NCBI GenBank assembly: GCA_026702755.1
Contig: JAPPBX010000036.1
Span: 1 to 64,000 of the forward strand
Direction of reading: 5' to 3'
Length of the DNA stretch: 64,000 nt
Source of the DNA: Candidatus Poribacteria bacterium
GTDB lineage: Bacteria; Poribacteria; WGA-4E; WGA-3G
Under the pieces are notes generated by a model. That model did not search any database. It had not been told where the DNA came from and was given only the letters and a program-made list of their open reading frames with translations. The translations under genes and the position numbers were made by a program. Shown here one piece after another: positions 1 to 64,000 of this stretch (positions are counted from its first letter, which is position 1; every line of letters starts with the position of its first letter).

Positions 1-323
1 ATACCTGTCATCTCTTGATGATTACTGCCTCCTTGATAACTCTGATAAATATCAGTTTTGTTATTGTGCGGACGCTTAGGCATACCATTATAGCGACAGA
101 TCCGAAAGGTCGCCCCAGTTTTAGGATTTATAACCGCCAAAATTACCGAAAAATCTGATGGATGTTTTTTATTTTGATTGGTTATGACGCGGAAACGGTT
201 CCCGTTTTCCCCAATGATATACAAACTATTGGACCTATTTAGTTGGATACGCCAATCATCTGGCAAAACCTTACGCTCAGTAATTAGTGCCGCTATCTGT
301 TGATCTGTATACTTTATATCCAT
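1..323 (-). CDS. Hypothetical protein, N-terminal part (cut by window edge)
   Basis: An open frame starts with ATG at 323 on the minus strand and runs off the left edge without a stop, giving about 107 residues. It begins MDIKYTDQQI and contains NRFRVITNQNKKH and ATFRICRYNGMPKR. There is no signal peptide and no membrane segment, so it is probably cytoplasmic. The pattern of an FRxCRYNG stretch followed by a polar His/Asn-rich segment vaguely recalls the small DUF6978-type proteins found near toxin-antitoxin loci, but I do not recognise it with confidence. No clear Shine-Dalgarno sequence precedes the ATG. The missing C-terminus would be needed to identify it. Confidence 0.6.
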   Translation of the reverse strand, partial: MDIKYTDQQIAALITERKVLPDDWRIQLNRSNSLYIIGENGNRFRVITNQNKKHPSDFSVILAVINPKTGATFRICRYNGMPKRPHNNKTDIYQSYQGGSNHQEMTG

Positions 324-566
324 TGACAAACTTCTGCTGTGACAGACTCACCGATATAGATAATCAGACGTTTTTTCCTATTGAGGACTAAGAATATAAT
401 AAGTAATAGTAATATAATAAAGTATATCACACCACCCCCAAAATTGACAATATTTTATCCCCAGGTTCAGAACCATTCAGTTTTCAGCAATTAAGGAAAC
501 CACCAAGGGTCGCGACCGAGAGGTCGTTCCTACAAAACGAAACGTCTGGAGAAACCTATTTTTCCC
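324..566. other. Intergenic region between divergent genes
   Basis: This gap separates the minus-strand edge gene from the lipoprotein operon. It is AT-rich around 380-430 and holds one REP-like palindrome at 508-526. I see no further coding sequence in it. Confidence 0.5.
508..537. repeat. REP-like palindrome with GAGA tetraloop
   Basis: GGTCGCGACC at 508-517 is self-complementary. CGACC (513-517) and GGTCG (522-526) form a hairpin closed by GAGA, a GNRA-type loop, followed by TTCCTACAAAA. The form resembles dispersed extragenic palindromes. Only this copy was noticed in the window. Confidence 0.45.
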
Positions 567-596
567 TTGACGCAAAAGGTGGATATAGTGTAAAAT
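567..596 (+). promoter_or_regulatory. Sigma-70-type promoter for the lipoprotein pair
   Basis: TTGACG at 567-572 and TAAAAT at 591-596 are separated by 18 nt. The predicted transcription start lies about 45 nt before the GTG start at 648. Confidence 0.6.
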
Positions 597-647
597 ACAT
601 TGATGTAACTTGTAAATAAATACCACAAAAATCTTGAGGTGATAAAC

Positions 648-1046
648 GTGTTAAGATACATCCGACCCGCGTCTATCGCTATTATTGGCTGCTTAATTTT
701 GTTCGGGTGCGCTGGATCACGTGATGCCACGCAGACCGAGGCTTACAATCGATTTGCAATAAAAGCAGCACAAGCGCAGCTTTGGAACGAAGCCGTTTTT
801 CGATGGAAACAGGTTATCAATATCGACCCGGAGGATTCCAAGGCACATAATAACCTCGGTGTCGCTTACGAAGCACTCGGAAACATGGACGAGGCTATCG
901 CCTCCTACCAACGCGCGGCAGAATTAGAACCGAATAACAAATACTACAGACTCAACTATCGACGGTGCCGTATACATCTACGACGCAGTGGCGGTGGCGA
1001 TGCCCCGCAGCTGGAAGACGAAGAAGAATCTCCTGCCACGGAATAA
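648..1046 (+). CDS. TPR-repeat lipoprotein
   Basis: The product is about 132 aa. GTG at 648 is preferred over the in-frame GTG at 639 because GAGGTGAT (636-643) lies 4-5 nt before 648 and would overlap the earlier start. The N-terminus is a lipoprotein signal with lipobox LFGC, so the protein is probably anchored in a membrane and faces the periplasm. The rest holds two TPR-like units (WNEAVFRWKQVINIDPED and a second ending in RAAELEPNN), which normally mediate protein contacts. The C-terminus is acidic and low in complexity. It starts a two-gene operon with another lipoprotein 11 nt downstream, suggesting a shared envelope role. The partner is unknown. Confidence 0.85.
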   Translation: MLRYIRPASIAIIGCLILFGCAGSRDATQTEAYNRFAIKAAQAQLWNEAVFRWKQVINIDPEDSKAHNNLGVAYEALGNMDEAIASYQRAAELEPNNKYYRLNYRRCRIHLRRSGGGDAPQLEDEEESPATE

Positions 1047-1057
1047 GGATGCATAGG

Positions 1058-1816
1058 ATGCAGATAGCAAAATTTTTAACTGCAAGTTTCCGGTTTGCAA
1101 GCGGAAACGGCGAAAAACTTGGAATCCTATTGATAGTTTTAACACTGTGCGGATGTAGCAGTGCTGTAACGCGTGTTTCTATTCCGGTGAAGGTGCAATC
1201 TGAAATCGACATCACGCGCTATTCCAACTTTGCCGTTTTGCCGTTCGTCAGCGAAAAACAGGTAGAACGCAACGAAAAGTTACCTCCAGAGATCGGCGAG
1301 GAGATCGCCTCAATCCTCCGAAGGGGTTTAGCACGCCAAAAACATTTTGAAGTCGTCAGCACACCAGAAACAACACGACTGCTGACGGGGGAAACTATCG
1401 AAGAAAATTGGCTTTCCAATACAAAGCAGCTGAGCGAACTCGGAGATTACTTCGAGGTAAAAGCCGTTATCATCGGAAGTTTCCGATTTTACGCCGATAG
1501 CCGTCCAAGGCGTTATTATGGAGAACGCTACTCGGTCCGACGGCAACGCTACGTCATGGACTATCAAGATTACATGCAGAAAACCTATCTGCTCTCACTC
1601 CGTGTAATTATTGTCGATGTTGAAACCGAACAGATCGTCTGGGATGAGTCTTATCGGCGGAGCACTGCTGAGGCGCACACTATCGGATCGTTTATTTTCT
1701 CACAGGTAGGACCACAGGCGAATACTATCAGAGAACTCGGCAGACGTGCGGTATCAGAATTTACGCGTCAAATCTCCCCACATTACGAGAGTGAAGATAG
1801 GTATTTGGTAAATTGA
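1058..1816 (+). CDS. Lipoprotein with CsgG/TolB-N-like domain
   Basis: The product is about 252 aa. An ATG at 1049 is also in frame, but AAGGA at 1045-1049 is well placed for 1058. A signal peptide ends in the lipobox LTLCGC. The mature part contains FAVLPF, followed by an alpha/beta region with IASILRRGLARQKHFEVV and later VEAVIIGSF-like and VDVETEQIVWDES strands. This is the layout of CsgG, LpoB and TolB N-terminal-like lipoproteins, where FxVLPF starts the first strand. It is probably an envelope assembly or secretion factor transcribed with the preceding TPR lipoprotein. The family-level call is from motif pattern only, and the exact function is unknown. Confidence 0.75.
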   Translation: MQIAKFLTASFRFASGNGEKLGILLIVLTLCGCSSAVTRVSIPVKVQSEIDITRYSNFAVLPFVSEKQVERNEKLPPEIGEEIASILRRGLARQKHFEVVSTPETTRLLTGETIEENWLSNTKQLSELGDYFEVKAVIIGSFRFYADSRPRRYYGERYSVRRQRYVMDYQDYMQKTYLLSLRVIIVDVETEQIVWDESYRRSTAEAHTIGSFIFSQVGPQANTIRELGRRAVSEFTRQISPHYESEDRYLVN

Positions 1817-2028
1817 GTATAGTACATAAATAGTTTGAGGGTATTTTTGAATAAAAATATTTCATAGAAGAAACCCCCTAAATCCCTCTTATCAGGGGAC
1901 TTACAATATACTTGATAAAAAAGGTTCTTTAGGGACAAGCATACTGATATTTATGAGACAGGTTCCAGAAATTACATAAAGTCTCCGCCAGCAAAGTGTT
2001 TATAGCACCAGAGGAAAAGGTGAGAAGT

Positions 2029-5000
2029 GTGAAAAAAGAGAGAAAGAGAATCGGACGTGCCAGCGGCGTGTCCGAAAACCATACTGCCGATACAATAGGA
2101 CGAAGGTTAGTAGTAACACTCCTTGTCCTGAGCCTACTCGCGCCTTGTGTTGGGTGGGCGCAAGGTTTTGGTTTTGGTAAAAACAAAATTACAGGGCAAC
2201 GCTTCGATTGGCACATCCACCGGACGGAACATTTTGACATCCACTACTACCCAAGCGAAGCGAAACTTGTGCCCATTATGGCTGCCATTGCTGAAGAGGC
2301 TTATGAGCAACACAGCGAGGATTTCGAGCATGAGTTGCAAGACAGAACACCCCTCATTCTTTACAAATCCCACAAGGATTTCCAAGAAACCAACATAATT
2401 CTCCAAGAACTTCACGAGGGGATCGGCGGGTTCGCAGAACTCTTTAAGCACCGTATCGTTATACCGTTCACCGGCTCCCTTGAAGCGTTTCGAGAGGTAA
2501 TTTACCACGAACTCATTCATATCTTCCAATATGACATTATCTATCAGAAACCGCATGCGCGCATCTATAGTGGCGAATTTCTCTATTCCCCGCCAATTTG
2601 GTTTATAGAGGGAATGGCGGACCACTTTGCTGAAGACAACGATGCAATCGGGGAGATGGTCATCCGCGATGCCAGCATGAATAATAACATTGTGCCGCTA
2701 CCGCAACTCCACAATTTCAACCGACTTAGCTCACCCTTCGTTGGGTATAAGTTGGGGCAATTAGCGGTCGCATATCTCACAGAGACTTATGGACGTGAGA
2801 AAATCCCTGAGATTTTGCAAGGGTTACGACAGAGCCGTACAAAGGACATCAACCGTGTTTTTACGGAAGTGCTCGGTGTAGAACTCAAAGAATTTGATAA
2901 GGCGTGGCGGCAGACAGTCAAAAAACGGTACTGGCCCCTCATTGAAGATAGGGAACTTCCAGACCTTGTCGCGAAGAACCTTACCGAAAAATCGCGATAC
3001 TCTCATAATATCAAACCCGTCTGGTCGCCGAGCGGCGATATTATCGCGTATGTCACAGGAAATGAAGGGTTTCTGGAGATTGTCCTGATGTCCGCGAAAA
3101 CGGGTGAGCGTATCGAACGGGTCACTAAGCGGTTTTTCCGTGAGAAATACGAGGAGATCCGCACCGATTTCAGTGGTTTCGGGAGAAGTCTCGCGTGGGC
3201 ACCTGACGGCGACAGGATCGCCTTCGTCGCCAGACATCACGATGCTAATTATCTCCTTGAAGTCAATATTTTGACTGAGGAATTGACGCAGTATTTTGAA
3301 CTCAACTTCGATAACGTCTCCTCCCCGGATTACGATGGCAGCGGTGAACGGATCGTCTTTTCCGCACTAAAAGAGGGTCAAACAGATCTTTACATAATCG
3401 AACTGCTAACGGGCGAAGTGGACAGGCTCACCTTCGACCTATTCAACGATACGCATCCATCGTGGCATCCGACAACTGGCGAAATTATCTACGCCTCCGA
3501 ACGAGGCGCGAAAAATAGACTCGTACTGATAAACCTCAACAGCGGTACAGAACGCGTGCTGACCGACGGCACCTATAATGCCATCAGCCCAAGTTGGACA
3601 CCAGACGGAAAATCAATTCTCTTCTGCTCCGATAGCCAAGGTATTTACGATATACACAAACTCGAAATTAGTCGTCAGTTGTCAGTTAGCAGTAGCCAGT
3701 TAAGTAACAGTAGTCAGTTAAGAAAGGGTTCAGTTAAATCAGATAACTATTCCTCTGATAGCCTTGACCAAGAACGCGTCTACAGATATTTTTCACAAGG
3801 CACGCGTTCTTGGTCAAAGCCAACGGTCTCCGACAGCCACAGCAACGAAGAAGTCATCTCAACTGAAGACAGCGACACGGAATCTACGGGTTCCCCACCT
3901 TTAGAAGTTGAACTAACCCGTCTTACCAATATCATGACAGGCTGTTTCAATCCGAGTTTGTCTCCAGACGGGAAACATCTCCTGTTTAGTGCCTACCAAA
4001 ACGGGAAATACGATGTTTGTGTGATGGAGATTGGCAAAACTGTTGCGGAAAAAATTGAGGCTCCACCCGTGGCGGAACCCTCTGTAATCTTAACAGAGGA
4101 AGAAGAGGAGAATTATAGGATCGCCAAGCGAAAATACAGCACAAAATCCTCCTTCGCCTTAGATGCGATCTTCCCAGATTTCAGTTTCGGAGCGGATGGT
4201 ATTCTGAGAAGCACGGTGCAAATCGTCGGTAGTGACATGTTAGGTAACCATCGCATCGGGGTCAGTGTGATGAACCAATCGAGTTACCTCGCCCCCGACT
4301 TTATCGCACAATACGGATTTTTAACACACCGGACCGACATCGGCGCGGTGATTTACAACTATCACGAATACCACATCTTGGGCGGCATACAGAGAAGACG
4401 AGGGATTCTACAGCGAATTACCGGACTCGGTGCGTTCGTGAATTATCCGTTTGACAGATACCATCGACTTGACCTCAATTTTTCGATGTACACAAAGCCG
4501 TTCTCTTTCAACTTCCAAACAAGCGAACCTTTGGATCCTTATGATGATAGAGGTCTACTGACAACGGGGTCCATCGCGTTTGTTGGAGATACAACGATGT
4601 GGCGGGAGTGGGCACCCTATACCGGTTCACGCTACCGGATCGAACTTGAGCAATCTTTCCCAGCACTCGGTAGTGAACTTTCGCTCACAAACGTTATTTT
4701 CGACGCACGACGGTATTTCGGACTTGGCAGACGTCCTACGATTGCAGCACGGTTGTTACTCGGTGGTAGTTTCGGTAGAGACAAATCTTACTTTTATCTG
4801 GGTGGTATTGATACACTACGCGGCTATAATTATGAAGAATTAGTTGGAACGCGCATCGGAATCCTCAACTTGGAAGTCCGTGTTCCGTTCATAGATGTGC
4901 TGCATTTCGGATGGCCCATCCAATGGACACTCGGCGGGATACGTGGGATCGCCTTCGCGGACGTAGGAGGTGCCTGGTCAGATTGGCAATATGGACCGGA

Positions 5001-5190
5001 AAATCCTTTCAAGATATTCGCCCGAGAAGAAAATCGTATTCGACTCGCCGATGTCAAAGCCTCAATCGGTGCTGGACTTCGATTACAACTCGGGTTGTTT
5101 TCGATAGATTTCGCTGCAGCGTGGCATACAGACCTCTCTCGAATAGTACCCGGTATGAAATATCATCTCGGACTCGGGCAATCTTTTTAA
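2029..5190 (+). CDS. Peptidase MA-like / TolB propeller / Omp85 barrel fusion
   Basis: The product is about 1053 aa. GTG at 2029 is chosen because AAGGTGAG (2016-2023) precedes it; a GTG at 1996 is also open. A signal peptide ends near CVGWAQG. A gluzincin domain follows, with HELIH (H160, E161, H164) and a likely third ligand E194 in IEGMADHF. Next come WD40/TolB-type propeller blades with PSWTPDGK-like motifs. The C-terminal 350 residues resemble an Omp85/BamA barrel: YLGGIDTLRGYN, then strands ending in a terminal Phe (GLGQSF). The blades are interrupted at about residues 548-620 by a low-complexity insertion derived from repeats. It is probably an outer-membrane protein with a periplasmic protease-like part; activity is inferred. 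Confidence 0.85.
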   Translation: MKKERKRIGRASGVSENHTADTIGRRLVVTLLVLSLLAPCVGWAQGFGFGKNKITGQRFDWHIHRTEHFDIHYYPSEAKLVPIMAAIAEEAYEQHSEDFEHELQDRTPLILYKSHKDFQETNIILQELHEGIGGFAELFKHRIVIPFTGSLEAFREVIYHELIHIFQYDIIYQKPHARIYSGEFLYSPPIWFIEGMADHFAEDNDAIGEMVIRDASMNNNIVPLPQLHNFNRLSSPFVGYKLGQLAVAYLTETYGREKIPEILQGLRQSRTKDINRVFTEVLGVELKEFDKAWRQTVKKRYWPLIEDRELPDLVAKNLTEKSRYSHNIKPVWSPSGDIIAYVTGNEGFLEIVLMSAKTGERIERVTKRFFREKYEEIRTDFSGFGRSLAWAPDGDRIAFVARHHDANYLLEVNILTEELTQYFELNFDNVSSPDYDGSGERIVFSALKEGQTDLYIIELLTGEVDRLTFDLFNDTHPSWHPTTGEIIYASERGAKNRLVLINLNSGTERVLTDGTYNAISPSWTPDGKSILFCSDSQGIYDIHKLEISRQLSVSSSQLSNSSQLRKGSVKSDNYSSDSLDQERVYRYFSQGTRSWSKPTVSDSHSNEEVISTEDSDTESTGSPPLEVELTRLTNIMTGCFNPSLSPDGKHLLFSAYQNGKYDVCVMEIGKTVAEKIEAPPVAEPSVILTEEEEENYRIAKRKYSTKSSFALDAIFPDFSFGADGILRSTVQIVGSDMLGNHRIGVSVMNQSSYLAPDFIAQYGFLTHRTDIGAVIYNYHEYHILGGIQRRRGILQRITGLGAFVNYPFDRYHRLDLNFSMYTKPFSFNFQTSEPLDPYDDRGLLTTGSIAFVGDTTMWREWAPYTGSRYRIELEQSFPALGSELSLTNVIFDARRYFGLGRRPTIAARLLLGGSFGRDKSYFYLGGIDTLRGYNYEELVGTRIGILNLEVRVPFIDVLHFGWPIQWTLGGIRGIAFADVGGAWSDWQYGPENPFKIFAREENRIRLADVKASIGAGLRLQLGLFSIDFAAAWHTDLSRIVPGMKYHLGLGQSF
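3671..3736 (+). repeat. CAGTTAGCAGT-type heptad repeats inside a gene
   Basis: Irregular copies of TCAGTTAGCAG and AGTAGTCAGTTA follow one another and are translated as a Ser/Gln/Leu-rich stretch within the fusion gene. The same kind of sequence occurs in intergenic clusters at about 8.45, 9.03, 34.7 and 41.6 kb. Confidence 0.6.
3764..3817. repeat. Palindromic element, copy 1 (within a coding sequence)
   Basis: Perfect 16-bp arms TTGACCAAGAACGCGT (3764-3779) and ACGCGTTCTTGGTCAA (3802-3817) flank a 22-nt centre. It is translated in frame as DQERVYRYFSQGTRSWSK between propeller blades of the fusion protein. A near-identical copy lies between genes at 8921-8975. Confidence 0.85.
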
Positions 5191-5220
5191 TAGCATTCAT
5201 AACCCCAATGAGGGTTGGAA

Positions 5221-5280
5221 TTAATCAGAAACCACCGTGAAACGAAGTGGAACGGTGACCGGAGGTTAATAATTAAAAAA
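5221..5280 (+). promoter_or_regulatory. Conserved leader element, copy 1
   Basis: This 60-nt block just before the UPF0182 gene matches 11371-11430 at 49 of 60 positions without gaps. CACCGT (5233-5238) can pair with ACGGTG (5252-5257); the second copy keeps the stem with changed bases. A GGAGG at 5261-5265 lies 14 nt before the ATG. It may be a structured 5' leader or a dispersed repeat. Confidence 0.5.
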
Positions 5281-8200
5281 TGGATTCACGAACCAAACGC
5301 TCTCTTATCACCATCGTCATCCTTGCAATTATCGGGGGTTTAGGAGCCACTTGGGTCAACCTATATCCCGACTTTCTATGGTTTAAGATGGTCGACTATT
5401 TCAGCGTTTACATCAAAATTCTCCAAACAAAAATCTTCGTCGGTGTCATCGTTGGAATTTGCTATTTGGCAATCCTTCTGATAAATCTCATCCTGATCTA
5501 TCGGCTCACACCAGAGCACCTCAGTCCTGCTTTTATGGGAGGTGCGGATTTTACAGGTGCTTCGACAAATAATCCCGGTGATACGCGAAAAATGATTTAT
5601 GGCGTACTCATGATCCTCGCAGTGCTTTTCAGCGTCTTGATGGGTTACACCGCCAGTGACCGATGGGAAATTTACCTACGCTACACCAACGCCGAGAATC
5701 TCGTTTTCCGCGCTGCCACCCCGATTATTGTTGAAGAGAGTCTCAACACTACCGAAATCCCCGTCTCACAATTGGAACTCCAAGCGAAAAACATAAGAGT
5801 CGGAGATCAGATAAACGTACAGGTCAATGGCACAAATCAGGAGGCGAGCATTGAAGCGGTGCTGGACAATGCTATCCGACTGAATACAGCCGTTCAGATA
5901 GAACCGGGGCAAAAAGCGTTCTTCACGTCTCCCGCACGGGACCCGATCTTCGATAAGGACATCTCCTACTACGTCTTCAAAATGCCAGTGGAGCGGTATG
6001 TTTGCGGGACACTCTTCGGTATATTTATGCTGGTGACGATATTCGCAATTGTCATCTACTTTTTCCACGGATTAATCACAGGAGACACCAGCCAATTTCG
6101 ATTCAGTCCACCTTTCAGTGTGAAGGCACATCTATTCACGCTTGCAGGTATAACCCTCTTACTCCGAGCATGGAACTACCAGTTTGCCATGTTTGACTTG
6201 CTCTATGCCACAAACGATGTCGTCCGTGGTGGCGGTGGATACGCTGCAATGAAGGCGCGCCTCCCTATATTGTATATCATGATGGCACTCACGGTTCTAT
6301 GCGCTATTGTCTTCATCATCAGCATTTTCCTGAAACGGAACACCTTCGCTTTCGGTGGGCTTGCCGTGTTCATAATTGCTGGAATCCTCGGACAAGTTTA
6401 CCCACTCGCTATACAAAGATGGCAAGTTGAACCCAGAAAACAGGTGTTAGAGGCAGACTATATCAACTATAACATCAAAGCGACCCTTCAAGCTTATGGC
6501 TTAGCCGAGAACACTGTGACGGAAGAGGAATATCCACTCACAGAGCAACTGAGTTATGACGACATAAGAAGCCCCGAAAACGCTTCTGTCTTCAATAGCA
6601 TTCGCCTCTGGGATTGGCGCCCGCTGCGCAGAACCTTCCGACAACTCCAAGAACTGCGTACACAGTACGACTTCAATGATGTTGACATCGATCGCTACGT
6701 CGTTGACGGTGAAATTCGACAGGTGATGCTATCCGGACGGGAACTCAATATCAACGAACTTCCCATGGAAATCAGAAACGATTGGTACAAGCAAACCTAT
6801 ACCTATACACACGGATACGGCGCGGTTGTAAGTCCTGTTAACGAGATTGAGAACGGCAAACCCAACATGTACATTCAAGGATTGCCACCGATCGACTACA
6901 GCGAACAGTGGGAGCACCGGTTCAGCGAGATACCGGGTCCACGTATCTACTACGGTGAACGGACAGATCGTTATGTTATCGTACACCCGGAACGGAGCCA
7001 AGGGCTTGAGTTCGACTACCCACAAGAAGGACAGCAGTATGCCGAATATGCCTACCAAGGAAAGGGCGGTGTACAACTCAACTCTTTCTGGCGCAAAATG
7101 GTGTACATGCTCAAATTCAACAATGAGATTAACTTCGTCTTACCAGGTGAAATTTCGTCGACAAGCAAGATTCTCTATGAACGGAACATCAAAAGACGAA
7201 TTCAGAAAATCGCACCTTTCTTGCGATACGACGGTGATCCCTACATTATTCTCCATAAGGGTAGATTGGTCTGGATGATTGATGCCTATACGATTACACA
7301 TCGGTATCCTTATTCCGTTTCGATGCGAGAGTTCGCGAGTGAAAGAAGACAACAAACCGCAAACACGCAAAGAGATGGCGAGCCGTGGGGGAACTACATC
7401 CGAAATTCTGTTAAAGTCATTGTCGATGCTTACGATGGCACTGTTGATTTTTATATTATGGAACGGGAACAGGACCCAATTGTCGAATGTTATCGCAAAA
7501 TCTTCCCAGACCTTTTCAAGCCGTTTGCGGAGATGCCAGATGAACTCAAATCGCATATCCGATATCCGATAGCGATGTTCCTCATTCAAGCTCATGTCTA
7601 TCGGGATTATCACATGAAGGATCCAGTAACTTTTTATGCTGGAGAGGACAAGTGGGAAGTTGGCAGAGAACTCTACGACAATACAGATGCCCAAACACGA
7701 CAAGTGGCACAACAGCCCAGAAGTCCATTTACCCCACAACAACCGACAGTTCAACGTTCAGCAGTAGAGGGACAACCGGTTGAACCTTACTACGTCATTA
7801 TCAGGCTACCGGGGCAAGAGAACCCTGAATTTATGTTGATGTTGCCCTTCACGCCATTCAAGAAACCGAATCTCACTGCATGGCTCGCCGCGCGCTGTGA
7901 TCTGCCCCAATATGGACAACTCCTTGTCTACCGATTCCCGAAAGGGAAACAGATCGCAGGTCCTATGCAGGTGGAAAACTTTATTAGCCAAGAACCGGAG
8001 ATTTCGCAGCAGATTAGTCTTTGGAATACGCAGGGATCCCGCGTCTTACGTGGAAATCTGTTGATTCTACCGATGAATAACTCTCTGCTCTATGTTGAAC
8101 CTATCTACATACAGTCCGAAGATGAAACAACCGCTATTCCCGAATTGAGACGGGTCGTCATCGGATACGAAAACGAGGTTGTCTGGGGTGAAAGCCTCGA

Positions 8201-8447
8201 TGAGGCACTTATTAAGATGTTCGGACAGGGAACGCGATTTCAGACCGCTGCTACGGCTACAACTGACGATCTAACAGGAACCGATCCGGGCACAGCGCAA
8301 ATCTCATTACGAGGGCTTGTCGAACAAGCAAACCGCTATTTCGATCAGGCACAAAGCGCACAACGCGCTGGCGATTGGACAGAATACGGACGCTCCCTTC
8401 AACTTTTAGAAGAAACTTTGCGTCAACTTGAAGGAAATACACAGTAA
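5280..8447 (+). CDS. UPF0182 family integral membrane protein
   Basis: The product is 1055 aa, within the usual length of this family (COG1615). The first 380 residues contain about seven membrane segments, for example LITIVILAIIGGLGATWV at the start and a pair around residues 235-260. The remainder is a large soluble region, probably outside the cytoplasm. Family hallmarks include DPYIILHKGRLVWMIDAY, the ITHRYPYS stretch and the C-terminal helical tail NRYFDQAQSAQRAGDWTEYG. The biochemical role of UPF0182 proteins is not established. The gene follows the Omp85 fusion by 89 nt, with the conserved leader element in between. The start is an ATG with a GGAGG at unusually long spacing (14 nt). 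Confidence 0.9.
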   Translation: MDSRTKRSLITIVILAIIGGLGATWVNLYPDFLWFKMVDYFSVYIKILQTKIFVGVIVGICYLAILLINLILIYRLTPEHLSPAFMGGADFTGASTNNPGDTRKMIYGVLMILAVLFSVLMGYTASDRWEIYLRYTNAENLVFRAATPIIVEESLNTTEIPVSQLELQAKNIRVGDQINVQVNGTNQEASIEAVLDNAIRLNTAVQIEPGQKAFFTSPARDPIFDKDISYYVFKMPVERYVCGTLFGIFMLVTIFAIVIYFFHGLITGDTSQFRFSPPFSVKAHLFTLAGITLLLRAWNYQFAMFDLLYATNDVVRGGGGYAAMKARLPILYIMMALTVLCAIVFIISIFLKRNTFAFGGLAVFIIAGILGQVYPLAIQRWQVEPRKQVLEADYINYNIKATLQAYGLAENTVTEEEYPLTEQLSYDDIRSPENASVFNSIRLWDWRPLRRTFRQLQELRTQYDFNDVDIDRYVVDGEIRQVMLSGRELNINELPMEIRNDWYKQTYTYTHGYGAVVSPVNEIENGKPNMYIQGLPPIDYSEQWEHRFSEIPGPRIYYGERTDRYVIVHPERSQGLEFDYPQEGQQYAEYAYQGKGGVQLNSFWRKMVYMLKFNNEINFVLPGEISSTSKILYERNIKRRIQKIAPFLRYDGDPYIILHKGRLVWMIDAYTITHRYPYSVSMREFASERRQQTANTQRDGEPWGNYIRNSVKVIVDAYDGTVDFYIMEREQDPIVECYRKIFPDLFKPFAEMPDELKSHIRYPIAMFLIQAHVYRDYHMKDPVTFYAGEDKWEVGRELYDNTDAQTRQVAQQPRSPFTPQQPTVQRSAVEGQPVEPYYVIIRLPGQENPEFMLMLPFTPFKKPNLTAWLAARCDLPQYGQLLVYRFPKGKQIAGPMQVENFISQEPEISQQISLWNTQGSRVLRGNLLILPMNNSLLYVEPIYIQSEDETTAIPELRRVVIGYENEVVWGESLDEALIKMFGQGTRFQTAATATTDDLTGTDPGTAQISLRGLVEQANRYFDQAQSAQRAGDWTEYGRSLQLLEETLRQLEGNTQ

Positions 8448-8450
8448 AGA

Positions 8451-8581
8451 AGCCGTCAGCAGTCAGCCGTCGGTTGTCAGTTAAAGAGGTATTTAAAGTT
8501 CACCAGACACCTCTTCTACTGACTGCTGATGGCTGACGACTGATAACTGAAAGGTTTGTATAGCAAACCGTACTGACGGCT
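8451..8581. repeat. Inverted heptad-repeat element upstream of the UGA gene
   Basis: The ends are perfect 9-bp inverted copies, AGCCGTCAG (8451-8459) and CTGACGGCT (8573-8581). Inside are CAGTCAGC-type repeats on the left, their approximate complement on the right, and a 7-bp stem AAGAGGT/ACCTCTT (8484-8490, 8509-8515). It ends 5 nt before the Shine-Dalgarno sequence of the next gene. Confidence 0.65.
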
Positions 8582-8600
8582 ATTAAAGGAGGTGAAACAG

Positions 8601-8846
8601 ATGGCTCTCGATTGGAAACCGCGTCACCGAGATATGATTATCGGGGATATCCCATGGTTAGCCAGAATCAGCGATAAAGCCAATGCAAAACTGCAGGGTA
8701 TTCTCGGTGAGTACATCTACCCGTGACCGCAAGATAAAATGTTCCTGGAGGAACATGAGATAAGTGCTGAGGAATTCACTGAGATGGTGAAAAATAACCC
8801 CTCAGACGATGAGATGATTGCGGCAATGAAGAAATTGAACGGTTAG
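8601..8846 (+). CDS. DUF5069-like protein with in-frame UGA (candidate selenoprotein)
   Basis: ATG at 8601 follows a near-perfect Shine-Dalgarno sequence, AAGGAGGTGA (8586-8595). Reading through TGA at 8724-8726 as one residue gives 81 aa ending at TAG 8844-8846; codon 42 is the TGA. Both halves are in the same frame and look like one small domain: IPWLARISDKANAKLQGILGEYIYP, then the TGA, then PQDKMFLEEHEISAEEF and an acidic helix. From memory, DUF5069 proteins have a Y-x-C-P-x-D motif exactly here, so the TGA replaces the cysteine. A 7-bp hairpin with UGGA loop starts 12 nt after the TGA, as bacterial SECIS elements do. Alternatives are a recent nonsense mutation or a sequencing error. No selenocysteine machinery is encoded in this window. 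Confidence 0.7.
8739..8756 (+). promoter_or_regulatory. SECIS-like hairpin
   Basis: ATGTTCC (8739-8745) pairs perfectly with GGAACAT (8750-8756) around the loop TGGA, with a G at the second loop position. It starts 12 nt and its loop starts 19 nt after the in-frame TGA. This matches the known geometry of bacterial SECIS elements, which sit inside the coding sequence and bind SelB. Confidence 0.6.
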
Positions 8847-8920
8847 TTTAATAGTTTTAACCATCAACTCGCCTCCGTTATAAATGTTAAAGCACGAGTT
8901 GATGGTTAAGGTTATCGGTT

Positions 8921-8975
8921 TTGACCAAGAACGCGTCTACAGATATTTTTCACTAAGGCACGCGTTCTTGGTCAA
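8921..8975. repeat. Palindromic element, copy 2 (intergenic)
   Basis: The same 16-bp arms as 3764-3817 lie at 8921-8936 and 8960-8975, with a 23-nt centre that differs from copy 1 by a short indel (CACTAAGGC versus CACAAGGC). The stem extends by one more T-A pair here. Confidence 0.85.
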
Positions 8976-9026
8976 AGTCCAGAGCGTTCTGTGGTTGTTA
9001 CAAACGTTTGCAACGACCCCACGAGT

Positions 9027-9059
9027 AACTGACAGCCGACAGCTGACAGCTGATAGCCA
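9027..9059. repeat. Heptad repeats before pheA
   Basis: A run of CTGACAGCCGACAGCTGACAG-type units lies just upstream of pheA. It is the same repeat class as at 8451-8581. Confidence 0.55.
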
Positions 9060-9081
9060 CGCTAAGGAAAATTAGAAAGAA

Positions 9082-10149
9082 TTGGACTTAACAAAGTACC
9101 GAGACCAGATTAATGAGATTGACGACCAAATTTTAGCACTGCTACAGAAACGAGCTGAAATTTCCAAGCAGGTCGGTGAGCTAAAAGCAGAAACAGGCGT
9201 TGCACAGGTCTATGTTCCGCATCGGCAGAAACAGATTATTGAACGCTTGAAGGCGCAGAATCACGGCGAGTTTCCTGAAGCTGCGCTTGAGACAATCTGG
9301 ACCGAGATTCTATCTGCATCCCGTTCCTTACAGGATCCGGAGCGGGTCGCCTTCCTCGGTCCTGTCGGCAGTTTCGGACACTTAGCGGCACTATCTCATT
9401 TCGGTACGTCAACTGAAATGATCCCGATCAGTCCGCAGATTGACATTTTTACAGAGGTTGAATCTGGTAGAGCGGACTACGGTGTGGTGGCTATTGAAAA
9501 TTCAGCCCAAGGCACTGTTCGTGATGTTTTGGAACGCTTCCAACGCACGCCGTTGTGGATTTGTGCAGAGACATTTCAACCGATAAAACAGCATCTTTTA
9601 TCAAAGTCCCCGCTCACGGAAATTCGGTGTGTCTACTCACATCCGCAACCCTTCGCGCAATGTAAGATATGGCTAAAGCGACATCTCAGTAATGCTGAAC
9701 AGATTGAGGTTGTTAGTACATCTGAGGCGGCACAACGCGCTGCACAAGAACCGTCAGCTGCTGCTATTGCGAGTGAACTCGCAGGCAAAATCTATGAGGT
9801 TCCAATCGTCGCCAACACTATTATGGATGAACCTGATAACACAACTCGCTTCTTTATCATCGGAAGACACATGCCGGATCCAAGTGGACACGATCGGACT
9901 TCAATGTTCTTCTCAATTCGGGACAAGATTGGTGCCCTGCACGAAGCCCTCGGCATCCTAAAGAAAGCGGAGCTGAATTTGAGTTATTTAGAATCTTTGC
10001 CATCGCGAGCCAAACCGTGGGAGTATGTCTTTTTTGGTGAGATGGAAGGTCATATCGCCGACGAACGCGTCATCAACGCACTTGAGCAGCTTGAAGAATT
10101 GTGTCGCAATGTCAACGTTCTCGGATCTTATCCGCGCGGGACTTGTTAA
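9082..10149 (+). CDS. pheA: Chorismate mutase / prephenate dehydratase (P-protein)
   Basis: This bifunctional 355-aa enzyme converts chorismate to prephenate and then phenylpyruvate in phenylalanine synthesis. An AroQ-type helical mutase domain occupies about residues 1-85 (INEIDDQILALLQKRAEI). The prephenate dehydratase domain follows, with VAFLGPVGSFGHLAA, ENSAQGTVRDVL and the TTRFFIIGR motif carrying the catalytic TRF. An ACT domain (about 270-350) has GALHEAL and YLESLPSR, equivalent to the GALV and ESRP phenylalanine-binding motifs, so feedback inhibition is likely. TTG at 9082 is the start because an in-frame TAG lies at 9073-9075. The stop overlaps the queG start by one base. Confidence 0.95.
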   Translation: MDLTKYRDQINEIDDQILALLQKRAEISKQVGELKAETGVAQVYVPHRQKQIIERLKAQNHGEFPEAALETIWTEILSASRSLQDPERVAFLGPVGSFGHLAALSHFGTSTEMIPISPQIDIFTEVESGRADYGVVAIENSAQGTVRDVLERFQRTPLWICAETFQPIKQHLLSKSPLTEIRCVYSHPQPFAQCKIWLKRHLSNAEQIEVVSTSEAAQRAAQEPSAAAIASELAGKIYEVPIVANTIMDEPDNTTRFFIIGRHMPDPSGHDRTSMFFSIRDKIGALHEALGILKKAELNLSYLESLPSRAKPWEYVFFGEMEGHIADERVINALEQLEELCRNVNVLGSYPRGTC

Positions 10150-11282
10150 TGTCAACACTAACGCAGCAAATTCAGGCACACGCAAATGAACTTGGATTTG
10201 AACTCGTCGGAGTCACACCGGCAGCACACAGCGAAACAATTGCGCGATACCGAGAGTGGATAGAAAGCGGGTACGCTGGGAAGATGCACTACCTTGAAAA
10301 GCATCTCTCCCTGAAGACGGATGTTCGAAAACTTTTGGCAGAAGCGAAATCCGTCATTAGTCTCGCTATGAACTATTATACACTCGACCCCCCGAAAGCA
10401 CTTGCACACGATCCGGGGCGAGGGCAGATCTCCCGCTATGCGTGGGGTGATGATTATCACGAACTCATTCGTGAACGTCTTTTAGAACTCGTTACTTTTA
10501 TCAAACAGACGGCTGAAAGTGAATTGAGAACCCGTGTATGTGTCGATACCGCGCCTATTATCGAAAGGGAATATGCACAGAAAGCAGGTATCGGCTGGAT
10601 CGGTAAGAACACCAACCTGATTCATTGGCGTTCCGGCTCTTGGTATTTCCTCGCGGAGGTACTCGTCAACATCGTGTTAGAATCCGACACACCGGAACTT
10701 CGAGGGAGTTGTGGCACTTGCACACGCTGTATCGAAGCGTGCCCGACAGATGCAATCATCGAACCGAACCTTCTCGATTCCCGACTTTGCATCTCTTACC
10801 TGACAATAGAACTGAAGGAGAGCATTCCGAAGGCACTTCGTCCCGAAATCGGAAACTGGATTTTTGGGTGCGACATCTGCCAAGAGGTCTGCCCATGGAA
10901 CAGCAAAGCGGTCCCAACAACTGAACCGGGGTTTCAGCCACGCGACGGAAACCTCACACCCAAGTTGCTCTCACTCGTGGGTATGACACAGGAGGAATTC
11001 AGCCGACGATTCAAGGGAAGCCCAATCAAACGTGCGAAACGCCGGGGTTTCCTGCGAAATGTGTTGGTCGCCATTGGTAACTGGGGTACGCAGCATGCCG
11101 TTCCAGCACTCAAGGACGCATTAGCGGATGACGAACCTTTAGTCCGGAGCCATGCCGCATGGGCATTAGGAAGAATTGGTGGTGATGCCGCCAAACGAAC
11201 ATTACAGAAGCGATTAACCGTTGAAACCGAACAGGATGTTATCACTGAAATTCAGGAGGCACTCTTAGAAACAGATTTTTAA
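10149..11282 (+). CDS. queG: Epoxyqueuosine reductase
   Basis: This cytoplasmic enzyme carries out the last step of tRNA queuosine synthesis, reducing epoxyqueuosine with cobalamin and iron-sulfur clusters. The protein is 377 aa. It shows RVCVDTAPIIEREYAQKAGIG with the conserved catalytic Asp, and two cysteine clusters: CGTCTRCIEACP and CDICQEVCPWN, which hold two 4Fe-4S clusters. The C-terminal 70 residues are HEAT-like (ALADDEPLVRSHAAWALGRIGG), as in known QueG. The ATG at 10149 overlaps the pheA stop (TAATG), so translation is probably coupled. queF, another gene of the pathway, lies 4 kb downstream. Confidence 0.95.
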   Translation: MSTLTQQIQAHANELGFELVGVTPAAHSETIARYREWIESGYAGKMHYLEKHLSLKTDVRKLLAEAKSVISLAMNYYTLDPPKALAHDPGRGQISRYAWGDDYHELIRERLLELVTFIKQTAESELRTRVCVDTAPIIEREYAQKAGIGWIGKNTNLIHWRSGSWYFLAEVLVNIVLESDTPELRGSCGTCTRCIEACPTDAIIEPNLLDSRLCISYLTIELKESIPKALRPEIGNWIFGCDICQEVCPWNSKAVPTTEPGFQPRDGNLTPKLLSLVGMTQEEFSRRFKGSPIKRAKRRGFLRNVLVAIGNWGTQHAVPALKDALADDEPLVRSHAAWALGRIGGDAAKRTLQKRLTVETEQDVITEIQEALLETDF

Positions 11283-11370
11283 TTTATTGAATTTGAGCTA
11301 CCCTCCATTTCATTACGGGCAGGTTTCTGGTAAAGTCAAAACCTACTTTAGGTTTAAAAAGGAGGTAGAC

Positions 11371-11430
11371 TTAATCGGAAACCATTGTGGAACGTAGTGG
11401 AACGATGACCAGATCGTAATAACTAAAAAA
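11371..11430 (+). promoter_or_regulatory. Conserved leader element, copy 2
   Basis: This block matches 5221-5280 at 49 of 60 positions. CATTGT (11383-11388) pairs with ACGATG (11402-11407). Relative to copy 1, one C-G pair has become T-A and another has become a T-G wobble, so the stem is preserved. The next gene starts 15 nt downstream. Confidence 0.5.
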
Positions 11431-11445
11431 GGGAGAAATGGAAAA

Positions 11446-12063
11446 ATGAGTGAAGCAACTGCACACCAACTTACAGCACCTGGTGCTGGCACAAATGGAC
11501 TCGCCTGGGATGGAACATCACTTTGGAGTGTTGAAGGGGTTGGACCTATCCATAAAATCAACCCTGAAACCGGCGAGGTTGAACTATCGCTTTCGCCTTC
11601 CTATCCCGGCGGAGCTGGTATAGAATGGGACGGCGAGCATCTCTGGTATAACAGTATCTGGCAACAAACCTTCTACAAACTTACGATTCCCGACCTGGAA
11701 GTCGTTACGACATTTAAATCGCCTGGAGAAGGTCCCCACGGATTAGCATGGAACGGCGAGCATCTCTGGAGCGTTGACATGAACACGGGGCGGTTTATCA
11801 AACAGTGCCCTGACACTGGCGAAATCCTCGCCGAACTCCAGACACCGGGTGGTCGTGCACACGGACTTGCATGGGATGGTGAGGCACTTTGGAACGCCGA
11901 CACGAACGACCATGTCGTTTACCGAATCGACCCTGAATCTGGTGAGGTACTCAATTCGGTTTCATGCCCAAGTGAACCGCATGGATTGACTTGGGATGGC
12001 ACGGCGTTGTGGTATGGCGAAGATAAAGCAAAAACAATCCATAGACTTAGTGTATCTGAGTAG
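11446..12063 (+). CDS. Five-repeat NHL/PQQ-like propeller protein
   Basis: The product is 205 aa with no signal peptide. It consists almost entirely of five repeats of about 40 residues built on GLAWDGxxLW followed by a strand with IDPESGEVL-like sequence (for example GLAWDGEALWNADTND). This pattern is typical of NHL, Vgb-lyase or glutamine-cyclotransferase-like beta-propellers. Five units would make a small propeller or half of a larger one. No catalytic residues are recognisable. The ATG at 11446 is preceded by GGGAGAAATGGAAAA. It follows queG by 163 nt, with the conserved leader element in the gap, and is followed at once by a MITE-like element. Confidence 0.8.
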   Translation: MSEATAHQLTAPGAGTNGLAWDGTSLWSVEGVGPIHKINPETGEVELSLSPSYPGGAGIEWDGEHLWYNSIWQQTFYKLTIPDLEVVTTFKSPGEGPHGLAWNGEHLWSVDMNTGRFIKQCPDTGEILAELQTPGGRAHGLAWDGEALWNADTNDHVVYRIDPESGEVLNSVSCPSEPHGLTWDGTALWYGEDKAKTIHRLSVSE

Positions 12064-12074
12064 ATAGCAGGAAT

Positions 12075-12166
12075 AGGACTTACGCAATTTTCTAATGAGG
12101 ACCTACGGTCCGCACGCCGCTGGCGAGGTTTCAAACCTCGCCAGCAAAGGAAGTTGCGTAAGTCCT
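12075..12166. mobile_element. MITE-like element with 13-bp terminal inverted repeats
   Basis: AGGACTTACGCAA (12075-12087) is repeated inverted as TTGCGTAAGTCCT (12154-12166), giving a 92-bp element with no coding capacity. Inside is a perfect palindrome, CTGGCGAGGTTT/AAACCTCGCCAG (12120-12144, one central base). GGACTTACGCA-type ends are, from memory, common in IS-derived MITEs of several phyla. No transposase is present and no clear target duplication was identified. Confidence 0.75.
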
Positions 12167-12507
12167 GAGGAAAATTGAAAGATTGCAGATAACCACGTTA
12201 ACTCACGCGTATACGGGTGAGATTTTTGGAATGGCAGATTGATTCCCAACGTTAGTGTTCACCAAATGAACAACATGATATAAATTATGTCAGAAATCGG
12301 TTGAAATTCTGCGATTTTATGCGGGTTTCCGGTTGGCATACAATTTGCACATACGTAGTGTACAGTTGGCAGCCGCGTTCCGAAAACGCGACGAACCAAT
12401 ATTGTTTACACCAAGGTAAAATTCAACGTGAAACGCTACTATGCCAAATGGCCTATTTCTATAGCCACAAGCATATCGGGGTAACACCTAATAGTGGGGT
12501 ACGAGAA
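12167..12507. other. Non-coding stretch after the MITE
   Basis: About 340 nt with no convincing gene, hairpin or consensus promoter. The FG-GAP reading frame stays open back to 12301, but the signal-peptide start at 12508 makes that extension unlikely. Confidence 0.5.
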
Positions 12508-15285
12508 TTGAAGAAATTACAGATAATTATGCTAACCCTCTTTTTAGGGATCGGGTTGGTAACACACAGCAGTGCCGATCGGGTACAACTCAACACGAGT
12601 GCCGCTGTTATCCAAGACAATCTCGGTGCGAGTGTCGGTATCAGTGGTAATTACGCGATGGTCGGTGTTCCAAAAGATGACACTGACCATGGCAGAGATG
12701 TTGGTTCAGTCCAAGTCTTTCTTCGCACCGAAGCCGGATGGGTGCAACATCAAAAACTGAACGCCAGTGACGCAGCTGATGGAGACGAATTCGCCACAAC
12801 AATCGCCATGAACGGCGATTATGCCGTCATTGGTGCACCAAGTAAAGACGGTGTCGGAAGGAACTCAGGTGCCGCTTATGTCTTTAGACGGCAAGGCACA
12901 GAATGGGTAGAGCATACCAAACTCGTTAGCTCGGAGGAAAACTCGGGCGACTTTTTCGGTACCTCAGTAGCCATTGATGGAGATACGATCCTCGTTGGCG
13001 GTCACCGAACGAATGAACCCTTTGCAGACGGAGGTTCTGTCTACGTCTTTGAGCGGACCGGAGAAAACTGGCAAGAGACAGCGAAACTCACTGCCCCAGA
13101 TGGCACTAACTTCTCATATTTCGGTTATTCCGTTGGACTTGATGCAGACACCGCTATCGTTGGCGCAATTCGTGATGATGAAGCCGGACTTGATGCGGGC
13201 GCGGCTTATATCTTTGTACGGAATCAATCCGCATGGACACTTCAAACAAAACTTATCGGTAACAATACCAAATCGGAAGATTTTTACGGCTACGCAGTTG
13301 ATGTTGACGGTGATTTCGCTATTGTGACCGCACCGCGTAACAGAGGCATCGGTGCCGCTTACATCTACAGACGTGAAGGGACTGTATGGGAGCAAAAAAG
13401 AAACCGCATCCGGCTCCGTATGATGCCGATTGACCCAGACGGCGCGACCTTTTTCGGTGTCTCTGTTACCATTAGCGGGACAACCGCAGTTATCGGGGCA
13501 ACAGGTGCTCTGGTAGGTGAAGAAGAGTCTGGTGCTGCATACGTCTTTACAGAAAATGAACCACCGTTTTGGAATCAACATGTAAAATTAACAGCAGGCG
13601 ATAGAAAGGCTGGCGATCAACTCGGATACGCTGTTGCCATTAGTGGAAACGAAATTATCGCTGGCGCCCCCCTCCAAGACGCGGGCGGACGCTCTTCCGG
13701 TGCTGCATACATTTTTCAAAAAAGTGAAGAGAGTGGGTGGGTAGAGAGTGGTAAGTTGAGTGACGGAGAAACCGCTTCCGAAGATCAGTTTGGAACCTCC
13801 GTCGCTATCAGCGGCAATATCGCTGTTTCCGGTGCCCAACAAGGCGATGATATCGCACCCAACGCCGGTGCTGCATACATCTTTGAGCGGAACCGTATCC
13901 TCTGGTTGCAACGCGGTAAACTCACCGCTGAGGACGGAAAAGCTGGAGATATGTTCGGAAACAGTGTCGCCATCAGCGGCGAAACAATTCTTGTTGGTGC
14001 ACCCGGTGTTGATGACGCTGGACCCGAGGCGGGTGCAGTGTATATTTTCATACGGGTAGATGGCGAATGGATTCAACAGGCAAAACTCATCGGTACCGAT
14101 ATTGGAGACTTCGATCAGTTCGGGTCAACTGTTGCAGTCCATGAAAACACCGCTATCATCGGTGCCTACGCGAAAGATGAAGCCGGAACGGATTCCGGTG
14201 CCGCTTATGTCTTTGTCCGAAACGGGAACGCTTGGACACAACAGGCAAAACTGACACCTCAAGATGCCGTACAGGGCGATCATTTTGGATTTTCTGCTTC
14301 CGTCCACGGCGATACAGCTCTCATCGGCGCACACCTGAGCAACGCAGCAGGACCGGATTCAGGCGCAGCGTATCTTTTCACACGCAACGGCACGACCTGG
14401 AGACAAGAACTTCAAATCCTTTCAAATGACATCGGTATTGGCGACGAATTCGGCTACGCTGTTGATTTGATTGAAGGTGCTGCAATTGTCGGCGCGCCCA
14501 AGGAGAATCGACATCAGGAAAACATGGGGGCTGCATACGTTTTTGTAGAAACACGAGAAACTTGGGCACAACAAGCAAAACTCACTGCCTCCGATGCCGA
14601 AAGCGGTGATGAATTCGGCGTAGCCGTCGCGCTGCACGAAGATACCGCAATCATTGGCTCATGGAAAGATGACCATCCACCGGTAGATCGCTTTGGAGAT
14701 GAAAACTTGCAAATCGACAAAGGTTCCGCCTATTCTTTCTTACGCGACGGGTTATCTTGGGTGGAGAAACGTCGAATTACGGGTGGCGACACAAGCAGAT
14801 CTGACCTATTCGGCGCATCTGTCGCCATCAAAGGCTCATTTGCAATCGTCGGTGCCTCGGGCAGCGATAGCGCAGGCGGTAACTCAGGATCCGCTTTTAT
14901 CTACAATCCAATCGACCTTGGATTCCGTTCCGCGGATGTCCCCTTCTCTGTTGATCCATCGTCGCATCTACTCTCAACATTTGGACATATTAAACGGACG
15001 ACGGTTTTCCAGAATTATCCGAATCCATTCAACCCAGAAACCTGGTTCCCCTACAATCTGGCGGAACAGGCGGAGGTCGTTTTGAAAATCTACGATGTCC
15101 GTGGCGGGCTTGTGCGTCAATTGCACATCGGGCTACAGGAAGCTGGCAGTTATCGTAGCCAAGAGAAAGCAGCATACTGGGATGGAAGAAACGCATTCGG
15201 AACGAAGGTCGCGAGCGGTATGTACTTCTATACATTTACCGCAGGCGATTTTGAAAGCACGCGTCGGATGGTAATCCTAAAGTAA
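12508..15285 (+). CDS. Secreted FG-GAP double-propeller protein with FlgD-like tail
   Basis: TTG at 12508 gives LKKLQIIMLTLFLG..SSA, a clear signal peptide that longer versions would bury, so the mature protein is exported. It has 925 aa. Fourteen repeats follow, each of the form FGxSVAxxGDTAIVGA, an acidic DxxGxxxGAAYVF stretch and a WxQQAKLTA strand; these are FG-GAP/integrin-alpha-like blades, and fourteen would fit two seven-bladed propellers with calcium-binding DxDxDG-like loops. The C-terminal 90 residues (NYPNPFNPETWFPY to MVILK) form the FlgD Ig-like/T9SS-type tail seen on many surface proteins. It probably acts at the cell surface in adhesion; the ligand is unknown. Confidence 0.85.
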   Translation: MKKLQIIMLTLFLGIGLVTHSSADRVQLNTSAAVIQDNLGASVGISGNYAMVGVPKDDTDHGRDVGSVQVFLRTEAGWVQHQKLNASDAADGDEFATTIAMNGDYAVIGAPSKDGVGRNSGAAYVFRRQGTEWVEHTKLVSSEENSGDFFGTSVAIDGDTILVGGHRTNEPFADGGSVYVFERTGENWQETAKLTAPDGTNFSYFGYSVGLDADTAIVGAIRDDEAGLDAGAAYIFVRNQSAWTLQTKLIGNNTKSEDFYGYAVDVDGDFAIVTAPRNRGIGAAYIYRREGTVWEQKRNRIRLRMMPIDPDGATFFGVSVTISGTTAVIGATGALVGEEESGAAYVFTENEPPFWNQHVKLTAGDRKAGDQLGYAVAISGNEIIAGAPLQDAGGRSSGAAYIFQKSEESGWVESGKLSDGETASEDQFGTSVAISGNIAVSGAQQGDDIAPNAGAAYIFERNRILWLQRGKLTAEDGKAGDMFGNSVAISGETILVGAPGVDDAGPEAGAVYIFIRVDGEWIQQAKLIGTDIGDFDQFGSTVAVHENTAIIGAYAKDEAGTDSGAAYVFVRNGNAWTQQAKLTPQDAVQGDHFGFSASVHGDTALIGAHLSNAAGPDSGAAYLFTRNGTTWRQELQILSNDIGIGDEFGYAVDLIEGAAIVGAPKENRHQENMGAAYVFVETRETWAQQAKLTASDAESGDEFGVAVALHEDTAIIGSWKDDHPPVDRFGDENLQIDKGSAYSFLRDGLSWVEKRRITGGDTSRSDLFGASVAIKGSFAIVGASGSDSAGGNSGSAFIYNPIDLGFRSADVPFSVDPSSHLLSTFGHIKRTTVFQNYPNPFNPETWFPYNLAEQAEVVLKIYDVRGGLVRQLHIGLQEAGSYRSQEKAAYWDGRNAFGTKVASGMYFYTFTAGDFESTRRMVILK

Positions 15286-15302
15286 CATTTCCCTTAATCA
15301 AC

Positions 15303-15325
15303 AGGCGCGCTTTTGCAGCGCGCCT
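15303..15325 (+). terminator. Hairpin terminator after the FG-GAP gene
   Basis: AGGCGCGC (15303-15310) pairs with GCGCGCCT (15318-15325) around a 7-nt loop, 18 nt after the stop. No T-run follows, so termination may be inefficient or Rho-assisted. Confidence 0.55.
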
Positions 15326-15361
15326 AATACACTTAAGGAGAACAGTGGAGATAGACCCTCA

Positions 15362-15757
15362 ATGAATCATCAGACTGGCTATGACGATTTACAGACCCAT
15401 ATCCGTCAACTGAAAACCCCTCCAATTGAGACATGGGAAAATCAGTATAGCCACCGAGATTATACAATCGAAATCACCAATCTTGAGTTCACCGCTGTAT
15501 GTCCTAAAACGGGACTCCCGGATTTCGCGACCCTCTGTATCACCTACGTGCCAGATCAACACTGTGTCGAACTGAAATCGTTGAAGGAGTATTTCCTCTT
15601 CTATCGAGATGTCGGTATCTTTCACGAGCACGTCGTGAATAAGATATTAGAGGACTTTGTGGCAGTCTGCCAACCGCGGAAGGCAGAAGTTGTTGGCGAT
15701 TTCAACATCCGCGGTGGCATCAAAACAGTCGTGCGGGCAAACTATCAGAGGGAATAG
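15362..15757 (+). CDS. queF: NADPH-dependent 7-cyano-7-deazaguanine reductase
   Basis: This cytoplasmic enzyme reduces the nitrile of preQ0 to preQ1 in queuosine synthesis. At 131 aa it is the short, unimodular (type I) form. The catalytic cysteine is C47 in FTAVCPKTGLPDFA, with D54 seven residues later, the same spacing as in characterised QueF. ELKSLKEY and the glutamate before it match the NADPH-binding and family motif. The start is ATG at 15362, with TGGAGAT about 11 nt upstream. It lies between a terminator hairpin and a converging oxidoreductase gene, so it is probably monocistronic. With queG at 10.1 kb it implies that the cell makes queuosine from preQ0. Confidence 0.95.
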   Translation: MNHQTGYDDLQTHIRQLKTPPIETWENQYSHRDYTIEITNLEFTAVCPKTGLPDFATLCITYVPDQHCVELKSLKEYFLFYRDVGIFHEHVVNKILEDFVAVCQPRKAEVVGDFNIRGGIKTVVRANYQRE

Positions 15758-15853
15758 TTATCAGTTTTCAGTTAAATCTTGTGGCAGTTGCGTTTTGTAT
15801 AAATTCCACAAGTACCTCTTGTCCGAAAAGCGAAGACCGAAGACTGACAACTA

Positions 15854-16891
15854 TTAAAAAATCGGAACGGAACGACCTATCCGCGCAGATTCATAGAGCG
15901 CATCGAAGATTTTCGCTACATTCAGCACCTCTTCAGCAGGCACAGGAGACGGCAAACCCTCCCGAACAGCCTTGTGGAACGATTCAAATTCACTCAGTAA
16001 TCCGGTAAGAAGTTTCGGCGTGTAATTCACCATCTCATCCTTCTTATCAAGATAAATCTGGAGCGGTTCATAAGTCGCACCGGCTAAATCTCCCATGAAG
16101 AACGTCCCACCGATGTTCTCAATATGCGATGCCCAAGCCGTCTCCAAGGTCACCGTCAAGCCACCCTCAAAGCGGATAGTGCCCATCGCGAAATCTTCCA
16201 CCTCAAATTCTTCAGGATTCCATTTCCCCCACGGGTTGATGACATCCTTTTTATGACCAAACTTCGTTGCGGTCATTCCGAACGCCTCAATCGGTTTCGG
16301 ACAACCGATCATCCAGAGCAATACATCAAGAATATGGACACCGATATCAATCAGCGGTCCGCCACCGGCGATGGCTTTACTGAGAAAAGATGGCGAAGCA
16401 GGCACCCCACGCCGGCGCATCGCCATTGCACGGGCATAATAGATGTCGCCGAAAAACCCTTCATCATAGAGTTTCCGCAATGTCCGTGCCTCAGCACGAA
16501 ACCGAGATTGTAAACCGATTTGTAGGACCTTGCCACTCGCTTTCTGGGCATCCACCATCGCTTGCCCGTCAATAGCATTGGCAGCAATCGGCTTTTCACA
16601 GATAACATGTTTTCCCGCGTTCAATGCTGCAATAGTGGGTCCAGCGTGGAAGTTGTTCGGTGTACAGACGCTCACCGCATCCAGTTCATCCATCGCAGCC
16701 AATTCCTCATAATCACTGAAAACGTGCGGAATGTCGTGCTGTTTGGCGAACGCTTTTGCGCGTGCTTCGTCAATATCACACGCGGCGACAATCGAAACAC
16801 CCTTGACTCCCTGATGACCGGGAAGATGTTTACCGCCAGCAATTCCACCACACCCAACGATACCTACCTTAACTTCTTTTACTTTAGCCAT
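15854..16891 (-). CDS. Gfo/Idh/MocA family oxidoreductase
   Basis: The product is 345 aa. ATG at 16891 is chosen because AAGGAG precedes it and the conserved N-terminus starts directly after it (KVGIVGCGGIAGGKHLPG, the Rossmann NAD(P)-binding motif). The pattern CTPNNFHAGPTIAAL followed by GKHVICEKPIA contains the EKP motif typical of sugar dehydrogenases of this family. The C-terminal domain has LIDIGVHILDVLLW with the conserved D..H..D. The likely role is oxidation or reduction of a cyclic polyol or sugar; the substrate cannot be predicted. It lies 17 nt after a phytanoyl-CoA dioxygenase-like gene on the same strand and is probably cotranscribed with it. Confidence 0.9.
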   Translation of the reverse strand: MAKVKEVKVGIVGCGGIAGGKHLPGHQGVKGVSIVAACDIDEARAKAFAKQHDIPHVFSDYEELAAMDELDAVSVCTPNNFHAGPTIAALNAGKHVICEKPIAANAIDGQAMVDAQKASGKVLQIGLQSRFRAEARTLRKLYDEGFFGDIYYARAMAMRRRGVPASPSFLSKAIAGGGPLIDIGVHILDVLLWMIGCPKPIEAFGMTATKFGHKKDVINPWGKWNPEEFEVEDFAMGTIRFEGGLTVTLETAWASHIENIGGTFFMGDLAGATYEPLQIYLDKKDEMVNYTPKLLTGLLSEFESFHKAVREGLPSPVPAEEVLNVAKIFDALYESARIGRSVPIF

Positions 16892-16908
16892 TTTAACTCC
16901 TTCTTCAC

Positions 16909-17757
16909 CTAAACGGTCACAACTTGCGGTGCTTGTTCTAAGTTCAGATTGTGCGCCGTTGCCCACTCTGTCCCCGCCCAATGAACACCGTTCGGATCGC
17001 GTCTGCCCTGCGTATCTACGGAGGCACCGAGAAACTGTCTGCCGAGGTCGTCCAGATTTTCGACCAACCCGTCATCCGGCTGAAGACTATCGTTGTAATA
17101 CCGGAGATAATGATCGGGCTTAATCCAGCGATAATGGTATCCGTAGATGACAACCTTAGAGATGTTCTCCCTGAAATTTAGTCCCGCGGCATGATAGATT
17201 CGGCTTTCAAACAGGAATGCATCGCCTGCTCGAAGAAGCGGTTCGTCATACGCAAGTGGATCGATTTCACCTTCAGGGATGCCCAACGGTTTATCCCACT
17301 TATGGCTCTTTCGGATAAACCACGTCGCGCCTGAGTCTGGCACGCTGAAATCTGTTAAGCAGTACCCAACCTTTAATCCGACACGCGGGCATCCGTCGTG
17401 CCCAACATCTAAATGCACACCGACATCTCGATGCCAATTGCGGTTGTCTGGCTTCTCAGGTGCCTGTGGATGTTTGTGGATGAGCGCGGTATTCGTAATA
17501 TGAATATTCGTCCCAAGGAGTTGGAGAATTAATGGCACTGCCCTTGATTGGGTCGCGAGGTCAGCGAAGGCAGGCTCTTGCACCAACCCGTCGCGTCGAT
17601 GGGCATAGTAGCCGTGGTATTCAAACGACTCCATGAGTCGATCACCCGCTTCTGTCAAGCGATCAATCATCTCGCTATCAATTGCCGAGCGCACGATGAG
17701 ATAACCGTTCTCATCAAACTCTCGACGTTGTGTATCTGTCAACTGAATAAATTTCAT
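16909..17757 (-). CDS. Phytanoyl-CoA dioxygenase (PhyH) family protein 1
   Basis: The product is 282 aa. These enzymes are Fe(II)/2-oxoglutarate-dependent oxygenases with a jelly-roll fold. The iron-binding HxD is seen in NWHRDVGVHLD and the distal histidine in RIYHAAGLN. The N-terminus, QLTDTQRREFDENGYLIV, is the usual opening helix. The start is ATG at 17757. It precedes a Gfo/Idh/MocA gene, a pairing often seen in catabolic clusters of this type of bacterium. The protein is a close paralogue of the one encoded at 33824-34642 (ENGYxIxRSxxDSxMIDRLxEAGDRLM shared). The substrate is unknown; simple 2-oxo acid hydroxylation is inferred from the family only. Confidence 0.9.
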   Translation of the reverse strand: MKFIQLTDTQRREFDENGYLIVRSAIDSEMIDRLTEAGDRLMESFEYHGYYAHRRDGLVQEPAFADLATQSRAVPLILQLLGTNIHITNTALIHKHPQAPEKPDNRNWHRDVGVHLDVGHDGCPRVGLKVGYCLTDFSVPDSGATWFIRKSHKWDKPLGIPEGEIDPLAYDEPLLRAGDAFLFESRIYHAAGLNFRENISKVVIYGYHYRWIKPDHYLRYYNDSLQPDDGLVENLDDLGRQFLGASVDTQGRRDPNGVHWAGTEWATAHNLNLEQAPQVVTV

Positions 17758-17934
17758 TTTTCTAATTTTCCTTGCGGTTCGGTGAGGTGAGTTTCATGTT
17801 TGACCTGCCTTCACGTATATCTGAAGAAATACCCAAGCAAAATCCCTCCACTACGTTGCGGGCTGCGTTGTCTTTAGATTGTCCTTAAGAAAACTTTTTC
17901 ATGATGGACTTGCAAGCTGCGTCCTAATAGAGGG

Positions 17935-17963
17935 TTGATAGATACGTGGAAGTATGCTATCAT
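17935..17963 (+). promoter_or_regulatory. Sigma-70-type promoter for the TPR-GMC run
   Basis: TTGATA (17935-17940) and TATCAT (17958-17963) are 17 nt apart, 35 nt before the TPR gene start. Confidence 0.5.
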
Positions 17964-17997
17964 AAATCTAAAATGATGTCCACTCAGAAACAGAATC

Positions 17998-19140
17998 ATG
18001 AAAACGAATCTTCTTTGTTTTTTTCTACTAATCTTTCTATCAACAGCGTGTCTGACATCAGCAAAACAAGACACATCTACTGCGGCAGCACGCGCATATC
18101 AAACAGGTATGCAAGCACTTGCGCAGAAAGATGACCGCAATGCTTTTGTAGCGTTTCAGAGAGCAGTAGAATTAGACACGTCTCTTGCCAAGGCACACTA
18201 TCAACTCGGTGTGCTCCACGGTAAACAATCGCAATGGAAACCCGCGATTGACGCACTTCAGACTGCGATTAAACTCACTCCCGATTTTGCCGATGCGCAC
18301 GTACGCCTCGGCGAGGCGTATCTTATCGGTATCGCGAACGCGAAAGATGCCGTTGAACCGTTGCAACGCGCACTCCACTTGCAACCCGATCTCCTACGCG
18401 CCCGAAGGCTTTTAGGTGATGCATACCTTCGTCAAAACCGAATCGGAGATGCAATCCATCAGCTCAAACAAGCAATAGAGGATAGTGAAGCCCGTTACCT
18501 GCTTGGGTTCGCTTACTTCCAAACAGAAGACTTTACAGAAGCAATCCCACATTTTGAGGCAGTCATTAAACGCCAAAAACGGCACGCGAAGGCGCATTTC
18601 AATCTTGGGAATTGTTATCTCCGGACCGGGAAAATTGCTGAGGGGCGCGCCGCCCTTCGGACATTCGAGACGCTTACCCGTGAAGAGGAACAACAGAGCA
18701 CACTGCAACGTTTGATACTTGACAACCCGCGACACCTCCAACCGCGTTATCAACTCGCGGAACTGCACATCAAGCGGACAGCGTGGGAACTCGCCTCGGC
18801 AGAACTCAAGGCGTGCCTTGCAATCACTCCGCAGGATGAGACAGCATCCGAACTCCTCGGTTATATCTATTTGCAAACAGAGGCTTACCCCGAAGCACTT
18901 GAGGTATATGGACATCTCGTTGAGGCATATCCAGAGAGCGCGATATATCGGAACAGCCTCGGTATTGCTTATATGATGCTGAAAAAACCGCGGCAAGCGA
19001 TTGTCCAGTTTGAAACGGCCATACATTTTAACACGACCAACCCACAAATTTACCGCAACTTGGCAAATGCCTATCGGCAAATTGGCAAACAAGAAAAAGC
19101 AGAACAGGCCTATCAACGTTATCAATCCCTGACAAAGTAA
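17998..19140 (+). CDS. Exported TPR-repeat protein
   Basis: The product is 380 aa. The N-terminus, NLLCFFLLIFLSTACLTSA, is a signal peptide; STAC could be an atypical lipobox or cleavage could follow TSA. At least nine TPR-like units follow (for example AFVAFQRAVELDTSLAKAHYQLG and AIVQFETAIHFNTTNPQIYRNLANAY). TPR arrays act as scaffolds for protein complexes, here probably in the periplasm. ATG at 17998 has no strong Shine-Dalgarno sequence. It heads a plus-strand series with the GMC oxidoreductase (28 nt later), a PLP enzyme and an amidohydrolase, but a functional link to them is only inferred from position. Confidence 0.85.
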   Translation: MKTNLLCFFLLIFLSTACLTSAKQDTSTAAARAYQTGMQALAQKDDRNAFVAFQRAVELDTSLAKAHYQLGVLHGKQSQWKPAIDALQTAIKLTPDFADAHVRLGEAYLIGIANAKDAVEPLQRALHLQPDLLRARRLLGDAYLRQNRIGDAIHQLKQAIEDSEARYLLGFAYFQTEDFTEAIPHFEAVIKRQKRHAKAHFNLGNCYLRTGKIAEGRAALRTFETLTREEEQQSTLQRLILDNPRHLQPRYQLAELHIKRTAWELASAELKACLAITPQDETASELLGYIYLQTEAYPEALEVYGHLVEAYPESAIYRNSLGIAYMMLKKPRQAIVQFETAIHFNTTNPQIYRNLANAYRQIGKQEKAEQAYQRYQSLTK

Positions 19141-19167
19141 ACTTCAGCCGATCAAACGTTTAAAACT

Positions 19168-20721
19168 ATGAATACATCGCAATCTCGGCTTACAAATTCC
19201 ACCAATACCGATTCTTCTCAACCAAGAAAACAGAAATTACAGCAGAAAGAGCAAACAGACGTATGCGTTATCGGTTCCGGTGCGGGTGGTGCGGTCGTGG
19301 CGAAGGAACTTGCCGAAGCGGGACTGTCAGTCATTATTTTAGAGGCGGGGGAGAATCACGATCCAAGTACTTTCAATAGTTACGAACCGGAAATGCTGCG
19401 TCGCCTTTTCTGGGATAATGGTCTCCGCTGCACACGTGACGGTGCGATCATCATTTCACAGGGTAAAGGCGTTGGCGGTTCAACAGTGCACAATCTCTGT
19501 TATGCGGTTCGTCCACCCCAAGCCCTGTTATACAGGTGGCAGGTTCCAGAGATTTGGTCTCATTTCAATCAGGTGGAGCAGACACTCGGTGTTACACAGA
19601 TGCAAGAAGCAGACGTGAATCAATTAAATGCGATTATCCGCGACGGATGTGAAGCGATGCAGTGGCGCGGTGGATTGCAAAGACACAATCGCGGTGCTTG
19701 CTCTACATGTGGTGCCCAATGTCTCTTTGGATGTCCAGCCTCCAAATCAACGGAGGAGGAATCAATGAGAATAGGCAAACAGAGCATGGCAGTCACATAC
19801 ATCCCCTTGGCACTTTCTGCCAACGCGAAACTTTACAGCGACTGCACTGCTGAGAAAATCCATCTGAAAAGAGGTAGAGTGACGGGTGTTTCTGCAAGTT
19901 TGCCGTCGGGCAAATTAGACATTCAAAGCAAAATCGTCGTCCTCGCCGCCGGTGCGATCAACTCGCCACAACTCTGGCTAAAAAGCCGACTTCCAAATCC
20001 GAATCAGTGGGTTGGGAAAAATCTCCATCTGCATCCAGCTGTTTTTGTCGGTGGGGTTTTTAATGAGATCATTGACGGACACGTTGGTATTCCACAGAGC
20101 TACTATATTGAGCAGTTTCTCGACTTAAGGCGCGCCCCAGACAGCGGCTATCTGCTCATGCCCGCCTTCGGTTCACAGATGATAGTTGCGGCAAGCCTGC
20201 CGGGATTCGGTGAAGATCATCGAGCATTGATGGAACGTTATCGTCACATTGCTGCGCTTCTCGTCCTCTTGCACGACAGAACAACTGGACGCGTATCGGT
20301 AAATTACAAGGGCACGCCAAACATCGCATACCGGCTCCGGCGTTTAGATAAACAGGTGTTGGTTGAAGGGGCAATCAATGCCGCCCGTCTGCTTTCCGCT
20401 GCAGGTGCGACAGAGATTTTGATGCCTTACACACAACATCTCCCTATTAAAACGGAGGCTGACTTTGAGATTATCCGCCGACGCGGTATCATGCCGAACG
20501 ACATTATGTTAGCCTCCAGTCATCCGCAAGGCACCCTCCGAATGGGTGAGAATCCGCGGAAAAACGTCGTCAAACTCTCAGGGGAATCCCATAACGTGGA
20601 AGGCTTATTTGTTGCCGATGCAAGCCTCTTCCCGTCCTCTATTGGGGTGCCACCGACGTTAACCATTGCAGCACTTGCTACGCACGTTGCCAAGCAGATA
20701 ACCGAGAGCGGCAGTATATAA
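19168..20721 (+). CDS. GMC family FAD-dependent oxidoreductase
   Basis: The product is 517 aa. After about 30 polar residues comes the FAD-binding Rossmann motif DVCVIGSGAGGAVVAKELAE. GKGVGGSTVHN matches the second conserved FAD contact of the GMC family, and the C-terminal SSHPQGTLRMG with FVADASLFPSSIGVPPTLT matches the catalytic-domain signature. CSTCGAQCLFGC is a cysteine cluster seen in bacterial long-chain alcohol oxidase-like GMC proteins. It probably oxidises an alcohol, with an unknown electron acceptor. The stop codon directly abuts the ATG of the following PLP enzyme gene, so the two are almost certainly cotranscribed. No signal peptide is visible. Confidence 0.9.
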   Translation: MNTSQSRLTNSTNTDSSQPRKQKLQQKEQTDVCVIGSGAGGAVVAKELAEAGLSVIILEAGENHDPSTFNSYEPEMLRRLFWDNGLRCTRDGAIIISQGKGVGGSTVHNLCYAVRPPQALLYRWQVPEIWSHFNQVEQTLGVTQMQEADVNQLNAIIRDGCEAMQWRGGLQRHNRGACSTCGAQCLFGCPASKSTEEESMRIGKQSMAVTYIPLALSANAKLYSDCTAEKIHLKRGRVTGVSASLPSGKLDIQSKIVVLAAGAINSPQLWLKSRLPNPNQWVGKNLHLHPAVFVGGVFNEIIDGHVGIPQSYYIEQFLDLRRAPDSGYLLMPAFGSQMIVAASLPGFGEDHRALMERYRHIAALLVLLHDRTTGRVSVNYKGTPNIAYRLRRLDKQVLVEGAINAARLLSAAGATEILMPYTQHLPIKTEADFEIIRRRGIMPNDIMLASSHPQGTLRMGENPRKNVVKLSGESHNVEGLFVADASLFPSSIGVPPTLTIAALATHVAKQITESGSI

Positions 20722-21693
20722 ATGATTGAATCAATCCCGCACTTCCCACTCGGAAACTTCCCGACACCGGTTGAGCGTCTCTCAAACCTTGAACGTACGC
20801 TCGGCTTCGAGTCGCTCTGGATAAAACGGGACGATCTCAGCGGTCCGTTGGGCGGCGGCAATAAGATCCGAAAACTGGAGTATATGTTCGCAGCGGCATC
20901 GCAAGCGAACTTCAAAAAAAGGCTCTTTACAATCGGTCCGACAGGATCCAACCACGTCCGAGCGACAGCGGTTTATGGTAAGGCATCGGGATTCGATGTA
21001 GAATGCTTACTCTTCAAACAGCATCCTACTGAGTATTCCGAGACAAACTACCGCGTAATTTGTGAACACGCCGCACAGGTCCACGAGGTCAAGCACATGC
21101 ATATTATGTTTGCCCGCTATGGATATGAACAGATGAAGACGATCCTTGGCGTTGGAGAGGAACGTTACTTTATTGCAGCGGGTGGCTCTTCGCCGCTCGG
21201 TTCCGTCGGTTATGTGAAAGCGGTCTCAGAACTCAAGACACAGATTGAGGAGGGTATCCTTCCAGAGCCACGATTTATCTTCGTTCCAGTAGGCACCTGT
21301 GGGACTATAGCAGGTTTGATCGTCGGTGTACGACTTGCTGGGTTACAAACTCAGGTCGTCGGTGTGCGTGTTGCTGACTGGATAGTCGCAAACTCGTGGT
21401 CAATCTCTCGGATGGTGCGGCGGATTTTGCGTCTCATCGGCGCGGTGGACGCTAACGAGATTAATCCACGTCGCGTAGAACTCTGGCACGACGATTTTGG
21501 AGATGGGTATGCCATCCCGACGGAAGCGGGTATGCGTGCAGTCGCGATGATGGCTGAACATGAAGGTATCACACTTGAGAATACGTACACAGGTAAAACA
21601 TTGGCAGGGCTGGTTCACTACATAACAGCGGAGGAGTGTGAAGGTGAACATGTCTTGTTTTGGAATACATACGGGACAACTTCAAAAGTTTAG
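20722..21693 (+). CDS. PLP-dependent D-cysteine desulfhydrase / ACC deaminase-like enzyme
   Basis: The product is 323 aa, of tryptophan-synthase-beta fold type II. GGGNKIRKLEYM carries the lysine that binds pyridoxal phosphate, and the N-terminal LWIKRDDLSGPLGGGNK stretch is typical of the D-cysteine desulfhydrase and ACC deaminase group. PTGSNHVRATA and GGSSPLGSVGYVKA are the cofactor and carboxylate loops. D-cysteine desulfhydration to pyruvate, H2S and ammonia is the most common activity, but ACC deamination cannot be excluded from sequence alone. It begins at the base after the GMC gene stop and precedes an amidohydrolase by 46 nt. Confidence 0.85.
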   Translation: MIESIPHFPLGNFPTPVERLSNLERTLGFESLWIKRDDLSGPLGGGNKIRKLEYMFAAASQANFKKRLFTIGPTGSNHVRATAVYGKASGFDVECLLFKQHPTEYSETNYRVICEHAAQVHEVKHMHIMFARYGYEQMKTILGVGEERYFIAAGGSSPLGSVGYVKAVSELKTQIEEGILPEPRFIFVPVGTCGTIAGLIVGVRLAGLQTQVVGVRVADWIVANSWSISRMVRRILRLIGAVDANEINPRRVELWHDDFGDGYAIPTEAGMRAVAMMAEHEGITLENTYTGKTLAGLVHYITAEECEGEHVLFWNTYGTTSKV

Positions 21694-21739
21694 AAATGAA
21701 ATCTGCTACAATCGGACGATAAACGTAAAAGGAAAATAT

Positions 21740-22825
21740 ATGACAGTCGAAAATTCCAAGCCAAGTTTCGTTCGCTCGGACATGCCTATAATTGACTGCG
21801 ATCTCCACAATCGGCTCCCCTCACATCGGATGCTTTATCCGTACCTACCGGATTACTGGTGTGATTATTGCGAGGAATCCGGCTTTCCCGGACCGGATGC
21901 GAACGACTATCCAGACGGTGTCCCGACTTCATCACGCCCGGAAATTGCGGATCCATCAGAAGACCGTCCTGCCTCGGATTTAGCACTCTTACAGAAACAC
22001 GCGCTCGACTTCTGGGAAGCCGAATACGGTATCCTCACCTGCGGATACCGGGTACAGAGCGTCCACAACGAAGACCTCGCCGCAGCACTCGCTTCGGCAG
22101 TCAACGATTGGCAGATTGAACACTGGCTCGACCCAGAACCCCGCCTTCGTGGTTCACTGATTGTGCCAAGCCAGAATCCCGAACTCGCGGCACGGGAGAT
22201 TGACCGTTTAGGCGGACATTCGGGGTTTGTACAGGTAATGCTACCTGCACGATCACAAGCACCTTACGGCAATAGACGCTATCATCCGATCTATGCAGCG
22301 GCGGTGCGTCACCAACTCGTCATCGGGATCCATTACGGGGGTGCCCCCGGACTGCCGCCAACCTCCGTAGGGTGGCCCTCAACCTATTTAGAGGAATATG
22401 TCGGCATGTCACAGGTGTTTCAGGCACAGGTGCTAAGCCTCGTCTCTGAAGGAGTCTTTGAGCAGTTTCCCGATCTACGCGTTGCACTTATAGAGACCGG
22501 TGTTACGTGGATGCCGTCGCTTATGTGGCGGTTCGATAAAGAGTGGCGCGGTTTGCGAAGTTTGACACCTTGGGTTAAACAACCACCATCAGCATATATC
22601 CGTCAACATATACGGATGACGCTCCAACCGATTGACGCACCGCCAACCGCTGCGGAACTGCTTCAGATTGTCGGTCAACTTGATTCCGAGGACATGTTGA
22701 TGTTCTCAAGCGACTATCCGCACTGGCACTTTGATACTCCTGAAGAGGCTTTCCCGGCACAGTTACCCCAGTCATTGGCACGCAAGATTTTATCCGAAAA
22801 CGCGAGGGAATTTTATCGCTTCTAA
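21740..22825 (+). CDS. Amidohydrolase family 2 protein (paralogue 1)
   Basis: The product is 361 aa. ATG at 21740 follows AAAGGAAA; the frame is open further upstream, but that region overlaps the previous gene. It belongs to the metal-dependent amidohydrolase-2 TIM barrels (decarboxylase-like, COG2159). IIDCDLHN stands in for the usual DxHxH metal motif, IHYGGAPG supplies a barrel histidine, and FSSDYPHWHFD the terminal metal-binding aspartate. The substitution of the second histidine by Asn may alter metal binding. It is a paralogue of the gene at 32715-33803, which also lies next to a PhyH gene. The reaction is unknown; aromatic acid decarboxylation or hydrolysis is typical of the family. 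Confidence 0.88.
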   Translation: MTVENSKPSFVRSDMPIIDCDLHNRLPSHRMLYPYLPDYWCDYCEESGFPGPDANDYPDGVPTSSRPEIADPSEDRPASDLALLQKHALDFWEAEYGILTCGYRVQSVHNEDLAAALASAVNDWQIEHWLDPEPRLRGSLIVPSQNPELAAREIDRLGGHSGFVQVMLPARSQAPYGNRRYHPIYAAAVRHQLVIGIHYGGAPGLPPTSVGWPSTYLEEYVGMSQVFQAQVLSLVSEGVFEQFPDLRVALIETGVTWMPSLMWRFDKEWRGLRSLTPWVKQPPSAYIRQHIRMTLQPIDAPPTAAELLQIVGQLDSEDMLMFSSDYPHWHFDTPEEAFPAQLPQSLARKILSENAREFYRF

Positions 22826-22828
22826 TCC

Positions 22829-23089
22829 TCACGAATTCGCCTGAAACAACTCAAGATACGGACTCATTTTTATCTCGAAACGCTCTGTGAGCTTGAGATC
22901 CAACACCTTATCAAAATGTCGAGCTTCACGGAAAAAACATGCTGTTGCCGCTTTCATCGCATTCATAACATCAACATCTTTCAAACTCAAGACCAGCGTC
23001 TGCTCAAGCCCCACCAGAAAACTTTTCGACATCCGATCCACCTGTCGAAAACGTTTCGTTTCCAATTCCTTGCGTAGTCCTCTACACAT
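22829..23089 (-). CDS. Small hypothetical protein
   Basis: An 86-aa minus-strand frame fills the gap between the amidohydrolase stop and the 104-bp tandem repeats. It starts MCRGLRKELETKRF and is rich in charged helical sequence, including VMNAMKAATACFFREARHFDKVL. AGGGGCGAC precedes the ATG. No family is recognised. There are no membrane segments, so a cytoplasmic helical protein is expected. It could be a genuine small gene divergent from the sigma factor gene, in which case the duplicated region between them would be a two-way promoter, or a chance frame. Confidence 0.45.
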   Translation of the reverse strand: MCRGLRKELETKRFRQVDRMSKSFLVGLEQTLVLSLKDVDVMNAMKAATACFFREARHFDKVLDLKLTERFEIKMSPYLELFQANS

Positions 23090-23121
23090 GTCGCCCCTAT
23101 CTCACCTATTTTTTTATATTA

Positions 23122-23149
23122 TGCACGTTTTCCACCTCAAAAACGTATC
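23122..23149 (+). promoter_or_regulatory. Putative ECF-type promoter, first copy
   Basis: TGCAC (23122-23126) and CGTATC (23144-23149) are 17 nt apart. CGT-containing minus-10 elements are typical of ECF sigma promoters. This is inferred from position upstream of a sigma factor gene and from conservation with 23230-23257 and 34852-34881. Confidence 0.4.
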
Positions 23150-23229
23150 TTTAATTATAAGAGGCTAATACAATATGTGAGTGTCTCGGTATTGGAAGAC
23201 GCGGTCTATTTAATTATTTTTTTATATTA

Positions 23230-23257
23230 TGCACGTTTTCCACCTCAAAAACGTATC
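23230..23257 (+). promoter_or_regulatory. Putative ECF-type promoter, second copy
   Basis: TGCAC (23230-23234) and CGTATC (23252-23257) are 17 nt apart, 92 nt before the sigma factor start. It is the duplicate of the site at 23122-23149. Confidence 0.4.
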
Positions 23258-23349
23258 TTTAATTATAAGAGGCTAACACAATATGTAAGTGTCTCGGTAT
23301 TGGAAGACGCGGTCTATTCAATCTATTCATTAGTCATGGGAGTATCCTG

Positions 23350-26247
23350 ATGGAAAGAGAAGACGATATTCAACTCATTGATAGAATTTTGTCAGGCGAC
23401 GATACAGCATTTGGAGCCTTAGTTGAAAAATATCAAAATAGTATTCATGCACTTGCGTGGCGGAAGATTGGTGACTTTCACATTGCTGAAGAGATTACCC
23501 AAGACACCTTCCTCCAAGTATACAAAAACCTCCGGCAGTTAAGGAATCCGAATCAACTCTCAGGATGGATGTATGTTATTGCCAATCGACTCTGCCTTAA
23601 ATGGCTCGAAAAGAACAAACCTAAACCTGTTATGCAATCGCTGGAGGACACACCCATGGAAGAAATCGAGAGAGCCTCTTATACACATCACGTAGCAGAA
23701 CAGCGAGAAACAGAGGACACGGAGCATCGCCATGAACTCGTCAAAAAACTGCTCGCAAAACTTCCGGAGAGCGAACGCACCGTCGTGACGCTTTATTACC
23801 TCGGTAAAATGACGACCAAGGAGATTAGCAAATTCTTAGGCGTGTCCGTGCACACAATCACAAGCCGACTTCAGCGAGCGCGAAAGCGTTTACAAGAACA
23901 GCAGGAAGTGTTAATCCAAGAAGTTCTCGGCGGTGTACGAATACCAGCAAGTTTAAGCCAGAACATCATGCGACAAGTCGCTGATATAGCACCCACACCG
24001 TCTTCGGCTTCTAAACCGTTCCTTCCATGGATGGCTTTAGGGACGGCTGCAGTTTTGATCGCTTTACTCCTCGGCGCAAGCAACCGATACCTCACCCGTT
24101 TCCAGAAGCCGTATAGTTTTGAAGCACAATCCGAACCGACGATTGAAATTGTCGATACACCTATTATCCTTGACATAGCAGCGAAACCCGCTGTGCGAAA
24201 TCAAGTCGGAAGGGTTACCACCGCCGGCGAAACCAGCCGTGCCGGCACCCAAGCTTCTAATGTAACCTCAACATCAACTGCACCAGAAAATTTCACTCAG
24301 ATTTCTACTGCGCAATGGCAGCAGGGAAACGGACCGCCAGCGGGTCCTGTACGCAATATCTTCGCCGCATCTGATGGGACCGTCTATGCCGTTATACAAA
24401 CAGGGATATACAGATTAACGGCAGATGCGACCACATGGACACGCGTCGACGCGAGTGTCCCAATTGGCGAGGCACTTATGCCGATGGCAGCGCATAAAGA
24501 AACGCTTTATATTGTTGCTGCGAATGAGATATTTGCTTCAGAGAACAGAGGTGAGACGTGGAGGACGCTGGGCCCCCGACCCAAGGGAGATGCCGTTGAA
24601 CTCGTCATCACAGATGCTGAACGAGTATCCAGTCAACAAGCACCTATTACGATGTATCTCGCCCTTAGAGATAGAGGGATTTTCTGGTCCACAGATGGTG
24701 GTGTGCAATGGAGTCCTGTTAATGACGGATTGACGGTTTCCGAAAAAATTTCCGCAATGGCTGCTGTTGGCAAAACAGTGTTTGCGGGAACAGAGAAGGG
24801 TCTCTATCGTTTCGATTCAGGTATCTGGAAAAAATTGCCGTTGGATACATCCGGAGCCGTCTGTTCCTTGGCAGTATCTGGAACTGAGCTTTATGCTGGA
24901 ATAGGGCATGAACTGTTGGTGAAATTAACGCGAGCGGAGAGGCAGGGGCTATACGGAGATTTACATTTTACCGAGATATTCCGTTCGACTGACTTAGGAG
25001 CGTCGTGGACTGAAATAAGGCTTAGAAGCAAACATCTTCGCGAAACTTCACCCGCAGGTATAACGGTTTTAGCAATGGGTAAAACGCTCTTGGCATTGAG
25101 CTACGCCCAATCGCGTTCAACGGATGGTGGACAAACGTGGACAGGACTTGAAGACGATCAGAATTTTTTGGGCAGGAGTCGCCTTCCAGCCGTGATGGTC
25201 AACGAGAGAACGTATTACAAAGCTAATTTCTGGGGCATTCACCGCACGACGGATGGGGGAGCATCATGGCATATATTTATGAATGGGGTGATGGGAACCG
25301 CTATAAGAGATTTCGTCGCGTTTAACAATAGATTATACGCTCATACCGGCTATGAAGTTTATCAATCCACAGATGGGGGCGTGTCCTGGAAAAAACTTTG
25401 GAATCATGGGCAGGAAGCGGTACTCACCATTCCTACTACCAGGATAAGTGCTGCGTCAAAACTGATACCTGTTGGTGATATTCTTTATTCTCTTTCAGCT
25501 CCAGGAGACGATGTGGGTATTTTCCGTTTATCTTCTGATGGCGATATGCTAATTCCAGTTCAAGGTATCCCTGTTTTTGACCGTTATAAACTTGGCTCTG
25601 AAAAATTTTATAAGTCAAAAGATCAAGAGGATGCTCGTATAGATCGTCTGAGAATTGAGACTGCTGCGGCGAGCCGTGATGTGTTTTATGTAGAATACAT
25701 AGGAGAACTCTTCAAATGGAAATTGGGTGATTCAGAATGGACCAGCACTGGATTCGTGGATGATAGTCATCGGTATGATGAAAAATTCGGAGAGGGATTC
25801 AAATTAGCGGTTTTAGGAAAAACTGTCTACGTAGGTAAACGGGAAGGTAAGTTGTTTCAGTCACTTGATGAAGGTAGTAGCTGGAAAAACATTACATCAA
25901 ATCTGCCACTCCACTTCACTCGTTTCAAAGATATGGTCTTTGTAAAATCAACCCTTTACGTCGCAACAGATAATGGCGTTATGGTTTCCCAAACTGGGGA
26001 ACAGTGGCTTGTGCTAACCGATAACGCAGGAGAGCATCCCATCATAAATAGCTTCGCTACGGATGGTATCAGAATTTATGGTATCAGCGATATGGGGGTC
26101 TATCGCTTGGATATTCGTAGTCAATGGAAGCAAGTTTCTACAGAGGTGCCAGATGGGATGGTTTCTCCTGCTATTACTAACGATAGACTCTATGGTGTCG
26201 TCGAAGGACAGGGGATACTTCACAGCTCCCTTGCTGAAGAACGGTAA
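23350..26247 (+). CDS. ECF sigma factor fused to a membrane anchor and BNR-type beta-propeller
   Basis: The product is 965 aa. Residues 8-90 are sigma-70 region 2 (IHALAWRKIGDFHIAEEITQ) and about 130-185 region 4, with the helix-turn-helix MTTKEISKFLGVSVHTITS. One hydrophobic helix lies at about 224-245 (WMALGTAAVLIALLLGA). The remaining 700 residues carry several Asp-box motifs (TDGGQTWTG, TDGGVSWKK, DEGSSWKN), the mark of BNR/sialidase-like propellers, and would face the periplasm. A membrane-bound sigma factor with its own sensor is implied; release by proteolysis would be one way to reach DNA, but this is not shown. ATG at 23350 has GGGAG 6 nt upstream. Two putative ECF promoters precede it. 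Confidence 0.9.
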   Translation: MEREDDIQLIDRILSGDDTAFGALVEKYQNSIHALAWRKIGDFHIAEEITQDTFLQVYKNLRQLRNPNQLSGWMYVIANRLCLKWLEKNKPKPVMQSLEDTPMEEIERASYTHHVAEQRETEDTEHRHELVKKLLAKLPESERTVVTLYYLGKMTTKEISKFLGVSVHTITSRLQRARKRLQEQQEVLIQEVLGGVRIPASLSQNIMRQVADIAPTPSSASKPFLPWMALGTAAVLIALLLGASNRYLTRFQKPYSFEAQSEPTIEIVDTPIILDIAAKPAVRNQVGRVTTAGETSRAGTQASNVTSTSTAPENFTQISTAQWQQGNGPPAGPVRNIFAASDGTVYAVIQTGIYRLTADATTWTRVDASVPIGEALMPMAAHKETLYIVAANEIFASENRGETWRTLGPRPKGDAVELVITDAERVSSQQAPITMYLALRDRGIFWSTDGGVQWSPVNDGLTVSEKISAMAAVGKTVFAGTEKGLYRFDSGIWKKLPLDTSGAVCSLAVSGTELYAGIGHELLVKLTRAERQGLYGDLHFTEIFRSTDLGASWTEIRLRSKHLRETSPAGITVLAMGKTLLALSYAQSRSTDGGQTWTGLEDDQNFLGRSRLPAVMVNERTYYKANFWGIHRTTDGGASWHIFMNGVMGTAIRDFVAFNNRLYAHTGYEVYQSTDGGVSWKKLWNHGQEAVLTIPTTRISAASKLIPVGDILYSLSAPGDDVGIFRLSSDGDMLIPVQGIPVFDRYKLGSEKFYKSKDQEDARIDRLRIETAAASRDVFYVEYIGELFKWKLGDSEWTSTGFVDDSHRYDEKFGEGFKLAVLGKTVYVGKREGKLFQSLDEGSSWKNITSNLPLHFTRFKDMVFVKSTLYVATDNGVMVSQTGEQWLVLTDNAGEHPIINSFATDGIRIYGISDMGVYRLDIRSQWKQVSTEVPDGMVSPAITNDRLYGVVEGQGILHSSLAEER

Positions 26248-26252
26248 ATAAA

Positions 26253-26366
26253 AACTATGGGAGTGATACGACCTATAGACTAAACAGCGAGGAAATCGCT
26301 GGTGCCCTTGCTATTGATCCCATTGGAAAATTAGCAACAACTTGGGGCGATATTAAACGCAAATAG
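26253..26366 (+). pseudogene. C-terminal remnant of a LamG-type protein
   Basis: A 37-codon frame without a plausible start ends in GKLATTWGDIKRK and TAG. It matches the C-terminus of the LamG protein encoded just downstream (GKLATTWGRLKQ). It lies 5 nt after the sigma/propeller gene in a different frame and is followed by a terminator, so it looks like the tail of a deleted paralogue. Transcription from upstream would still end at its terminator. Confidence 0.65.
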
Positions 26367-26394
26367 AATACGCCACGGTTTCTATGGGCGTATT
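26367..26394 (+). terminator. Rho-independent terminator
   Basis: AATACGCC (26367-26374) pairs with GGCGTATT (26387-26394) and is followed by TTCT. It begins directly after the remnant's stop codon and probably ends the sigma factor transcript. Confidence 0.65.
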
Positions 26395-26497
26395 TTCTAA
26401 TCCTAATTGAAGTTATTATTTGCTTGTACAGATTAGAAATTGAGATTTACAACGAAACTCACAGGTTTTACTTTTTAGAGAAAAAAGGAGATATAAA

Positions 26498-27385
26498 ATG
26501 AGACACCGACAAATCCTTACATGCCTCTTTTTACTTGTTTTGATTCCGCTGAGTGCGAAAGCGTTCCCGCCCCCATCACCCGCGGGCGGGAACTATTTAG
26601 TCCTTGACGGGGTCGATGACTACGCCGTTTTGGATTTTGAAACCTTTGGTATGCTTTTACCCGAAGGCGCGGACGAATTCACCATTGAAGCATGGATATA
26701 TCCAACTACGCCGCCCGACGAGAAGACAGCAGCAACGATACTCAGTCAACAGATGCGTATGCGTGTTCTAAACGATGAATTTCAGGCACTAAATAACATA
26801 CTTCAGGGATTACATAACATGAACGGTCTCCCTGAGGCGGACGTGGTCTTGATAATGGATGCCCATCTTTCAGGACGCGGCGCGCATGCCACGACACCAT
26901 TTTTCCCGATTCCACTCTCGCTGAACCAATGGCACCACATCGCTTTTCAGGCGAAAGGAAATCAGACGACAACGATCGTCAATGATCTTGTGAGGACATG
27001 GGAACTCGGGACACCTATCGGAAACGAGTTCGCTTGGCGTCCAAAGAACTTTACGATCGGAGGATTTGGAAAAAAAATTGAGGTGCCTTGGAGGAACAGA
27101 TGGTTTTGGGGTTCCTTTAGTGGATATATTGATGAGGTTCGTATCTCAAAGGATGCCCGTTATGATGTTAACAAAAAGGGTGTTGTGCCACGAGGAAAAT
27201 TCAAGGATGACGCAAAGACGGTTGCCTTATGGCATTTTGATGAACCCGGTGGCACCCAGCAATTTTCAGATGCATCGGGCAACGCGTATCATCTGATGGG
27301 TATAGGCGGTGCAAAGACCGGAAACCCGCTCGCCGTCGAAGCACAAGGAAAACTCGCGACGACATGGGGGCGACTTAAGCAGTAG
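26498..27385 (+). CDS. Secreted LamG/concanavalin-like domain protein
   Basis: The product is 295 aa. A signal peptide ends at AKAFP. The mature part matches LamG-like jelly-roll domains: NYLVLDGVDDYAVLDF at the start, FTIEAWIYP, LNQWHHIAFQ and later FSGYIDEVRISKDAR with TVALWHFDE. These domains usually bind glycans or other cell-surface ligands. The C-terminus carries the KLATTWGRLK tag also seen in the nearby remnant, suggesting a family-specific tail of unknown role. The ATG has a strong Shine-Dalgarno sequence, AAAAGGAGAT. A tRNA-like sequence and a terminator follow the stop codon. Confidence 0.88.
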   Translation: MRHRQILTCLFLLVLIPLSAKAFPPPSPAGGNYLVLDGVDDYAVLDFETFGMLLPEGADEFTIEAWIYPTTPPDEKTAATILSQQMRMRVLNDEFQALNNILQGLHNMNGLPEADVVLIMDAHLSGRGAHATTPFFPIPLSLNQWHHIAFQAKGNQTTTIVNDLVRTWELGTPIGNEFAWRPKNFTIGGFGKKIEVPWRNRWFWGSFSGYIDEVRISKDARYDVNKKGVVPRGKFKDDAKTVALWHFDEPGGTQQFSDASGNAYHLMGIGGAKTGNPLAVEAQGKLATTWGRLKQ

Positions 27386-27410
27386 AAGGATATATTACCA
27401 ATTTACCTAA

Positions 27411-27483
27411 CGCGGTGTAGAGAAATTGGTATCTCGCGTGATTCATTCCTATGAGGTTGGGCGTTCAAGCCGTCCCACTGCAA
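27411..27483 (+). tRNA. Initiator-like tRNA-Met (CAU), divergent or degenerate
   Basis: The 73 nt fold with standard lengths: acceptor CGCGGTG/CACTGCA (7), TA, D-stem GAGA/TCTC with loop AATTGGTA, G26, anticodon stem CGTGA/CTATG with loop TTCATTC (CAT at 27444-27446), variable AGGTT, T-stem GGGCG/CGTCC with loop TTCAAGC, discriminator A. Positions U8, A14, A15-U48, GG18-19, A21, U33, G53, TTCAA and C61 are as expected. C1-A72 is unpaired and pair 11-24 is A-U, both initiator hallmarks. However, the three G-C pairs of initiator anticodon stems are absent, pair 31-39 is A-C, and position 37 is T instead of a purine. CCA is not encoded. It may be a pseudogene or a specialised tRNA. Confidence 0.6.
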
Positions 27484-27485
27484 TG

Positions 27486-27539
27486 GCTACCTGATATTCT
27501 ATACATGAAAGTCCTCCAATGCTTGATTTGTCAGGTAGC
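27486..27539 (+). ncRNA. Stem-loop directly downstream of the tRNA-like sequence
   Basis: GCTACCTGA (27486-27494) pairs perfectly with TCAGGTAGC (27531-27539), enclosing a 36-nt loop that includes GTCCTCCAATG, with a CCTCC able to pair with Shine-Dalgarno sequences. It begins 2 nt after the tRNA-like sequence. An RNA role is inferred only from the structure. Confidence 0.35.
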
Positions 27540-27562
27540 AATTCTCTTACTTTAGAAGACTG

Positions 27563-27594
27563 ATAGGTGCGGTGAAAACCGCACCTATATTTTT
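27563..27594 (+). terminator. Strong Rho-independent terminator
   Basis: ATAGGTGCGGT (27563-27573) and ACCGCACCTAT (27578-27588) form an 11-bp stem closed by GAAA and followed by ATTTTT. It would end a transcript containing the LamG gene, the tRNA-like sequence and the stem-loop. Confidence 0.85.
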
Positions 27595-27748
27595 GTCTCA
27601 GCGCAACAAAGAAAAGTGAAAAAAATCTCAACTTTCAGCAAAGTATGTGGTATCATAGATTGTATCTATGATTAAACTCAACGACTGGCTGAATCCATAC
27701 GAAATGCTGCGAAAATAACCTCAAAACCGTTTACCAAGAGGAATAGCT

Positions 27749-29116
27749 ATGACAACTCATGAGACACTTGAGGCAAAAGTCGATCAACTGTTTGCGGAAT
27801 GGAACAGGTCGGATTCCCCAGGTGCTGCTCTGGCGGTTACCAGAGAGGGTGAAATCATCTATAAACGCGGCTACGGGATGGCGAACCTTGAATATGACAT
27901 CCCCATTACAACAACGACCATCTTCGATATCGCTTCGGTGTCCAAGCAATTCGCGGCGTTTGCTATTGCCACTTTAGCGCACGACGGAAAACTTTCGTTA
28001 GATGACAACATCCGAACGTACCTGCCTGATGTTCCGGATTTTGGACACACAATCACACTCCGACATCTTTTGCATCACACCAGCGGATTACGGGATTGGG
28101 TGCAATCTCTTGTTATCGCGGGAGTCACAATGGAGGATGTAATTTCGTTCAAACACATCTTAAAAATGGTCCGTCAGCAGAAAGCACTCAATTTCGAGCC
28201 GGGGGCAGCATATTCATACAGCAATACGGGCTACAATCTGCTCGCAGAAATTGTCGAAACGGTAACAGGGGATTCATTTCGGGAATGGACGGATGCCAAC
28301 ATCTTCAAGCCGCTCGCAATGACGAACTCTCACTTTCACGATGACCACCAAATGATACTGAAGAACCGAGCGTATTCGTATCAAGCGGTCGAAAATGGTG
28401 GGTTTAAACATGCTGTCAATAATACAACTGCTCTCGGTTCAAGCTCCCTCTTTTCAACGGTGGAAGACCTGGCGAAGTGGATTCTGAACTTTGATAACAT
28501 ACAGATTGGCGAACAAACAGTGATTGAACAGATGCACCAGCGTGGCGTGCTTAACAACGGGGAACAGATTAGTTACGCCTTCGGATTGAACATCGGTGAC
28601 TATAGAGGATTGAAAACGGTCGGACACAGCGGGTCGTGGCGGGGATTTCGGAGCCATTTGATGCGCTTTCCCGATCAGAAATTTGGCGTTGTCATCTTAT
28701 GTAATCTGGATACCTTTAATCCACTCCGTTTGGCAGAAAAAGTCGCTAATATCTATCTCACTGATGTCCTCGCTCCTTTAGAAGCATCCGAGTCAGAAAA
28801 AGAAGTAGAGCCGGCTGAAGACACCAAATCTGAACCACTGGCACTGGAACAGTTGACGGAATTTGAAGGTGACTACCATACTGAAGAACTCGATACAACC
28901 TATACCATTCGTGCGCGTGAGGATGGACTCGTGGCACAACACATACGGCACGATGATATATTGCTAACCTACACCGACGGTCATTTCCATGGGGATTCCT
29001 GGTTTTTTCCAGAGGTGCGCTTTACACGAGACGATGCTGGACGCGTTACAGGGTTTAAACTGACCGGAGGCAGAGTCAAAAACCTGTATTTTGAGAAAAA
29101 GACACGTTTTGCCTGA
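27749..29116 (+). CDS. Serine hydrolase, beta-lactamase class C family
   Basis: The product is 455 aa. It has the penicillin-binding-protein/class C fold: the nucleophile motif SVSK in FDIASVSKQFAAF (SxxK), YSN in AYSYSNTGYN (YxN) and HSGSWRGF (the KTG-equivalent HxG). HLLHHTSGLRDW is a conserved family segment. The last 110 residues form an extra beta-rich domain (LTEFEGDYHTEELDTTYTI), as in many esterase-like members. No signal peptide is visible, so the protein may be cytoplasmic, unlike true beta-lactamases. The role could be esterase or peptidase; the substrate is unknown. GAGGAA precedes the ATG at 27749. Confidence 0.9.
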   Translation: MTTHETLEAKVDQLFAEWNRSDSPGAALAVTREGEIIYKRGYGMANLEYDIPITTTTIFDIASVSKQFAAFAIATLAHDGKLSLDDNIRTYLPDVPDFGHTITLRHLLHHTSGLRDWVQSLVIAGVTMEDVISFKHILKMVRQQKALNFEPGAAYSYSNTGYNLLAEIVETVTGDSFREWTDANIFKPLAMTNSHFHDDHQMILKNRAYSYQAVENGGFKHAVNNTTALGSSSLFSTVEDLAKWILNFDNIQIGEQTVIEQMHQRGVLNNGEQISYAFGLNIGDYRGLKTVGHSGSWRGFRSHLMRFPDQKFGVVILCNLDTFNPLRLAEKVANIYLTDVLAPLEASESEKEVEPAEDTKSEPLALEQLTEFEGDYHTEELDTTYTIRAREDGLVAQHIRHDDILLTYTDGHFHGDSWFFPEVRFTRDDAGRVTGFKLTGGRVKNLYFEKKTRFA

Positions 29117-29173
29117 ATGCACGTCGCATTTGAGCAAGTCCGCCGCAAATCAAGGATTACGCGAATTCTAAGG

Positions 29174-29202
29174 TTGACAGTTCATAAAATTCATGGTATA
29201 CT
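29174..29202 (+). promoter_or_regulatory. Sigma-70 promoter for the HEPN-PIN pair
   Basis: TTGACA (29174-29179) and TATACT (29197-29202) are 17 nt apart, about 70 nt before the HEPN gene start. It is one of the best promoter matches in the window. Confidence 0.7.
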
Positions 29203-29271
29203 TAACTTATCGGGACGGTTGCCCCATCAATCCAGTACCGAATCCTAACATGTTCTTGGGAGATAACTAAA

Positions 29272-30084
29272 ATGAATCAGAAATTTGAGAAAAGTCAAAA
29301 ACTGGAAAAGTGGCTCAGATGGATGGAAACGATTCACAACGAGATTCTGGCACTCGTTGCGGATGCAAACATGTTCTGGGAAGTCCAAGACATAATCCGT
29401 GAAAATCCACGTATCCAAAAGCCCAATGCTTTCTATAGCTATCTTGCGAGAACTTATCTCTCTCATGCGTTAGTTGGGCTCCGTCGGCAAATGAAATTAC
29501 AGAAGGATAGCATATCTTTTGTAAGATTGCTTGACGAGATTGCCAAAAATCCTGAAGAACTCTCCCGCAGCTACTTCAATTCCCGCCATCCTCATTTTAA
29601 TGGACCCGACTTGGATCAAGTAGTGGGCAAGGCGAGTCTTGAAGCAGTGGGAATTGTTGACGCTTCTCAACTGCAGGAAATTATAAAGGTGGATGACTTT
29701 GCGCCATACGCAGAGGCCAGTGGCACGCATGTTTGTCCACAAATGGTAGAAGACGATCGGAAAAGGCTTGAATCCGCTGCCAAAAAACATGAAGCGTTTG
29801 CTGATAAACGGATTGCACATTGGGATAAGCGTAAGCCGACAGTTGTTCCCACCTTCGAGGCGTTAGATGACTGCATCAAATTGTTAGATCAGACGTATGT
29901 GAAGTACCATTTTCTGTTTCATGCTGAATCAATAGATACCTTGATGCCAACCTATCAATACGAATGGAAAAGTATTTTCTGTGAACCTTGGTTAAAGGTT
30001 GGCTTTGGGAGTGCCAAAGGACTCATTCACGTCGGTGAAGGTTTTGACGATGAACTTCCAGATTTCAAAGAGTATATGGAATGA
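29272..30084 (+). CDS. HEPN/AbiU2-like protein
   Basis: The product is 270 aa and entirely helical in appearance. YSYLARTYLSHALVGLRRQMKL in the first half and FADKRIAHWDKR in the second match the AbiU2-like HEPN pattern, in which a helix-loop with R..xxH near an AH dipeptide supplies the putative RNase residues. HEPN proteins commonly act as ribonucleases in defence and toxin-antitoxin systems. GGGAG lies 10 nt before the ATG at 29272. The gene overlaps the PIN-domain toxin gene by ATGA, so translation is coupled. Whether it acts as antitoxin, second toxin or sensor is open. The assignment is from motif memory. Confidence 0.65.
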   Translation: MNQKFEKSQKLEKWLRWMETIHNEILALVADANMFWEVQDIIRENPRIQKPNAFYSYLARTYLSHALVGLRRQMKLQKDSISFVRLLDEIAKNPEELSRSYFNSRHPHFNGPDLDQVVGKASLEAVGIVDASQLQEIIKVDDFAPYAEASGTHVCPQMVEDDRKRLESAAKKHEAFADKRIAHWDKRKPTVVPTFEALDDCIKLLDQTYVKYHFLFHAESIDTLMPTYQYEWKSIFCEPWLKVGFGSAKGLIHVGEGFDDELPDFKEYME

Positions 30085-30467
30085 AATATCTGCTCGATAC
30101 GCATACCCTGATTTGGTTTCTTACAGGTGACAAAAAACTTAGTGATAAAGCACGAGGCTTAATCGACAACCCAAGCAACAGAAAGTTTCTCAGCATCGCC
30201 AGCCTTTGGGAGATAGCCATTAAAGTGAGTTTAGGGAAACTCGCTTTAAACAAACCGTTTGAGAAGTTGTTTCCAGAACAACTCCATTTCAATCGCATTG
30301 AAATATTGGACATCACAGTGGGGAACCTCATCAAGCTTACCACTTTACCTTTTCACCACCGAGATCCGTTTGACCGATTGATAATCGCTCAAGCACTCGT
30401 TGAGGGGCTTCGAGTAATTGGGGCAGATGTGATCTTTGATGCTTATGGGATAAACAGAGAATGGTGA
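30081..30467 (+). CDS. PIN-domain toxin (VapC-like ribonuclease)
   Basis: The product is 128 aa, of the COG3744 type. The acidic residues of the PIN nuclease site are visible: LLDTHTLIWFL (first Asp), SLWEIAIKVSLGKL (Glu) and HRDPFDRLIIAQA (two Asp). PIN toxins cleave RNA, often tRNA or rRNA, and are normally held by an antitoxin encoded just upstream. Here the upstream gene is a 270-aa HEPN-like protein overlapping by four bases, and no small AbrB-, Phd- or RHH-type antitoxin is seen. It is probably part of a toxin-antitoxin or defence unit with a non-standard partner. Confidence 0.88.
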   Translation: MKYLLDTHTLIWFLTGDKKLSDKARGLIDNPSNRKFLSIASLWEIAIKVSLGKLALNKPFEKLFPEQLHFNRIEILDITVGNLIKLTTLPFHHRDPFDRLIIAQALVEGLRVIGADVIFDAYGINREW

Positions 30468-30496
30468 ACCTAATGCATATCGTCTCAGCATTTTTG

Positions 30497-30523
30497 TTGA
30501 CATCTGAACAAAATTTATATAAT
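30497..30523 (+). promoter_or_regulatory. Promoter for the restriction-modification operon
   Basis: TTGACA (30497-30502) is followed after 15 nt by TATAAT (30518-30523); a 17-nt spacing would give TAATGG. It precedes the truncated restriction gene and the methyltransferase. Confidence 0.5.
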
Positions 30524-30611
30524 GGGGAAGTTAAACTTATTAGCCCGTGGGAAAGCTCTCGGTAAATCCACGCCGAAATCCAATTTTTTGAAAGGAATGA
30601 CTTGTTAAACG

Positions 30612-30821
30612 ATGACACTTAAGGAACATATTGACGACATACGCGAAGGTTTAGACAAAGGAGTATTTATAGGCGAAGCAGCAGTTTCACAAGGTATCGT
30701 CTTGAGACTGATCAACATCTTGACTCGCCCCACATACAACACTCAAGTTGTTACTCCTGAACATGGACATCGTAAAGAAACTAATGTATTCTGGGCATCC
30801 CTGAGGAAGTACTATCCATGA
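30612..30821 (+). pseudogene. Truncated N-terminus of a restriction endonuclease-like protein
   Basis: The 69-aa frame begins TLKEHIDDIREGLDKG with GEAAVSQGIVLRLI and YNTQVVTPEH, the opening of type I R-like (HsdR N-terminal) endonuclease proteins that are normally several hundred residues long. After residue 51 the sequence (ETNVFWASLRKYYP) no longer fits, so the gene appears truncated by a deletion. Its stop overlaps the methyltransferase ATG (ATGA), so it may still be translated and coupled to it. A functional small protein cannot be ruled out. Confidence 0.55.
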
Positions 30822-31933
30822 TTGGAATAGAAAATATTGACTACCTTTCAAATCAACTTATTACATATATAGGCAATAAGCGTTCGCTATTGGCCCACAT
30901 AGGCAAAGCAGTTACACAAGTAAAAAAACGAATAGGCAAATCACACCTTCGTGTATTTGACGCATTCAGCGGCTCCGGTATAGTCTCTCGTTTTATGAAA
31001 GCCCATACCTCGTATCTTGCAAGTAACGATTTTGAGGACTATGCTGCGTCAATTTCACGATGTTATCTCCAAAATCACAGTTCAGTTGATTTGGCTACAA
31101 TTGCCAGAATTGTTGAGGAACTCAACAATCGTGTGGACGAACCCACTTCTAAAGGATTTATTGAGAAACTTTATGCCCCTGAGGACGAATCACGGATTAC
31201 ACAAAACGACCGAGTTTTCTACACACGCGATAATGCCCGCCGATTAGATAATTATCGTAGAATGATTGAGGGCTATCCCACAAGCTTTCGTGATTCACTA
31301 CTAGGACCTCTTCTTAGCAAAGCATCTGTCCACTCAAACACTTCGGGAGTATTTAAGGGCTTCTACAAGAACAAGATGACTGGAATTGGGCAATACGGCG
31401 GCACTAATTCTAACGCATTAAGCCGTATTAAAGGGCAAATTGAATTAGAACCACCTGTTCTAAGTCAATTTGAATGTGACTACGAAGTGTATCATGACGA
31501 CACAAATAAGATAGCTAGTCAGATAAAGGAACTTGATTTGACTTATATTGATCCGCCTTACAATCAACATCCTTATGGTTCAAATTACTTTATGCTAAAC
31601 TTACTTGTGCATTATAAAGAACCTATTAATATAAGTCGAGTATCAGGTATTCCAGAAAACTGGAAACGTTCAGGCTATAATGTTCAAACAAAATCTAAAG
31701 AACTATTTAATGATCTACTGCATACACTTGACACGCGTTTTCTCCTTATTTCGTTTAATAATGAAGGGTTTATTTCTCCAGACGAAATGCGTACGATGCT
31801 TCAAAAAATAGGTATTGTTGATGAATTTGAGATTCAGTACAACACATTCCGTGGATCGAGGAATCTAAGAAACCGAAACATTCACGTAACTGAACAACTA
31901 TTTCTTATAGAGAGGAAATTCAATGGCAAATAA
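30818..31933 (+). CDS. D12-class adenine-specific DNA methyltransferase
   Basis: The product is 371 aa. Motif X is YIGNKRSLLAHI near the N-terminus, motif I (S-adenosylmethionine binding) is FDAFSGSGIVSRF, and motif IV (catalysis) is TYIDPPYNQHPYGSNYF. This order (X, I, IV) and DPPY define N6-adenine methyltransferases of the D12/Dam-like group. It overlaps the downstream EcoRI-like endonuclease gene by 11 nt and therefore presumably protects that enzyme's site; the inferred target is GAATTC. The gene is AT-richer than the surrounding chromosome, which fits acquisition by horizontal transfer. Confidence 0.88.
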   Translation: MIGIENIDYLSNQLITYIGNKRSLLAHIGKAVTQVKKRIGKSHLRVFDAFSGSGIVSRFMKAHTSYLASNDFEDYAASISRCYLQNHSSVDLATIARIVEELNNRVDEPTSKGFIEKLYAPEDESRITQNDRVFYTRDNARRLDNYRRMIEGYPTSFRDSLLGPLLSKASVHSNTSGVFKGFYKNKMTGIGQYGGTNSNALSRIKGQIELEPPVLSQFECDYEVYHDDTNKIASQIKELDLTYIDPPYNQHPYGSNYFMLNLLVHYKEPINISRVSGIPENWKRSGYNVQTKSKELFNDLLHTLDTRFLLISFNNEGFISPDEMRTMLQKIGIVDEFEIQYNTFRGSRNLRNRNIHVTEQLFLIERKFNGK

Positions 31934-32642
31934 AGATCAACTACAGAAACTACGTACAAACACTATAATCAATAAAAAATCAAAAAAACAAGAGATTGAA
32001 CTTCTCAAGGCACTTCGTGAAGTTGTTTACTATTTGGAAGACAAATTTGCCAAAAGGATTACCTTAACTTATGAAAGACAATGGTATCTGAAGGACCTTA
32101 TTAATGAACTGAGGACATATTTCCCTGACATCGATTTACATTGCCACTCCGAAAAGACCCATATGAAACCGGATGGAGGTATTCTTGGAATAAAAAGTGT
32201 CAAGGACAGCATATCAACCTATCCAATTCTAATTTCGGAGGTTAAAAATCAGGGAACAAATGATTTACGTGAAAAAGAAGGAAAACCCAAGCAAGCAAAA
32301 GGAAATGCTATTGAACGTCTTGGAAAGAACTTAATAGGATTTCGGACCGCGTTACTGTCTGAAAGTATTTTTCCTTTTGTTTGTTTCGGATATGGTTGCG
32401 ACTTTGAGGAAACATCCTCGACTTTGGATAAGGTATCAACCATGGCAATGTTTGGCAAACTTAACAAGAGTTATCTCCACAACGAGGAAGATGGACGATT
32501 CAACCGCGGTAGTTTCTATTTCCGTGCCGAGGAGTGGACAGCTGGTGAAATGTTTGACATTATGAAAGATATTGCGGAACGTGCTGTGTTATATTACTTC
32601 TCTAAGTACCGCGAAGATTATTTCACTAATTCTTCTGATTGA
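31923..32642 (+). CDS. EcoRI-family type II restriction endonuclease
   Basis: The product is 239 aa, somewhat shorter than EcoRI (277). The catalytic residues line up: KPDGGI gives D84 (EcoRI D91) and ISEVKNQG gives E106 and K108 (EcoRI E111, K113). GNAIER at 127-132 keeps the Asn, Ala, Glu and Arg that read bases in EcoRI, and LSESIFPFV matches LSESHFPYV. The predicted recognition sequence is therefore GAATTC, by inference. GAGAGGAAA precedes the ATG, which lies inside the methyltransferase gene. Together they form a complete type II restriction-modification pair in an AT-rich segment. Confidence 0.9.
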   Translation: MANKDQLQKLRTNTIINKKSKKQEIELLKALREVVYYLEDKFAKRITLTYERQWYLKDLINELRTYFPDIDLHCHSEKTHMKPDGGILGIKSVKDSISTYPILISEVKNQGTNDLREKEGKPKQAKGNAIERLGKNLIGFRTALLSESIFPFVCFGYGCDFEETSSTLDKVSTMAMFGKLNKSYLHNEEDGRFNRGSFYFRAEEWTAGEMFDIMKDIAERAVLYYFSKYREDYFTNSSD

Positions 32643-32714
32643 ATAATCAACTCTGGTGAAGCATAGAATATATGATCAAGCTGCTCATAATGAGGCAGGA
32701 CACCTGACTGTAAG

Positions 32715-33803
32715 ATGAACACAAAAATGAAGAAAACAGAAACACTTGAACAACAGAAACCCTCAGTTATCGACTGTGATGTGCATAATACTCTCGCTTC
32801 TGAGACAGTGTTGTACCCCTATCTCTCCGAACGCTGGCGCAAGCATCACGGTATGGTCGGTACAACCGATCGCGTTGGGGCATATATACCTCGCGCCCAT
32901 CCCTTCGGTGCCAGATATGATGCATGGACACCCTCCGGACATCGTCCCGGTTCCGATCTCGATTTCCTACGAGAGCAGCTTCTGGACGCGTTCAACATCG
33001 AATTCGGTGTCCTTAACTGCTTGACACCGGTCTGCGAGATGCCCAACCTCGCCTACGCCGCAGCCTGGGCACGCGCTGTAAACGATTGGCAAATCGAAGA
33101 ATGGCTTGAAAAAGAACCGAGACTCCGTGCCTCTATGATCGTTGCATGCGATGACGCAGAGTTCACAACAATGGAGATCAAGCGACTGGCAGGGCATCCG
33201 GGTTTTGTGCAAATACTGCTGCTCGCACGCACGATGGAACCTTTGGGTAGACGTAAATACTGGAAGATGTATGAGGCAGCGGTGCAGCATGATCTCCCGA
33301 TTGGCATCCATTTCACCGGTGTCGGTGTCGGACCTATCACCGCCGTTGGTAGACCTTCACACTATATCGAGGACCACGCCGGTATGACACAGGCGTTTCA
33401 GACACAGGTCACCAGTCTCGTCTGTGAAGGGGTGTTTGAACAATTCCCGACGCTTAAGGTTGTTCTCATTGAGGGGGGGTTCGCTTGGCTACCACCGCTG
33501 ATGTGGCGACTCGATCGTGCGTGGAGGAAGCTGCACGATGAGGTACCTGAGTTGAAACGGCTCCCTTCCGAGTACATCCGAGAGCATCTCTGGATTACCA
33601 CGCAGCCGATCGAAGAACCGCCTAAACAAGAATACTTTGATCAGCTGCTGGCGCAGCTCAACTTAGATGATAAGTTGATGTTCGCAACCGACTATCCGCA
33701 TTGGGATTTCGATTCTCCAGATCAGGCACTCCCGAAAAACCTCTCACCAACCCTTAAACGCAAGATCATGGCGGAAAATGCGCGTGCCTTCTATCGGTTG
33801 TAA
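32715..33803 (+). CDS. Amidohydrolase family 2 protein (paralogue 2)
   Basis: The product is 362 aa; a second in-frame ATG at 32727 is equally possible. It resembles the protein encoded at 21740-22825 throughout: VIDCDVHN in place of the DxHxH motif, LYPYLSERW, NDWQIEEWLEKEPRLRASMIV, IHFTGVGV and FATDYPHWDFD with the final metal-binding Asp. The shared DCD(L/V)HN signature suggests a subfamily. It converges on a PhyH gene 20 nt away, just as its paralogue sits in a region with a PhyH gene. The substrate is unknown. Confidence 0.88.
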   Translation: MNTKMKKTETLEQQKPSVIDCDVHNTLASETVLYPYLSERWRKHHGMVGTTDRVGAYIPRAHPFGARYDAWTPSGHRPGSDLDFLREQLLDAFNIEFGVLNCLTPVCEMPNLAYAAAWARAVNDWQIEEWLEKEPRLRASMIVACDDAEFTTMEIKRLAGHPGFVQILLLARTMEPLGRRKYWKMYEAAVQHDLPIGIHFTGVGVGPITAVGRPSHYIEDHAGMTQAFQTQVTSLVCEGVFEQFPTLKVVLIEGGFAWLPPLMWRLDRAWRKLHDEVPELKRLPSEYIREHLWITTQPIEEPPKQEYFDQLLAQLNLDDKLMFATDYPHWDFDSPDQALPKNLSPTLKRKIMAENARAFYRL

Positions 33804-33823
33804 AAAAAGAAAGTAGCAACCAA

Positions 33824-34642
33824 TTAGATTGTCACGACGTGTGGTGCTTGTTCTAATGTCAGATTATGTTCTGCTGCCCATTGCGCTGCTGCACCGCCAC
33901 CACCACCAAGAAACTGTTTACCCAAATCATCAACGAGTTCTAACACATTCTCGTCGGGCTGCTGCCTGTCATTGTAATATAGCAGGTACCCTTCTGGCTT
34001 GAGCCACGCGTAATGGTAGCCGTAAATGACAATTTTGGCGGTTTTATCCGTAAAGTTGAGTCCAGTGGTGTGGTAGATACGGCTTTCAAAGAAGTAAGCG
34101 TCCCCCGCGCGGAGTAGCGGCTCATCGTAGGGTTCAATCGGATCAATTTCACCTTCGGGAATCCCCAAGGGTTCTCCCGACGTGTGGCTCTTGGGAACAA
34201 ACAGCGTTGCACCAGAATTCGGTACATCGCAGTCCGTTAGGCAGTAAGCGACCTTCAAACCAACGCGCGGGCAAGCCTTGTGTCCGAGATCCAAATGCAG
34301 ACCGGCATCTCGATGCCACCCTCGGTGCTCTGGAAGTTCGTGTGGCTGCGGATGTTTGTAGAGGAGCGCAGTATTGGTAATATGGATATTGGTGCCAAGG
34401 AGTTGAATGACCAACGGTATTGCCTTTGTTTGCGAGACAAGTTCCGCGAAGGCAGGTTCTTGTACCAATCCGTCTCGCCTGTGTCCATAATGTCCGCCAT
34501 TGAGATTTAACGATGCCATCAGGCGATCCCCCGCCTCAAGCAGGCGATCTATCATGGCGCTGTCAAGCACCGAGCGCATGATGAAGTATCCGTTCTCCTC
34601 AAATTCCTCACGCTGTTCGTCTGTCAACTGGACGAATTCCAT
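33824..34642 (-). CDS. Phytanoyl-CoA dioxygenase (PhyH) family protein 2
   Basis: The product is 272 aa, an Fe(II)/2-oxoglutarate oxygenase. GWHRDAGLHLD supplies the HxD iron ligands and RIYHTTGLN the distal histidine. It is a close paralogue of the protein at 16909-17757: the opening FVQLTDEQREEFEENGYFIMRS, the VQEPAFAELV region and LRAGDAYFFESRIYH all correspond. A run of glycines (GGGGGAAAQW) near the C-terminus replaces a longer segment of the paralogue. The gene converges with the amidohydrolase, so the two are separate transcripts. The substrate is unknown. Confidence 0.9.
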   Translation of the reverse strand: MEFVQLTDEQREEFEENGYFIMRSVLDSAMIDRLLEAGDRLMASLNLNGGHYGHRRDGLVQEPAFAELVSQTKAIPLVIQLLGTNIHITNTALLYKHPQPHELPEHRGWHRDAGLHLDLGHKACPRVGLKVAYCLTDCDVPNSGATLFVPKSHTSGEPLGIPEGEIDPIEPYDEPLLRAGDAYFFESRIYHTTGLNFTDKTAKIVIYGYHYAWLKPEGYLLYYNDRQQPDENVLELVDDLGKQFLGGGGGAAAQWAAEHNLTLEQAPHVVTI

Positions 34643-34730
34643 GCGTATGCTCCTTTTGATTTAAGAAATCGGGATGATTATGAATGTCTAAATATGTTAA
34701 CATAAATTGAAATGGATGTCTACCAACGGT

Positions 34731-34760
34731 GGTCAGCAATCAGCAGTCAGCGGTCAGCAG
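34731..34760. repeat. Heptad repeats
   Basis: GGTCAGCAATCAGCAGTCAG-type units occur in tandem, the same class as at 8451-8581. Confidence 0.55.
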
Positions 34761-34851
34761 AAAAGAGCATTTGGATTGGAAGTTTGTTATATTTGCTACA
34801 CGCTGATAACTAATATTCGTCGGATGGAGTTCCCTCTTATATTTGAAATTA

Positions 34852-34881
34852 TGCACCCTTTCGGTCCCAAAATCACGTCTC
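34852..34881 (+). promoter_or_regulatory. Diverged copy of the putative ECF promoter
   Basis: ATTATGCAC (34848-34856) and ACGTCTCTAATTAT (from 34875), followed by TAGAGG, correspond to ATTATGCAC and ACGTATCTTTAATTAT with AAGAGG upstream of the sigma factor gene. The spacer between TGCAC and CGTCTC is 19 nt, against 17 there. Confidence 0.35.
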
Positions 34882-34950
34882 TAATTATTATAGAGGAGTG
34901 TTCTGTTTACACTAAACCTTGGACAATTTTTCACAGGTTTTCATGTGATA

Positions 34951-35028
34951 TTCTATACAGATGCCGCCCCTACGGGGCTTTGGCTATGGGAAGAACGGTT
35001 TCTATACAGATACCGCCCCTACGGGGCT
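34951..35028 (+). repeat. Two 29-bp direct repeats, period 49
   Basis: TTCTATACAGATGCCGCCCC plus TACGGGGCT (34951-34979) recurs at 35000-35028 with one change (ATG to ATA). Each holds AGCCCCGTAGGGG-type dyad symmetry. A related GTCCCTACGGGGCTT occurs at about 50700. Confidence 0.7.
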
Positions 35029-35272
35029 GCAGTTATTGGAAACTGATGAGATGTTTTTTCTATGAGTTAGGTTTACGTAGAAACTCGCAAAAAATATCAA
35101 AAGGTTTAAACATTGTGCATCAAACAAACTTATGGTAAAGGGCAGCATTATTTGGCGATTACGGGAAGGCGAGGATACAATCATCGCCAGCGGCAAGCGG
35201 AGCGAGATTTCTCATTTTCTACTGAAATGTTTACATATTAAACAGTGCTAAACTACGAGGACAAGAAAAAAC

Positions 35273-36052
35273 ATGATTCAGGTTTCACATATCACGAAAA
35301 AATATGGACAAAATACGGCAGTTGACGACATTAGCTTTAGCGTGCAACAAGGTGAAATCGTCGGTTATCTCGGTCCCAACGGCGCGGGGAAAAGCACAAC
35401 GCTTAAAATGCTCGTGGGTTTGTTGCAACCGACATCCGGCGAAATCTCTGTGGCAGGATACAACGCCGAAACCGAGCTGCTTGAACTAAAACGACACATC
35501 GGATACGTGCCAGAAGAGGCACAACTCTATGAACACCTTACCTTGGTAGAACATCTTCAGTTAATGGGCAGACTCTATGAGTTAGAGGAAGGTCTCATCG
35601 CGCAGAAGATAAAGGAACTCGCGAAACTGTTCGACATGGAATCGCAGGCAAGCCAGAGAATAAGCAGTTTCTCACAAGGCATGCGTCAGAAGTGCCTCAT
35701 TATGTCTGCCTTAATGCACAATCCAGATGTGCTGTTTTTAGATGAACCGTTCACCAATCTGGATGTGGGAACGGTAACGCTCATGAAAACACTGCTACAA
35801 CGTTTAGCCGAGTTGGGAAAAACAATTCTCTACTGCACGCATATTCTTGAAGTTGCCGAAACGCTCTGCCCGCGAATTATGATTATTAACGCCGGGAAAC
35901 TCATCGCCGATGCACGGGTGGAGGAACTACGACAGAAGACCAACCAGATAGCACTCAATGAGATTTTCGCGCAACTGACGGAAACAACAGGGATTGACGA
36001 AAAAACTGAGGAAGCGATTCGGATTGTGACGGGGGACACTTCAGATGTTTGA
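35273..36052 (+). CDS. ABC exporter ATP-binding protein
   Basis: The product is 259 aa. The Walker A motif is GPNGAGKST, the signature FSQGMRQK is a variant of LSGGQ-type sequences, and the Walker B is VLFLDEPFTNLD with the catalytic glutamate, followed by the H-loop in YCTHIL. This is the pattern of ABC-2 type export ATPases (drug, polysaccharide or lipid). It overlaps the first permease gene by 8 nt, and that gene overlaps the second by 8 nt, so the three are translated as one operon. The transported substrate cannot be predicted. A diverged ECF-type promoter lies about 400 nt upstream. Confidence 0.93.
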   Translation: MIQVSHITKKYGQNTAVDDISFSVQQGEIVGYLGPNGAGKSTTLKMLVGLLQPTSGEISVAGYNAETELLELKRHIGYVPEEAQLYEHLTLVEHLQLMGRLYELEEGLIAQKIKELAKLFDMESQASQRISSFSQGMRQKCLIMSALMHNPDVLFLDEPFTNLDVGTVTLMKTLLQRLAELGKTILYCTHILEVAETLCPRIMIINAGKLIADARVEELRQKTNQIALNEIFAQLTETTGIDEKTEEAIRIVTGDTSDV

Positions 36053-37682
36053 GAAGATAGCCATAATGTTCGGTGCCTCTCCAACGCAGTACAGATACCT
36101 CTTAGAAACAGAAAAGATAGTGGAGAAACGGGCTCTTGAACAAAAAGGCGACTCTCCCAACCTACAACTTATTGTGACGTGCCTTCTCTGTTTTGCAATC
36201 AGTGCCTTATTTACGTCTATGCCGTTCCTTCTTCCGATGGACACATTCACCTACGCGCTTATCGGTATAACGATGTCTATGATGATGATAGGACTCTGGA
36301 CCATCCCTTATTTCGATATCCTTCTGAGTCCTATAAACTATCCCGTTATAGCACATACACCCGTGTCCTCTCGGACCTACTTCCTTGTGAAACTAACACA
36401 GGTTGCTACCTACACTATCTGGATATTAGCCTCCCTAAACCTGATGCCTGCTATCGGCGGTATTTGGATTCGCGGAGAGGAATCTTCTCCGTTTCAATTC
36501 CTTTTTCCTCTCGTTTATTTACCGATCGTCTTTATGTCGGGTCTTTTCACAACCGGCGTGATGACAGTCTTCGCAGGATATTTGACAAAACTATACACCA
36601 GACAGGCACTTCGCAGTATCGCGCAATACGCACAGTTTATATTTCCTGTCCTCTTTCCAGCGATATTGGTTACGCTTCCTCATTTATTACCAAGTCTTCC
36701 AAAGGATAAATTAACGTCTGCTCTGAAATGGTTTTACGCGCTTCCGAACGGCTGGTTCGCTGGGACGGTCTCACTCGTACTCGGACAAGTAGAACGACAT
36801 TTTTTGATTTTAGCAGGACTGGCTGTTGCTTCAACCCTCTTTTTGGTATTGGTTCCGCTTCGGAGCATCGCAAAGAGTTATTCAGAATATCTCTCTTACC
36901 TACTGGAATCAGGCAGCAGGCAAAAATCTAAACTGCGGGTGAAAACGTCGCTGTTTGCGAGAATGTTCCGAAATCGGACGATCCGTGCGGGGTTTTGTCT
37001 CGGCCGTGCGTACATGTGCCGCGATAAGCATATTTTGCGGCAATTTTTTGCTTCGCTTGGAACCGTCATCATGTTGGTCGTTTTATTTGCTCGGGACAGT
37101 TCGTCTTATATGACATGGCCCCATAACTCCAATGCCATTGGGCTTAGCCCTGCTTTCTCTGGTATGTTCTACTTTGTCGGCATGAGTGCTATTACCGGTT
37201 TCATTGCACCTGTCAGATATTCAGAACACTGGAAAGCGTCGTGGATGTTAACGCTCGCGCCGGTCTCGGTACCAAAGGACTTGTGGCGAGGCGTGCAAGC
37301 GACTACCCTTCTCTACATTGTCGCGCCGTGTACGCTCCTTATGCTTTGCATTGCGACCATTTTTTGGGGGATTTTAGGCATATTTCACATCTTGCCGGGG
37401 TTAACCATTTTACTCTACTATGTCATTCTTTTCCCAAAACCGGAATCTGGCTTGCCTCTCGCCGAAGAGTTCATTCAACAACAAGTGGCTGGTGACGGTT
37501 TGCTCCCTATGATAGCCAGTATACATATTGTTGGCTTTTTCGTGGGTATCCAACTATTGACATTTTGGATGAATATATGGGTGTATTACGGGTTTTATTG
37601 CGTCACGGTTGTGGGTGGTTTTATCGGTTTTGTCTATTTGCTACGAAAAAATAAACGAGTGGAGGAAACCGTAGATGCTTGA
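36045..37682 (+). CDS. ABC exporter permease 1
   Basis: The product is 545 aa with about twelve hydrophobic segments, for example LIVTCLLCFAISALFTSM early and FYCVTVVGGFIGFVYLL at the C-terminus. It starts FEKIAIMFGASPTQYRYLLETEKIVEKRA and is clearly paralogous to the next gene along its whole length (NYPVIAHTPVSSRTYFLVKLTQV is almost identical in both). It probably pairs with that paralogue as a heterodimeric membrane domain driven by the preceding ATPase. A specific ABC-2 subfamily was not recognised. Confidence 0.85.
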   Translation: MFEKIAIMFGASPTQYRYLLETEKIVEKRALEQKGDSPNLQLIVTCLLCFAISALFTSMPFLLPMDTFTYALIGITMSMMMIGLWTIPYFDILLSPINYPVIAHTPVSSRTYFLVKLTQVATYTIWILASLNLMPAIGGIWIRGEESSPFQFLFPLVYLPIVFMSGLFTTGVMTVFAGYLTKLYTRQALRSIAQYAQFIFPVLFPAILVTLPHLLPSLPKDKLTSALKWFYALPNGWFAGTVSLVLGQVERHFLILAGLAVASTLFLVLVPLRSIAKSYSEYLSYLLESGSRQKSKLRVKTSLFARMFRNRTIRAGFCLGRAYMCRDKHILRQFFASLGTVIMLVVLFARDSSSYMTWPHNSNAIGLSPAFSGMFYFVGMSAITGFIAPVRYSEHWKASWMLTLAPVSVPKDLWRGVQATTLLYIVAPCTLLMLCIATIFWGILGIFHILPGLTILLYYVILFPKPESGLPLAEEFIQQQVAGDGLLPMIASIHIVGFFVGIQLLTFWMNIWVYYGFYCVTVVGGFIGFVYLLRKNKRVEETVDA

Positions 37683-39282
37683 AAAGATCGTCGAAATACT
37701 TGGTGGTTCCCCGATCCAGTATAGGTATCTTTTAAACGCTGAGAAATTGGTGGAGAAGCGAGCAACACAAGGAACACTAAAATTTGGCAACCTATCGCTC
37801 GGCATGACATGTGGATTCTGTTTTATCATGAGTGCCCTCGTCGCTACGATACCATTTTTTCTTTCCACGGAGATATCTACGTTCACTTTTGCACTCTTAA
37901 ACATAACCCTGTCTATGTTTATGGTAGGACTCTGGACGCTCCCGTATTTTGATATCCTTCTCAATCCTATAAACTATCCTGTTGTTGCACATACGCCGGT
38001 TTCATCGCGGACCTATTTTCTGGTGAAACTAACACAAGTACTCACTTATACTGCGATGTTGTTAGTCAGTTTGAATCTATTACCCGCCATCTGTGGCATC
38101 TGGATTCGTGTTGGCGAGACCTCTCAACTCCAATTTCTTTTCCCTTTCGTTTACCTGCCCGTCGCCTTTATATCAGGCTTTTTCGCAATCGGCGTGATGA
38201 CAGCATTTGCTGGGTATTTGACAAAACTATACACCAAAAAGGGGCTCCGAAATATTGCGCAGTACGCCCAGTTTGCGTTACCCGCTCTCTTTCCGTCATT
38301 AATTTACTTATTGCCGAGAGATCCCACAACATATAAATCGGCTCTGAAATGGCTATACGTCCTTCCTAATGGTTGGTTTGCCGGTGCCGTCTCGCTTGCG
38401 TTAGGCGGTCCAGGGCGACCTGAGATGATGAGAGATCTGATTTTAACTGGGCTTGCGGTCGTTTCTGTGCTTCTTTTAATCGTGATCCCGCTTCGGAGTA
38501 TTGCAAAGGGTTATTCAAGGTATCTCACCCATCTGTTAGAATCTGGAAATAGGCACAAAGCCAAACTTCGAGTGAAACCTTCGCTCCTCGCGCGATTCTG
38601 CCGATCCCGCACCACCTACGCAGGCTTTTGTCTCTGTGCTGCCTACATGCGACGCGACAAGTATATTCTGAATGGACTTATCTCTGCGCTTGGAGGTTTG
38701 GTCATGCTTGTGGTCCTCTTTGTTCAGGACAGATTTTCTATGCAGTGGTTTGACTATTCCCCCACGACTGGAATGAACCCGACATTCACCACCTGTTTTT
38801 CTCTTTTGGGTATATCCTTCGTCAGTGCTCTTCTAACACGGGCAAGGCATTCAGAACACTGGAAAGCATCCTGGATGCTATCGCTCGCGCCGCTTGAGGT
38901 CCCAAGTCAATTATGGCGCGGCGTGCTGCTGACGAGTTTCCTCTACATTGTTACGCCGTATACACTCCTTATGTTTTGTGTTGCCAGCGTTCTTTGGGGA
39001 GCTATGGCACTGTTTTATATCTTACCCGGACTAATTGTTCTCCTCTATTACGCTGTGCTCTTTCCAAAACCGCACTCTGGTACACCGCTCTCCTTAGAAG
39101 TCGTCCAAAAATCCAGAGATTTTGATTGGCTTTCGTTTGTTTTCGGTCTCCTTGCTTGTGGCATCTTAATAGGCATCCAATTTTTGGCGTTCTGGCTGAA
39201 CATCTGGGTTTATATTGCGGTCTATTGTGTTATCGTTATAGGTGGGTTTATTGGCTTCCTCTACCTTTTCAGCAAAAAGTGA
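37675..39282 (+). CDS. ABC exporter permease 2 (tandem paralogue)
   Basis: The product is 535 aa, with the same arrangement of membrane segments as its upstream neighbour. Shared stretches include GSPIQYRYLLNAEKLVEKRA, MVGLWTLPYFDILLNPINYP and SEHWKASWMLSLAPLEVP. The ATG at 37675 lies inside the end of the first permease gene. The two genes probably arose by tandem duplication and now encode the two halves of one exporter. No terminator is obvious after the stop at 39282; the next gene has its own promoter 30 nt downstream. Confidence 0.85.
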   Translation: MLEKIVEILGGSPIQYRYLLNAEKLVEKRATQGTLKFGNLSLGMTCGFCFIMSALVATIPFFLSTEISTFTFALLNITLSMFMVGLWTLPYFDILLNPINYPVVAHTPVSSRTYFLVKLTQVLTYTAMLLVSLNLLPAICGIWIRVGETSQLQFLFPFVYLPVAFISGFFAIGVMTAFAGYLTKLYTKKGLRNIAQYAQFALPALFPSLIYLLPRDPTTYKSALKWLYVLPNGWFAGAVSLALGGPGRPEMMRDLILTGLAVVSVLLLIVIPLRSIAKGYSRYLTHLLESGNRHKAKLRVKPSLLARFCRSRTTYAGFCLCAAYMRRDKYILNGLISALGGLVMLVVLFVQDRFSMQWFDYSPTTGMNPTFTTCFSLLGISFVSALLTRARHSEHWKASWMLSLAPLEVPSQLWRGVLLTSFLYIVTPYTLLMFCVASVLWGAMALFYILPGLIVLLYYAVLFPKPHSGTPLSLEVVQKSRDFDWLSFVFGLLACGILIGIQFLAFWLNIWVYIAVYCVIVIGGFIGFLYLFSKK

Positions 39283-39312
39283 TCGGAATAGGAAAAAACA
39301 CAAAAAATTAGG

Positions 39313-39342
39313 TTGACATAACTTAACAAAAATTAGTATAAT
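39313..39342 (+). promoter_or_regulatory. Consensus sigma-70 promoter
   Basis: TTGACA (39313-39318) and TATAAT (39337-39342), both exact consensus, are 18 nt apart, 66 nt before the DUF5131 gene. Confidence 0.8.
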
Positions 39343-39408
39343 TTAATAGAGAGCTTATCAAACTTAAAAAAGATTAGAACAATTACAGTTTCCATAACAG
39401 GCAAATTT

Positions 39409-40149
39409 ATGGCAACACATTCCTCAAAAATTGAGTGGACAGAATCTACATGGAATCCTGTACGCGGTTGCACTCGCGTATCGGAGGGCTGTCGGTTCTG
39501 TTACGCAGAACGGATAGCTGCCCGTTTCTCTGGCAAAGGTATGGCTTACGAAGGTTTGGCTGAAAATACCAAAGCAGGACCGCGGTGGACACAACAGGTC
39601 CATCTTGTCGAAAAGTTACTTGACGAACCGCTGAAATGGAAAAAGCCCCGCCGAATTTTCGTTAACTCCATGAGTGATCTGTTCCATGAAAAGATCGAAT
39701 TGGCTTATATTCAAAAAGTCTTTTCCGTGATGGAGAAGGCACATTGGCATCAATTCCAAGTCCTGACGAAACGAGCGGAGTTACTTCTAAAATATAGTCC
39801 GAAGTTACCGTGGCCACCAAACGTCTGGATGGGTGTTAGCGTTGAAGATAAACGTGTGACGGATCGGATTGATGCGCTCCGTCAAACCAGCGCGCATATC
39901 AAATTTCTCTCACTTGAACCGCTACTCGGCGCGCTTCCAAATTTAGAATTGGATGGAATAGATTGGGTTATCGTAGGAGGTGAGTCCGGTCCCGGCGCAC
40001 GCGAAATGGAGAAAAAATGGGTTATTGACATTCGCGATCAATGCGCGGCTGCCAAAGTTTCATTTTTCTTTAAACAGTGGGGTGGCAAACGTAAATCAAA
40101 AACAGGGCGGGAATTAGACGGGCGGACTTACGATGAGATGCCGGTTTGA
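39409..40149 (+). CDS. DUF5131 (phage Gp37/Gp68-like) protein
   Basis: The product is 246 aa. The N-terminal IEWTESTWNPVRGCTRVSEGCRFCYAER holds three cysteines in a radical-SAM-like arrangement, the family hallmark. FVNSMSDLFHE, QVLTKRAELL and WVIVGGESGPGAREM are other conserved segments. Members occur in phages and bacterial mobile regions; the reaction is not established, but an iron-sulfur/SAM enzyme is inferred. It has an exact-consensus promoter, so strong expression is likely. The protein ends FKQWGGKRKSKTGRELDGRTYDEMP, typical of the family, so it appears complete. Confidence 0.88.
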   Translation: MATHSSKIEWTESTWNPVRGCTRVSEGCRFCYAERIAARFSGKGMAYEGLAENTKAGPRWTQQVHLVEKLLDEPLKWKKPRRIFVNSMSDLFHEKIELAYIQKVFSVMEKAHWHQFQVLTKRAELLLKYSPKLPWPPNVWMGVSVEDKRVTDRIDALRQTSAHIKFLSLEPLLGALPNLELDGIDWVIVGGESGPGAREMEKKWVIDIRDQCAAAKVSFFFKQWGGKRKSKTGRELDGRTYDEMPV

Positions 40150-40185
40150 AATTCTTACTACGTCCGGCATCTTGAAACTTCGTCC

Positions 40186-40623
40186 TTATACTCTCGGCAA
40201 ATCGTCAGCGAGCAGAGCTTCAGAAACGGATTTTTTCGTCGTTTCGCGCTCCGGACGCTCAACGTGAAAATGACGGAACCAATCTTTAAAATCTTCAACT
40301 GGAAAATTCCCGTCATAATTTTCTTTGAACTGATCGTGGAAATCTTCCATATAGACGCGTAGATAGCCACTCGCTCGTTCAAGTGCTTTCCAATCAAAGA
40401 TATTTGAAGGCATCTCAACAACGCCTCCCTCAAGCATATTACGCCGCATCTCCAAATAGTAAGAATAACGAGTGCCCATCATAAGATTAACGAGTCTGTC
40501 GAAAATTTTTGAAGGAATCTGCCATACGCGCCCCTTCAACAACTTGTGCCGAATGCCGATTTCTTTTTCTAAGTCTCGATTAAGCATAAACCCAACAATC
40601 ATATCAAAGATTCTGTCCAACAT
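40186..40623 (-). CDS. Hypothetical protein with internal repeat
   Basis: The product is 145 aa from ATG 40623 (AAAGGAC lies about 10 nt upstream); an ATG at 40647 is also in frame. Two related segments, HKLLKGRVWQIPSKIFDRLV and RNMLEGGVVEMPSNIFDWKA, suggest an internal duplication of about 45 residues. The rest is charged and probably helical. There is no signal peptide. A good promoter lies upstream on the same strand. It converges with the DUF5131 gene. No family is recognised. Confidence 0.65.
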   Translation of the reverse strand: MLDRIFDMIVGFMLNRDLEKEIGIRHKLLKGRVWQIPSKIFDRLVNLMMGTRYSYYLEMRRNMLEGGVVEMPSNIFDWKALERASGYLRVYMEDFHDQFKENYDGNFPVEDFKDWFRHFHVERPERETTKKSVSEALLADDLPRV

Positions 40624-40710
40624 TTTTATTTGTCCTTTACCATACAATAAACTATAAATTTAACGCCCACTCGGGCGCGATTTGCGCGAATTCGTATATC
40701 GTGGAAGCCA

Positions 40711-40739
40711 ATTTTAGCATTAATGCACAAACACGTCAA
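40711..40739 (-). promoter_or_regulatory. Sigma-70 promoter for the repeat-containing hypothetical
   Basis: Read on the minus strand, TTGACG (40739-40734) and TAAAAT (40716-40711) are 17 nt apart, about 90 nt before the start codon. Confidence 0.6.
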
Positions 40740-40885
40740 TAAAAAAATCAGGCAAAAGCATTTATTTTTTCATTATTGAATTTCGTGTGGACGATATGTT
40801 TATAGAAACGCCTTCTCCTCTTTAGTAATATGGCTGCACGGAATTTAGATTGCGTTGCAATCCAAATTCTGTTATAGTTTATACT

Positions 40886-41632
40886 ATGCTTATATTTTAT
40901 TTGGCAATTGCGGTGGTGACGGTTCCACTCGGCGCGGGTATCGCTTTCGTATCACGAGTGCAGCAGCGGCATTTCGGCAACATCTTTGGGCTGACCGCCG
41001 GTGCAGTGCTCGGTATCGTCTTGGTAATGATGATGCACCTTTACACCGCGGTAGGTTACGTCACAATCCTTGTGATGTGGGGAGGGTTTCTCTTAATCGC
41101 AGCCGTGGAATACCTCACAACGCCCCGGCACGATGCAACCGAGAGGAATACCGACAGTAAGGACACCAACTGGAGCGTCAACTTAACAGTCCTCGGCTTA
41201 TCACTTCATTCATTGACAGACGGGCTTAATTTGGTAATCGCGGCAAGAGAGGAGACGCTTGGATGGGCACTCGCATCCGGCATATTGATCCATCGTCTGC
41301 CAGTCGGGACGCTTATCACCGTCGCGCTTCTTCGGAGTCAGACCTTTGTTAATGCCCTGATAAGACTGATTCCCTTGATACTTGGACCGGTTATCGGGGC
41401 GGTCCTCGGAGAGCAATTGCTACGTGGAACTTTCGGAGAACTGACAGATTACTTGACAGCATTCGCTGTCGGCACACTGCTTCACGTTGTGATGGATGGG
41501 TTTCGTGGAAACTATACTTCCGAAAGCACAAGCTTAAGTCGGGTTGCGAAAGTGCTGTTTGTCATCGGTTTCGTCCTAACCTTTTGTGTTATCTATTTCT
41601 TTCAGGGATTTGAGGGTGAACATCATCATTAA
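40886..41632 (+). CDS. ZIP family metal transporter-like membrane protein
   Basis: The product is 248 aa with about eight membrane segments. HSLTDGLNLVIA in segment 4 and ILIHRLPVGTLI in segment 5 correspond to the metal-binding HxxxDG and HExPxG motifs of ZIP (ZupT-like) transporters, though the glutamate after the second histidine is replaced by Arg. The C-terminus ends EGEHHH, a possible metal ligand. It probably carries zinc or another divalent cation across the inner membrane; the missing Glu makes transport activity less certain. ATG at 40886 is chosen over a TTG at 40850. There is no convincing Shine-Dalgarno sequence. Confidence 0.75.
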   Translation: MLIFYLAIAVVTVPLGAGIAFVSRVQQRHFGNIFGLTAGAVLGIVLVMMMHLYTAVGYVTILVMWGGFLLIAAVEYLTTPRHDATERNTDSKDTNWSVNLTVLGLSLHSLTDGLNLVIAAREETLGWALASGILIHRLPVGTLITVALLRSQTFVNALIRLIPLILGPVIGAVLGEQLLRGTFGELTDYLTAFAVGTLLHVVMDGFRGNYTSESTSLSRVAKVLFVIGFVLTFCVIYFFQGFEGEHHH

Positions 41633-41735
41633 GTGGCTATCGGCTATCGGCTATCGGCTGTCGGCAGCGTCTATGGTAGTTGCTGGCGTTTTTTCCCACC
41701 ACAAGGTTCTCTTACTGACGGCTGAAAGCCGACTG
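41633..41735. repeat. Heptad-repeat cluster with inverted halves
   Basis: TATCGGCTATCGGCTATCGG-type units at 41638-41667 are followed by GACGGCTGAAAGCCGACTGC (41717-41736), partly in inverse orientation. They fill the gap between the ZIP-like gene and the next start. Confidence 0.6.
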
Positions 41736-41738
41736 CTG

Positions 41739-44201
41739 ATGACTCTCCTCTGCTTTGTGGGGTTTGTTGCACCGGCGAGGAGTAATCAAATCCCTATTGC
41801 GGTATCCGGCGAACCGAGGGCAACACTCCAAATTGGCGCGAATGCCTCGGAACAGGAAGCGTTTGCAGCCACAGAAATTCAAACCTTTATCCAGAAATTC
41901 ACAGGTGCCAAACTCGATATCCGTACCAATCGGCAAGAGACAGAAACCCAGACGGTGATTGTACTAGGCACCCCAAAATCGAACCCGACAATTGCCACAT
42001 TACAAGCAAATGTAGAACTTACGTTGGCAGAAGAACTTGGAGATGATGGCTATCGTATCAAGACAGTAGAAGTCGGCACCGAAATCGTCATAGTTGTGAC
42101 AGCACACACCGAAAGAGGGGTTATCTATGGTGCGTACGCTTTCATTGAGCAATGTATCACGGCGTTGACAGGCTTGACACCCGTGCATCCAGACATTTCG
42201 GTTGCTAAGGCGCAAGCACTACTCGTCCCGTTTATAAACGAAACCTCAGCACCCTTTTATCCCGTGCGCGCTGTCTTGGAGATAGAGGACCCGGATTGGC
42301 TTGCACGGCACCGTATGAATATGAGTGGCGGGGAAGGCGTTTGGACCGGCACGGGCATCGAAGACGGATTTGGAACAGCGTTTAAATATGTAGATACGCC
42401 TGCTTTTGAAGCATTACAAGATGAACCGATAGGTCAGCGGCGAGAACGTATCGCGACTTTAAAAAAGCGGTTCAACGCGCTTAAGCAACGCGGTATTGAT
42501 GCGTATCTTTTTATGTACGTGACCGGCGAACCAACAGAGGCATTGATCCGACAGCGTCCTGATGTCTTGGGGCCGGCGGTGCTTTACGGTGCGTCTCGGA
42601 ACGAAGTCTCTTATCGCCCGTTTTGTTGGTCTAAACCTGCATTTCATACACTCGCAAGAGAACTGACACAAGCGATCGTGCGGAACTATCCGGCACTCGC
42701 AGGTTTTCACCTCCGCTCATGGGGGCATGAAACGCGTGCATGTGATTGTCCGGACTGCGGCGACAGAACGGAACAGGGACAAGCAAAACTCTGGCAGGTT
42801 TACTTTACGATTATCAAAGCGGCGCGGGAGATTCGTCCAGATTTCAAATTTTATATTTCCGGGTATGACAGCAGTTGGCTCAAAGATGCCGCAGGCGTTT
42901 ACGCTCGGCAGCTGCCGAAAGGGACTATTTTTTCGCGAAAGTGGGGAGCAGACGGCGAACCGGTTGCGGACGCGGGGGTGCCTATTCCACAGATCAGAGC
43001 ACTTGGAGAAATCGGGCATAACTTTATCGTTCTCTCACACGAAGTAGAGGAGGTTATGCCGCTCTGGATGCTGGAGAGCGATCTGTTTGTGCAAGGTGTT
43101 CGGCAACTCGCTAACAACCCAGAGGTTGTCGGTCTCGGTGGATTCACCGTTCAAGGTGCGACCCAAGGTTTAGGGTATCTCGACCGGCTTGTGAGTGCCC
43201 GCCTCAACTGGGATATTAAACTTGATCACCTTCAATTGCTCCGAAATGAATTAATAGCCCGATACGGTGCTGAAGCCGCGCCACACATTCTAAATGCCTT
43301 ACGGGTAAACGGATGGAACATGGCGAATTATTTCTCAGATTACGCTGGTTCCTTAACGGTAGGTGGTACTTATGGCAGCGGTTCCGCGGGACTCGCGACG
43401 CGATTCTGGACGCTGATTGGACCGAGAGCTGTCGAGGATACGTTAGCCATCCCTGAATTGGAAATAGCGAAACTCTCGGTAAACCGTTTCACCGCACTTT
43501 TGGCACCACAACAGCAAGCTGCAAACCAGATACGGGCAGCAAGCGAGATCGCAGAACCTTTCGATCAAGAGGCGACAGAGGATTTACGGGACGCTGTTCA
43601 CGTGATGGAATTGTGGGTACTATTTTTTGAAAGTCGAGCGAAATTAGTTGAAGCGATAACACTCGGTTACGAGCCTGGGACCACTGAGGCAATCCGTGCG
43701 AAATTCACGAGTGCGATAGAGTTTTCAAAATCTATACAACCGCATATAAAAGGGATTGAAGAGTTTATTCCACTCTTTGGATACTCACATCAGACGATTG
43801 AAGCCGAGTTGTTAAGCACCTTAAACGCAGAAGTCGCTTGGCTAACGAATTTCGATTATCAGGTGCTTCAAAAGCATGATGGGGATTTCTCACCGGAGGA
43901 AACCCCTTTCCGAATCTGGGATGTCCACAACTATCCGAATCCTTTGAAGCGAGAAACAACATTTACCTATCAGTTGTCGTTAGATGCGGATGAAGTCTCT
44001 ATCACAATTTACACGAAATCCGGACGGACGGTAACTACCTTGAAAGAGGCATCTGGAAAAGAAGGCTATAACGAGTTTATGTGGGAAGCACGAGACACTG
44101 ACGGTATACTGCTTGCCAACGATGTCTATTTTTACAAGATACGCGCTGTCGCTGGAGATCAGACGGCACAGATACTCGGACGTTTAGCAGTATTAAGGTA
44201 G
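41739..44201 (+). CDS. Secreted glycoside-hydrolase-like protein with FlgD-like tail
   Basis: From ATG 41739 the product is about 820 aa, with signal peptide TLLCFVGFVAPARS; earlier in-frame starts would run through repeat sequence. The N-terminal 200 residues (ATEIQTFIQKFTGAKLDI, RGVIYGAYAFIEQ) resemble the alpha/beta domain that precedes the barrel in GH20, GH67 and related hydrolases. A TIM-barrel-like region follows (RIATLKKRFNALKQRGIDAYLFMYVTGEP, CDCPDCG). The C-terminal 95 residues, VHNYPNPLKRETTFTYQL to LAVLR, form the FlgD-like tail. It is probably a secreted carbohydrate-active enzyme; the substrate and family number are uncertain. Confidence 0.78.
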   Translation: MTLLCFVGFVAPARSNQIPIAVSGEPRATLQIGANASEQEAFAATEIQTFIQKFTGAKLDIRTNRQETETQTVIVLGTPKSNPTIATLQANVELTLAEELGDDGYRIKTVEVGTEIVIVVTAHTERGVIYGAYAFIEQCITALTGLTPVHPDISVAKAQALLVPFINETSAPFYPVRAVLEIEDPDWLARHRMNMSGGEGVWTGTGIEDGFGTAFKYVDTPAFEALQDEPIGQRRERIATLKKRFNALKQRGIDAYLFMYVTGEPTEALIRQRPDVLGPAVLYGASRNEVSYRPFCWSKPAFHTLARELTQAIVRNYPALAGFHLRSWGHETRACDCPDCGDRTEQGQAKLWQVYFTIIKAAREIRPDFKFYISGYDSSWLKDAAGVYARQLPKGTIFSRKWGADGEPVADAGVPIPQIRALGEIGHNFIVLSHEVEEVMPLWMLESDLFVQGVRQLANNPEVVGLGGFTVQGATQGLGYLDRLVSARLNWDIKLDHLQLLRNELIARYGAEAAPHILNALRVNGWNMANYFSDYAGSLTVGGTYGSGSAGLATRFWTLIGPRAVEDTLAIPELEIAKLSVNRFTALLAPQQQAANQIRAASEIAEPFDQEATEDLRDAVHVMELWVLFFESRAKLVEAITLGYEPGTTEAIRAKFTSAIEFSKSIQPHIKGIEEFIPLFGYSHQTIEAELLSTLNAEVAWLTNFDYQVLQKHDGDFSPEETPFRIWDVHNYPNPLKRETTFTYQLSLDADEVSITIYTKSGRTVTTLKEASGKEGYNEFMWEARDTDGILLANDVYFYKIRAVAGDQTAQILGRLAVLR

Positions 44202-44219
44202 GGCTGGGTAACCCAGCCC
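44201..44219. repeat. Palindrome overlapping a stop codon
   Basis: GGGCTGGGT (44201-44209) and ACCCAGCCC (44211-44219) flank one base. The first G is the last base of the preceding TAG. It lacks a T-run; it may be a REP-type element that also serves as transcript end. Confidence 0.6.
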
Positions 44220-44271
44220 CTACAGATTAAACTCACGCATAACTTATGTATCAAAATAGGGAGGTTGAATT

Positions 44272-44511
44272 ATGGGGCACCAAGTCACACTCAATATCTC
44301 GGATGCCGTGTATCAACGCGCTCACCAAATTGCCAAAAAACAAGGGGTACAGTTAGAAACCATTCTTGTTGATGTCCTGAACGCGCATTGGTTTTCTACT
44401 GATGGTCTTCTTACTGATGCGGAGAAACGTGCAGCCGTTACATCAAGTATAGAATCAACGGATTGGTGGGATGGCGAAGGTGATAAGGAGTGGGATGAAT
44501 GGGCACCTTGA
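44272..44511 (+). CDS. Small antitoxin-like hypothetical protein
   Basis: The product is 79 aa. GGGAGGTTGA gives a strong ribosome-binding site before the ATG at 44272. The first half, QVTLNISDAVYQRAHQIAKK, looks like the strand-helix start of small DNA-binding or antitoxin proteins, where a beta strand is followed by an amphipathic helix. The C-terminus is acidic and Trp-rich (WWDGEGDKEWDEW), suited to bind a basic partner. Similar proteins often precede PIN or RelE toxins, but the next gene encodes a lipoprotein, so here it is an orphan. The function is unknown. Confidence 0.6.
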   Translation: MGHQVTLNISDAVYQRAHQIAKKQGVQLETILVDVLNAHWFSTDGLLTDAEKRAAVTSSIESTDWWDGEGDKEWDEWAP

Positions 44512-44554
44512 AATCTGGATTTAGGAAGTAAATCAAGTGCAAAGGAGGTCAACA

Positions 44555-45655
44555 ATGTTTCGTGTATATACTCTATGTCTGACGCTTTTGTTTTCAGTGA
44601 TAGGCTGTCAATCGCAAACTTTGCAGGAACATCTTTTAGAACCACCGCCGCCCCTCATCAATTTCGCACTGAGTCGAAACGGAGCAACCGCGGAGGCATC
44701 GCAATCTGTGCCAAACCATCGTGCAGCAGAGATAATTGATGGCGACACCAATTCCGAGACGTGGGACGAAGGCAGTGGATGGGGGAGTAGTTTAGAACAC
44801 CTACGCACCTCAGATCTGAACAAACGTCCCTATGTTTCCGTGACGCTCGCCAAACCGGTTGACATTCGCAAAATTGTTATGTGGACGGTCGATTCTGAGA
44901 AATATCCGGCACCGCAATTCGGGTTGAAAGATTATCGGATCGAGTATTGGCACGGCACCGGTTGGGGTCTTATTCCATCTGAGAATACGAAAGATAAGCA
45001 GTATACAGCGCGAGATAACACCAAAGGTAAACGGGTTCACGAAATCCGGCAACGCCTCATTGCGAGCAAAGTTCGGCTCGTCCCGGTTTCCTCAAATGAT
45101 ACAGTGCGTAACTACCAACACATGGCTGGTAAGCGACCTGTGTACGACGTGGAAGGCATTGCACGGGTTATGGAATTAGAGGTTTGGGGTTATGCTGCAC
45201 CGGAAGTACACACGCTCAAGCAAATTGCGCAAGGTATACCGCCAGAATCGGTAGGGCATCCTGTATCAATAAAGACACAAACAGGTAACCAAGAAGAACC
45301 GACAATCAAGGAGACGATTCAAGGCGTTCTAAATCAGTATGAACTCGGATACGATATGGCGGATCTGGCGAAGGTTATGTCCTGTTTTTCAAAGACATAT
45401 TTATCCAACGGACGCACCTATCAAGATGTTAAGACGAAAGCAGCGCATTTTTTTGAGGCACACCATCAGATTGACATGACGCTGACCGACATCAACATCC
45501 ATCCGAACATAGTTGACGACACAGCGATAGTGACGGGCGGGTACACACTGCAATATGTCCCGAAAGCGAAGGGGCAAGTTGAACAAACATCTGGGAAACT
45601 AACGCTCGTTTTCGCCAATGAAGCGGAAACCTGGCGGATCATTCGAGCCGAATAA
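44555..45655 (+). CDS. Discoidin-domain lipoprotein with SnoaL-like C-terminal domain
   Basis: The product is 366 aa from ATG 44555, preceded by AAAGGAGG. The signal peptide ends in the lipobox SVIGC. An F5/8 type C (discoidin-like) carbohydrate-binding domain follows: NHRAAEIIDGDTNSETW, YVSVTLAKPVDIRKIVMW and RLVPVS strands. The last 110 residues (VLNQYELGYDMADLAKVMSC to WRIIRAE) match the alpha+beta barrel of SnoaL/DUF4440 proteins, seen in nuclear-transport-factor-2 folds. A surface or periplasmic glycan-binding role is likely. It stands alone with PhyH genes downstream. Confidence 0.75.
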   Translation: MFRVYTLCLTLLFSVIGCQSQTLQEHLLEPPPPLINFALSRNGATAEASQSVPNHRAAEIIDGDTNSETWDEGSGWGSSLEHLRTSDLNKRPYVSVTLAKPVDIRKIVMWTVDSEKYPAPQFGLKDYRIEYWHGTGWGLIPSENTKDKQYTARDNTKGKRVHEIRQRLIASKVRLVPVSSNDTVRNYQHMAGKRPVYDVEGIARVMELEVWGYAAPEVHTLKQIAQGIPPESVGHPVSIKTQTGNQEEPTIKETIQGVLNQYELGYDMADLAKVMSCFSKTYLSNGRTYQDVKTKAAHFFEAHHQIDMTLTDINIHPNIVDDTAIVTGGYTLQYVPKAKGQVEQTSGKLTLVFANEAETWRIIRAE

Positions 45656-45692
45656 TTAGAGGTTCTAAACAACTATCATAAAGGATCCGAAA

Positions 45693-46517
45693 ATGGAACA
45701 AGGGCAGTTTAATCTTTGGGCGAAATCTTATATCAACGATGGATATTTAATGCTTCCAGACCTTATTACATCGGAAGAATGTGATACCCTGAAAGCAGAG
45801 ATGCTGAAGATCTTTCGCGGGGGTTACCCGTGTGAGGCGATCCCACGGATGCCCGAAACAGCAAGCGAGACAGAAGTATTAGATAGAATTATGTGTGTCG
45901 GCGAACCACACGTCTTTAGTCCCTTGGTTCGGCGTTACGTTGAACATCCGAAAATCTGTGAAGTCCTCCGAACGATTGTCGGGGCACATATTCCATTCTG
46001 GGATGGCGGTGTGAAGTGCATGCAGACAATGATGTTGGGTAAAGTCCCCGGACATACCGGTAACCCGTGGCATCAAGACGAACACCCGATTCCGACACGG
46101 GACAGGTCGCTGCTCGGTGCTTGGATCACATTAGATGATGCCACGATTGAGAACGGCTGTCTTTGGGTTCTACCGAACAGCCATCGCGCCGGTGTAATCT
46201 ACGACCGCTTTCCACATAACAAACGCCATGAATTCGACAGCTGCCACGAAGCCGCCGGTTTTGATGATACCGACGAGATTCCGATTGAAATGTCAGCTGG
46301 CAGCGTCCTCTTTTTCAACGGCTACCTTTTACACCGCTCGAAAAAGAATCGAAGCGATACATTTCGGCGTATCCTCGTGAGTCACTACTGTTCAACAGCA
46401 TCGTGGTTGGGCTGGAAGGGGCAGCGAAATTATCGCGGTATTATCACCGTCGCAGGCGAAGACCCATACATCGACGAAGGACATGTTACACCAAACGTCT
46501 GGGCACGGTGGGAATAA
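45693..46517 (+). CDS. Phytanoyl-CoA dioxygenase (PhyH) family protein 3
   Basis: The product is 274 aa. WHQDEHPIPTRDRS supplies the HxD iron motif and LLHRSKKNRSDTFRR the distal histidine and the 2-oxoglutarate-binding Arg. AWITLDDATIENGCLWVLPNSH is the signature strand of the family. AAAGGA precedes the ATG at 45693. It differs clearly from the pair at 16.9 and 33.8 kb and forms a two-gene unit with the next PhyH gene, 9 nt downstream. Confidence 0.9.
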   Translation: MEQGQFNLWAKSYINDGYLMLPDLITSEECDTLKAEMLKIFRGGYPCEAIPRMPETASETEVLDRIMCVGEPHVFSPLVRRYVEHPKICEVLRTIVGAHIPFWDGGVKCMQTMMLGKVPGHTGNPWHQDEHPIPTRDRSLLGAWITLDDATIENGCLWVLPNSHRAGVIYDRFPHNKRHEFDSCHEAAGFDDTDEIPIEMSAGSVLFFNGYLLHRSKKNRSDTFRRILVSHYCSTASWLGWKGQRNYRGIITVAGEDPYIDEGHVTPNVWARWE

Positions 46518-46526
46518 GGAGACATT

Positions 46527-47342
46527 GTGAAATTAACAGAACATCAAGTAAATTTTTTCAATACGTTTGGCTATCTCGCAATACCGGGCATGTTTTCACC
46601 GAGCGAGATGGAATGGATCATCGAGGAATTTGAAATATCGATTCAGGAATTCGGCGGTGGTAAAGACCACAATGGTACGAGCCGCACGATGTTCGGGGGT
46701 CCGATTGAGCATCGCCCTCGACTCTGTACCCTGCTCGATGATGAACGAGTTAACGGACTCATCGGTGGCGTACTCGGTGAAGATTTCAACTACGCCGGTG
46801 GCGACGGAAACTATTACACTGGCGATACGGGTTGGCATCCCGACGGCGGTTGGGGACGACTCTTCGCCTGTAAGGTGGCGTTTTACCTTGATCCGTTGAC
46901 GAAAGACACTGGATGCCTACGCATCATTCCGGGTAGCCAAAACCCTGCGCACTTCGTCAGAGCCGGAAAGATTGATCCGAATCAATCAGAGGCACTTTAC
47001 GGCATCCCATCGCGCGACTTCCCAACCAGCATTGCGTTGGAAAGCACGCCCGGTGATGTCGTAATTTTCAATCATGATACGTATCACGCGGCATTTGGCG
47101 GTGGCACCCGGCGACGGATGTTCACAATGAATTGCACACAGCATTGCACAACCGAACCGGATTTAGAGACACTACATCAGTACCTGAGCGTCCATTCCGC
47201 AGGCGGATATAAGATTGAGACAGGCGCGGGGATGTATTTCCCGACGATGGTTGATACTGCCGATGCGAAACGGCAAATCCATCTTCAGCAATGCGGTGAC
47301 ATTCACGATGAAATGTTTCCACAATACGCTCGGCGTTCTTAG
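46527..47342 (+). CDS. Phytanoyl-CoA dioxygenase (PhyH) family protein 4
   Basis: The product is 271 aa. GTG at 46527 is the start, with AAGGAG (46516-46521) 5 nt upstream overlapping the previous stop codon. GWHPDGGWG gives HxD, and YHAAFGGGTRRRMF the distal histidine and Arg. FYLDPLTKDTGCLRIIPGSQ matches the conserved core. The gene is coupled to the preceding PhyH gene, so two different hydroxylations on one pathway are plausible. The substrate is unknown. Confidence 0.9.
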   Translation: MKLTEHQVNFFNTFGYLAIPGMFSPSEMEWIIEEFEISIQEFGGGKDHNGTSRTMFGGPIEHRPRLCTLLDDERVNGLIGGVLGEDFNYAGGDGNYYTGDTGWHPDGGWGRLFACKVAFYLDPLTKDTGCLRIIPGSQNPAHFVRAGKIDPNQSEALYGIPSRDFPTSIALESTPGDVVIFNHDTYHAAFGGGTRRRMFTMNCTQHCTTEPDLETLHQYLSVHSAGGYKIETGAGMYFPTMVDTADAKRQIHLQQCGDIHDEMFPQYARRS

Positions 47343-47366
47343 GATACAGCGGATACAGCATTTCGG

Positions 47367-47395
47367 TTGCAATCCCCGTTGTTTTGTGGTATCCT
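47367..47395 (+). promoter_or_regulatory. Possible promoter for the SppA fusion gene
   Basis: TTGCAA (47367-47372) and TATCCT (47390-47395) are 17 nt apart, about 60 nt before the start. The match is moderate. Confidence 0.35.
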
Positions 47396-47453
47396 ATAAC
47401 ATAGGTTCATACTGTGAGTAGGCACTCTTCGAGCTTGCGAATTCATATTTTAA

Positions 47454-49925
47454 ATGGAAATCATATCTATGGTTCCACCTTCATTTAACAAGCACTTAGG
47501 GCATATCAGCAAAAACATTATCTCGGCGGCATTCATCTATGGGATGAGCACGCTTTGTGCTATCGCTATGCCACCAAAGGCACGCACCCACTTGCCTTCA
47601 AGCTCCATTGCCATGAGCGACGATGCCTTAGCCACCTTCTTTAACCCGTCCGGCCTCGGTGCGGGGCGCGGCTTAAACCTATACTACCTCCGAACATATC
47701 AGAGTGATTGGGCAGGCGATGATGCTTTCTTCCTCGCTGTTCCCGGTGCAGGCTTTGGTATGGAATTCGTTACTGCCGATGCAGATACCGACTTCACACG
47801 CTATACATTCTCCGGTGGATACCATTTGGGAAGTTCACTCTACTGGGGCACCAGTTACAGTTGGATGAATTCCGACGATCAAGACTACGACAGATTTCGT
47901 TCACTCTCCATGGGCTTGATGTACCGGAGGCAATACATTTCAATCGGAGCAACGGCGCGCGATCTCAATCGTCCCAAATTGCTTGGTGAAAAACTCGGCA
48001 GAAGTTACGCTGTGGGGTTGGCACTTCGCCCGGGAACATGGCGGACAACGCTTTCCATTGATCTACAGAAAACCCAAGGCATTGAAGGCATAGAACTCCA
48101 CTATGGGTTAGAGGTTCGCCCTATTCGCGAAGTTATACTCCGTGGGAGCATAAACAGTGATCGGAGTTTCGATGTCCGCTTCGGTATTAACATTAGGAAC
48201 TGGGGATTCGGCACAGGCAACACCTTCGACAGCAATCGAGAAGCGCAATTCGGTGTTGGCTATTTTCATTTTTCCAACGCGCCCAAAACCAAGCCAGTGC
48301 CTCGCCGACGTATATTCCTCGACTTGTCAATGCGTTACCTGAAACAGGTCCTTCCGATCGCAAAATGGGACGAAGATGTCGCTGGCATTCTCATCCGTAT
48401 CAACGGGAGTGATTACGGTATGGCGCAACTCCAAGAGATGTCAGATGCCATTTTGGACTTCAGAGAATCGGGGCGCGTCGTTCTCTGCTATCTCTCCAAC
48501 TGTTCCACCGGCGACTACATCGTCGCAGCTACATGCGATGGTATCCTAATCCATCCGTCCGCTGAAGTCCGGTTAATCGGCTTACGCACAGAACGTTCCT
48601 TCTACAAAGGCGGATTAGACATGCTCGGTATTCGGGCGGATCTTGAACATATCGGCAAGTATAAATCCGCATCAGAGTCATTCACACGGAAGGAGATGTC
48701 CGAAGTACACCGCGAGATCCAGAACATTATTCTCGACGACCTTTACGAACAACTTGTAGATGCAATTGCAGAAGGAAGAGGATGGACACACGAAAACGTC
48801 AAGAAACGCATCAACGATGGACCTTACACTGCGCGTCGCGCCTTCAGCACTGAACTCGTTGACCGGATGGTCTATGAAGATGAGTTGTTAGATGTCGTAG
48901 CCGAACTCACCGATTCCAGAACCGATTTAGTTTCGCTCAACGAATACGCAAGAAACGAACTCTATGCGCAAGATTGGAAAGCCCCACAACCGAAGGTCGC
49001 CATCATTGAGGCGAAAGGGCTGATGCTGACAGGCGATAGTTTTGTGGACCCGCTTCTTGGGACAGAAGTGATGGGATCGGATACAATCTCAAATGCGGTC
49101 AGGGAGGTAAAGGAAGACGACTCTATAAAAGCAGTTGTTCTGCGGATTGACAGCGGTGGCGGGCTTGTTGTTGCTGCTGACACTATATGGCGTGAATTAG
49201 TGCGGCTTAAAGAAGTCAAACCCCTTGTCGTGTCAATGGGTGACGTGGCGGCATCAGGCGGTTACTATATCGCAGCCCCCGCAGATGCGATCGTCGCTGA
49301 ACCGGGAACGATTACGGGGTCCATCGGCGTTGTTGGTGGTAAGTATAGTTTCAAAGGATTCTATGAAAAACTCGGTATCAATAAAGAGATCCTCAAACGG
49401 GGTGAACATGCTGATTTTTATTCAGATTACGGAGACTATCCGCCGGCAGAACAAGCAATTGTACGGAAACAGATTAAAGAGATTTATGACGATTTCGTTG
49501 AAAAGGTGGCACTTGGACGAACCGATTTGACAGTGGAAGATGTCGATAGACTTGCACAGGGACGCATCTGGTCAGGGAGACAAGCGAAAGAAAATGGACT
49601 CGTAGACGAGTTAGGCGGTTTAAGCCTCGCGCTCGCCATCGCACGAGAACGCGCAGGATTGGAAAAAAAATCGATTGAGATCGTCGAGTTTCCTAAAAAG
49701 ACATGGTTGTCACAACTCTTCAACAATATCAGGTTTCCACTCACACCGCTACTTCGCGGTAACTCTGAAAACAAAAGCAGGGAAAACGAGCGTGTGGGAA
49801 CGGAATCTCGCTTACAGTTCATTGCACGGTATAGTGGCTTGAGCACCACTGCAAGACTCCTAAACGCAATCAGAAAACATAGGCTCTTTCTTCTCATGCC
49901 TTATCATATAAGTGTAGGGAATTAG
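47454..49925 (+). CDS. sppA: Signal peptide peptidase SppA with N-terminal outer-membrane-like domain
   Basis: The product is 823 aa from ATG 47454; 47469 is an alternative start. After a hydrophobic N-terminus, residues 50-285 resemble PorV/UPF0164-type barrels (DDALATFFNPSGLGAG, strands such as YTFSGGYHLGSSLYWG). Then follow the two SppA halves: GKYKSASESFTRKEM with the catalytic lysine, and MGDVAASGGYYIAAPAD with the nucleophilic serine, then TITGSIGVVGGKYSF. SppA degrades leftover signal peptides at the membrane. The usual enzyme is about 550-620 aa and lacks the barrel-like domain, so this is a fusion. The last 50 residues look unrelated. Confidence 0.88.
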   Translation: MEIISMVPPSFNKHLGHISKNIISAAFIYGMSTLCAIAMPPKARTHLPSSSIAMSDDALATFFNPSGLGAGRGLNLYYLRTYQSDWAGDDAFFLAVPGAGFGMEFVTADADTDFTRYTFSGGYHLGSSLYWGTSYSWMNSDDQDYDRFRSLSMGLMYRRQYISIGATARDLNRPKLLGEKLGRSYAVGLALRPGTWRTTLSIDLQKTQGIEGIELHYGLEVRPIREVILRGSINSDRSFDVRFGINIRNWGFGTGNTFDSNREAQFGVGYFHFSNAPKTKPVPRRRIFLDLSMRYLKQVLPIAKWDEDVAGILIRINGSDYGMAQLQEMSDAILDFRESGRVVLCYLSNCSTGDYIVAATCDGILIHPSAEVRLIGLRTERSFYKGGLDMLGIRADLEHIGKYKSASESFTRKEMSEVHREIQNIILDDLYEQLVDAIAEGRGWTHENVKKRINDGPYTARRAFSTELVDRMVYEDELLDVVAELTDSRTDLVSLNEYARNELYAQDWKAPQPKVAIIEAKGLMLTGDSFVDPLLGTEVMGSDTISNAVREVKEDDSIKAVVLRIDSGGGLVVAADTIWRELVRLKEVKPLVVSMGDVAASGGYYIAAPADAIVAEPGTITGSIGVVGGKYSFKGFYEKLGINKEILKRGEHADFYSDYGDYPPAEQAIVRKQIKEIYDDFVEKVALGRTDLTVEDVDRLAQGRIWSGRQAKENGLVDELGGLSLALAIARERAGLEKKSIEIVEFPKKTWLSQLFNNIRFPLTPLLRGNSENKSRENERVGTESRLQFIARYSGLSTTARLLNAIRKHRLFLLMPYHISVGN

Positions 49926-49971
49926 CAATACAGTAAAGTCGCGAAAATTGATGCCTCGGAGTTGAATTAAA

Positions 49972-50634
49972 ATGCTATTCGCCAAGAACTACACAACACA
50001 GCGGCGTAAAATGGTGCAAAACCAAATCAAAGCGCGTGGCATCAACAACCCTGAAGTGCTTGCTGTTATGCGGAAGGTAGAGCGACATCTGTTCGTAAAA
50101 CCCGAACACCTCAATGTGGCGTATCAGGATGGCGCACTACCGATCGATTGCGACCAAACAATCTCGCAACCGTATATCGTTGCCCTGATGACAGACTTGC
50201 TGGAACTCACCCCAACTTCAAAAGTTCTTGAGATTGGAACAGGCTGCGGTTATCAAACAGCGATATTAGCAGAACTTGCGAGGGAGGTCTATTCTATTGA
50301 GATTATATCGGGGCTTGCTAAAAGCGCGAAAGCACGGTTGGAGGCACTCAATTATCAAAACATTCATTTCAAGAAGGGGAACGGATATTACGGCTGGCAA
50401 GAACACGCGCCTTATGATGCCATGCTCATCGCTGCCGCACCTGTGGACGTACCCGAACGGCTCATTCAGCAACTGGAACCGGGGGGCAGGATGGTGATTC
50501 CCGTCGGTAGTTCTGACCAAAACCTCCTTTTAATCCGGAAAGGACTCCAAACTGATGAGAATTCAGCACCATCTCTCGAAATCACCGAGATTATCCCAGT
50601 TCGTTTTGTCCCTATGACAGGTGAGCTGAATTAA
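49972..50634 (+). CDS. pcm: Protein-L-isoaspartate O-methyltransferase
   Basis: This enzyme of 220 aa repairs proteins by methylating L-isoaspartyl residues with S-adenosylmethionine. Motif I is VLEIGTGCGYQTAILAEL, and the active-site region DQTISQPYIVALMTD contains the conserved SQP. GYYGWQEHAPYDAMLIAAA and EPGGRMVIPVG are motif II and III. The length is typical. It starts at ATG 49972, 47 nt after the SppA fusion gene, which could place both in one stress-related transcript. It has no signal peptide, as expected for a cytoplasmic enzyme. Confidence 0.95.
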   Translation: MLFAKNYTTQRRKMVQNQIKARGINNPEVLAVMRKVERHLFVKPEHLNVAYQDGALPIDCDQTISQPYIVALMTDLLELTPTSKVLEIGTGCGYQTAILAELAREVYSIEIISGLAKSAKARLEALNYQNIHFKKGNGYYGWQEHAPYDAMLIAAAPVDVPERLIQQLEPGGRMVIPVGSSDQNLLLIRKGLQTDENSAPSLEITEIIPVRFVPMTGELN

Positions 50635-50953
50635 ATCCCATAAGCGTCAATGTAGGGGTTTTCTCAGTATTTTATAGGAGCGTCTCTATAGAGGTTTCCG
50701 TCCCTACGGGGCTTTCTCACTGTTTGGCATATATTTCTTGCAGAAAAACCCAAGAAAATAAACGCTACGGGACTCAAAAGAGGATAGTGAATCCACAAGG
50801 TTTATATTTCAGCACCAGTGTGCTTGAAAACCGCATCCACTAAATCTGGGGATCAAGGCTGTCCTTTTTTTACATTGACACCTATGGTGAGATGAATTAA
50901 ATCCTCTACAAAGAATCGTAAAAAATATATATTATTACAAAGGAAGAATAGAT
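50635..50953. other. Intergenic region with weak promoter and repeat fragment
   Basis: About 320 nt without a gene. GTCCCTACGGGGCTT near 50700 belongs to the same repeat family as 34951-35028, after the palindrome CTCTATAGAG. TTGACA at 50875-50880 with TTAAAT 16 nt later could be the promoter of the next gene. Confidence 0.45.
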
Positions 50954-51901
50954 TTGAAACGCATATCCCATCTAATTCTACTCGTCGTGATGCTTTCACC
51001 GACTGCCGCTTTCGCTATGTTTAACGATATTGGTGTCGGAGCGAGACCGCTCGGTTTAGGTGGTGCATTCGTCGCGCTCGCCGATGATAGCAACGCGGCG
51101 AATTACAACGCCGCAGGGTTAGGTTATATCAGTGAGATCCATCTCGGTGTTACACACGCGCAACGCTTTAACGGACTCATCACCTACAATAATATCAGCG
51201 GAGTTATCCCCTTCGGGAGAGCAGGTTCGATCGGAGCAAGCCTTGGTGTTTTGGGAGAAGATTCCGAAATCTATCGTGAACAGACGGTGCGCGTCTCCTA
51301 CGGAAACGCCCTCTTCAAGCAATTGGCGATCGGGGCAAATCTGAAACTTTTCGGGACCTCTTTTGACGAAACGAACGAATTTGTCGTCGAGAATCCATAT
51401 TTCGTTCAAACTTCCAGCTCAGCGGTTTCGCTTGATATAGGCGTTATTGCGAAGCCGTTCCAAAGTCTGAGTCTCGGTGCATCGGTAGAGAATTTGCTTC
51501 CCGCAGATATGAGCATCTCTGATGCCAATACCGATTCGGTGCCACTGAACATCCGGGCAGGTTTAGCGTACAGACTCGAATCTATTGCGGCGATGAGTGC
51601 GCAGGGTGCAGCAGTCAGCACCTTGCTGAAAGGCAGTCTGGTGACCCTTGAGGTTGCATCACGCAATAGTGAAATCTACATCCGCACAGGAGCAGAAGTC
51701 TGGTTGAATAAATCCATTGCTGTTCGTGGTGGTTATGGCATAAAAAACGGTAGCAACTCTGCTACAACCCTCAACTTTGGCGGTAGTGTCAAACTCCCCA
51801 TTAGTAGTACCAAACTCCAGCTTGACTACGGACTTCAGCTACTGAGTGGAAACTTTCAAGACAATACAACACAGCGGTTCTCCCTCAATCTGCTATTCTA
51901 A
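50954..51901 (+). CDS. PorV/UPF0164-like outer membrane protein
   Basis: The product is 315 aa from TTG 50954, preceded by AAAGGAAG at good spacing. The signal peptide is MKRISHLILLVVMLSPTAAFA (as translated from TTG). The mature start, FNDIGVGARPLGLGGAFVALADD, followed by NYNAAGL is the signature of PorV, PorQ and UPF0164 barrel proteins. The rest alternates polar and hydrophobic residues as in beta strands, ending in FSLNLLF with a terminal aromatic. These proteins help export or anchor surface proteins in type IX-like systems. It is followed after 16 nt by a protein with a FlgD-like tail, which fits that role. Confidence 0.85.
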   Translation: MKRISHLILLVVMLSPTAAFAMFNDIGVGARPLGLGGAFVALADDSNAANYNAAGLGYISEIHLGVTHAQRFNGLITYNNISGVIPFGRAGSIGASLGVLGEDSEIYREQTVRVSYGNALFKQLAIGANLKLFGTSFDETNEFVVENPYFVQTSSSAVSLDIGVIAKPFQSLSLGASVENLLPADMSISDANTDSVPLNIRAGLAYRLESIAAMSAQGAAVSTLLKGSLVTLEVASRNSEIYIRTGAEVWLNKSIAVRGGYGIKNGSNSATTLNFGGSVKLPISSTKLQLDYGLQLLSGNFQDNTTQRFSLNLLF

Positions 51902-51917
51902 GGAAAGGTCTCGCCTA

Positions 51918-53303
51918 ATGAAAAACATAGTCGTTGCTTTGATAATTATCGGTAGTTTGCTCATCGCCAACAACAACTATGGCGCGGTTACCTCTGTTGG
52001 AGAGATCAACGTCGTCGGTCAAACGAGAGGCGTTGTTCCTGCCAGCTCAACGGTGCCACTGATCGTGACACTTGTAATTGATCGGTCGTTGGCAGAGCCG
52101 GGAGAAGAAATTAAAACGATTGAGATCGCAATGCCATCGGGATTCCTGACCCAATCATCCTACTTCAAAGGCATCTTGCGGGACCGCAATGAAATCCCAG
52201 CAAGACCCGTCGTCTCCGGAGGAAATGTCCTGCGCGTTGAACTGGCAGATGCCATCGTCGACTTCCAGAATTCAATCTATGAAATCACTTTTGAGTGCCA
52301 GACACCGGGCACGATTATCTTAGAAGCAGTGTTCAGAGCACGCTTACGTAATCGTGACGATGCACCTATTGGTGAATTTATCCGCCCTGGACAGGCAGAT
52401 GGAAAGCTCAACAACGATGACTTTACTTTGCAAGTAATCCCAAATGTACCGCCGGATCTAGTTATAGGCTTTACCGCCGAAGCCGATGAAACTGGAGAGA
52501 ACGATGTGACGCTCCGTTGGCAGAAGTCGGAAGATCCGGATGTCAACGGCTATCTCATCTACAGAAATAATGAAAACAGTGTTACTGAGGACGATACTAT
52601 TAATGTCGAAAACCGCTCCTCAACCACATTTCGTGATGTAAACGTTCCGCCGGGAAGCTACACTTATCAGATTGTCGCTTACAAGACGATTTTCTTGCAA
52701 TCGGAACGCTCACCTAAACAAACAGTCGTGGTATCACCAGACACCGCTGCACCGGAACCACCGACAATGCTCAGCCTCACCCCTTCAAGTGATGGCATCG
52801 AAATTTTGTGGAAGCCGAGCATCAGTCGTGATGTAACAACGTACCGAATCACCGAAGGACTTACCACACTTACTGAAATTGAAATCAATGAGTTAAAAAC
52901 GGAATATAAATTTATTGACAACCGCCCACTCCCGACAGGCAGCTTTACGTATGCCATCATTGCTATTGACGAGGCGGGTAACGAATCCATCCCCTTAGAA
53001 AAAAGGCTTCGTATTCTTGATGAACCTTATCCAAACCCCTTTACACCGCTCTCTCCAGACGAGGATTTCAATCAAGTTGTCTTCCCCGCTCGCGCGCTTG
53101 AAGAGGCTTCGGGTGAATTCACAGTCCTCATCTTTGACATTGACGGAATGCTTGTCAGGCACTTAACCGCATCACCGGGTGAAACGGAATTGATTTGGGA
53201 TGGACGCAATGAAGCGGGTGAAATTGTGGAAAGTGGTGTTTATGTCTATCAACTTCAAGTTGGAGAAAGTTTTAAGACGGGTACTTTAATAGCTGCTAAG
53301 TAG
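51918..53303 (+). CDS. Secreted fibronectin-type protein with FlgD-like tail
   Basis: The product is 461 aa from ATG 51918, with signal peptide KNIVVALIIIGSLLIANNNYG. Residues 30-180 form a beta-rich domain. Two fibronectin type III-like domains follow (NDVTLRWQKSEDPDVNGYLIYR and IEILWKPSISRDVTTYRI). The C-terminus has EPYPNPFTP, then FTVLIFDIDGMLVRHL and WDGRNEAGEIVESGVYVYQL, the FlgD Ig-like/type IX-type sorting tail. It is cotranscribed with the PorV-like barrel gene 16 nt upstream, suggesting it is a substrate or partner of that export route. A structural or adhesive surface role is likely. Confidence 0.82.
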   Translation: MKNIVVALIIIGSLLIANNNYGAVTSVGEINVVGQTRGVVPASSTVPLIVTLVIDRSLAEPGEEIKTIEIAMPSGFLTQSSYFKGILRDRNEIPARPVVSGGNVLRVELADAIVDFQNSIYEITFECQTPGTIILEAVFRARLRNRDDAPIGEFIRPGQADGKLNNDDFTLQVIPNVPPDLVIGFTAEADETGENDVTLRWQKSEDPDVNGYLIYRNNENSVTEDDTINVENRSSTTFRDVNVPPGSYTYQIVAYKTIFLQSERSPKQTVVVSPDTAAPEPPTMLSLTPSSDGIEILWKPSISRDVTTYRITEGLTTLTEIEINELKTEYKFIDNRPLPTGSFTYAIIAIDEAGNESIPLEKRLRILDEPYPNPFTPLSPDEDFNQVVFPARALEEASGEFTVLIFDIDGMLVRHLTASPGETELIWDGRNEAGEIVESGVYVYQLQVGESFKTGTLIAAK

Positions 53304-53440
53304 TAGATTGACTTTGTAGCCGGATGGAACAACTAAATTTTTTCTGGACGCGAACACTGCTGTTGTGAAAGCAGCCGCACTTTGGATGATCGAAAAAACT
53401 ATTTGACTTAATTTTCTATTCAAGGTTATATTATAAGTTT

Positions 53441-53498
53441 AATAGCAAACCCTTGGTTGGCTAAGCTGCATCAAACTTTATAATAGCAAACTCTTGGT
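53441..53498 (+). repeat. Two 17-bp direct repeats, period 41
   Basis: AATAGCAAACCCTTGGT (53441-53457) recurs as AATAGCAAACTCTTGGT (53482-53498) upstream of the BNR-repeat gene. The spacing suggests paired binding sites or a small duplication. Confidence 0.55.
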
Positions 53499-53568
53499 CC
53501 GCAAACTGACCTAAAAAAGAGCTCGCTCTTGGCAGAACATCTTTATGAAAAAAGGAGATATAACAACA

Positions 53569-54588
53569 ATGAACAGACTTGCGTCACGCCCACGATTGGG
53601 GACAACGCTACTTGCGATGGTCGGCATCTTGGCAATCGTTTTACCGGTGGCAGGAAATTGGAGTATTTTACAGGAACGCGATCCAGAGGTTAGGGATTAC
53701 ATGTCCATTGCTTTCACAAGCAAGAATGTCGGCTGGGTAGTCGGTGCTGCATCGTTTGAAGATTTTGAAAATCCTGGCTTTATCGGTTATACCATGGATG
53801 GCGGAAAGACGTGGCAAAAATCGGAAATTAAAATCGCCAATGATTTAGCCGAAGTCTATTTCTTGGATGCTGAACACGGGTGGGCAGTCGGTGCAAACGG
53901 CACAATCGCCACCACCGCTAACGGTAGAGACTGGGAGTTACAAACAAGCAAAGTCGGTAACGGACTCAAGGGCATCTACTTTGTTAACAAAGAGGTCGGG
54001 TACGCCGTTGGAGAGAGTGACACCATTCTTTCTACAAAAAATGGTGGAAATACATGGAAAGTACTCCAAGGTGGTCAACTCGGTGCCGTTGGTGATGACG
54101 ACGCGAATATGTACAGCGCAATTCAATTTCTTGACGAAGAAACCGGATGGATTGCCGGTGTCCGCGTTAGCCCCACGACACAAAGCCAATTTGCCTTGAT
54201 TCAGAAAACAACGGATGGTGGACAGAACTGGGTCACACAAGCAACTGGTAAGGAAGATATTCTTGAAGATATCTTTTTCCTTGATGCATCAATGGGATGG
54301 GCAGTCGGTGAAAACGGCGTAATTCTTCACACCAATGATGGCGGCGAGACATGGAAAGAGCAAGCCAGTGGCACGCAAGAAACACTACGCAGCGTCGGAT
54401 TCGCAGATGAGAAGAACGGATGGGCAGTCGGTGGTGACTTTGGCGTTGGTGCCATTCTACACACCAGCGATGGCGGTAAAACTTGGGAACTCAAAGATTC
54501 CAAGGAAAAAATAGTCAAAGTTTTTGTGCTTGATGGACAAAATGTGTGGGTAGCCAGTTCCACTGGTGCTATCATGCAGGCACAATAG
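53569..54588 (+). CDS. Secreted YCF48/BNR-repeat propeller protein
   Basis: The product is 339 aa. ATG at 53569 is used because AAAAGGAGAT lies 10-15 nt upstream, within a short upstream in-frame extension. A signal peptide is followed by repeats ending in MDGGKTWQKS, KNGGNTWKVL, TDGGQNWVTQ, NDGGETWKEQ and SDGGKTWELK, alternating with GWAVG motifs. This is the Ycf48/HCF136-like seven-bladed Asp-box propeller, known in phototrophs as a photosystem II assembly factor but widespread as surface proteins elsewhere. It shares the fold of the sigma factor's sensor domain at 23.3 kb. Function here is unknown. Confidence 0.88.
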   Translation: MNRLASRPRLGTTLLAMVGILAIVLPVAGNWSILQERDPEVRDYMSIAFTSKNVGWVVGAASFEDFENPGFIGYTMDGGKTWQKSEIKIANDLAEVYFLDAEHGWAVGANGTIATTANGRDWELQTSKVGNGLKGIYFVNKEVGYAVGESDTILSTKNGGNTWKVLQGGQLGAVGDDDANMYSAIQFLDEETGWIAGVRVSPTTQSQFALIQKTTDGGQNWVTQATGKEDILEDIFFLDASMGWAVGENGVILHTNDGGETWKEQASGTQETLRSVGFADEKNGWAVGGDFGVGAILHTSDGGKTWELKDSKEKIVKVFVLDGQNVWVASSTGAIMQAQ

Positions 54589-54600
54589 AACGAAGGGACA

Positions 54601-54633
54601 AGGGAGTAGTAATTTCCAATACCACTACTCCCT
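54601..54633 (+). terminator. Hairpin terminator
   Basis: AGGGAGTAGT (54601-54610) pairs perfectly with ACTACTCCCT (54624-54633) around a 13-nt loop, 12 nt after the BNR gene's stop, followed by a T-rich stretch. Confidence 0.7.
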
Positions 54634-54737
54634 GGGTTTATATTTTCATTAATACTGAGTTGTAGGTTAAAGCAGGACCCCACGCCGCAACCCTGCAACA
54701 TTTTATGAAATGATTTTGTTGAAGCGGAGGTATAATT

Positions 54738-55910
54738 TTGGAAATATCCACATTCGCGACGCGGATGAGCCGATTGGGAACAGAGTCCGCATTTGAGGTG
54801 CTCGCCAAAGCAAAACAGTTGGAAGCACAAGGCAAAGACATCATCCATCTGGAGATAGGACAGCCGGATTTCCCAACACCGATGAACATCATTGAGGCAG
54901 CATATAAAGCAATGAAGGACGGACACACTGGCTACTGTCCATCCGCAGGCGTGCCGGAATTCCGCGAGGTCGTCGCGCAACACATAACAGAAACACGCGG
55001 TGTTACCATCCATCCAGATGAAGTCACGGTGACTCCCGGAGCGAAACCGATTATCTTTTTCACGATCTTGGCACTCATTGATGATGGCGACGAAGTCATT
55101 TATCCCGAACCCGGTTTCCCTGTCTACGAATCCGTTATCGACTTCATCGGCGGAAAAGCAGTGCCACTGCACCTTCGCGAGGAAGTGGATTTCCGGTTCC
55201 GCCTTGAAGATCTTGAGGCGGCAATCTCTGACCGAACGAAACTCCTAATTCTCAACTCACCCCAGAACCCTACAGGCGGCACGCTAACTATTGAAGACCT
55301 TGAAGCAATAGCAGAACTCGCACAGAAACACAATTTCTATGTGTTGACAGACGAAGTCTATTCACGTATTCTCTATGAAGGTCAACACCACAGCGTCCTC
55401 AGCCTGCCTGGTATGAAGGAACGAACAATTCTGATTGAAGGGCATTCCAAAACCTACGCAATGACCGGATGGCGGTTGGGCTACGGTATCGCTCCGCAAG
55501 CAATCGCGGACAAGATTACGCAGTTAACTATTAACTCCAATTCCTGTACCGCCACTTTTACACAACTCGCTGGGATAGAAGCATTGACAGGACAGCAAGC
55601 CTCTGTTACAGAAATGGTTTCGGAATTCCAGAAACGACGTGATGCAATTGTGGATGGACTGAACGCGATTGAGGGCATCAGTTGTATCAAACCGCTCGGT
55701 GCCTTCTATGTGTTCCCGAATGTTACACAACTGCCGCTTTCGTGTGAAGCCCTCGCTGACTATCTGATGGAGGCGGCAGATGTCGCCCTACTGCCTGGTA
55801 CCTCTTTCGGCAAATACGGCGATGGTTATCTCCGTCTCTCATACGCCAATTCGTTAGAAAACATCCAAGAGGCATTAAATAGAATGGAAACTGCAATCTC
55901 GAAATTGTAG
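54738..55910 (+). CDS. PLP-dependent aminotransferase, class I/II (aspartate-like)
   Basis: The product is 390 aa from TTG 54738, with GGAGG 7-8 nt upstream. It is a fold type I aminotransferase: LEIGQPDFPTP near the N-terminus, YCPSAGVPEFREVVA, LILNSPQNPTGG, DEVYSRILYEG and the lysine in EGHSKTYAMTGWRLGY that binds pyridoxal phosphate. FGKYGDGYLRLSYAN holds the Arg that binds the substrate carboxylate. It most resembles aspartate aminotransferases of subgroup I gamma/beta. It precedes thrB, so a role in aspartate-family amino acid metabolism is plausible. Confidence 0.92.
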   Translation: MEISTFATRMSRLGTESAFEVLAKAKQLEAQGKDIIHLEIGQPDFPTPMNIIEAAYKAMKDGHTGYCPSAGVPEFREVVAQHITETRGVTIHPDEVTVTPGAKPIIFFTILALIDDGDEVIYPEPGFPVYESVIDFIGGKAVPLHLREEVDFRFRLEDLEAAISDRTKLLILNSPQNPTGGTLTIEDLEAIAELAQKHNFYVLTDEVYSRILYEGQHHSVLSLPGMKERTILIEGHSKTYAMTGWRLGYGIAPQAIADKITQLTINSNSCTATFTQLAGIEALTGQQASVTEMVSEFQKRRDAIVDGLNAIEGISCIKPLGAFYVFPNVTQLPLSCEALADYLMEAADVALLPGTSFGKYGDGYLRLSYANSLENIQEALNRMETAISKL

Positions 55911-56005
55911 TCCCTTTAATAGCACGTCTTTTGACTGTAAACAGCACCCCATAACGAGTAGATATAAACCTCTAAGTCGCAACCGATTCTACAGGAATCT
56001 TTTGT

Positions 56006-56935
56006 ATGCTTCCTACTTTTAACCAAAAAGCTACGGCACGGATCCCCGCAAGCACAACGAACCTAGGACCTGGGTTCGACGTCTTAGGGCTTGCTCTTCA
56101 ACTCTATAGCACAGTTACGCTCGAACGCTCTGAAACCAATACTGAAGTTATTGTGAGTGGTGTAGATGCGGACAAAATACCGAGTACGCCAGAGCATATA
56201 GCATTCCAAGCGGTAGAACTTGTTTTTAATCGAAGTGGGACGGAACGTCCAAAAGGCTTCAAATTGCAGATAGAAAATGGAATACCCGCCATCCGCGGAC
56301 TCGGTGGTAGTGGAACAGCGATCCTCGGTGGATTGCTAACTGCAAACGCGCTCTGCGACACTCCATTCTCTGACACAGAACTCCTCAATTTTGCGACCGA
56401 ACTCGAAGGGCACCCAGACAACGTCGCTGCCTCATTGTACGGTGGACTCGTCGTCTCAGCACAAGAGAACGCTCAAGTACATACCGTTCGGTTAGAATGT
56501 CCACCCATCCTTTCGATTGTGCTTGCAATTCCCGATTTCCCACTGTCAACAGAACAAGCGCGCGGTGTGTTACCGACATCGGTAGGTTTCGCTGATGCAA
56601 TCTACAACACAAGCCGAAGTACGCTGCTAATTGCCAGCATCGCCACGAAGCAATTTGAGATGTTACGTGTCGCGATGAAAGACAGGCTGCATCAACCTTA
56701 CCGGACTTCGTTGATTCCAGGATTTGATGATGTCGCAGAAGCTGCGACCACTGCTGGTGCGCTTAGCGTCGCATTGAGCGGGGCGGGCCCGACCGTTGCA
56801 GCCTATTGTTTAGAACATACAGAACAGATCGCTGAAAAAATGAAGGCTGCCTTCAAAAAGAATCAAATCGCATCCGACATTAAAATTTTAAAGCCGGATG
56901 CTTGCGGCGCGAGTGTACACGTTGAGGGCAATTGA
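56006..56935 (+). CDS. thrB: Homoserine kinase
   Basis: This GHMP kinase of 309 aa phosphorylates homoserine with ATP in threonine synthesis. PASTTNLGPGFDVLGLAL is the opening family signature, and GIPAIRGLGGSGTAILGG is the glycine-rich phosphate-binding loop (usually GLGSSGA). GALSVALSGAGPTVAAY is the C-terminal GHMP motif. The length is normal. It starts at ATG 56006, about 95 nt after the aminotransferase gene. Other threonine genes (thrA, thrC) are not in the window. Confidence 0.92.
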   Translation: MLPTFNQKATARIPASTTNLGPGFDVLGLALQLYSTVTLERSETNTEVIVSGVDADKIPSTPEHIAFQAVELVFNRSGTERPKGFKLQIENGIPAIRGLGGSGTAILGGLLTANALCDTPFSDTELLNFATELEGHPDNVAASLYGGLVVSAQENAQVHTVRLECPPILSIVLAIPDFPLSTEQARGVLPTSVGFADAIYNTSRSTLLIASIATKQFEMLRVAMKDRLHQPYRTSLIPGFDDVAEAATTAGALSVALSGAGPTVAAYCLEHTEQIAEKMKAAFKKNQIASDIKILKPDACGASVHVEGN

Positions 56936-56968
56936 ATAGTCCGTTACACCAGTTATTTAAAATAAAAG

Positions 56969-59830
56969 ATGTCAAATTTTCATGCAGAAAACCTCGCATC
57001 AATACTGAATAAATTCGATTGCAACATGGATCAGGGGTTGAGTGCCGAAGCCATTGAGAAAGCGAGAGCACAGTATGGCAAGAATGAATTCGGTACGGAG
57101 GAAAATGCTTTTTCCCTTAAGGCGTTGCTGAAACCGCTGCTCACGTGGCGTATTCTCGTTTTGGCACTTACGACAGCCATCCTCATCTTCTCATTCATCA
57201 CAGATGCGAGTCAGGTTTCCCTTTATACAGTAGGCATTGTCGGCGCAGTTTTGATCATCCACATCGCATGGGCATGTATAAAAGAATATCGAATCCGCAG
57301 TCGAGACATTAATGCTAACAAACTTACAGCCCATAACATCAAGGTTATTCGACAAGGGAAATTTGACACATGTACGCCAGAGGACATAGTCCCTGGTGAT
57401 TTACTCTCCTTCAGTGCAGGTGACTACATACCCGCCGATGCCAGAATCATTGAATCGGAAGGGCTGATGATTGACGAATCCGTGCTCTTTGGTACCGAAG
57501 GACCTGTGCAAAAAATAGGCACAGATATTCCAGATAGTAAGGTGCCCCCGCAAAAACAAAAAAATATGGCGTTCGGTGGCACTTATGTTACAGCGGGCCA
57601 CGGTTTTGCAATTGTTGTGCAGACGGGAAAACAACTGGAAATATGGAAGCAGCGTCGAGATACACCTCCAACGCCTACCACGAACACCCGCGCCGAAAAC
57701 GAGACGAGAGACTTGCACACTCTTATAAAGATCGTAGGTATAACTGTGGCATGCGTAACCCTTGCGATCACATGGTGGTTTGAATATCAGAATCAAGCTA
57801 CCGATTGGCAATCCCTATTCTATCTCGGCATGTTATTTATTATCGCATCCACTCCACAAAATCCGAGTGGACTCCTTCAATTTTTCTTTTCTAAGCACTC
57901 TCAAAAATTGCTGAAAAAAGGGATTGTAATACGAAATTCACGCAGCCTCGAAAAATTGAGTCGCATCACCACACTTCTCGCGAATGAAGATGGACTCTCT
58001 ACCACACGCGATCTGACAATTTCAAGCCTTTTCGTTGATGAACAATTGGTTGACGGTAAAACATGGCAGACGTGGTTGGACTCTCTGACAGACCTCACTC
58101 CCGCAAAACGGCAAGAAGCGGTTGCCGCAATGTCGCCGAGCGGAAAAATTCCACAAGGTGCCCCACACTTAGTGTTCACTGCTGGACTTGGTGTCTCTGA
58201 TGGGCAAGATACGAATGATGGGCTATCCGTTAATGGGCAGATTGCCTCAACAACCTCACCTGACGATGTGGTGCTGCCCCCTCAGGCTACCATCCAAGAG
58301 AACATGAGAAAACTCGGGTACCAACTCGACAGTGTGAGTACCAAGCTACCTTTGGTGAACACATACCCTTCCACACATAACTATAGGTATCAAATGCAGG
58401 TGTTCGAGTCAGCACCAGAAAACTATCTTAACATTATTTTTGGAGATGCCCGAACTGTGCTTGATACTTGTGGCTATGTGCTTATTAATGGCGAAACCGC
58501 ACCGCTATTAGACGATAGATACGAAATGTATCATGACATCATAGACTATCTACTGAGCACCAAATCCCAAGTCTATGGTGTAGCCTTTCACTCCTCTGAT
58601 GTCATTCTGAAACCACAAGAGATGGAAGACAATCCAATTTTTTTAGGGTTCATCAGTTTTTCCGTCAGCAATGACGAACACACAAAGGCAGTCCTGAAAT
58701 CCAGCCTTGATACTGGACTTAAAATTATTCTCGTTACTGAGAACAAAGAGCAAGAAACAGTCGACCTTGCGAAAGACCTTGGGTTAATCCACAACCGAAA
58801 AGCAGTGGTATCCAGGGAAGAGCTTGAGGCAGTACCACGTGAACAATTCGACAACGAAACGGCAAAATGGCTCGCTTATTCGGAACCAACTTGGGAACAA
58901 CGTCGAAATATCGTTCTCAGTTTAAAACGCCAAGGGCACGCTGTCGGGTTTTTGGGCCAAAACAGCAAAGACCTTCGGGCAATGACTGTTGCTGACATAA
59001 CCCTTGCAAATAGAACCGATGCATTGCACGTCGTTCAAGCCGCTGCTGATGGGTTGATTAATAAGTTTGAAGCGGTGAGAGACGCACTGCTTTATGCTCG
59101 CGAGGCATATCATAACGCCGCTGGCTTTTTACGATGGAACTTCTCATGCACGCTCTCTTTGCTCCTCACGCTCACCTTCGGCACCGTGCTACACTACCTC
59201 TATAAAATGCCTATGCCGTTGACGTTAATGCAGATAATTTGGATCCAACTTCTCTCGACTTTACTACCATCGTTCGCTATAGGTACGGAAAAGATATTCG
59301 CTGACGAAAAACACCACCGTCCGACGCTATTTTCAGGGTCACGCTTCCTTTCAAAGACAACCAGTATAGACATCATTTGCCGGGCAGTGACTATTAGTTT
59401 AATGACAATTATTCCGTTCTTATTTATACTGTGGCGTTCGCCTGCTCTGTCCGATACACTTGGTGTTTCAACGCTCATGCAAGATGTTCTTTCCACTGGA
59501 AACGCTGAGAATCCAAATACGTCAGTGATAGCGATTGCACGAACGGCGGCGTGTACGACGCTCATCTTCACGCAGTTAATGACCTGCTGGCAAGCCTTGC
59601 GGTATCCATGGGAATCGCTCGCCCAAAGAATTTTAGCGAACCCTGGACTCATCGTTATCTCTGTCCTCGTCATAGTGTTTCACCTGACGGCAATTTATGT
59701 TGAACCTGTCGCGCAATTCTTAGGAATGGGGTACCTCAAATGGGAATGGCAGTGGACGCTTCTGTTTAGTCTTGCAGTACTCCTGTTACCTCTGAACCTG
59801 GCAATAAATTCGCGACCAGACAACGACTAA
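56969..59830 (+). CDS. P-type ATPase-like protein lacking catalytic motifs (pseudoenzyme)
   Basis: The product is 953 aa with the overall layout of P2-type cation ATPases: N-terminal cation-ATPase-like region (GLSAEAIEKARAQYGKNEF), actuator domain (DIVPGDLLSFSAGDYIPADARI), P/N domains and C-terminal membrane helices. The key motifs are all altered. DKTGTLT reads NEDGLST, so the phosphorylated Asp is N339. TGES reads GTEG (LFGTEGPV). PEGL reads QNPSG. TGDGVND reads LGQNSKD. The frame is intact over its full length, so the protein is likely made but cannot follow the normal catalytic cycle. A regulatory or binding role is inferred. It converges with a membrane protein gene, 2 nt apart. Confidence 0.8.
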   Translation: MSNFHAENLASILNKFDCNMDQGLSAEAIEKARAQYGKNEFGTEENAFSLKALLKPLLTWRILVLALTTAILIFSFITDASQVSLYTVGIVGAVLIIHIAWACIKEYRIRSRDINANKLTAHNIKVIRQGKFDTCTPEDIVPGDLLSFSAGDYIPADARIIESEGLMIDESVLFGTEGPVQKIGTDIPDSKVPPQKQKNMAFGGTYVTAGHGFAIVVQTGKQLEIWKQRRDTPPTPTTNTRAENETRDLHTLIKIVGITVACVTLAITWWFEYQNQATDWQSLFYLGMLFIIASTPQNPSGLLQFFFSKHSQKLLKKGIVIRNSRSLEKLSRITTLLANEDGLSTTRDLTISSLFVDEQLVDGKTWQTWLDSLTDLTPAKRQEAVAAMSPSGKIPQGAPHLVFTAGLGVSDGQDTNDGLSVNGQIASTTSPDDVVLPPQATIQENMRKLGYQLDSVSTKLPLVNTYPSTHNYRYQMQVFESAPENYLNIIFGDARTVLDTCGYVLINGETAPLLDDRYEMYHDIIDYLLSTKSQVYGVAFHSSDVILKPQEMEDNPIFLGFISFSVSNDEHTKAVLKSSLDTGLKIILVTENKEQETVDLAKDLGLIHNRKAVVSREELEAVPREQFDNETAKWLAYSEPTWEQRRNIVLSLKRQGHAVGFLGQNSKDLRAMTVADITLANRTDALHVVQAAADGLINKFEAVRDALLYAREAYHNAAGFLRWNFSCTLSLLLTLTFGTVLHYLYKMPMPLTLMQIIWIQLLSTLLPSFAIGTEKIFADEKHHRPTLFSGSRFLSKTTSIDIICRAVTISLMTIIPFLFILWRSPALSDTLGVSTLMQDVLSTGNAENPNTSVIAIARTAACTTLIFTQLMTCWQALRYPWESLAQRILANPGLIVISVLVIVFHLTAIYVEPVAQFLGMGYLKWEWQWTLLFSLAVLLLPLNLAINSRPDND

Positions 59831-59832
59831 CA

Positions 59833-61812
59833 CTACACCCAAAATCCGTAAGTAGGAATACCAGCGATAATCCCTAAGATCGTCCAGAGACTCCCTACTG
59901 TAAACTCTCCCAAGATTAATCCGAGAAAGAAGGGGGCTATTTTGCGATGCCGCACAACACCACCGTATTGCAAAATTAACCACTTGATTAACCAACTCAT
60001 GAAAAGACAACTCCACGTCACATGCATGCCCCAACTCGTAGAGATTGCAAACCCGGCGGGATGAAAAGGCCACCACACAAACCGCATCCGAAAAAACATC
60101 AGCACTGCTGTTATCAAAAAGCCGATGCCCATAAATCCACTTTCCGGTATGAGTGTCGCTTCTGGTGCTTGTAACCACCGCGCAAGCCGCCGATACGGTT
60201 CTATCCCGAAAGCACTTAAAGAGGGCCAATAGGCACGGACCTCCATCCCCAGACGATACCCGCGATCAATCAACGCCCAAAACCCTGCTAACGATCCCAA
60301 AACAGTTGCAAGCGTTAAAGCAAAAATGATGCGATGCATCGTCATGTTCGTTCGTTCCATGATTTTAAAGCCTTCTAACTGATGCGGCATTGGATGGCTC
60401 CGATGGGCACGATTAATAAACCAAAACATAGAGAACATAATGAGGTTGTCTCTTCCCAATCGGCGTGTGCCAACCGTCCGAGTTAGAATTTCATCAGGAC
60501 CAGAATAGTGCAGATCATGCACAGGTGTACCGAGTTCGGCGCGCATCCGGGTAATTGCAATTGAAATCATATAATAGATAACAAAAAAGACGAACATCAC
60601 CCACAATTCAGCACCGCCATAGTAGCAAAAAAGCACAAGGAATGCCATCACTGCGATTAGCCCAAGCATTGCCCCGCGATAGGACATCGCTTCTTGCGTT
60701 TCGCGCCCTGAAGCACTGATGACAGTATTGTCCTGTTGTGTATTTAGGCCCACAACGGTTCTCGCTACATGCAATAGATGTCTGCGACTCGCCCAAATCG
60801 CCAAAACGCATAGTGCGAGGTAACCACCCGCGGCTTGCTCATTCATGTATGGAAAGCGGGGTAGGCTACGCAACCCAAGCGCAGCACCGAGAACACGCAT
60901 AAACCGCCAATACCAAAAGAAAAACCAACACGAAAATGAAAGATCTAACGGAATAAAGAAACCGAGTCCGATTGCAAACGGATAAAGTGAAAACGGGATT
61001 CTGCCCATCGCGTTCCACGGGCTCTCTGTAAAGACTTGGAAACTCCGTATACGTGTCCGAAATTCGGGTAAAACCGGATACAGAAAGTTAAGACCATTCC
61101 AGAGTGCAAGCCCGCCAGCAATCCCAAAACCGAGCCACATCAACTTGCTCTGGAAAAGGCGATTCCGCGGGGTCTCTGTCAACTGGAGTGGAAGTTGGAT
61201 GATCGGATAACTTAACTTCTCATGTTCGATCCACTGTTTACGAACAATTATGTTGATGCAAAGCATGCCAAAAATCAACACAGTAATAAAGGCGGTCCAC
61301 CAAAGCACAGGTGTCGCCCACCCAAGCAATGCCTCAGCAGTATAAAGGGGAAGCTCGCCTTCATAATAGCCTTGTAAAAGCGATGGATCGCTCACAGTGA
61401 GCCATGTCGGTAGAAACTGCACAAACAACTGCTGCCACTCATTTTCGGGGGTAGCAAAGCGGAACGCATGTCCCAGCATCGGCACCAAAATCTCAAGCAT
61501 ATCGTGGCCAGTAACACCCGAAGCGATAGAAAGCATGAGGTAAACAATGATCAACTCACTCTGTACCAACGCGAGTCTCGGTATAAAACGACGCAACAGA
61601 TAGTTCACACCAATAACCACAAACAGACTGAAAATCACATTGAAAAAGAGGGAGATCGTTACAGGATGACCCGAATACCGAATAACCTCCATCTCAATAA
61701 CCCAATAACAGTTAATCGGTATTAGAATAACAGCAATAAGAATAGATTTGAGTGTGACACCGTGGGCAGGAATTTGTGATGATGCAAACGAAGGGGAAGT
61801 TTCAACTTCCAT
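59833..61812 (-). CDS. DUF6785-like multi-pass membrane protein
   Basis: The product is 659 aa with about 13 to 15 membrane segments. It begins with a short cytoplasmic region, then LKSILIAVILIPINCYWVIE. GMLCINIIVRKQWIEHEKLSYPIIQLPL and IARTRMRAELGTPVHDLHYSGPDE-like loops are typical of the DUF6785/DUF6784 proteins, distant relatives of oligopeptide transporters. The substrate is unknown. The start is ATG at 61812 with GGAGTT upstream. The gene ends 2 nt from the P-type ATPase-like gene on the other strand. Confidence 0.8.
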   Translation of the reverse strand: MEVETSPSFASSQIPAHGVTLKSILIAVILIPINCYWVIEMEVIRYSGHPVTISLFFNVIFSLFVVIGVNYLLRRFIPRLALVQSELIIVYLMLSIASGVTGHDMLEILVPMLGHAFRFATPENEWQQLFVQFLPTWLTVSDPSLLQGYYEGELPLYTAEALLGWATPVLWWTAFITVLIFGMLCINIIVRKQWIEHEKLSYPIIQLPLQLTETPRNRLFQSKLMWLGFGIAGGLALWNGLNFLYPVLPEFRTRIRSFQVFTESPWNAMGRIPFSLYPFAIGLGFFIPLDLSFSCWFFFWYWRFMRVLGAALGLRSLPRFPYMNEQAAGGYLALCVLAIWASRRHLLHVARTVVGLNTQQDNTVISASGRETQEAMSYRGAMLGLIAVMAFLVLFCYYGGAELWVMFVFFVIYYMISIAITRMRAELGTPVHDLHYSGPDEILTRTVGTRRLGRDNLIMFSMFWFINRAHRSHPMPHQLEGFKIMERTNMTMHRIIFALTLATVLGSLAGFWALIDRGYRLGMEVRAYWPSLSAFGIEPYRRLARWLQAPEATLIPESGFMGIGFLITAVLMFFRMRFVWWPFHPAGFAISTSWGMHVTWSCLFMSWLIKWLILQYGGVVRHRKIAPFFLGLILGEFTVGSLWTILGIIAGIPTYGFWV

Positions 61813-62116
61813 ACAAAATATAACTCCGATGAACGCGAGAAGATTTTCGATCTATTTTGAGAATGAATCAGGAGAAGTACTCTGATTCTTGAGTTTACGT
61901 CCTAAAACATATAGACGCATATTTCCACATCAATTTATCACAATCGCCATAACATGTCAACTTTATTAACAAAACCGCCCGATCCAGAGATCGTCTTGAA
62001 ATCAATGAAGACTTAAAGTTAAGGCAGAAAAATAGACTTTTCTTTATAACGTTCCCATGTTATAATAGATATTGCAGTATAGCCTGAGCAGGCTTACAAC
62101 AACTCAGGATGCGAAC
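61813..62116. other. Intergenic region between divergent genes
   Basis: About 300 nt. AATCAG/CTGATT arms (about 61867-61888) form a weak hairpin, and TATAAT at 62061-62066 could be the minus-10 box of the isoprenyl transferase gene, but no clear minus-35 box is seen. No gene is apparent. Confidence 0.4.
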
Positions 62117-62920
62117 ATGAAGCCATTCCGTTATATTAAAAATCGAATTGAAAGATTTTTTTACAAAATTTACCAGCGGCGTTTAGAATCCGAAGCCAAC
62201 ACGTGGCAGATCCCCCGCCATATTGGCGTAATTTTAGACGGAAACCGCCGTTACGCTAAAGCCAGTGGACTTGACAACGTTATTAAGGGGCACCACGAAG
62301 GGGCAGATAAACTCGAAGAGGTGCTTCATTGGTGCGATGAACTTGGCGTTGAAATTTTCTCAATCTGGATTTTCTCGCTTGACAATTTCAAGCGCGCAGC
62401 GCATGAAGTCGAAGGAATCCTTGGACTTATTGAAGGAAAGATGCGGGAACTCGTCACAATTGAGGGACTGCACGCCAACCAGATTAAGGTACGCGCAATG
62501 GGGCAGATAGAACTACTACCGCCGAGTCTTCAAGAAGCGATTCGGGAAGCAGAAGAAGCGACGCGAAATTACGATAAGTTTATCTTAAACGTGGCTGTTG
62601 CTTATGGAGGACGAGAGGAAATTATTGAAGCATTCCGAGGACACCTAAAAGCTGAAAGTGAGAGTGGGAAACCTATTCATCAAATTGCAGATGAACTCAC
62701 AGTGGACAAGATTACACCGTATCTATACACTTCAGATCTCCCAGACCCCGAACTAATCATTCGCACCAGTGGGGAGGTTCGATTATCAGGATTTCTCCTC
62801 TGGCAGAGCGTTTATTCAGAATTCTATTTCTGTGATACATACTGGCCCTCGTTTCGGAAGATCGACTTTCTGCGTGCCTTGCGTGCTTATAGCCAACGCA
62901 AACGCCGATTTGGAAAATAA
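62117..62920 (+). CDS. uppS: Isoprenyl transferase (undecaprenyl diphosphate synthase family)
   Basis: The product is 267 aa. It adds isopentenyl units in cis to an allylic diphosphate, producing the lipid carrier for peptidoglycan synthesis. GVILDGNRRYAK carries the catalytic Asp of the family's DGNGRW motif, with GR replaced by RR and Trp by Tyr. WIFSLDNFKR matches the FSxENWxR region, and RTSGEVRLSGFLLWQSVYSEFYF is the C-terminal signature. The RRYA variant recalls archaeal and some bacterial isoprenyl transferases, so product length may differ. ATG at 62117 has AGGA upstream. An upstream in-frame TTG at 62072 is less likely. Confidence 0.92.
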   Translation: MKPFRYIKNRIERFFYKIYQRRLESEANTWQIPRHIGVILDGNRRYAKASGLDNVIKGHHEGADKLEEVLHWCDELGVEIFSIWIFSLDNFKRAAHEVEGILGLIEGKMRELVTIEGLHANQIKVRAMGQIELLPPSLQEAIREAEEATRNYDKFILNVAVAYGGREEIIEAFRGHLKAESESGKPIHQIADELTVDKITPYLYTSDLPDPELIIRTSGEVRLSGFLLWQSVYSEFYFCDTYWPSFRKIDFLRALRAYSQRKRRFGK

Positions 62921-63022
62921 AATATACAGCGTAAACACTTCTTGGCACCAATCACTATCCTTGAAAATTGCTTATATTTTTTGTTCTAATTCCGTAGCTA
63001 CATAGGTAAAAGGAGCAGATGC

Positions 63023-63790
63023 ATGCGATTTGGGATCTGTACGAGTTTAGAAAACGTTAATCGGCTTGCAGAAGTTGGATATGATTATATCGAATTAGGG
63101 GTTCGTCCGGCGTTGATGCCCGAAGCAGACGAAGCCGAATTTCAGAAAATTCGCCAGCAAGCAACACAAGCACCGTTAAAGGCGGAGTCGTATTCCGGAT
63201 TCATTCCGGGCGACTTGCGTGTTGTAGGCGACACTGTGGATCTTCCGCGCTTGTCTCGTTATGTAGAAAACGCGTGCCGTAGAGGCAGCGAAATTGGTGG
63301 TCAGGTTATTGTCTACGGCAGCAGCGGTTCCCGGAGTATAGAGGAAGGCTATTCGCGCGAACGCGCATTAGCACAAATCGCTGAATTCCTTGATATGGCG
63401 GCAGATCACGCCGAAGCACACAACATGACGATTGTCATTGAACCGATCTGCTGGCGAGAGGGAAATATCCTCCGAACCGTTGCGGATGGTGTCGCTATGG
63501 CAAAACGCGTGAATCGCCGCGGTATCAAGGCGTTGGCGGATCTTTACCATATCTGGCAGGAAGAAGAACCGATGCAGAACATTATTGACGCTGCTGAGTG
63601 GCTCGAACATGTCCACATAGCGGAACCCGTCAAACGCTCCTATCCGGGAAACGACGATTTTGATTTCACTGATTTCTTTTCGGCATTACAAAAAGCAGGC
63701 TACGACGGCCGCGTCTCGTGTGAGTGCAAGTTTGACAATTTTGACGAAGATATTGAGGTAGCTTTGAAGACCATGAAGACTTACGTCTGA
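63023..63790 (+). CDS. Sugar phosphate isomerase/epimerase-like TIM barrel
   Basis: The product is 255 aa. It belongs to the AP-endonuclease-2/xylose isomerase-like TIM barrels. MTIVIEPICWREGNIL contains the metal-binding glutamate, ALADLYHIW the Asp and His of the metal site, and VHIAEPVKR and RVSCECKF the remaining ligands. Members isomerise or epimerise sugars such as inositol intermediates; the substrate is not determined. The ATG at 63023 has AAAGGAGC 8 nt upstream. It is followed by rsgA after 16 nt. Confidence 0.88.
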   Translation: MRFGICTSLENVNRLAEVGYDYIELGVRPALMPEADEAEFQKIRQQATQAPLKAESYSGFIPGDLRVVGDTVDLPRLSRYVENACRRGSEIGGQVIVYGSSGSRSIEEGYSRERALAQIAEFLDMAADHAEAHNMTIVIEPICWREGNILRTVADGVAMAKRVNRRGIKALADLYHIWQEEEPMQNIIDAAEWLEHVHIAEPVKRSYPGNDDFDFTDFFSALQKAGYDGRVSCECKFDNFDEDIEVALKTMKTYV

Positions 63791-63806
63791 CAGATTCTTG
63801 GAGGTG

Positions 63807-64000
63807 TTGTTTATCCTTACACGCGAACAAGGCAGAGTCATCCGAGCACGAACAGGATTTTATGACGTGCAGCACGGTGATATTGTCCTGCGTTGCACGC
63901 TCCGCGGCACACTCAAACGGCGACACCGCTCAGCAACTGGACGTAGATTATACGCGGACCCAGTTGCCGTCGGCGATCAAGTTATTTTCACGCAGCTTGA
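63807..64000 (+). CDS. rsgA: Ribosome biogenesis GTPase RsgA, N-terminal part (cut by window edge)
   Basis: The frame is open to the right edge, about 64 codons. REQGRVIRARTGFYDVQ and CTLRGTLKRRHR match the OB-fold that begins RsgA, which checks the 30S ribosomal subunit during maturation; the GTPase and zinc domains would lie beyond the window. The start is uncertain: TTG 63807 is in frame but only 2 nt from GGAGG, so a non-standard start such as ATC 63813 is possible. It is downstream of the isomerase gene and probably cotranscribed. Confidence 0.78.
   Translation, partial: MFILTREQGRVIRARTGFYDVQHGDIVLRCTLRGTLKRRHRSATGRRLYADPVAVGDQVIFTQL

What the first reader, a model, noticed from the sequence alone, without database searches (positions are those of the whole stretch)
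8601..8846. Candidate selenoprotein: DUF5069-like gene with in-frame UGA and SECIS-like hairpin
A very good Shine-Dalgarno sequence, an ATG and 81 codons are interrupted by one TGA at codon 42. The sequence on both sides reads as a single small domain, and the TGA sits where (from memory) DUF5069 proteins carry Cys in Y-x-C-P-x-D. A 7-bp perfect hairpin with UGGA loop starts 12 nt after the TGA, matching bacterial SECIS geometry (about 11 nt in E. coli fdhF). A standard gene caller would split or miss it. I do not recall a described selenoprotein in this family.
Basis: partly seen in the sequence, partly recalled or inferred. Interest (0 to 1): 0.9.

Follow-up and report, generated by a model that had tools for sequence, protein, structure and literature searches.

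The report
New bacterial selenoprotein family (DUF5069)
A small gene that gene callers would cut in two at a "stop" codon really encodes one 81-residue protein carrying the rare amino acid selenocysteine; the same arrangement is kept in two bacterial phyla, and this protein family had not been listed among known selenoproteins.

Summary
Confirmed. Window 8601-8846 encodes an 81-residue DUF5069 protein (PF16798, E 8e-14) with one in-frame TGA at codon 42 (8724-8726). The genome (a Candidatus Poribacteria MAG) has selA, selB, selC (tRNA-Sec) and a selD that is itself a selenoprotein. I read 109 distinct orthologous loci: 89 have TGA at this codon, 20 have Cys, none has anything else. The protein sequence is under purifying selection on both sides of the TGA. 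The hairpin 12 nt downstream (7 bp, UGGA loop) fits the published bacterial SECIS model. Its 12-nt core TTCCTGGAGGAA is identical in 86 of 89 TGA loci, synonymous sites included; its outer pairs co-vary. The core is absent from all 16 Cys loci whose DNA was read here. The TGA form is in 72 of 85 Poribacteriota genomes and 36 of 64 Latescibacterota genomes. DUF5069 is absent from the most recent selenoprotein inventory (119 families, 2026), from NCBIfam and from the paper library. The mode of action is known (SelB-dependent selenocysteine insertion); the family is new. The biochemical role is unknown. Best inference: a non-thioredoxin, mainly helical redox protein with a single selenol before a helix and usually no second thiol.

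The parts
8588..8597 (+). Shine-Dalgarno sequence (AAGGAGGTGA stretch before the ATG)
   Evidence: Read; kept in nearly all Poribacteria orthologues
8601..8846 (+). DUF5069 selenoprotein gene: ATG, 81 residues with Sec42, stop TAG
   Evidence: (PF16798 E 8e-14, cut-off passed)
8724..8726 (+). TGA codon read as selenocysteine (codon 42)
   Evidence: TGA in 89 distinct loci, Cys in 20, nothing else
8739..8756 (+). bSECIS hairpin: 7-bp stem, UGGA apical loop; invariant core 8742-8753 TTCCTGGAGGAA
   Evidence: fold; conservation and covariation; not kept beside Cys codons

Best explanation
The gene is a true selenoprotein gene. Ribosomes start at ATG 8601. At UGA codon 42 the SelB elongation factor, bound to the SECIS hairpin 12 nt downstream in the coding sequence, delivers Sec-tRNA(Sec), so that one 81-residue DUF5069 protein with a single selenocysteine in the motif Y-P-U-P-x-D is made (supported computationally to the standard used for predicted selenoproteins; not shown by experiment). 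Inferred only: the Sec lies immediately before a helix (residues 43-51) in a small, mainly helical domain that is not thioredoxin-like. There is usually no other Cys in the protein, so the selenol probably acts as a one-chalcogen redox centre or nucleophile (a mono-Sec peroxide or disulfide reductase, or an electrophile or metal binder) that is reduced by a partner in trans. In Latescibacterota a ferredoxin-reductase-like flavoprotein encoded directly downstream is a candidate partner.
For: PF16798 DUF5069 match across the TGA, residues 7-78. tRNA-Sec 78.1 bits, selB 351 bits about 120 bp upstream of selC on the same contig, selA 523 bits, selD 356 bits with its own in-frame TGA in CAGU. TGA in 89 and Cys in 20 distinct orthologous loci, no other residue, with at least 3 exchanges on a tree. 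N/S of single-base codon differences 0.14 before and 0.4 after the TGA, so both sides are selected as protein. The hairpin core has zero synonymous change while neighbouring codons vary freely. Covariation score 0.292 against 0.084 in shuffles, 0/500 as high, and above all slid controls. The core is absent in the 15 distinct Cys sequences read (16 loci), with only 62% of cells paired. Co-occurrence: 64 of 72 TGA-bearing Poribacteriota genomes have tRNA-Sec over the cut-off, and 4 of the other 8 draft genomes have full or nearly full selB.
Against: No experiment. The hairpin alone is only -6.9 kcal/mol, and folding of 60 nt gives z = -1.1, so folding energy by itself is unremarkable. The outermost pair is unpaired in 24 of 50 sequences. 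Four TGA-bearing draft genomes (G061, G030, G033, G024; 73-83% complete) show neither tRNA-Sec over the cut-off nor full selB. The role of the protein is inferred from weak context: the flavoprotein neighbour is not found next to the gene in Poribacteria.
Confidence: 0.95

Rival explanations
1. The TGA is a real stop: the gene makes a 41-residue peptide and the rest is a decayed remnant, or the TGA is an assembly error.
For: A standard table-11 reading gives an ORF of 44 aa ending at the TGA.
Against: The same TGA in 89 loci of independent assemblies; codons 52-77 conserved as protein with mostly synonymous change (N/S 0.4); all 20 Cys orthologues continue through the position.
Confidence: 0.01
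2. UGA is reassigned genome-wide or read through by near-cognate decoding, without selenium.
For: One in-frame TGA followed by a stem-loop could in principle be a programmed readthrough element.
Against: TGA serves as a true stop in this lineage (L051 and L052 of this very family end in TGA); the position exchanges only with Cys; selA, selB, selC and selD are all present; the hairpin fits the SelB-type model and is lost beside Cys.
Confidence: 0.02
3. The hairpin is an intrinsic terminator for the minus strand or an ordinary coding-sequence hairpin unrelated to recoding.
For: A terminator-like pattern is called on the minus strand at 8756-8739.
Against: The T tail is not kept (codons AAA, AAG, CAG, GAG and others in its place); no gene on that strand; the TGGA loop is invariant and the core is present only beside TGA.
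Confidence: 0.01
4. It is a selenoprotein, but the Sec serves metal or ligand binding or structure and not redox catalysis.
For: No CxxU, UxxC or thioredoxin fold; a lone Sec with no second thiol in 78 of 89 loci; function of DUF5069 unknown.
Against: Sec/Cys exchange and the place before a helix suit a nucleophilic selenolate; most uncharacterised selenoproteins are thought to be redox proteins (PMC13188914).
Confidence: 0.25

Closest known systems
DUF5069 (PF16798), solved example 3OMD of Leptospirillum rubarum
   Same: Sequence (PF16798 E 8e-14; 3OMD E 9e-15 by profile) and fold (TM 0.82 over the query length); Cys of YNCPLDQ aligns with the Sec
   Different: The window protein has 81 residues and matches only profile positions 4-75 of 133; it carries Sec in place of Cys
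Bacterial selenoproteins with bSECIS elements (inventory of 119 families, PMC13188914)
   Same: In-frame UGA, SECIS-type hairpin in the coding region, Sec/Cys exchange, Sec machinery in the genome
   Different: No DUF5069 entry in the table; no UxxC or CxxU motif and no thioredoxin fold
Three-domain (428 aa) and 146-aa DUF5069 paralogues of the same genome
   Same: Same Pfam domain
   Different: No stop codons and no Cys at the corresponding place (YGESSGLDQ and the like)

Membership tests
Bacterial selenoprotein (SelB/SECIS-dependent) | In-frame UGA with coding conservation on both sides | tested here: met
   89 loci; N/S 0.14 before, 0.4 after
Bacterial selenoprotein (SelB/SECIS-dependent) | Homologues have Cys at the UGA position | tested here: met
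   20 Cys loci, no other residue in 109 orthologues
Bacterial selenoprotein (SelB/SECIS-dependent) | bSECIS: loop 3-9 nt, stem 4-16 bp, G in first two loop positions, 16-37 nt from UGA, MFE <= -7.5 | tested here: met
   7 bp, loop UGGA, 19 nt, -8.0 kcal/mol in 41 nt context, -6.9 for the bare 18 nt
Bacterial selenoprotein (SelB/SECIS-dependent) | selA, selB, selC, selD in the genome | tested here: met
Bacterial selenoprotein (SelB/SECIS-dependent) | Hairpin conserved with UGA, absent with Cys | tested here: met
   Core in 86 of 89 UGA loci (3 close variants), 0 of 16 Cys loci read as DNA
Bacterial selenoprotein (SelB/SECIS-dependent) | Selenium shown in the protein | not testable with these tools
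   Needs 75Se labelling or mass spectrometry
DUF5069 (PF16798) | Profile score over the gathering cut-off | tested here: met
   52.4 bits against 27
DUF5069 (PF16798) | Full-length domain (133 positions) | tested here: not met
   Only positions 4-75 matched; a short form of the family
Thioredoxin-fold redox selenoproteins | Thioredoxin fold and CxxU or UxxC motif | tested here: not met
   Mainly helical model with four helices, pLDDT 78; only 3OMD matches in the PDB; no second Cys in 78 of 89 loci

The most novel reading that the evidence does not exclude
DUF5069-Sec is a non-thioredoxin, mainly helical, single-selenol enzyme with its own chemistry, reduced in trans by a ferredoxin-reductase-like flavoprotein (encoded next door in Latescibacterota): a new structural class of selenoenzyme that would also give a function to the widespread Cys-type DUF5069 proteins.
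Probability: 0.25. Interest if true: 0.75.

Novelty: new member of a known kind. Interest (0 to 1): 0.6.

Why it matters
It adds a selenoprotein family to about 119 known ones, present in most Poribacteriota genomes and in most Latescibacterota genomes that carry the gene, where a standard gene caller would split or lose it. Sec where relatives have Cys marks the catalytic or binding residue of DUF5069, a domain without known function, so the place to test is now known. The fold is not the thioredoxin fold of most characterised selenoproteins.

Tried and rejected
Sequencing error or pseudogene (89 independent loci). Genome-wide UGA reassignment (TGA used as a stop in relatives of this gene itself, L051 and L052). 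Internal restart after the GGAGG inside the hairpin: the out-of-frame ATG at 8755 opens only two codons before a stop and is not kept in relatives. Minus-strand terminator (tail not conserved). Rfam search of 8501-9100 gave nothing real. The pattern TGA...TTCCTGGAGGAA has no match in viral contigs. NCBIfam has no family for the protein. Gene neighbourhood gave no function shared between phyla: Poribacteria keep UPF0182 upstream and pheA and queG downstream (59, 53 and 46 of 62 loci), Latescibacterota have other neighbours. Fold search found only the uncharacterised 3OMD.

Full report
Observation. The sequence is as described: SD, ATG 8601, 81 codons with one TGA at codon 42, stop TAG at 8844-8846, and a perfect 7-bp hairpin with TGGA loop 12 nt after the TGA. 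Read with TGA as a residue, the protein matches Pfam DUF5069 at 52.4 bits (cut-off 27), E 8e-14, over residues 7-78, that is, across the TGA.

Genome. The window lies in a 5.84-Mb draft genome (G000), contig C36. Its nearest relatives are Candidatus Poribacteria MAGs. It has tRNA-Sec (78.1 bits) about 120 bp downstream of selB (351 bits) on contig C86, selA (523 bits), and selD (356 bits) that itself contains an in-frame TGA in the classic CAGU place. The whole Sec-decoding set is present.

Orthologues. One scan of genome contigs returned 76 loci. 72 have TGA at codon 42, 4 have TGT or TGC. Genome searches added more. After removing duplicates I read 109 distinct loci: 89 TGA, 20 Cys, no other residue. 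In Poribacteriota 72 of 85 genomes have the TGA form, 6 (one deep family, f7) have Cys, 7 have neither; two of these seven are 81%-complete draft genomes of the window's own genus. In Latescibacterota 36 genomes have TGA and 7 no stop, of 64; all seven of the latter were read and are Cys. The Limnochordia-type relatives (5 of 398 sampled genomes of that phylum, plus two loci) are all Cys. On a tree (short alignment, many open forks) at least 3 Sec/Cys exchanges are needed.

Selection on the protein. In Poribacteria, single-base codon differences are mainly synonymous before (N/S 0.14) and after (0.4) the TGA. The downstream part is therefore translated in this frame.

The hairpin. Codons 48-51 (TTC CTG GAG GAA) show no change at all in Poribacteria, at any codon position, while third positions elsewhere have about 1 bit of entropy. 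For example Phe48 is TTC in 73 of 73 but Phe59 is TTC 37, TTT 36. Over all TGA loci the 12-mer is exact in 86 of 89. The three others (L136, L138, L143) keep the TGGA loop and pair through U-G; L136 alone loses the closing pair. The three outer pairs co-vary: 44 cells with changes on both sides, covariation score 0.292 against a shuffled mean of 0.084 (0/500 as high) and at most 0.162 when slid. L115 has a 3-nt insertion between TGA and hairpin, yet keeps the core and makes a new outer stem GTA/TAC. None of the 16 Cys loci read as DNA keeps the core; in 15 distinct Cys sequences only 62% of the cells pair. In L121 the stem survives but the loop is TACA, as expected for a recent loss of Sec. 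The published bSECIS model (PMC13188914) is met: loop 3-9 nt, stem 4-16 bp, G in the first two loop positions, 16-37 nt from UGA to loop (here 19), MFE <= -7.5 (here -8.0 over 41 nt; -6.9 for the bare hairpin). Folding energy of longer context is not exceptional (z -1.1); the evidence is conservation and covariation, not energy.

Co-occurrence with Sec decoding. tRNA-Sec is over the cut-off in 64 of the 72 TGA-bearing Poribacteriota genomes. Of the remaining 8 draft genomes, G050, G062, G078 and G036 have selB over the cut-off; G061, G030, G033 and G024 (73-83% complete) do not. The Latescibacterota carriers have tRNA-Sec of 65-72 bits; the one weak case (47 bits) is L072 in a bin labelled Alphaproteobacteria, whose copy is nearly the same as the Latescibacterota ones and is probably misbinned. 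Cys carriers can also be Sec users (G089, G092, G099, G006).

What the protein may do (inference). AlphaFold (pLDDT 78, pTM 0.65) gives a mainly helical domain with helices 20-32, 43-51, 56-65 and 69-80; Sec42 immediately precedes helix 43-51. Foldseek finds only 3OMD, an uncharacterised DUF5069 structure, TM 0.82 over the query, whose YNCPLDQ Cys aligns with Sec42. There is no second Cys in 78 of 89 Sec forms. A lone selenolate before a helix fits a nucleophilic redox centre with a partner in trans, but metal or ligand binding is not excluded. Neighbours: Poribacteria keep UPF0182, this gene, pheA and queG in order; most Latescibacterota-type loci have a ferredoxin-reductase-like flavoprotein (PF00175) directly downstream, also beside the Cys form L068.

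Known or new. No paper in the library names DUF5069 or combines selenoprotein and Poribacteria. The 2026 inventory of 119 selenoprotein families has no DUF5069 or PF16798, and NCBIfam 20.0, which holds models for many named selenoproteins, has no match. One old unnamed family (GOS_A, PMC2398784) has no accession and could not be compared. Subscription papers and preprints were not searchable. The mechanism of Sec insertion is known; the family is new as far as could be tested.

Noticed in passing
window 3764-3819 and 8921-8977: A nearly identical 56-nt palindromic repeat (TTGACCAAGAACGCGTCTACAGATATTTTTCAC..AAGGCACGCGTTCTTGGTCAAAG) occurs 75 nt after the gene and also inside the reading frame of the Omp85/PD40 protein gene 1996-5190, where it is translated (QERVYRYFS..RSWSK).
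   Followed up: partly
window 8455-8550 and 9027-9058: Short TGACTGCTGA/GTCAGCAGTCAGCC-type repeats flank the gene on both sides, as if small mobile or palindromic elements had landed in both intergenic spaces.
   Followed up: no
L098 1399-2442 (-), G000:C96: selD of this genome is itself a selenoprotein (CAGU with in-frame TGA).
   Followed up: yes
L103, L104 (G000:C79, G000:C110): The same genome has a 428-aa protein of three DUF5069 domains and a 146-aa DUF5069 protein, both without Cys at the Sec position; long DUF5069 reading frames of this type are found in many Poribacteriota and Latescibacterota genomes.
   Followed up: partly
L065 5251-6138 and the same place in other Latescibacterota loci: A ferredoxin-reductase-like flavoprotein gene lies directly downstream of the Sec gene and of the Cys form L068; a conserved ~345-aa protein without a Pfam match lies directly upstream.
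   Followed up: partly
L121 1579-1611 (-): A Cys form with a relic SECIS: the stem is intact (CGCTTCC/GGAAGTG) but the loop TGGA has become TACA, a likely recent Sec-to-Cys change.
   Followed up: partly
L115 1000-1240 (G016): A 3-nt insertion between TGA and hairpin moves the SECIS core by one codon, yet the core and a new compensated outer stem are kept: a natural spacing variant.
   Followed up: partly
L072: Contig in an Alphaproteobacteria bin carries a Latescibacterota-like copy and neighbours; its genome lacks a clear tRNA-Sec, so the contig is probably misbinned.
   Followed up: partly

Follow-up and report, generated by a model that had tools for sequence, protein, structure and literature searches.

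The window, the whole 64-kb stretch of DNA analysed here (contig C36 of a 5.84-Mb genome, G000), contains an RNA unit of several parts, an initiator-like tRNA, a hairpin and, usually, an intrinsic terminator, which lies in the 3' untranslated region of a gene with a laminin-G domain. The unit is conserved, structured and syntenic, and the loop of its hairpin matches a single gene start in antisense at 20-23 of 25 positions. We give about even chances to the reading that an antisense RNA would be excised from the tRNA precursor, with its loop blocking translation of one unlinked gene.

The tRNA and its initiator traits

ARAGORN calls a tRNA-Met(CAU) of 73 nt on the plus strand at 27411-27483, in agreement with the original prediction of an initiator-like tRNA there. 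It is the sole tRNA call in the window, and 200 first-order Markov windows of 64 kb yielded two tRNA calls, neither of them with CAT. The features first described from the letters are found both in the sequence and in the ARAGORN drawing, i.e., a 7-bp acceptor stem, the C1×A72 mismatch, A11-U24, A15/U48, the CAU anticodon, U37 and a broken A31×C39 pair. The window copy goes unreported by Rfam RF00005 even at E ≤ 10 (86 nt searched), and energy alone gives no cloverleaf for its 73 nt (z -0.34). The covariance check that had been proposed thus fails for the window copy but succeeds for six relatives, in which the homologous locus scores 52.6-58.3 bits to RF00005 (cut-off 29). Furthermore, RNAalifold recovered the cloverleaf unprompted from the seven-way alignment. 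Because of the scores in the relatives and this cloverleaf, the window sequence is judged to be a real tRNA gene, its reality resting on homology.

In the quoted part of PMC7949028, the C1×A72 mismatch and the G-C pairs 29-41, 30-40 and 31-39 are among the defining features of bacterial initiators. Of these marks, the 1-72 mismatch is present and the three G-C pairs only partly. Base 1 is unpaired with base 72 in all seven copies (C·A in six, C·C in one), and 11-24 is a purine-pyrimidine pair throughout (A-U in six, G-U in one). Pair 29-41 is U-A in every copy, replacing G29-C41, and the run of three G-C pairs is thus nowhere complete; 30-40 and 31-39 are G-C in six copies and G·U and A·C in the window. 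The anticodon-stem GGG/CCC had been described as absent, which holds for the window but not for the relatives, where G30-C40 and G31-C39 are kept and the difference is confined to U29-A41. The tRNA stems are intact in all seven copies, with A31×C39 in the window as the single exception.

Judged from sequence, the second initiator-like tRNA is intact in six relatives. This raises the alternative of a plain second initiator tRNA gene for translation (a pseudogene in the window), in which case the trailer would be incidental and its resemblance to a gene start accidental or a common style of ribosome-binding site. We regard this as possible though unlikely. The traits shared with bacterial tRNA-fMet (RF00005) agree with it, namely the cloverleaf with the scores given above, CAU, C1 unpaired with 72, R11-Y24 and, in six of seven copies, G30-C40 and G31-C39; the nearest sequences are also initiators, with group means of 63-74% against 45-51% for other tRNAs. 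The differences from tRNA-fMet are U29-A41 in all seven copies, the broken anticodon stem of the window copy, the conserved antisense hairpin attached to the tRNA, and far faster evolution than that of the genome's own tRNA-fMet. The last of these argues against the alternative: a search of 12 genus genomes found canonical tRNA-fMet in 10, at 100% identity (the two without a match, G004 and G006, are 81% and 93% complete), and the many positions at which the second tRNA departs from it suggest a different constraint. Comparison with the main tRNA-fMet, as originally proposed, confirmed that the genome retains a normal gene (CGCAGGG..., with GGG/CCC in the anticodon stem) beside the window copy; its remaining CAU tRNAs include an elongator tRNA-Met and one further tRNA with this anticodon. 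CCA is unencoded in the second tRNA and equally in the genome's tRNA-fMet.

Seven changes are private to the window copy, four in the anticodon arm and three in the T arm (two of the latter forming a compensating 52-62 swap), and none in the acceptor or D arm. The bias toward the anticodon arm is weak (P = 0.047). Passages of PMC13092985 record a 4-bp anticodon stem in only 82 of 50,849 bacterial tRNA-fMet genes, by which count a functional initiator would very seldom have a broken 31-39 pair like that of the window. The window copy appears to be decaying, mainly in the anticodon arm; in our reading, decoding would have been lost and the processing-relevant half (acceptor and T arms) kept. Of the two options originally offered, a second unusual initiator-type tRNA describes the intact copies of the six relatives and not the window genome, and decay applies to the window copy only.

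Two other tRNA-like loci were observed in the same genome. An odd 68-nt tRNA-Phe-like gene (G000:C65:372-439, minus strand, 33.4 bits) adjoins a normal tRNA-Ala, and a selenocysteine tRNA (tca) is predicted at G000:C86:5686-5772 (21.2 bits to RF00005).

Conservation, structure and history of the unit

The original prediction hinged on conservation in relatives, and the locus is present in six related genomes. A DNA search against 60 relatives recovered 160-220 bp around the tRNA, 81-87% identical, from six genomes, all of the same genus. A covariance model of the tRNA and the following hairpin, built from the seven copies, was then run on 84 genomes of the phylum. The unit (tRNA-like part plus a 60-68-nt hairpin) was found in seven of them at 145.6-181.5 bits, the window copy scoring lowest, and all others scored at most 63.4. 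The carriers (G000, the window genome, and G004, G006, G013, G015, G019 and G032) are seven of the 38 genomes of one Poribacteria genus, and the unit occupies one syntenic locus in them. Partial DNA matches in G005, G010 and G029 were set aside, since by frame reading they are coding sequence of an enolase-superfamily-like gene.

The upstream neighbour, the same in the carriers, is the laminin-G-domain gene (26498-27385, plus strand, an open frame of 295 aa with Pfam Laminin_G_3), whose stop codon lies 25 nt upstream of the tRNA and whose 3' region holds the unit. Downstream, and likewise shared by the carriers, lies a gene of the serine beta-lactamase family (27749-29116, plus strand, Pfam PF00144), separated from the unit by an insert of more than 1 kb in G004. 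Elsewhere in the neighbourhood, 27599-27748 is probably a gene remnant, since its counterpart in G026 resembles, by eye, the C terminus of a further protein (..NYWLNPHEVLKK). A 965-aa frame at 23350-26247 fuses an ECF-type sigma factor to a BNR/sortilin-like propeller region, and a tandem duplication of 108 bp (97% identical) is located at 23107-23322.

The stem-loop containing CCTCC and the terminator that had been read behind the window tRNA are both present. By alignment and RNAalifold, the trailer hairpin (27484-27541, plus strand) has an 11-pair stem (27484-27494 with 27531-27541) around a long loop. Stem pairs are retained in 97.9% of the cells of the seven-copy alignment, with three two-sided changes; pair 75-138 is non-standard in the window. 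The terminator scan placed an intrinsic terminator at 27563-27598 on the plus strand, with an 11-pair stem (27563-27588) followed by a T tract, so the RNA from the tRNA 3' end through the terminator spans 27484-27598 in the window. In G004 and G013, the terminator behind the hairpin is shifted or disrupted by inserts, which speaks against an antisense RNA. The terminator hairpin AGGTGCGGT...ACCGCACCT (27563-27588) is also a repeated element throughout the genus, as seen from many short DNA matches.

Two structural candidates were rejected. An inverted repeat linking the leader (27396-27409) to the D arm (27418-27431) is best in the window and shows no compensation in relatives. Rfam matches of the trailer lie far under their gathering scores (STnc400, 23.3 of 80 bits; RsaE, 22 of 79; nqrA-II, 15.9 of 55; SECIS_1, 15.8 of 35), and these sub-threshold matches are chance, driven by the shape of a hairpin plus terminator.

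Sequence identity was compared among five of the six relatives (G004 was omitted because its insert breaks the downstream region), taking as baselines the intergenic stretch after the unit and the third codon positions of the next gene. Among these five, identity is 92.9% in the tRNA, 92.4% in the hairpin and 93.6% in the terminator, against 82.5% in the intergenic stretch and 72.5% at third codon positions. Between the window and the same five carriers, the corresponding values are 84.7%, 90.6% and 93.9%, against 81.2% and 64.6%, which suggests that hairpin and terminator are still constrained in the window lineage and that the tRNA has slackened. The CCTCC stem-loop thus appears to be the better-kept part of the unit in the window genome, a point overlooked by the original prediction and one that disfavours a plain initiator tRNA with an incidental trailer.

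In an rpoB tree built from 37 genomes of the genus, the carriers do not group together, which implies at least five changes, and in the tree of the beta-lactamase gene (30 genomes) the window copy groups with G001 and G007, away from the other carriers. In G008 and G023 both neighbour genes are present, and ~150 bp are absent between window positions 27405 and 27556. Old presence with repeated loss and spread with the locus both fit this history. The tRNA itself may derive either from the host tRNA-fMet or from a phage.

The scattered carriers and the sites without the ~150 bp could also be explained by capture of a phage-type initiator-like tRNA, the unit being a mobile-element remnant that, as a small insert, is passed on or disappears. 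A pattern search with the anticodon arm returned 18 viral contigs, 17 of which (IMG/VR L208-L221 and L223-L225) hold a predicted tRNA-Met(CAU) that has U29-A41 and an encoded CCA. Base 1 of these tRNAs is usually not paired with 72, and they are usually the sole tRNA called in the stretch. These contigs seem to represent an initiator-like tRNA family in phages or prophages. The shared features are an identical anticodon arm with U29-A41 and, mostly, the unpaired base 1; on the viral side CCA is encoded, the trailer is another one and no antisense loop was seen. However, the viral tRNAs were selected by the anticodon-arm pattern itself, and without the anticodon arm the tRNA body is closer to Poribacteria tRNA-fMet (group means 69-75%) than to them (61-67%), only one other viral tRNA (L076) being closer, at 75-80%. 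The whole 221-bp unit had no DNA match in the phages searched, the tRNA alone gave weak matches only in phages and plasmids, and no mobile-element gene adjoins the unit in the window. Phage capture is therefore considered improbable, and origin would in any case not decide present function.

An antisense match to one gene start

The original prediction also overlooked that the loop of the CCTCC stem-loop is, as read from the two sequences, antisense to one specific gene start. A 25-nt loop motif (27498-27522, plus strand), found by pattern search and pairing, is antisense to the Shine-Dalgarno sequence and AUG of G000:C29:34077-35300, a minus-strand gene unlinked to the unit. Consistently, the loop complement ATTGGAGGACTTTCATGTATAG (27499-27520, minus strand) resembles a Shine-Dalgarno sequence with a start codon. 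When a 22-nt motif was searched with up to three mismatches, 27 matches were found in the 38 genus genomes, seven being the element itself and 20 lying elsewhere, whereas the reversed-pattern control gave three. Of these 20, 19 coincide with the start codon of orthologues of a single gene (MYRKLFTIG...); in the remaining case (G030), a partial match to that gene begins ~350 nt downstream of the motif. The protein query used for the motif matches omitted the first methionine. A general style of ribosome-binding site, as the plain initiator tRNA would require, does not explain a loop that matches one gene only across 38 genomes. The target protein has a weak Pfam match to RhaB_D2 and, from its N-terminus, is putatively secreted. 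Orthologues or near relatives of the target were examined in 30 genomes. The element is missing in most species having the target gene, so such regulation would be dispensable.

Pairing between each loop and its own target is contiguous over 23 pairs in G032, G006 and G004 and over 22 in G015, and covers 22 of 25 positions in G013 and in G000, the latter with an A·C mismatch beside the AUG. G019 pairs at 20 of 25 positions only, which counts against the antisense reading. Predicted loop-target energies range from -27.9 to -40.4 kcal/mol for the 25-nt loop in the seven carriers, and none of 180 other gene starts was equally good in any of the seven genomes; loci of the element's complement had been removed from this background, shrinking it from 417 to 180 starts. 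In the test with the whole hairpin, 1-24 of 417 starts were equally good, but the element's own complement contaminated that background. Taken together, the motif search and the energy test show that the complementarity to the ribosome-binding site of one mRNA exceeds chance. The base beside the AUG reads A/U (loop/target) in G032, G004 and G019, G/C in G006, G015 and G013, and A/C in G000. This loop-target covariation, found in six of seven genomes with the window genome as the exception, is suggestive only (one-sided Fisher's exact test, P = 4/35 = 0.11).

The match could also have arisen by a recombination accident, the hairpin being an inverted copy of the target start that is either inert or serves as the ribosome-binding site of a short minus-strand peptide. 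On the minus strand, GGAGG-6 nt-ATG TAT AG equals the target's own first codons, and open frames of 13-68 codons lie downstream of that start. The frame is not conserved, however (13, 13, 68, 43, 68, 68 and 43 codons; G019, with an intact tRNA, has 13), and a minus-strand peptide gene was set aside for this reason. An inert sequence would be unlikely to retain 23 of 25 bases across seven species whose third codon positions are ~65-73% identical, and covariation is seen in the stem enclosing the loop. Recent gene conversion is disfavoured by a single G-U difference between loop and target that all seven retain. We consider an inverted copy unlikely, less so than phage capture and more so than a plain initiator tRNA.

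A proposed antisense RNA and its counterparts

A scan of three copies for sigma-70-like promoters gave none between the stop codon of the upstream gene and the tRNA, so transcription is expected from the laminin-G gene. In the antisense RNA that we propose, a transcript would run in from this gene, the tRNA body would be cut out by RNase P at its 5' side and by RNase Z or RNase E at its 3' side, and a trailer RNA of ~115 nt (27484-27598) would be freed. By pairing, the trailer loop would then cover the target's start codon and ribosome-binding site, and initiation would be blocked. In the window species the tRNA body, without a sound anticodon arm, would now be at most a processing signal, because the acceptor and T arms, which processing enzymes read, remain. 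It is very improbable, in our estimate, that the tRNA body is itself part of the repressor, the loop covering the Shine-Dalgarno sequence and AUG and the initiator-like body occupying or mimicking the ribosomal P site or its factors.

Similar C-terminal tails occur in the products of the upstream gene and of the target gene (TTWGRLKQ and TTWGSLKAR), a hint that both may belong to one surface-protein family. As a speculation, the RNA could tune one member of this family when another is expressed.

Each part of the unit has a known counterpart. CopA/CopT and the C-rich loops of RsaE-type RNAs are start-site-blocking antisense RNAs, with a loop complementary to the Shine-Dalgarno sequence and start codon; to our knowledge, they carry no attached tRNA. 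For a trans-encoded RNA, a near-perfect antisense match of ~23 bp to a gene at another locus is unusually long. In the tRNA-microRNA transcripts of murine gammaherpesvirus, a tRNA-like part is followed by a regulatory hairpin; these belong to a eukaryotic virus, RNA polymerase III and the microRNA pathway, and no homology is claimed. The nearest precedent is 3'ETS-LeuZ, the 3' external transcribed spacer of E. coli glyW-cysT-leuZ, which, in the part of PMC6191717 drawn on here, is excised from a tRNA precursor and acts by pairing. The two have in common the 3' side of a tRNA precursor, an intrinsic terminator and base pairing (predicted here). As far as that part of PMC6191717 goes, 3'ETS-LeuZ pairs with the small RNA RyhB, whereas the predicted partner here is the start site of an mRNA; here, moreover, a long hairpin loop would do the pairing, and the tRNA is a surplus gene within the 3' region of a protein gene. 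Full-text word searches found no description of their combination, an antisense RNA joined to a tRNA, directed at the start of one mRNA and located in the 3' region of a protein gene. Literature searches for the phylum returned no title on tRNA or small-RNA biology (judged by title).

If the antisense reading is true, a tRNA gene that the cell could spare has come to carry an antisense RNA. The locus provides a testable target and a natural series from intact to decaying tRNA over a conserved trailer. It also cautions that an isolated, odd tRNA call in a genome can be the sign of a regulatory RNA.
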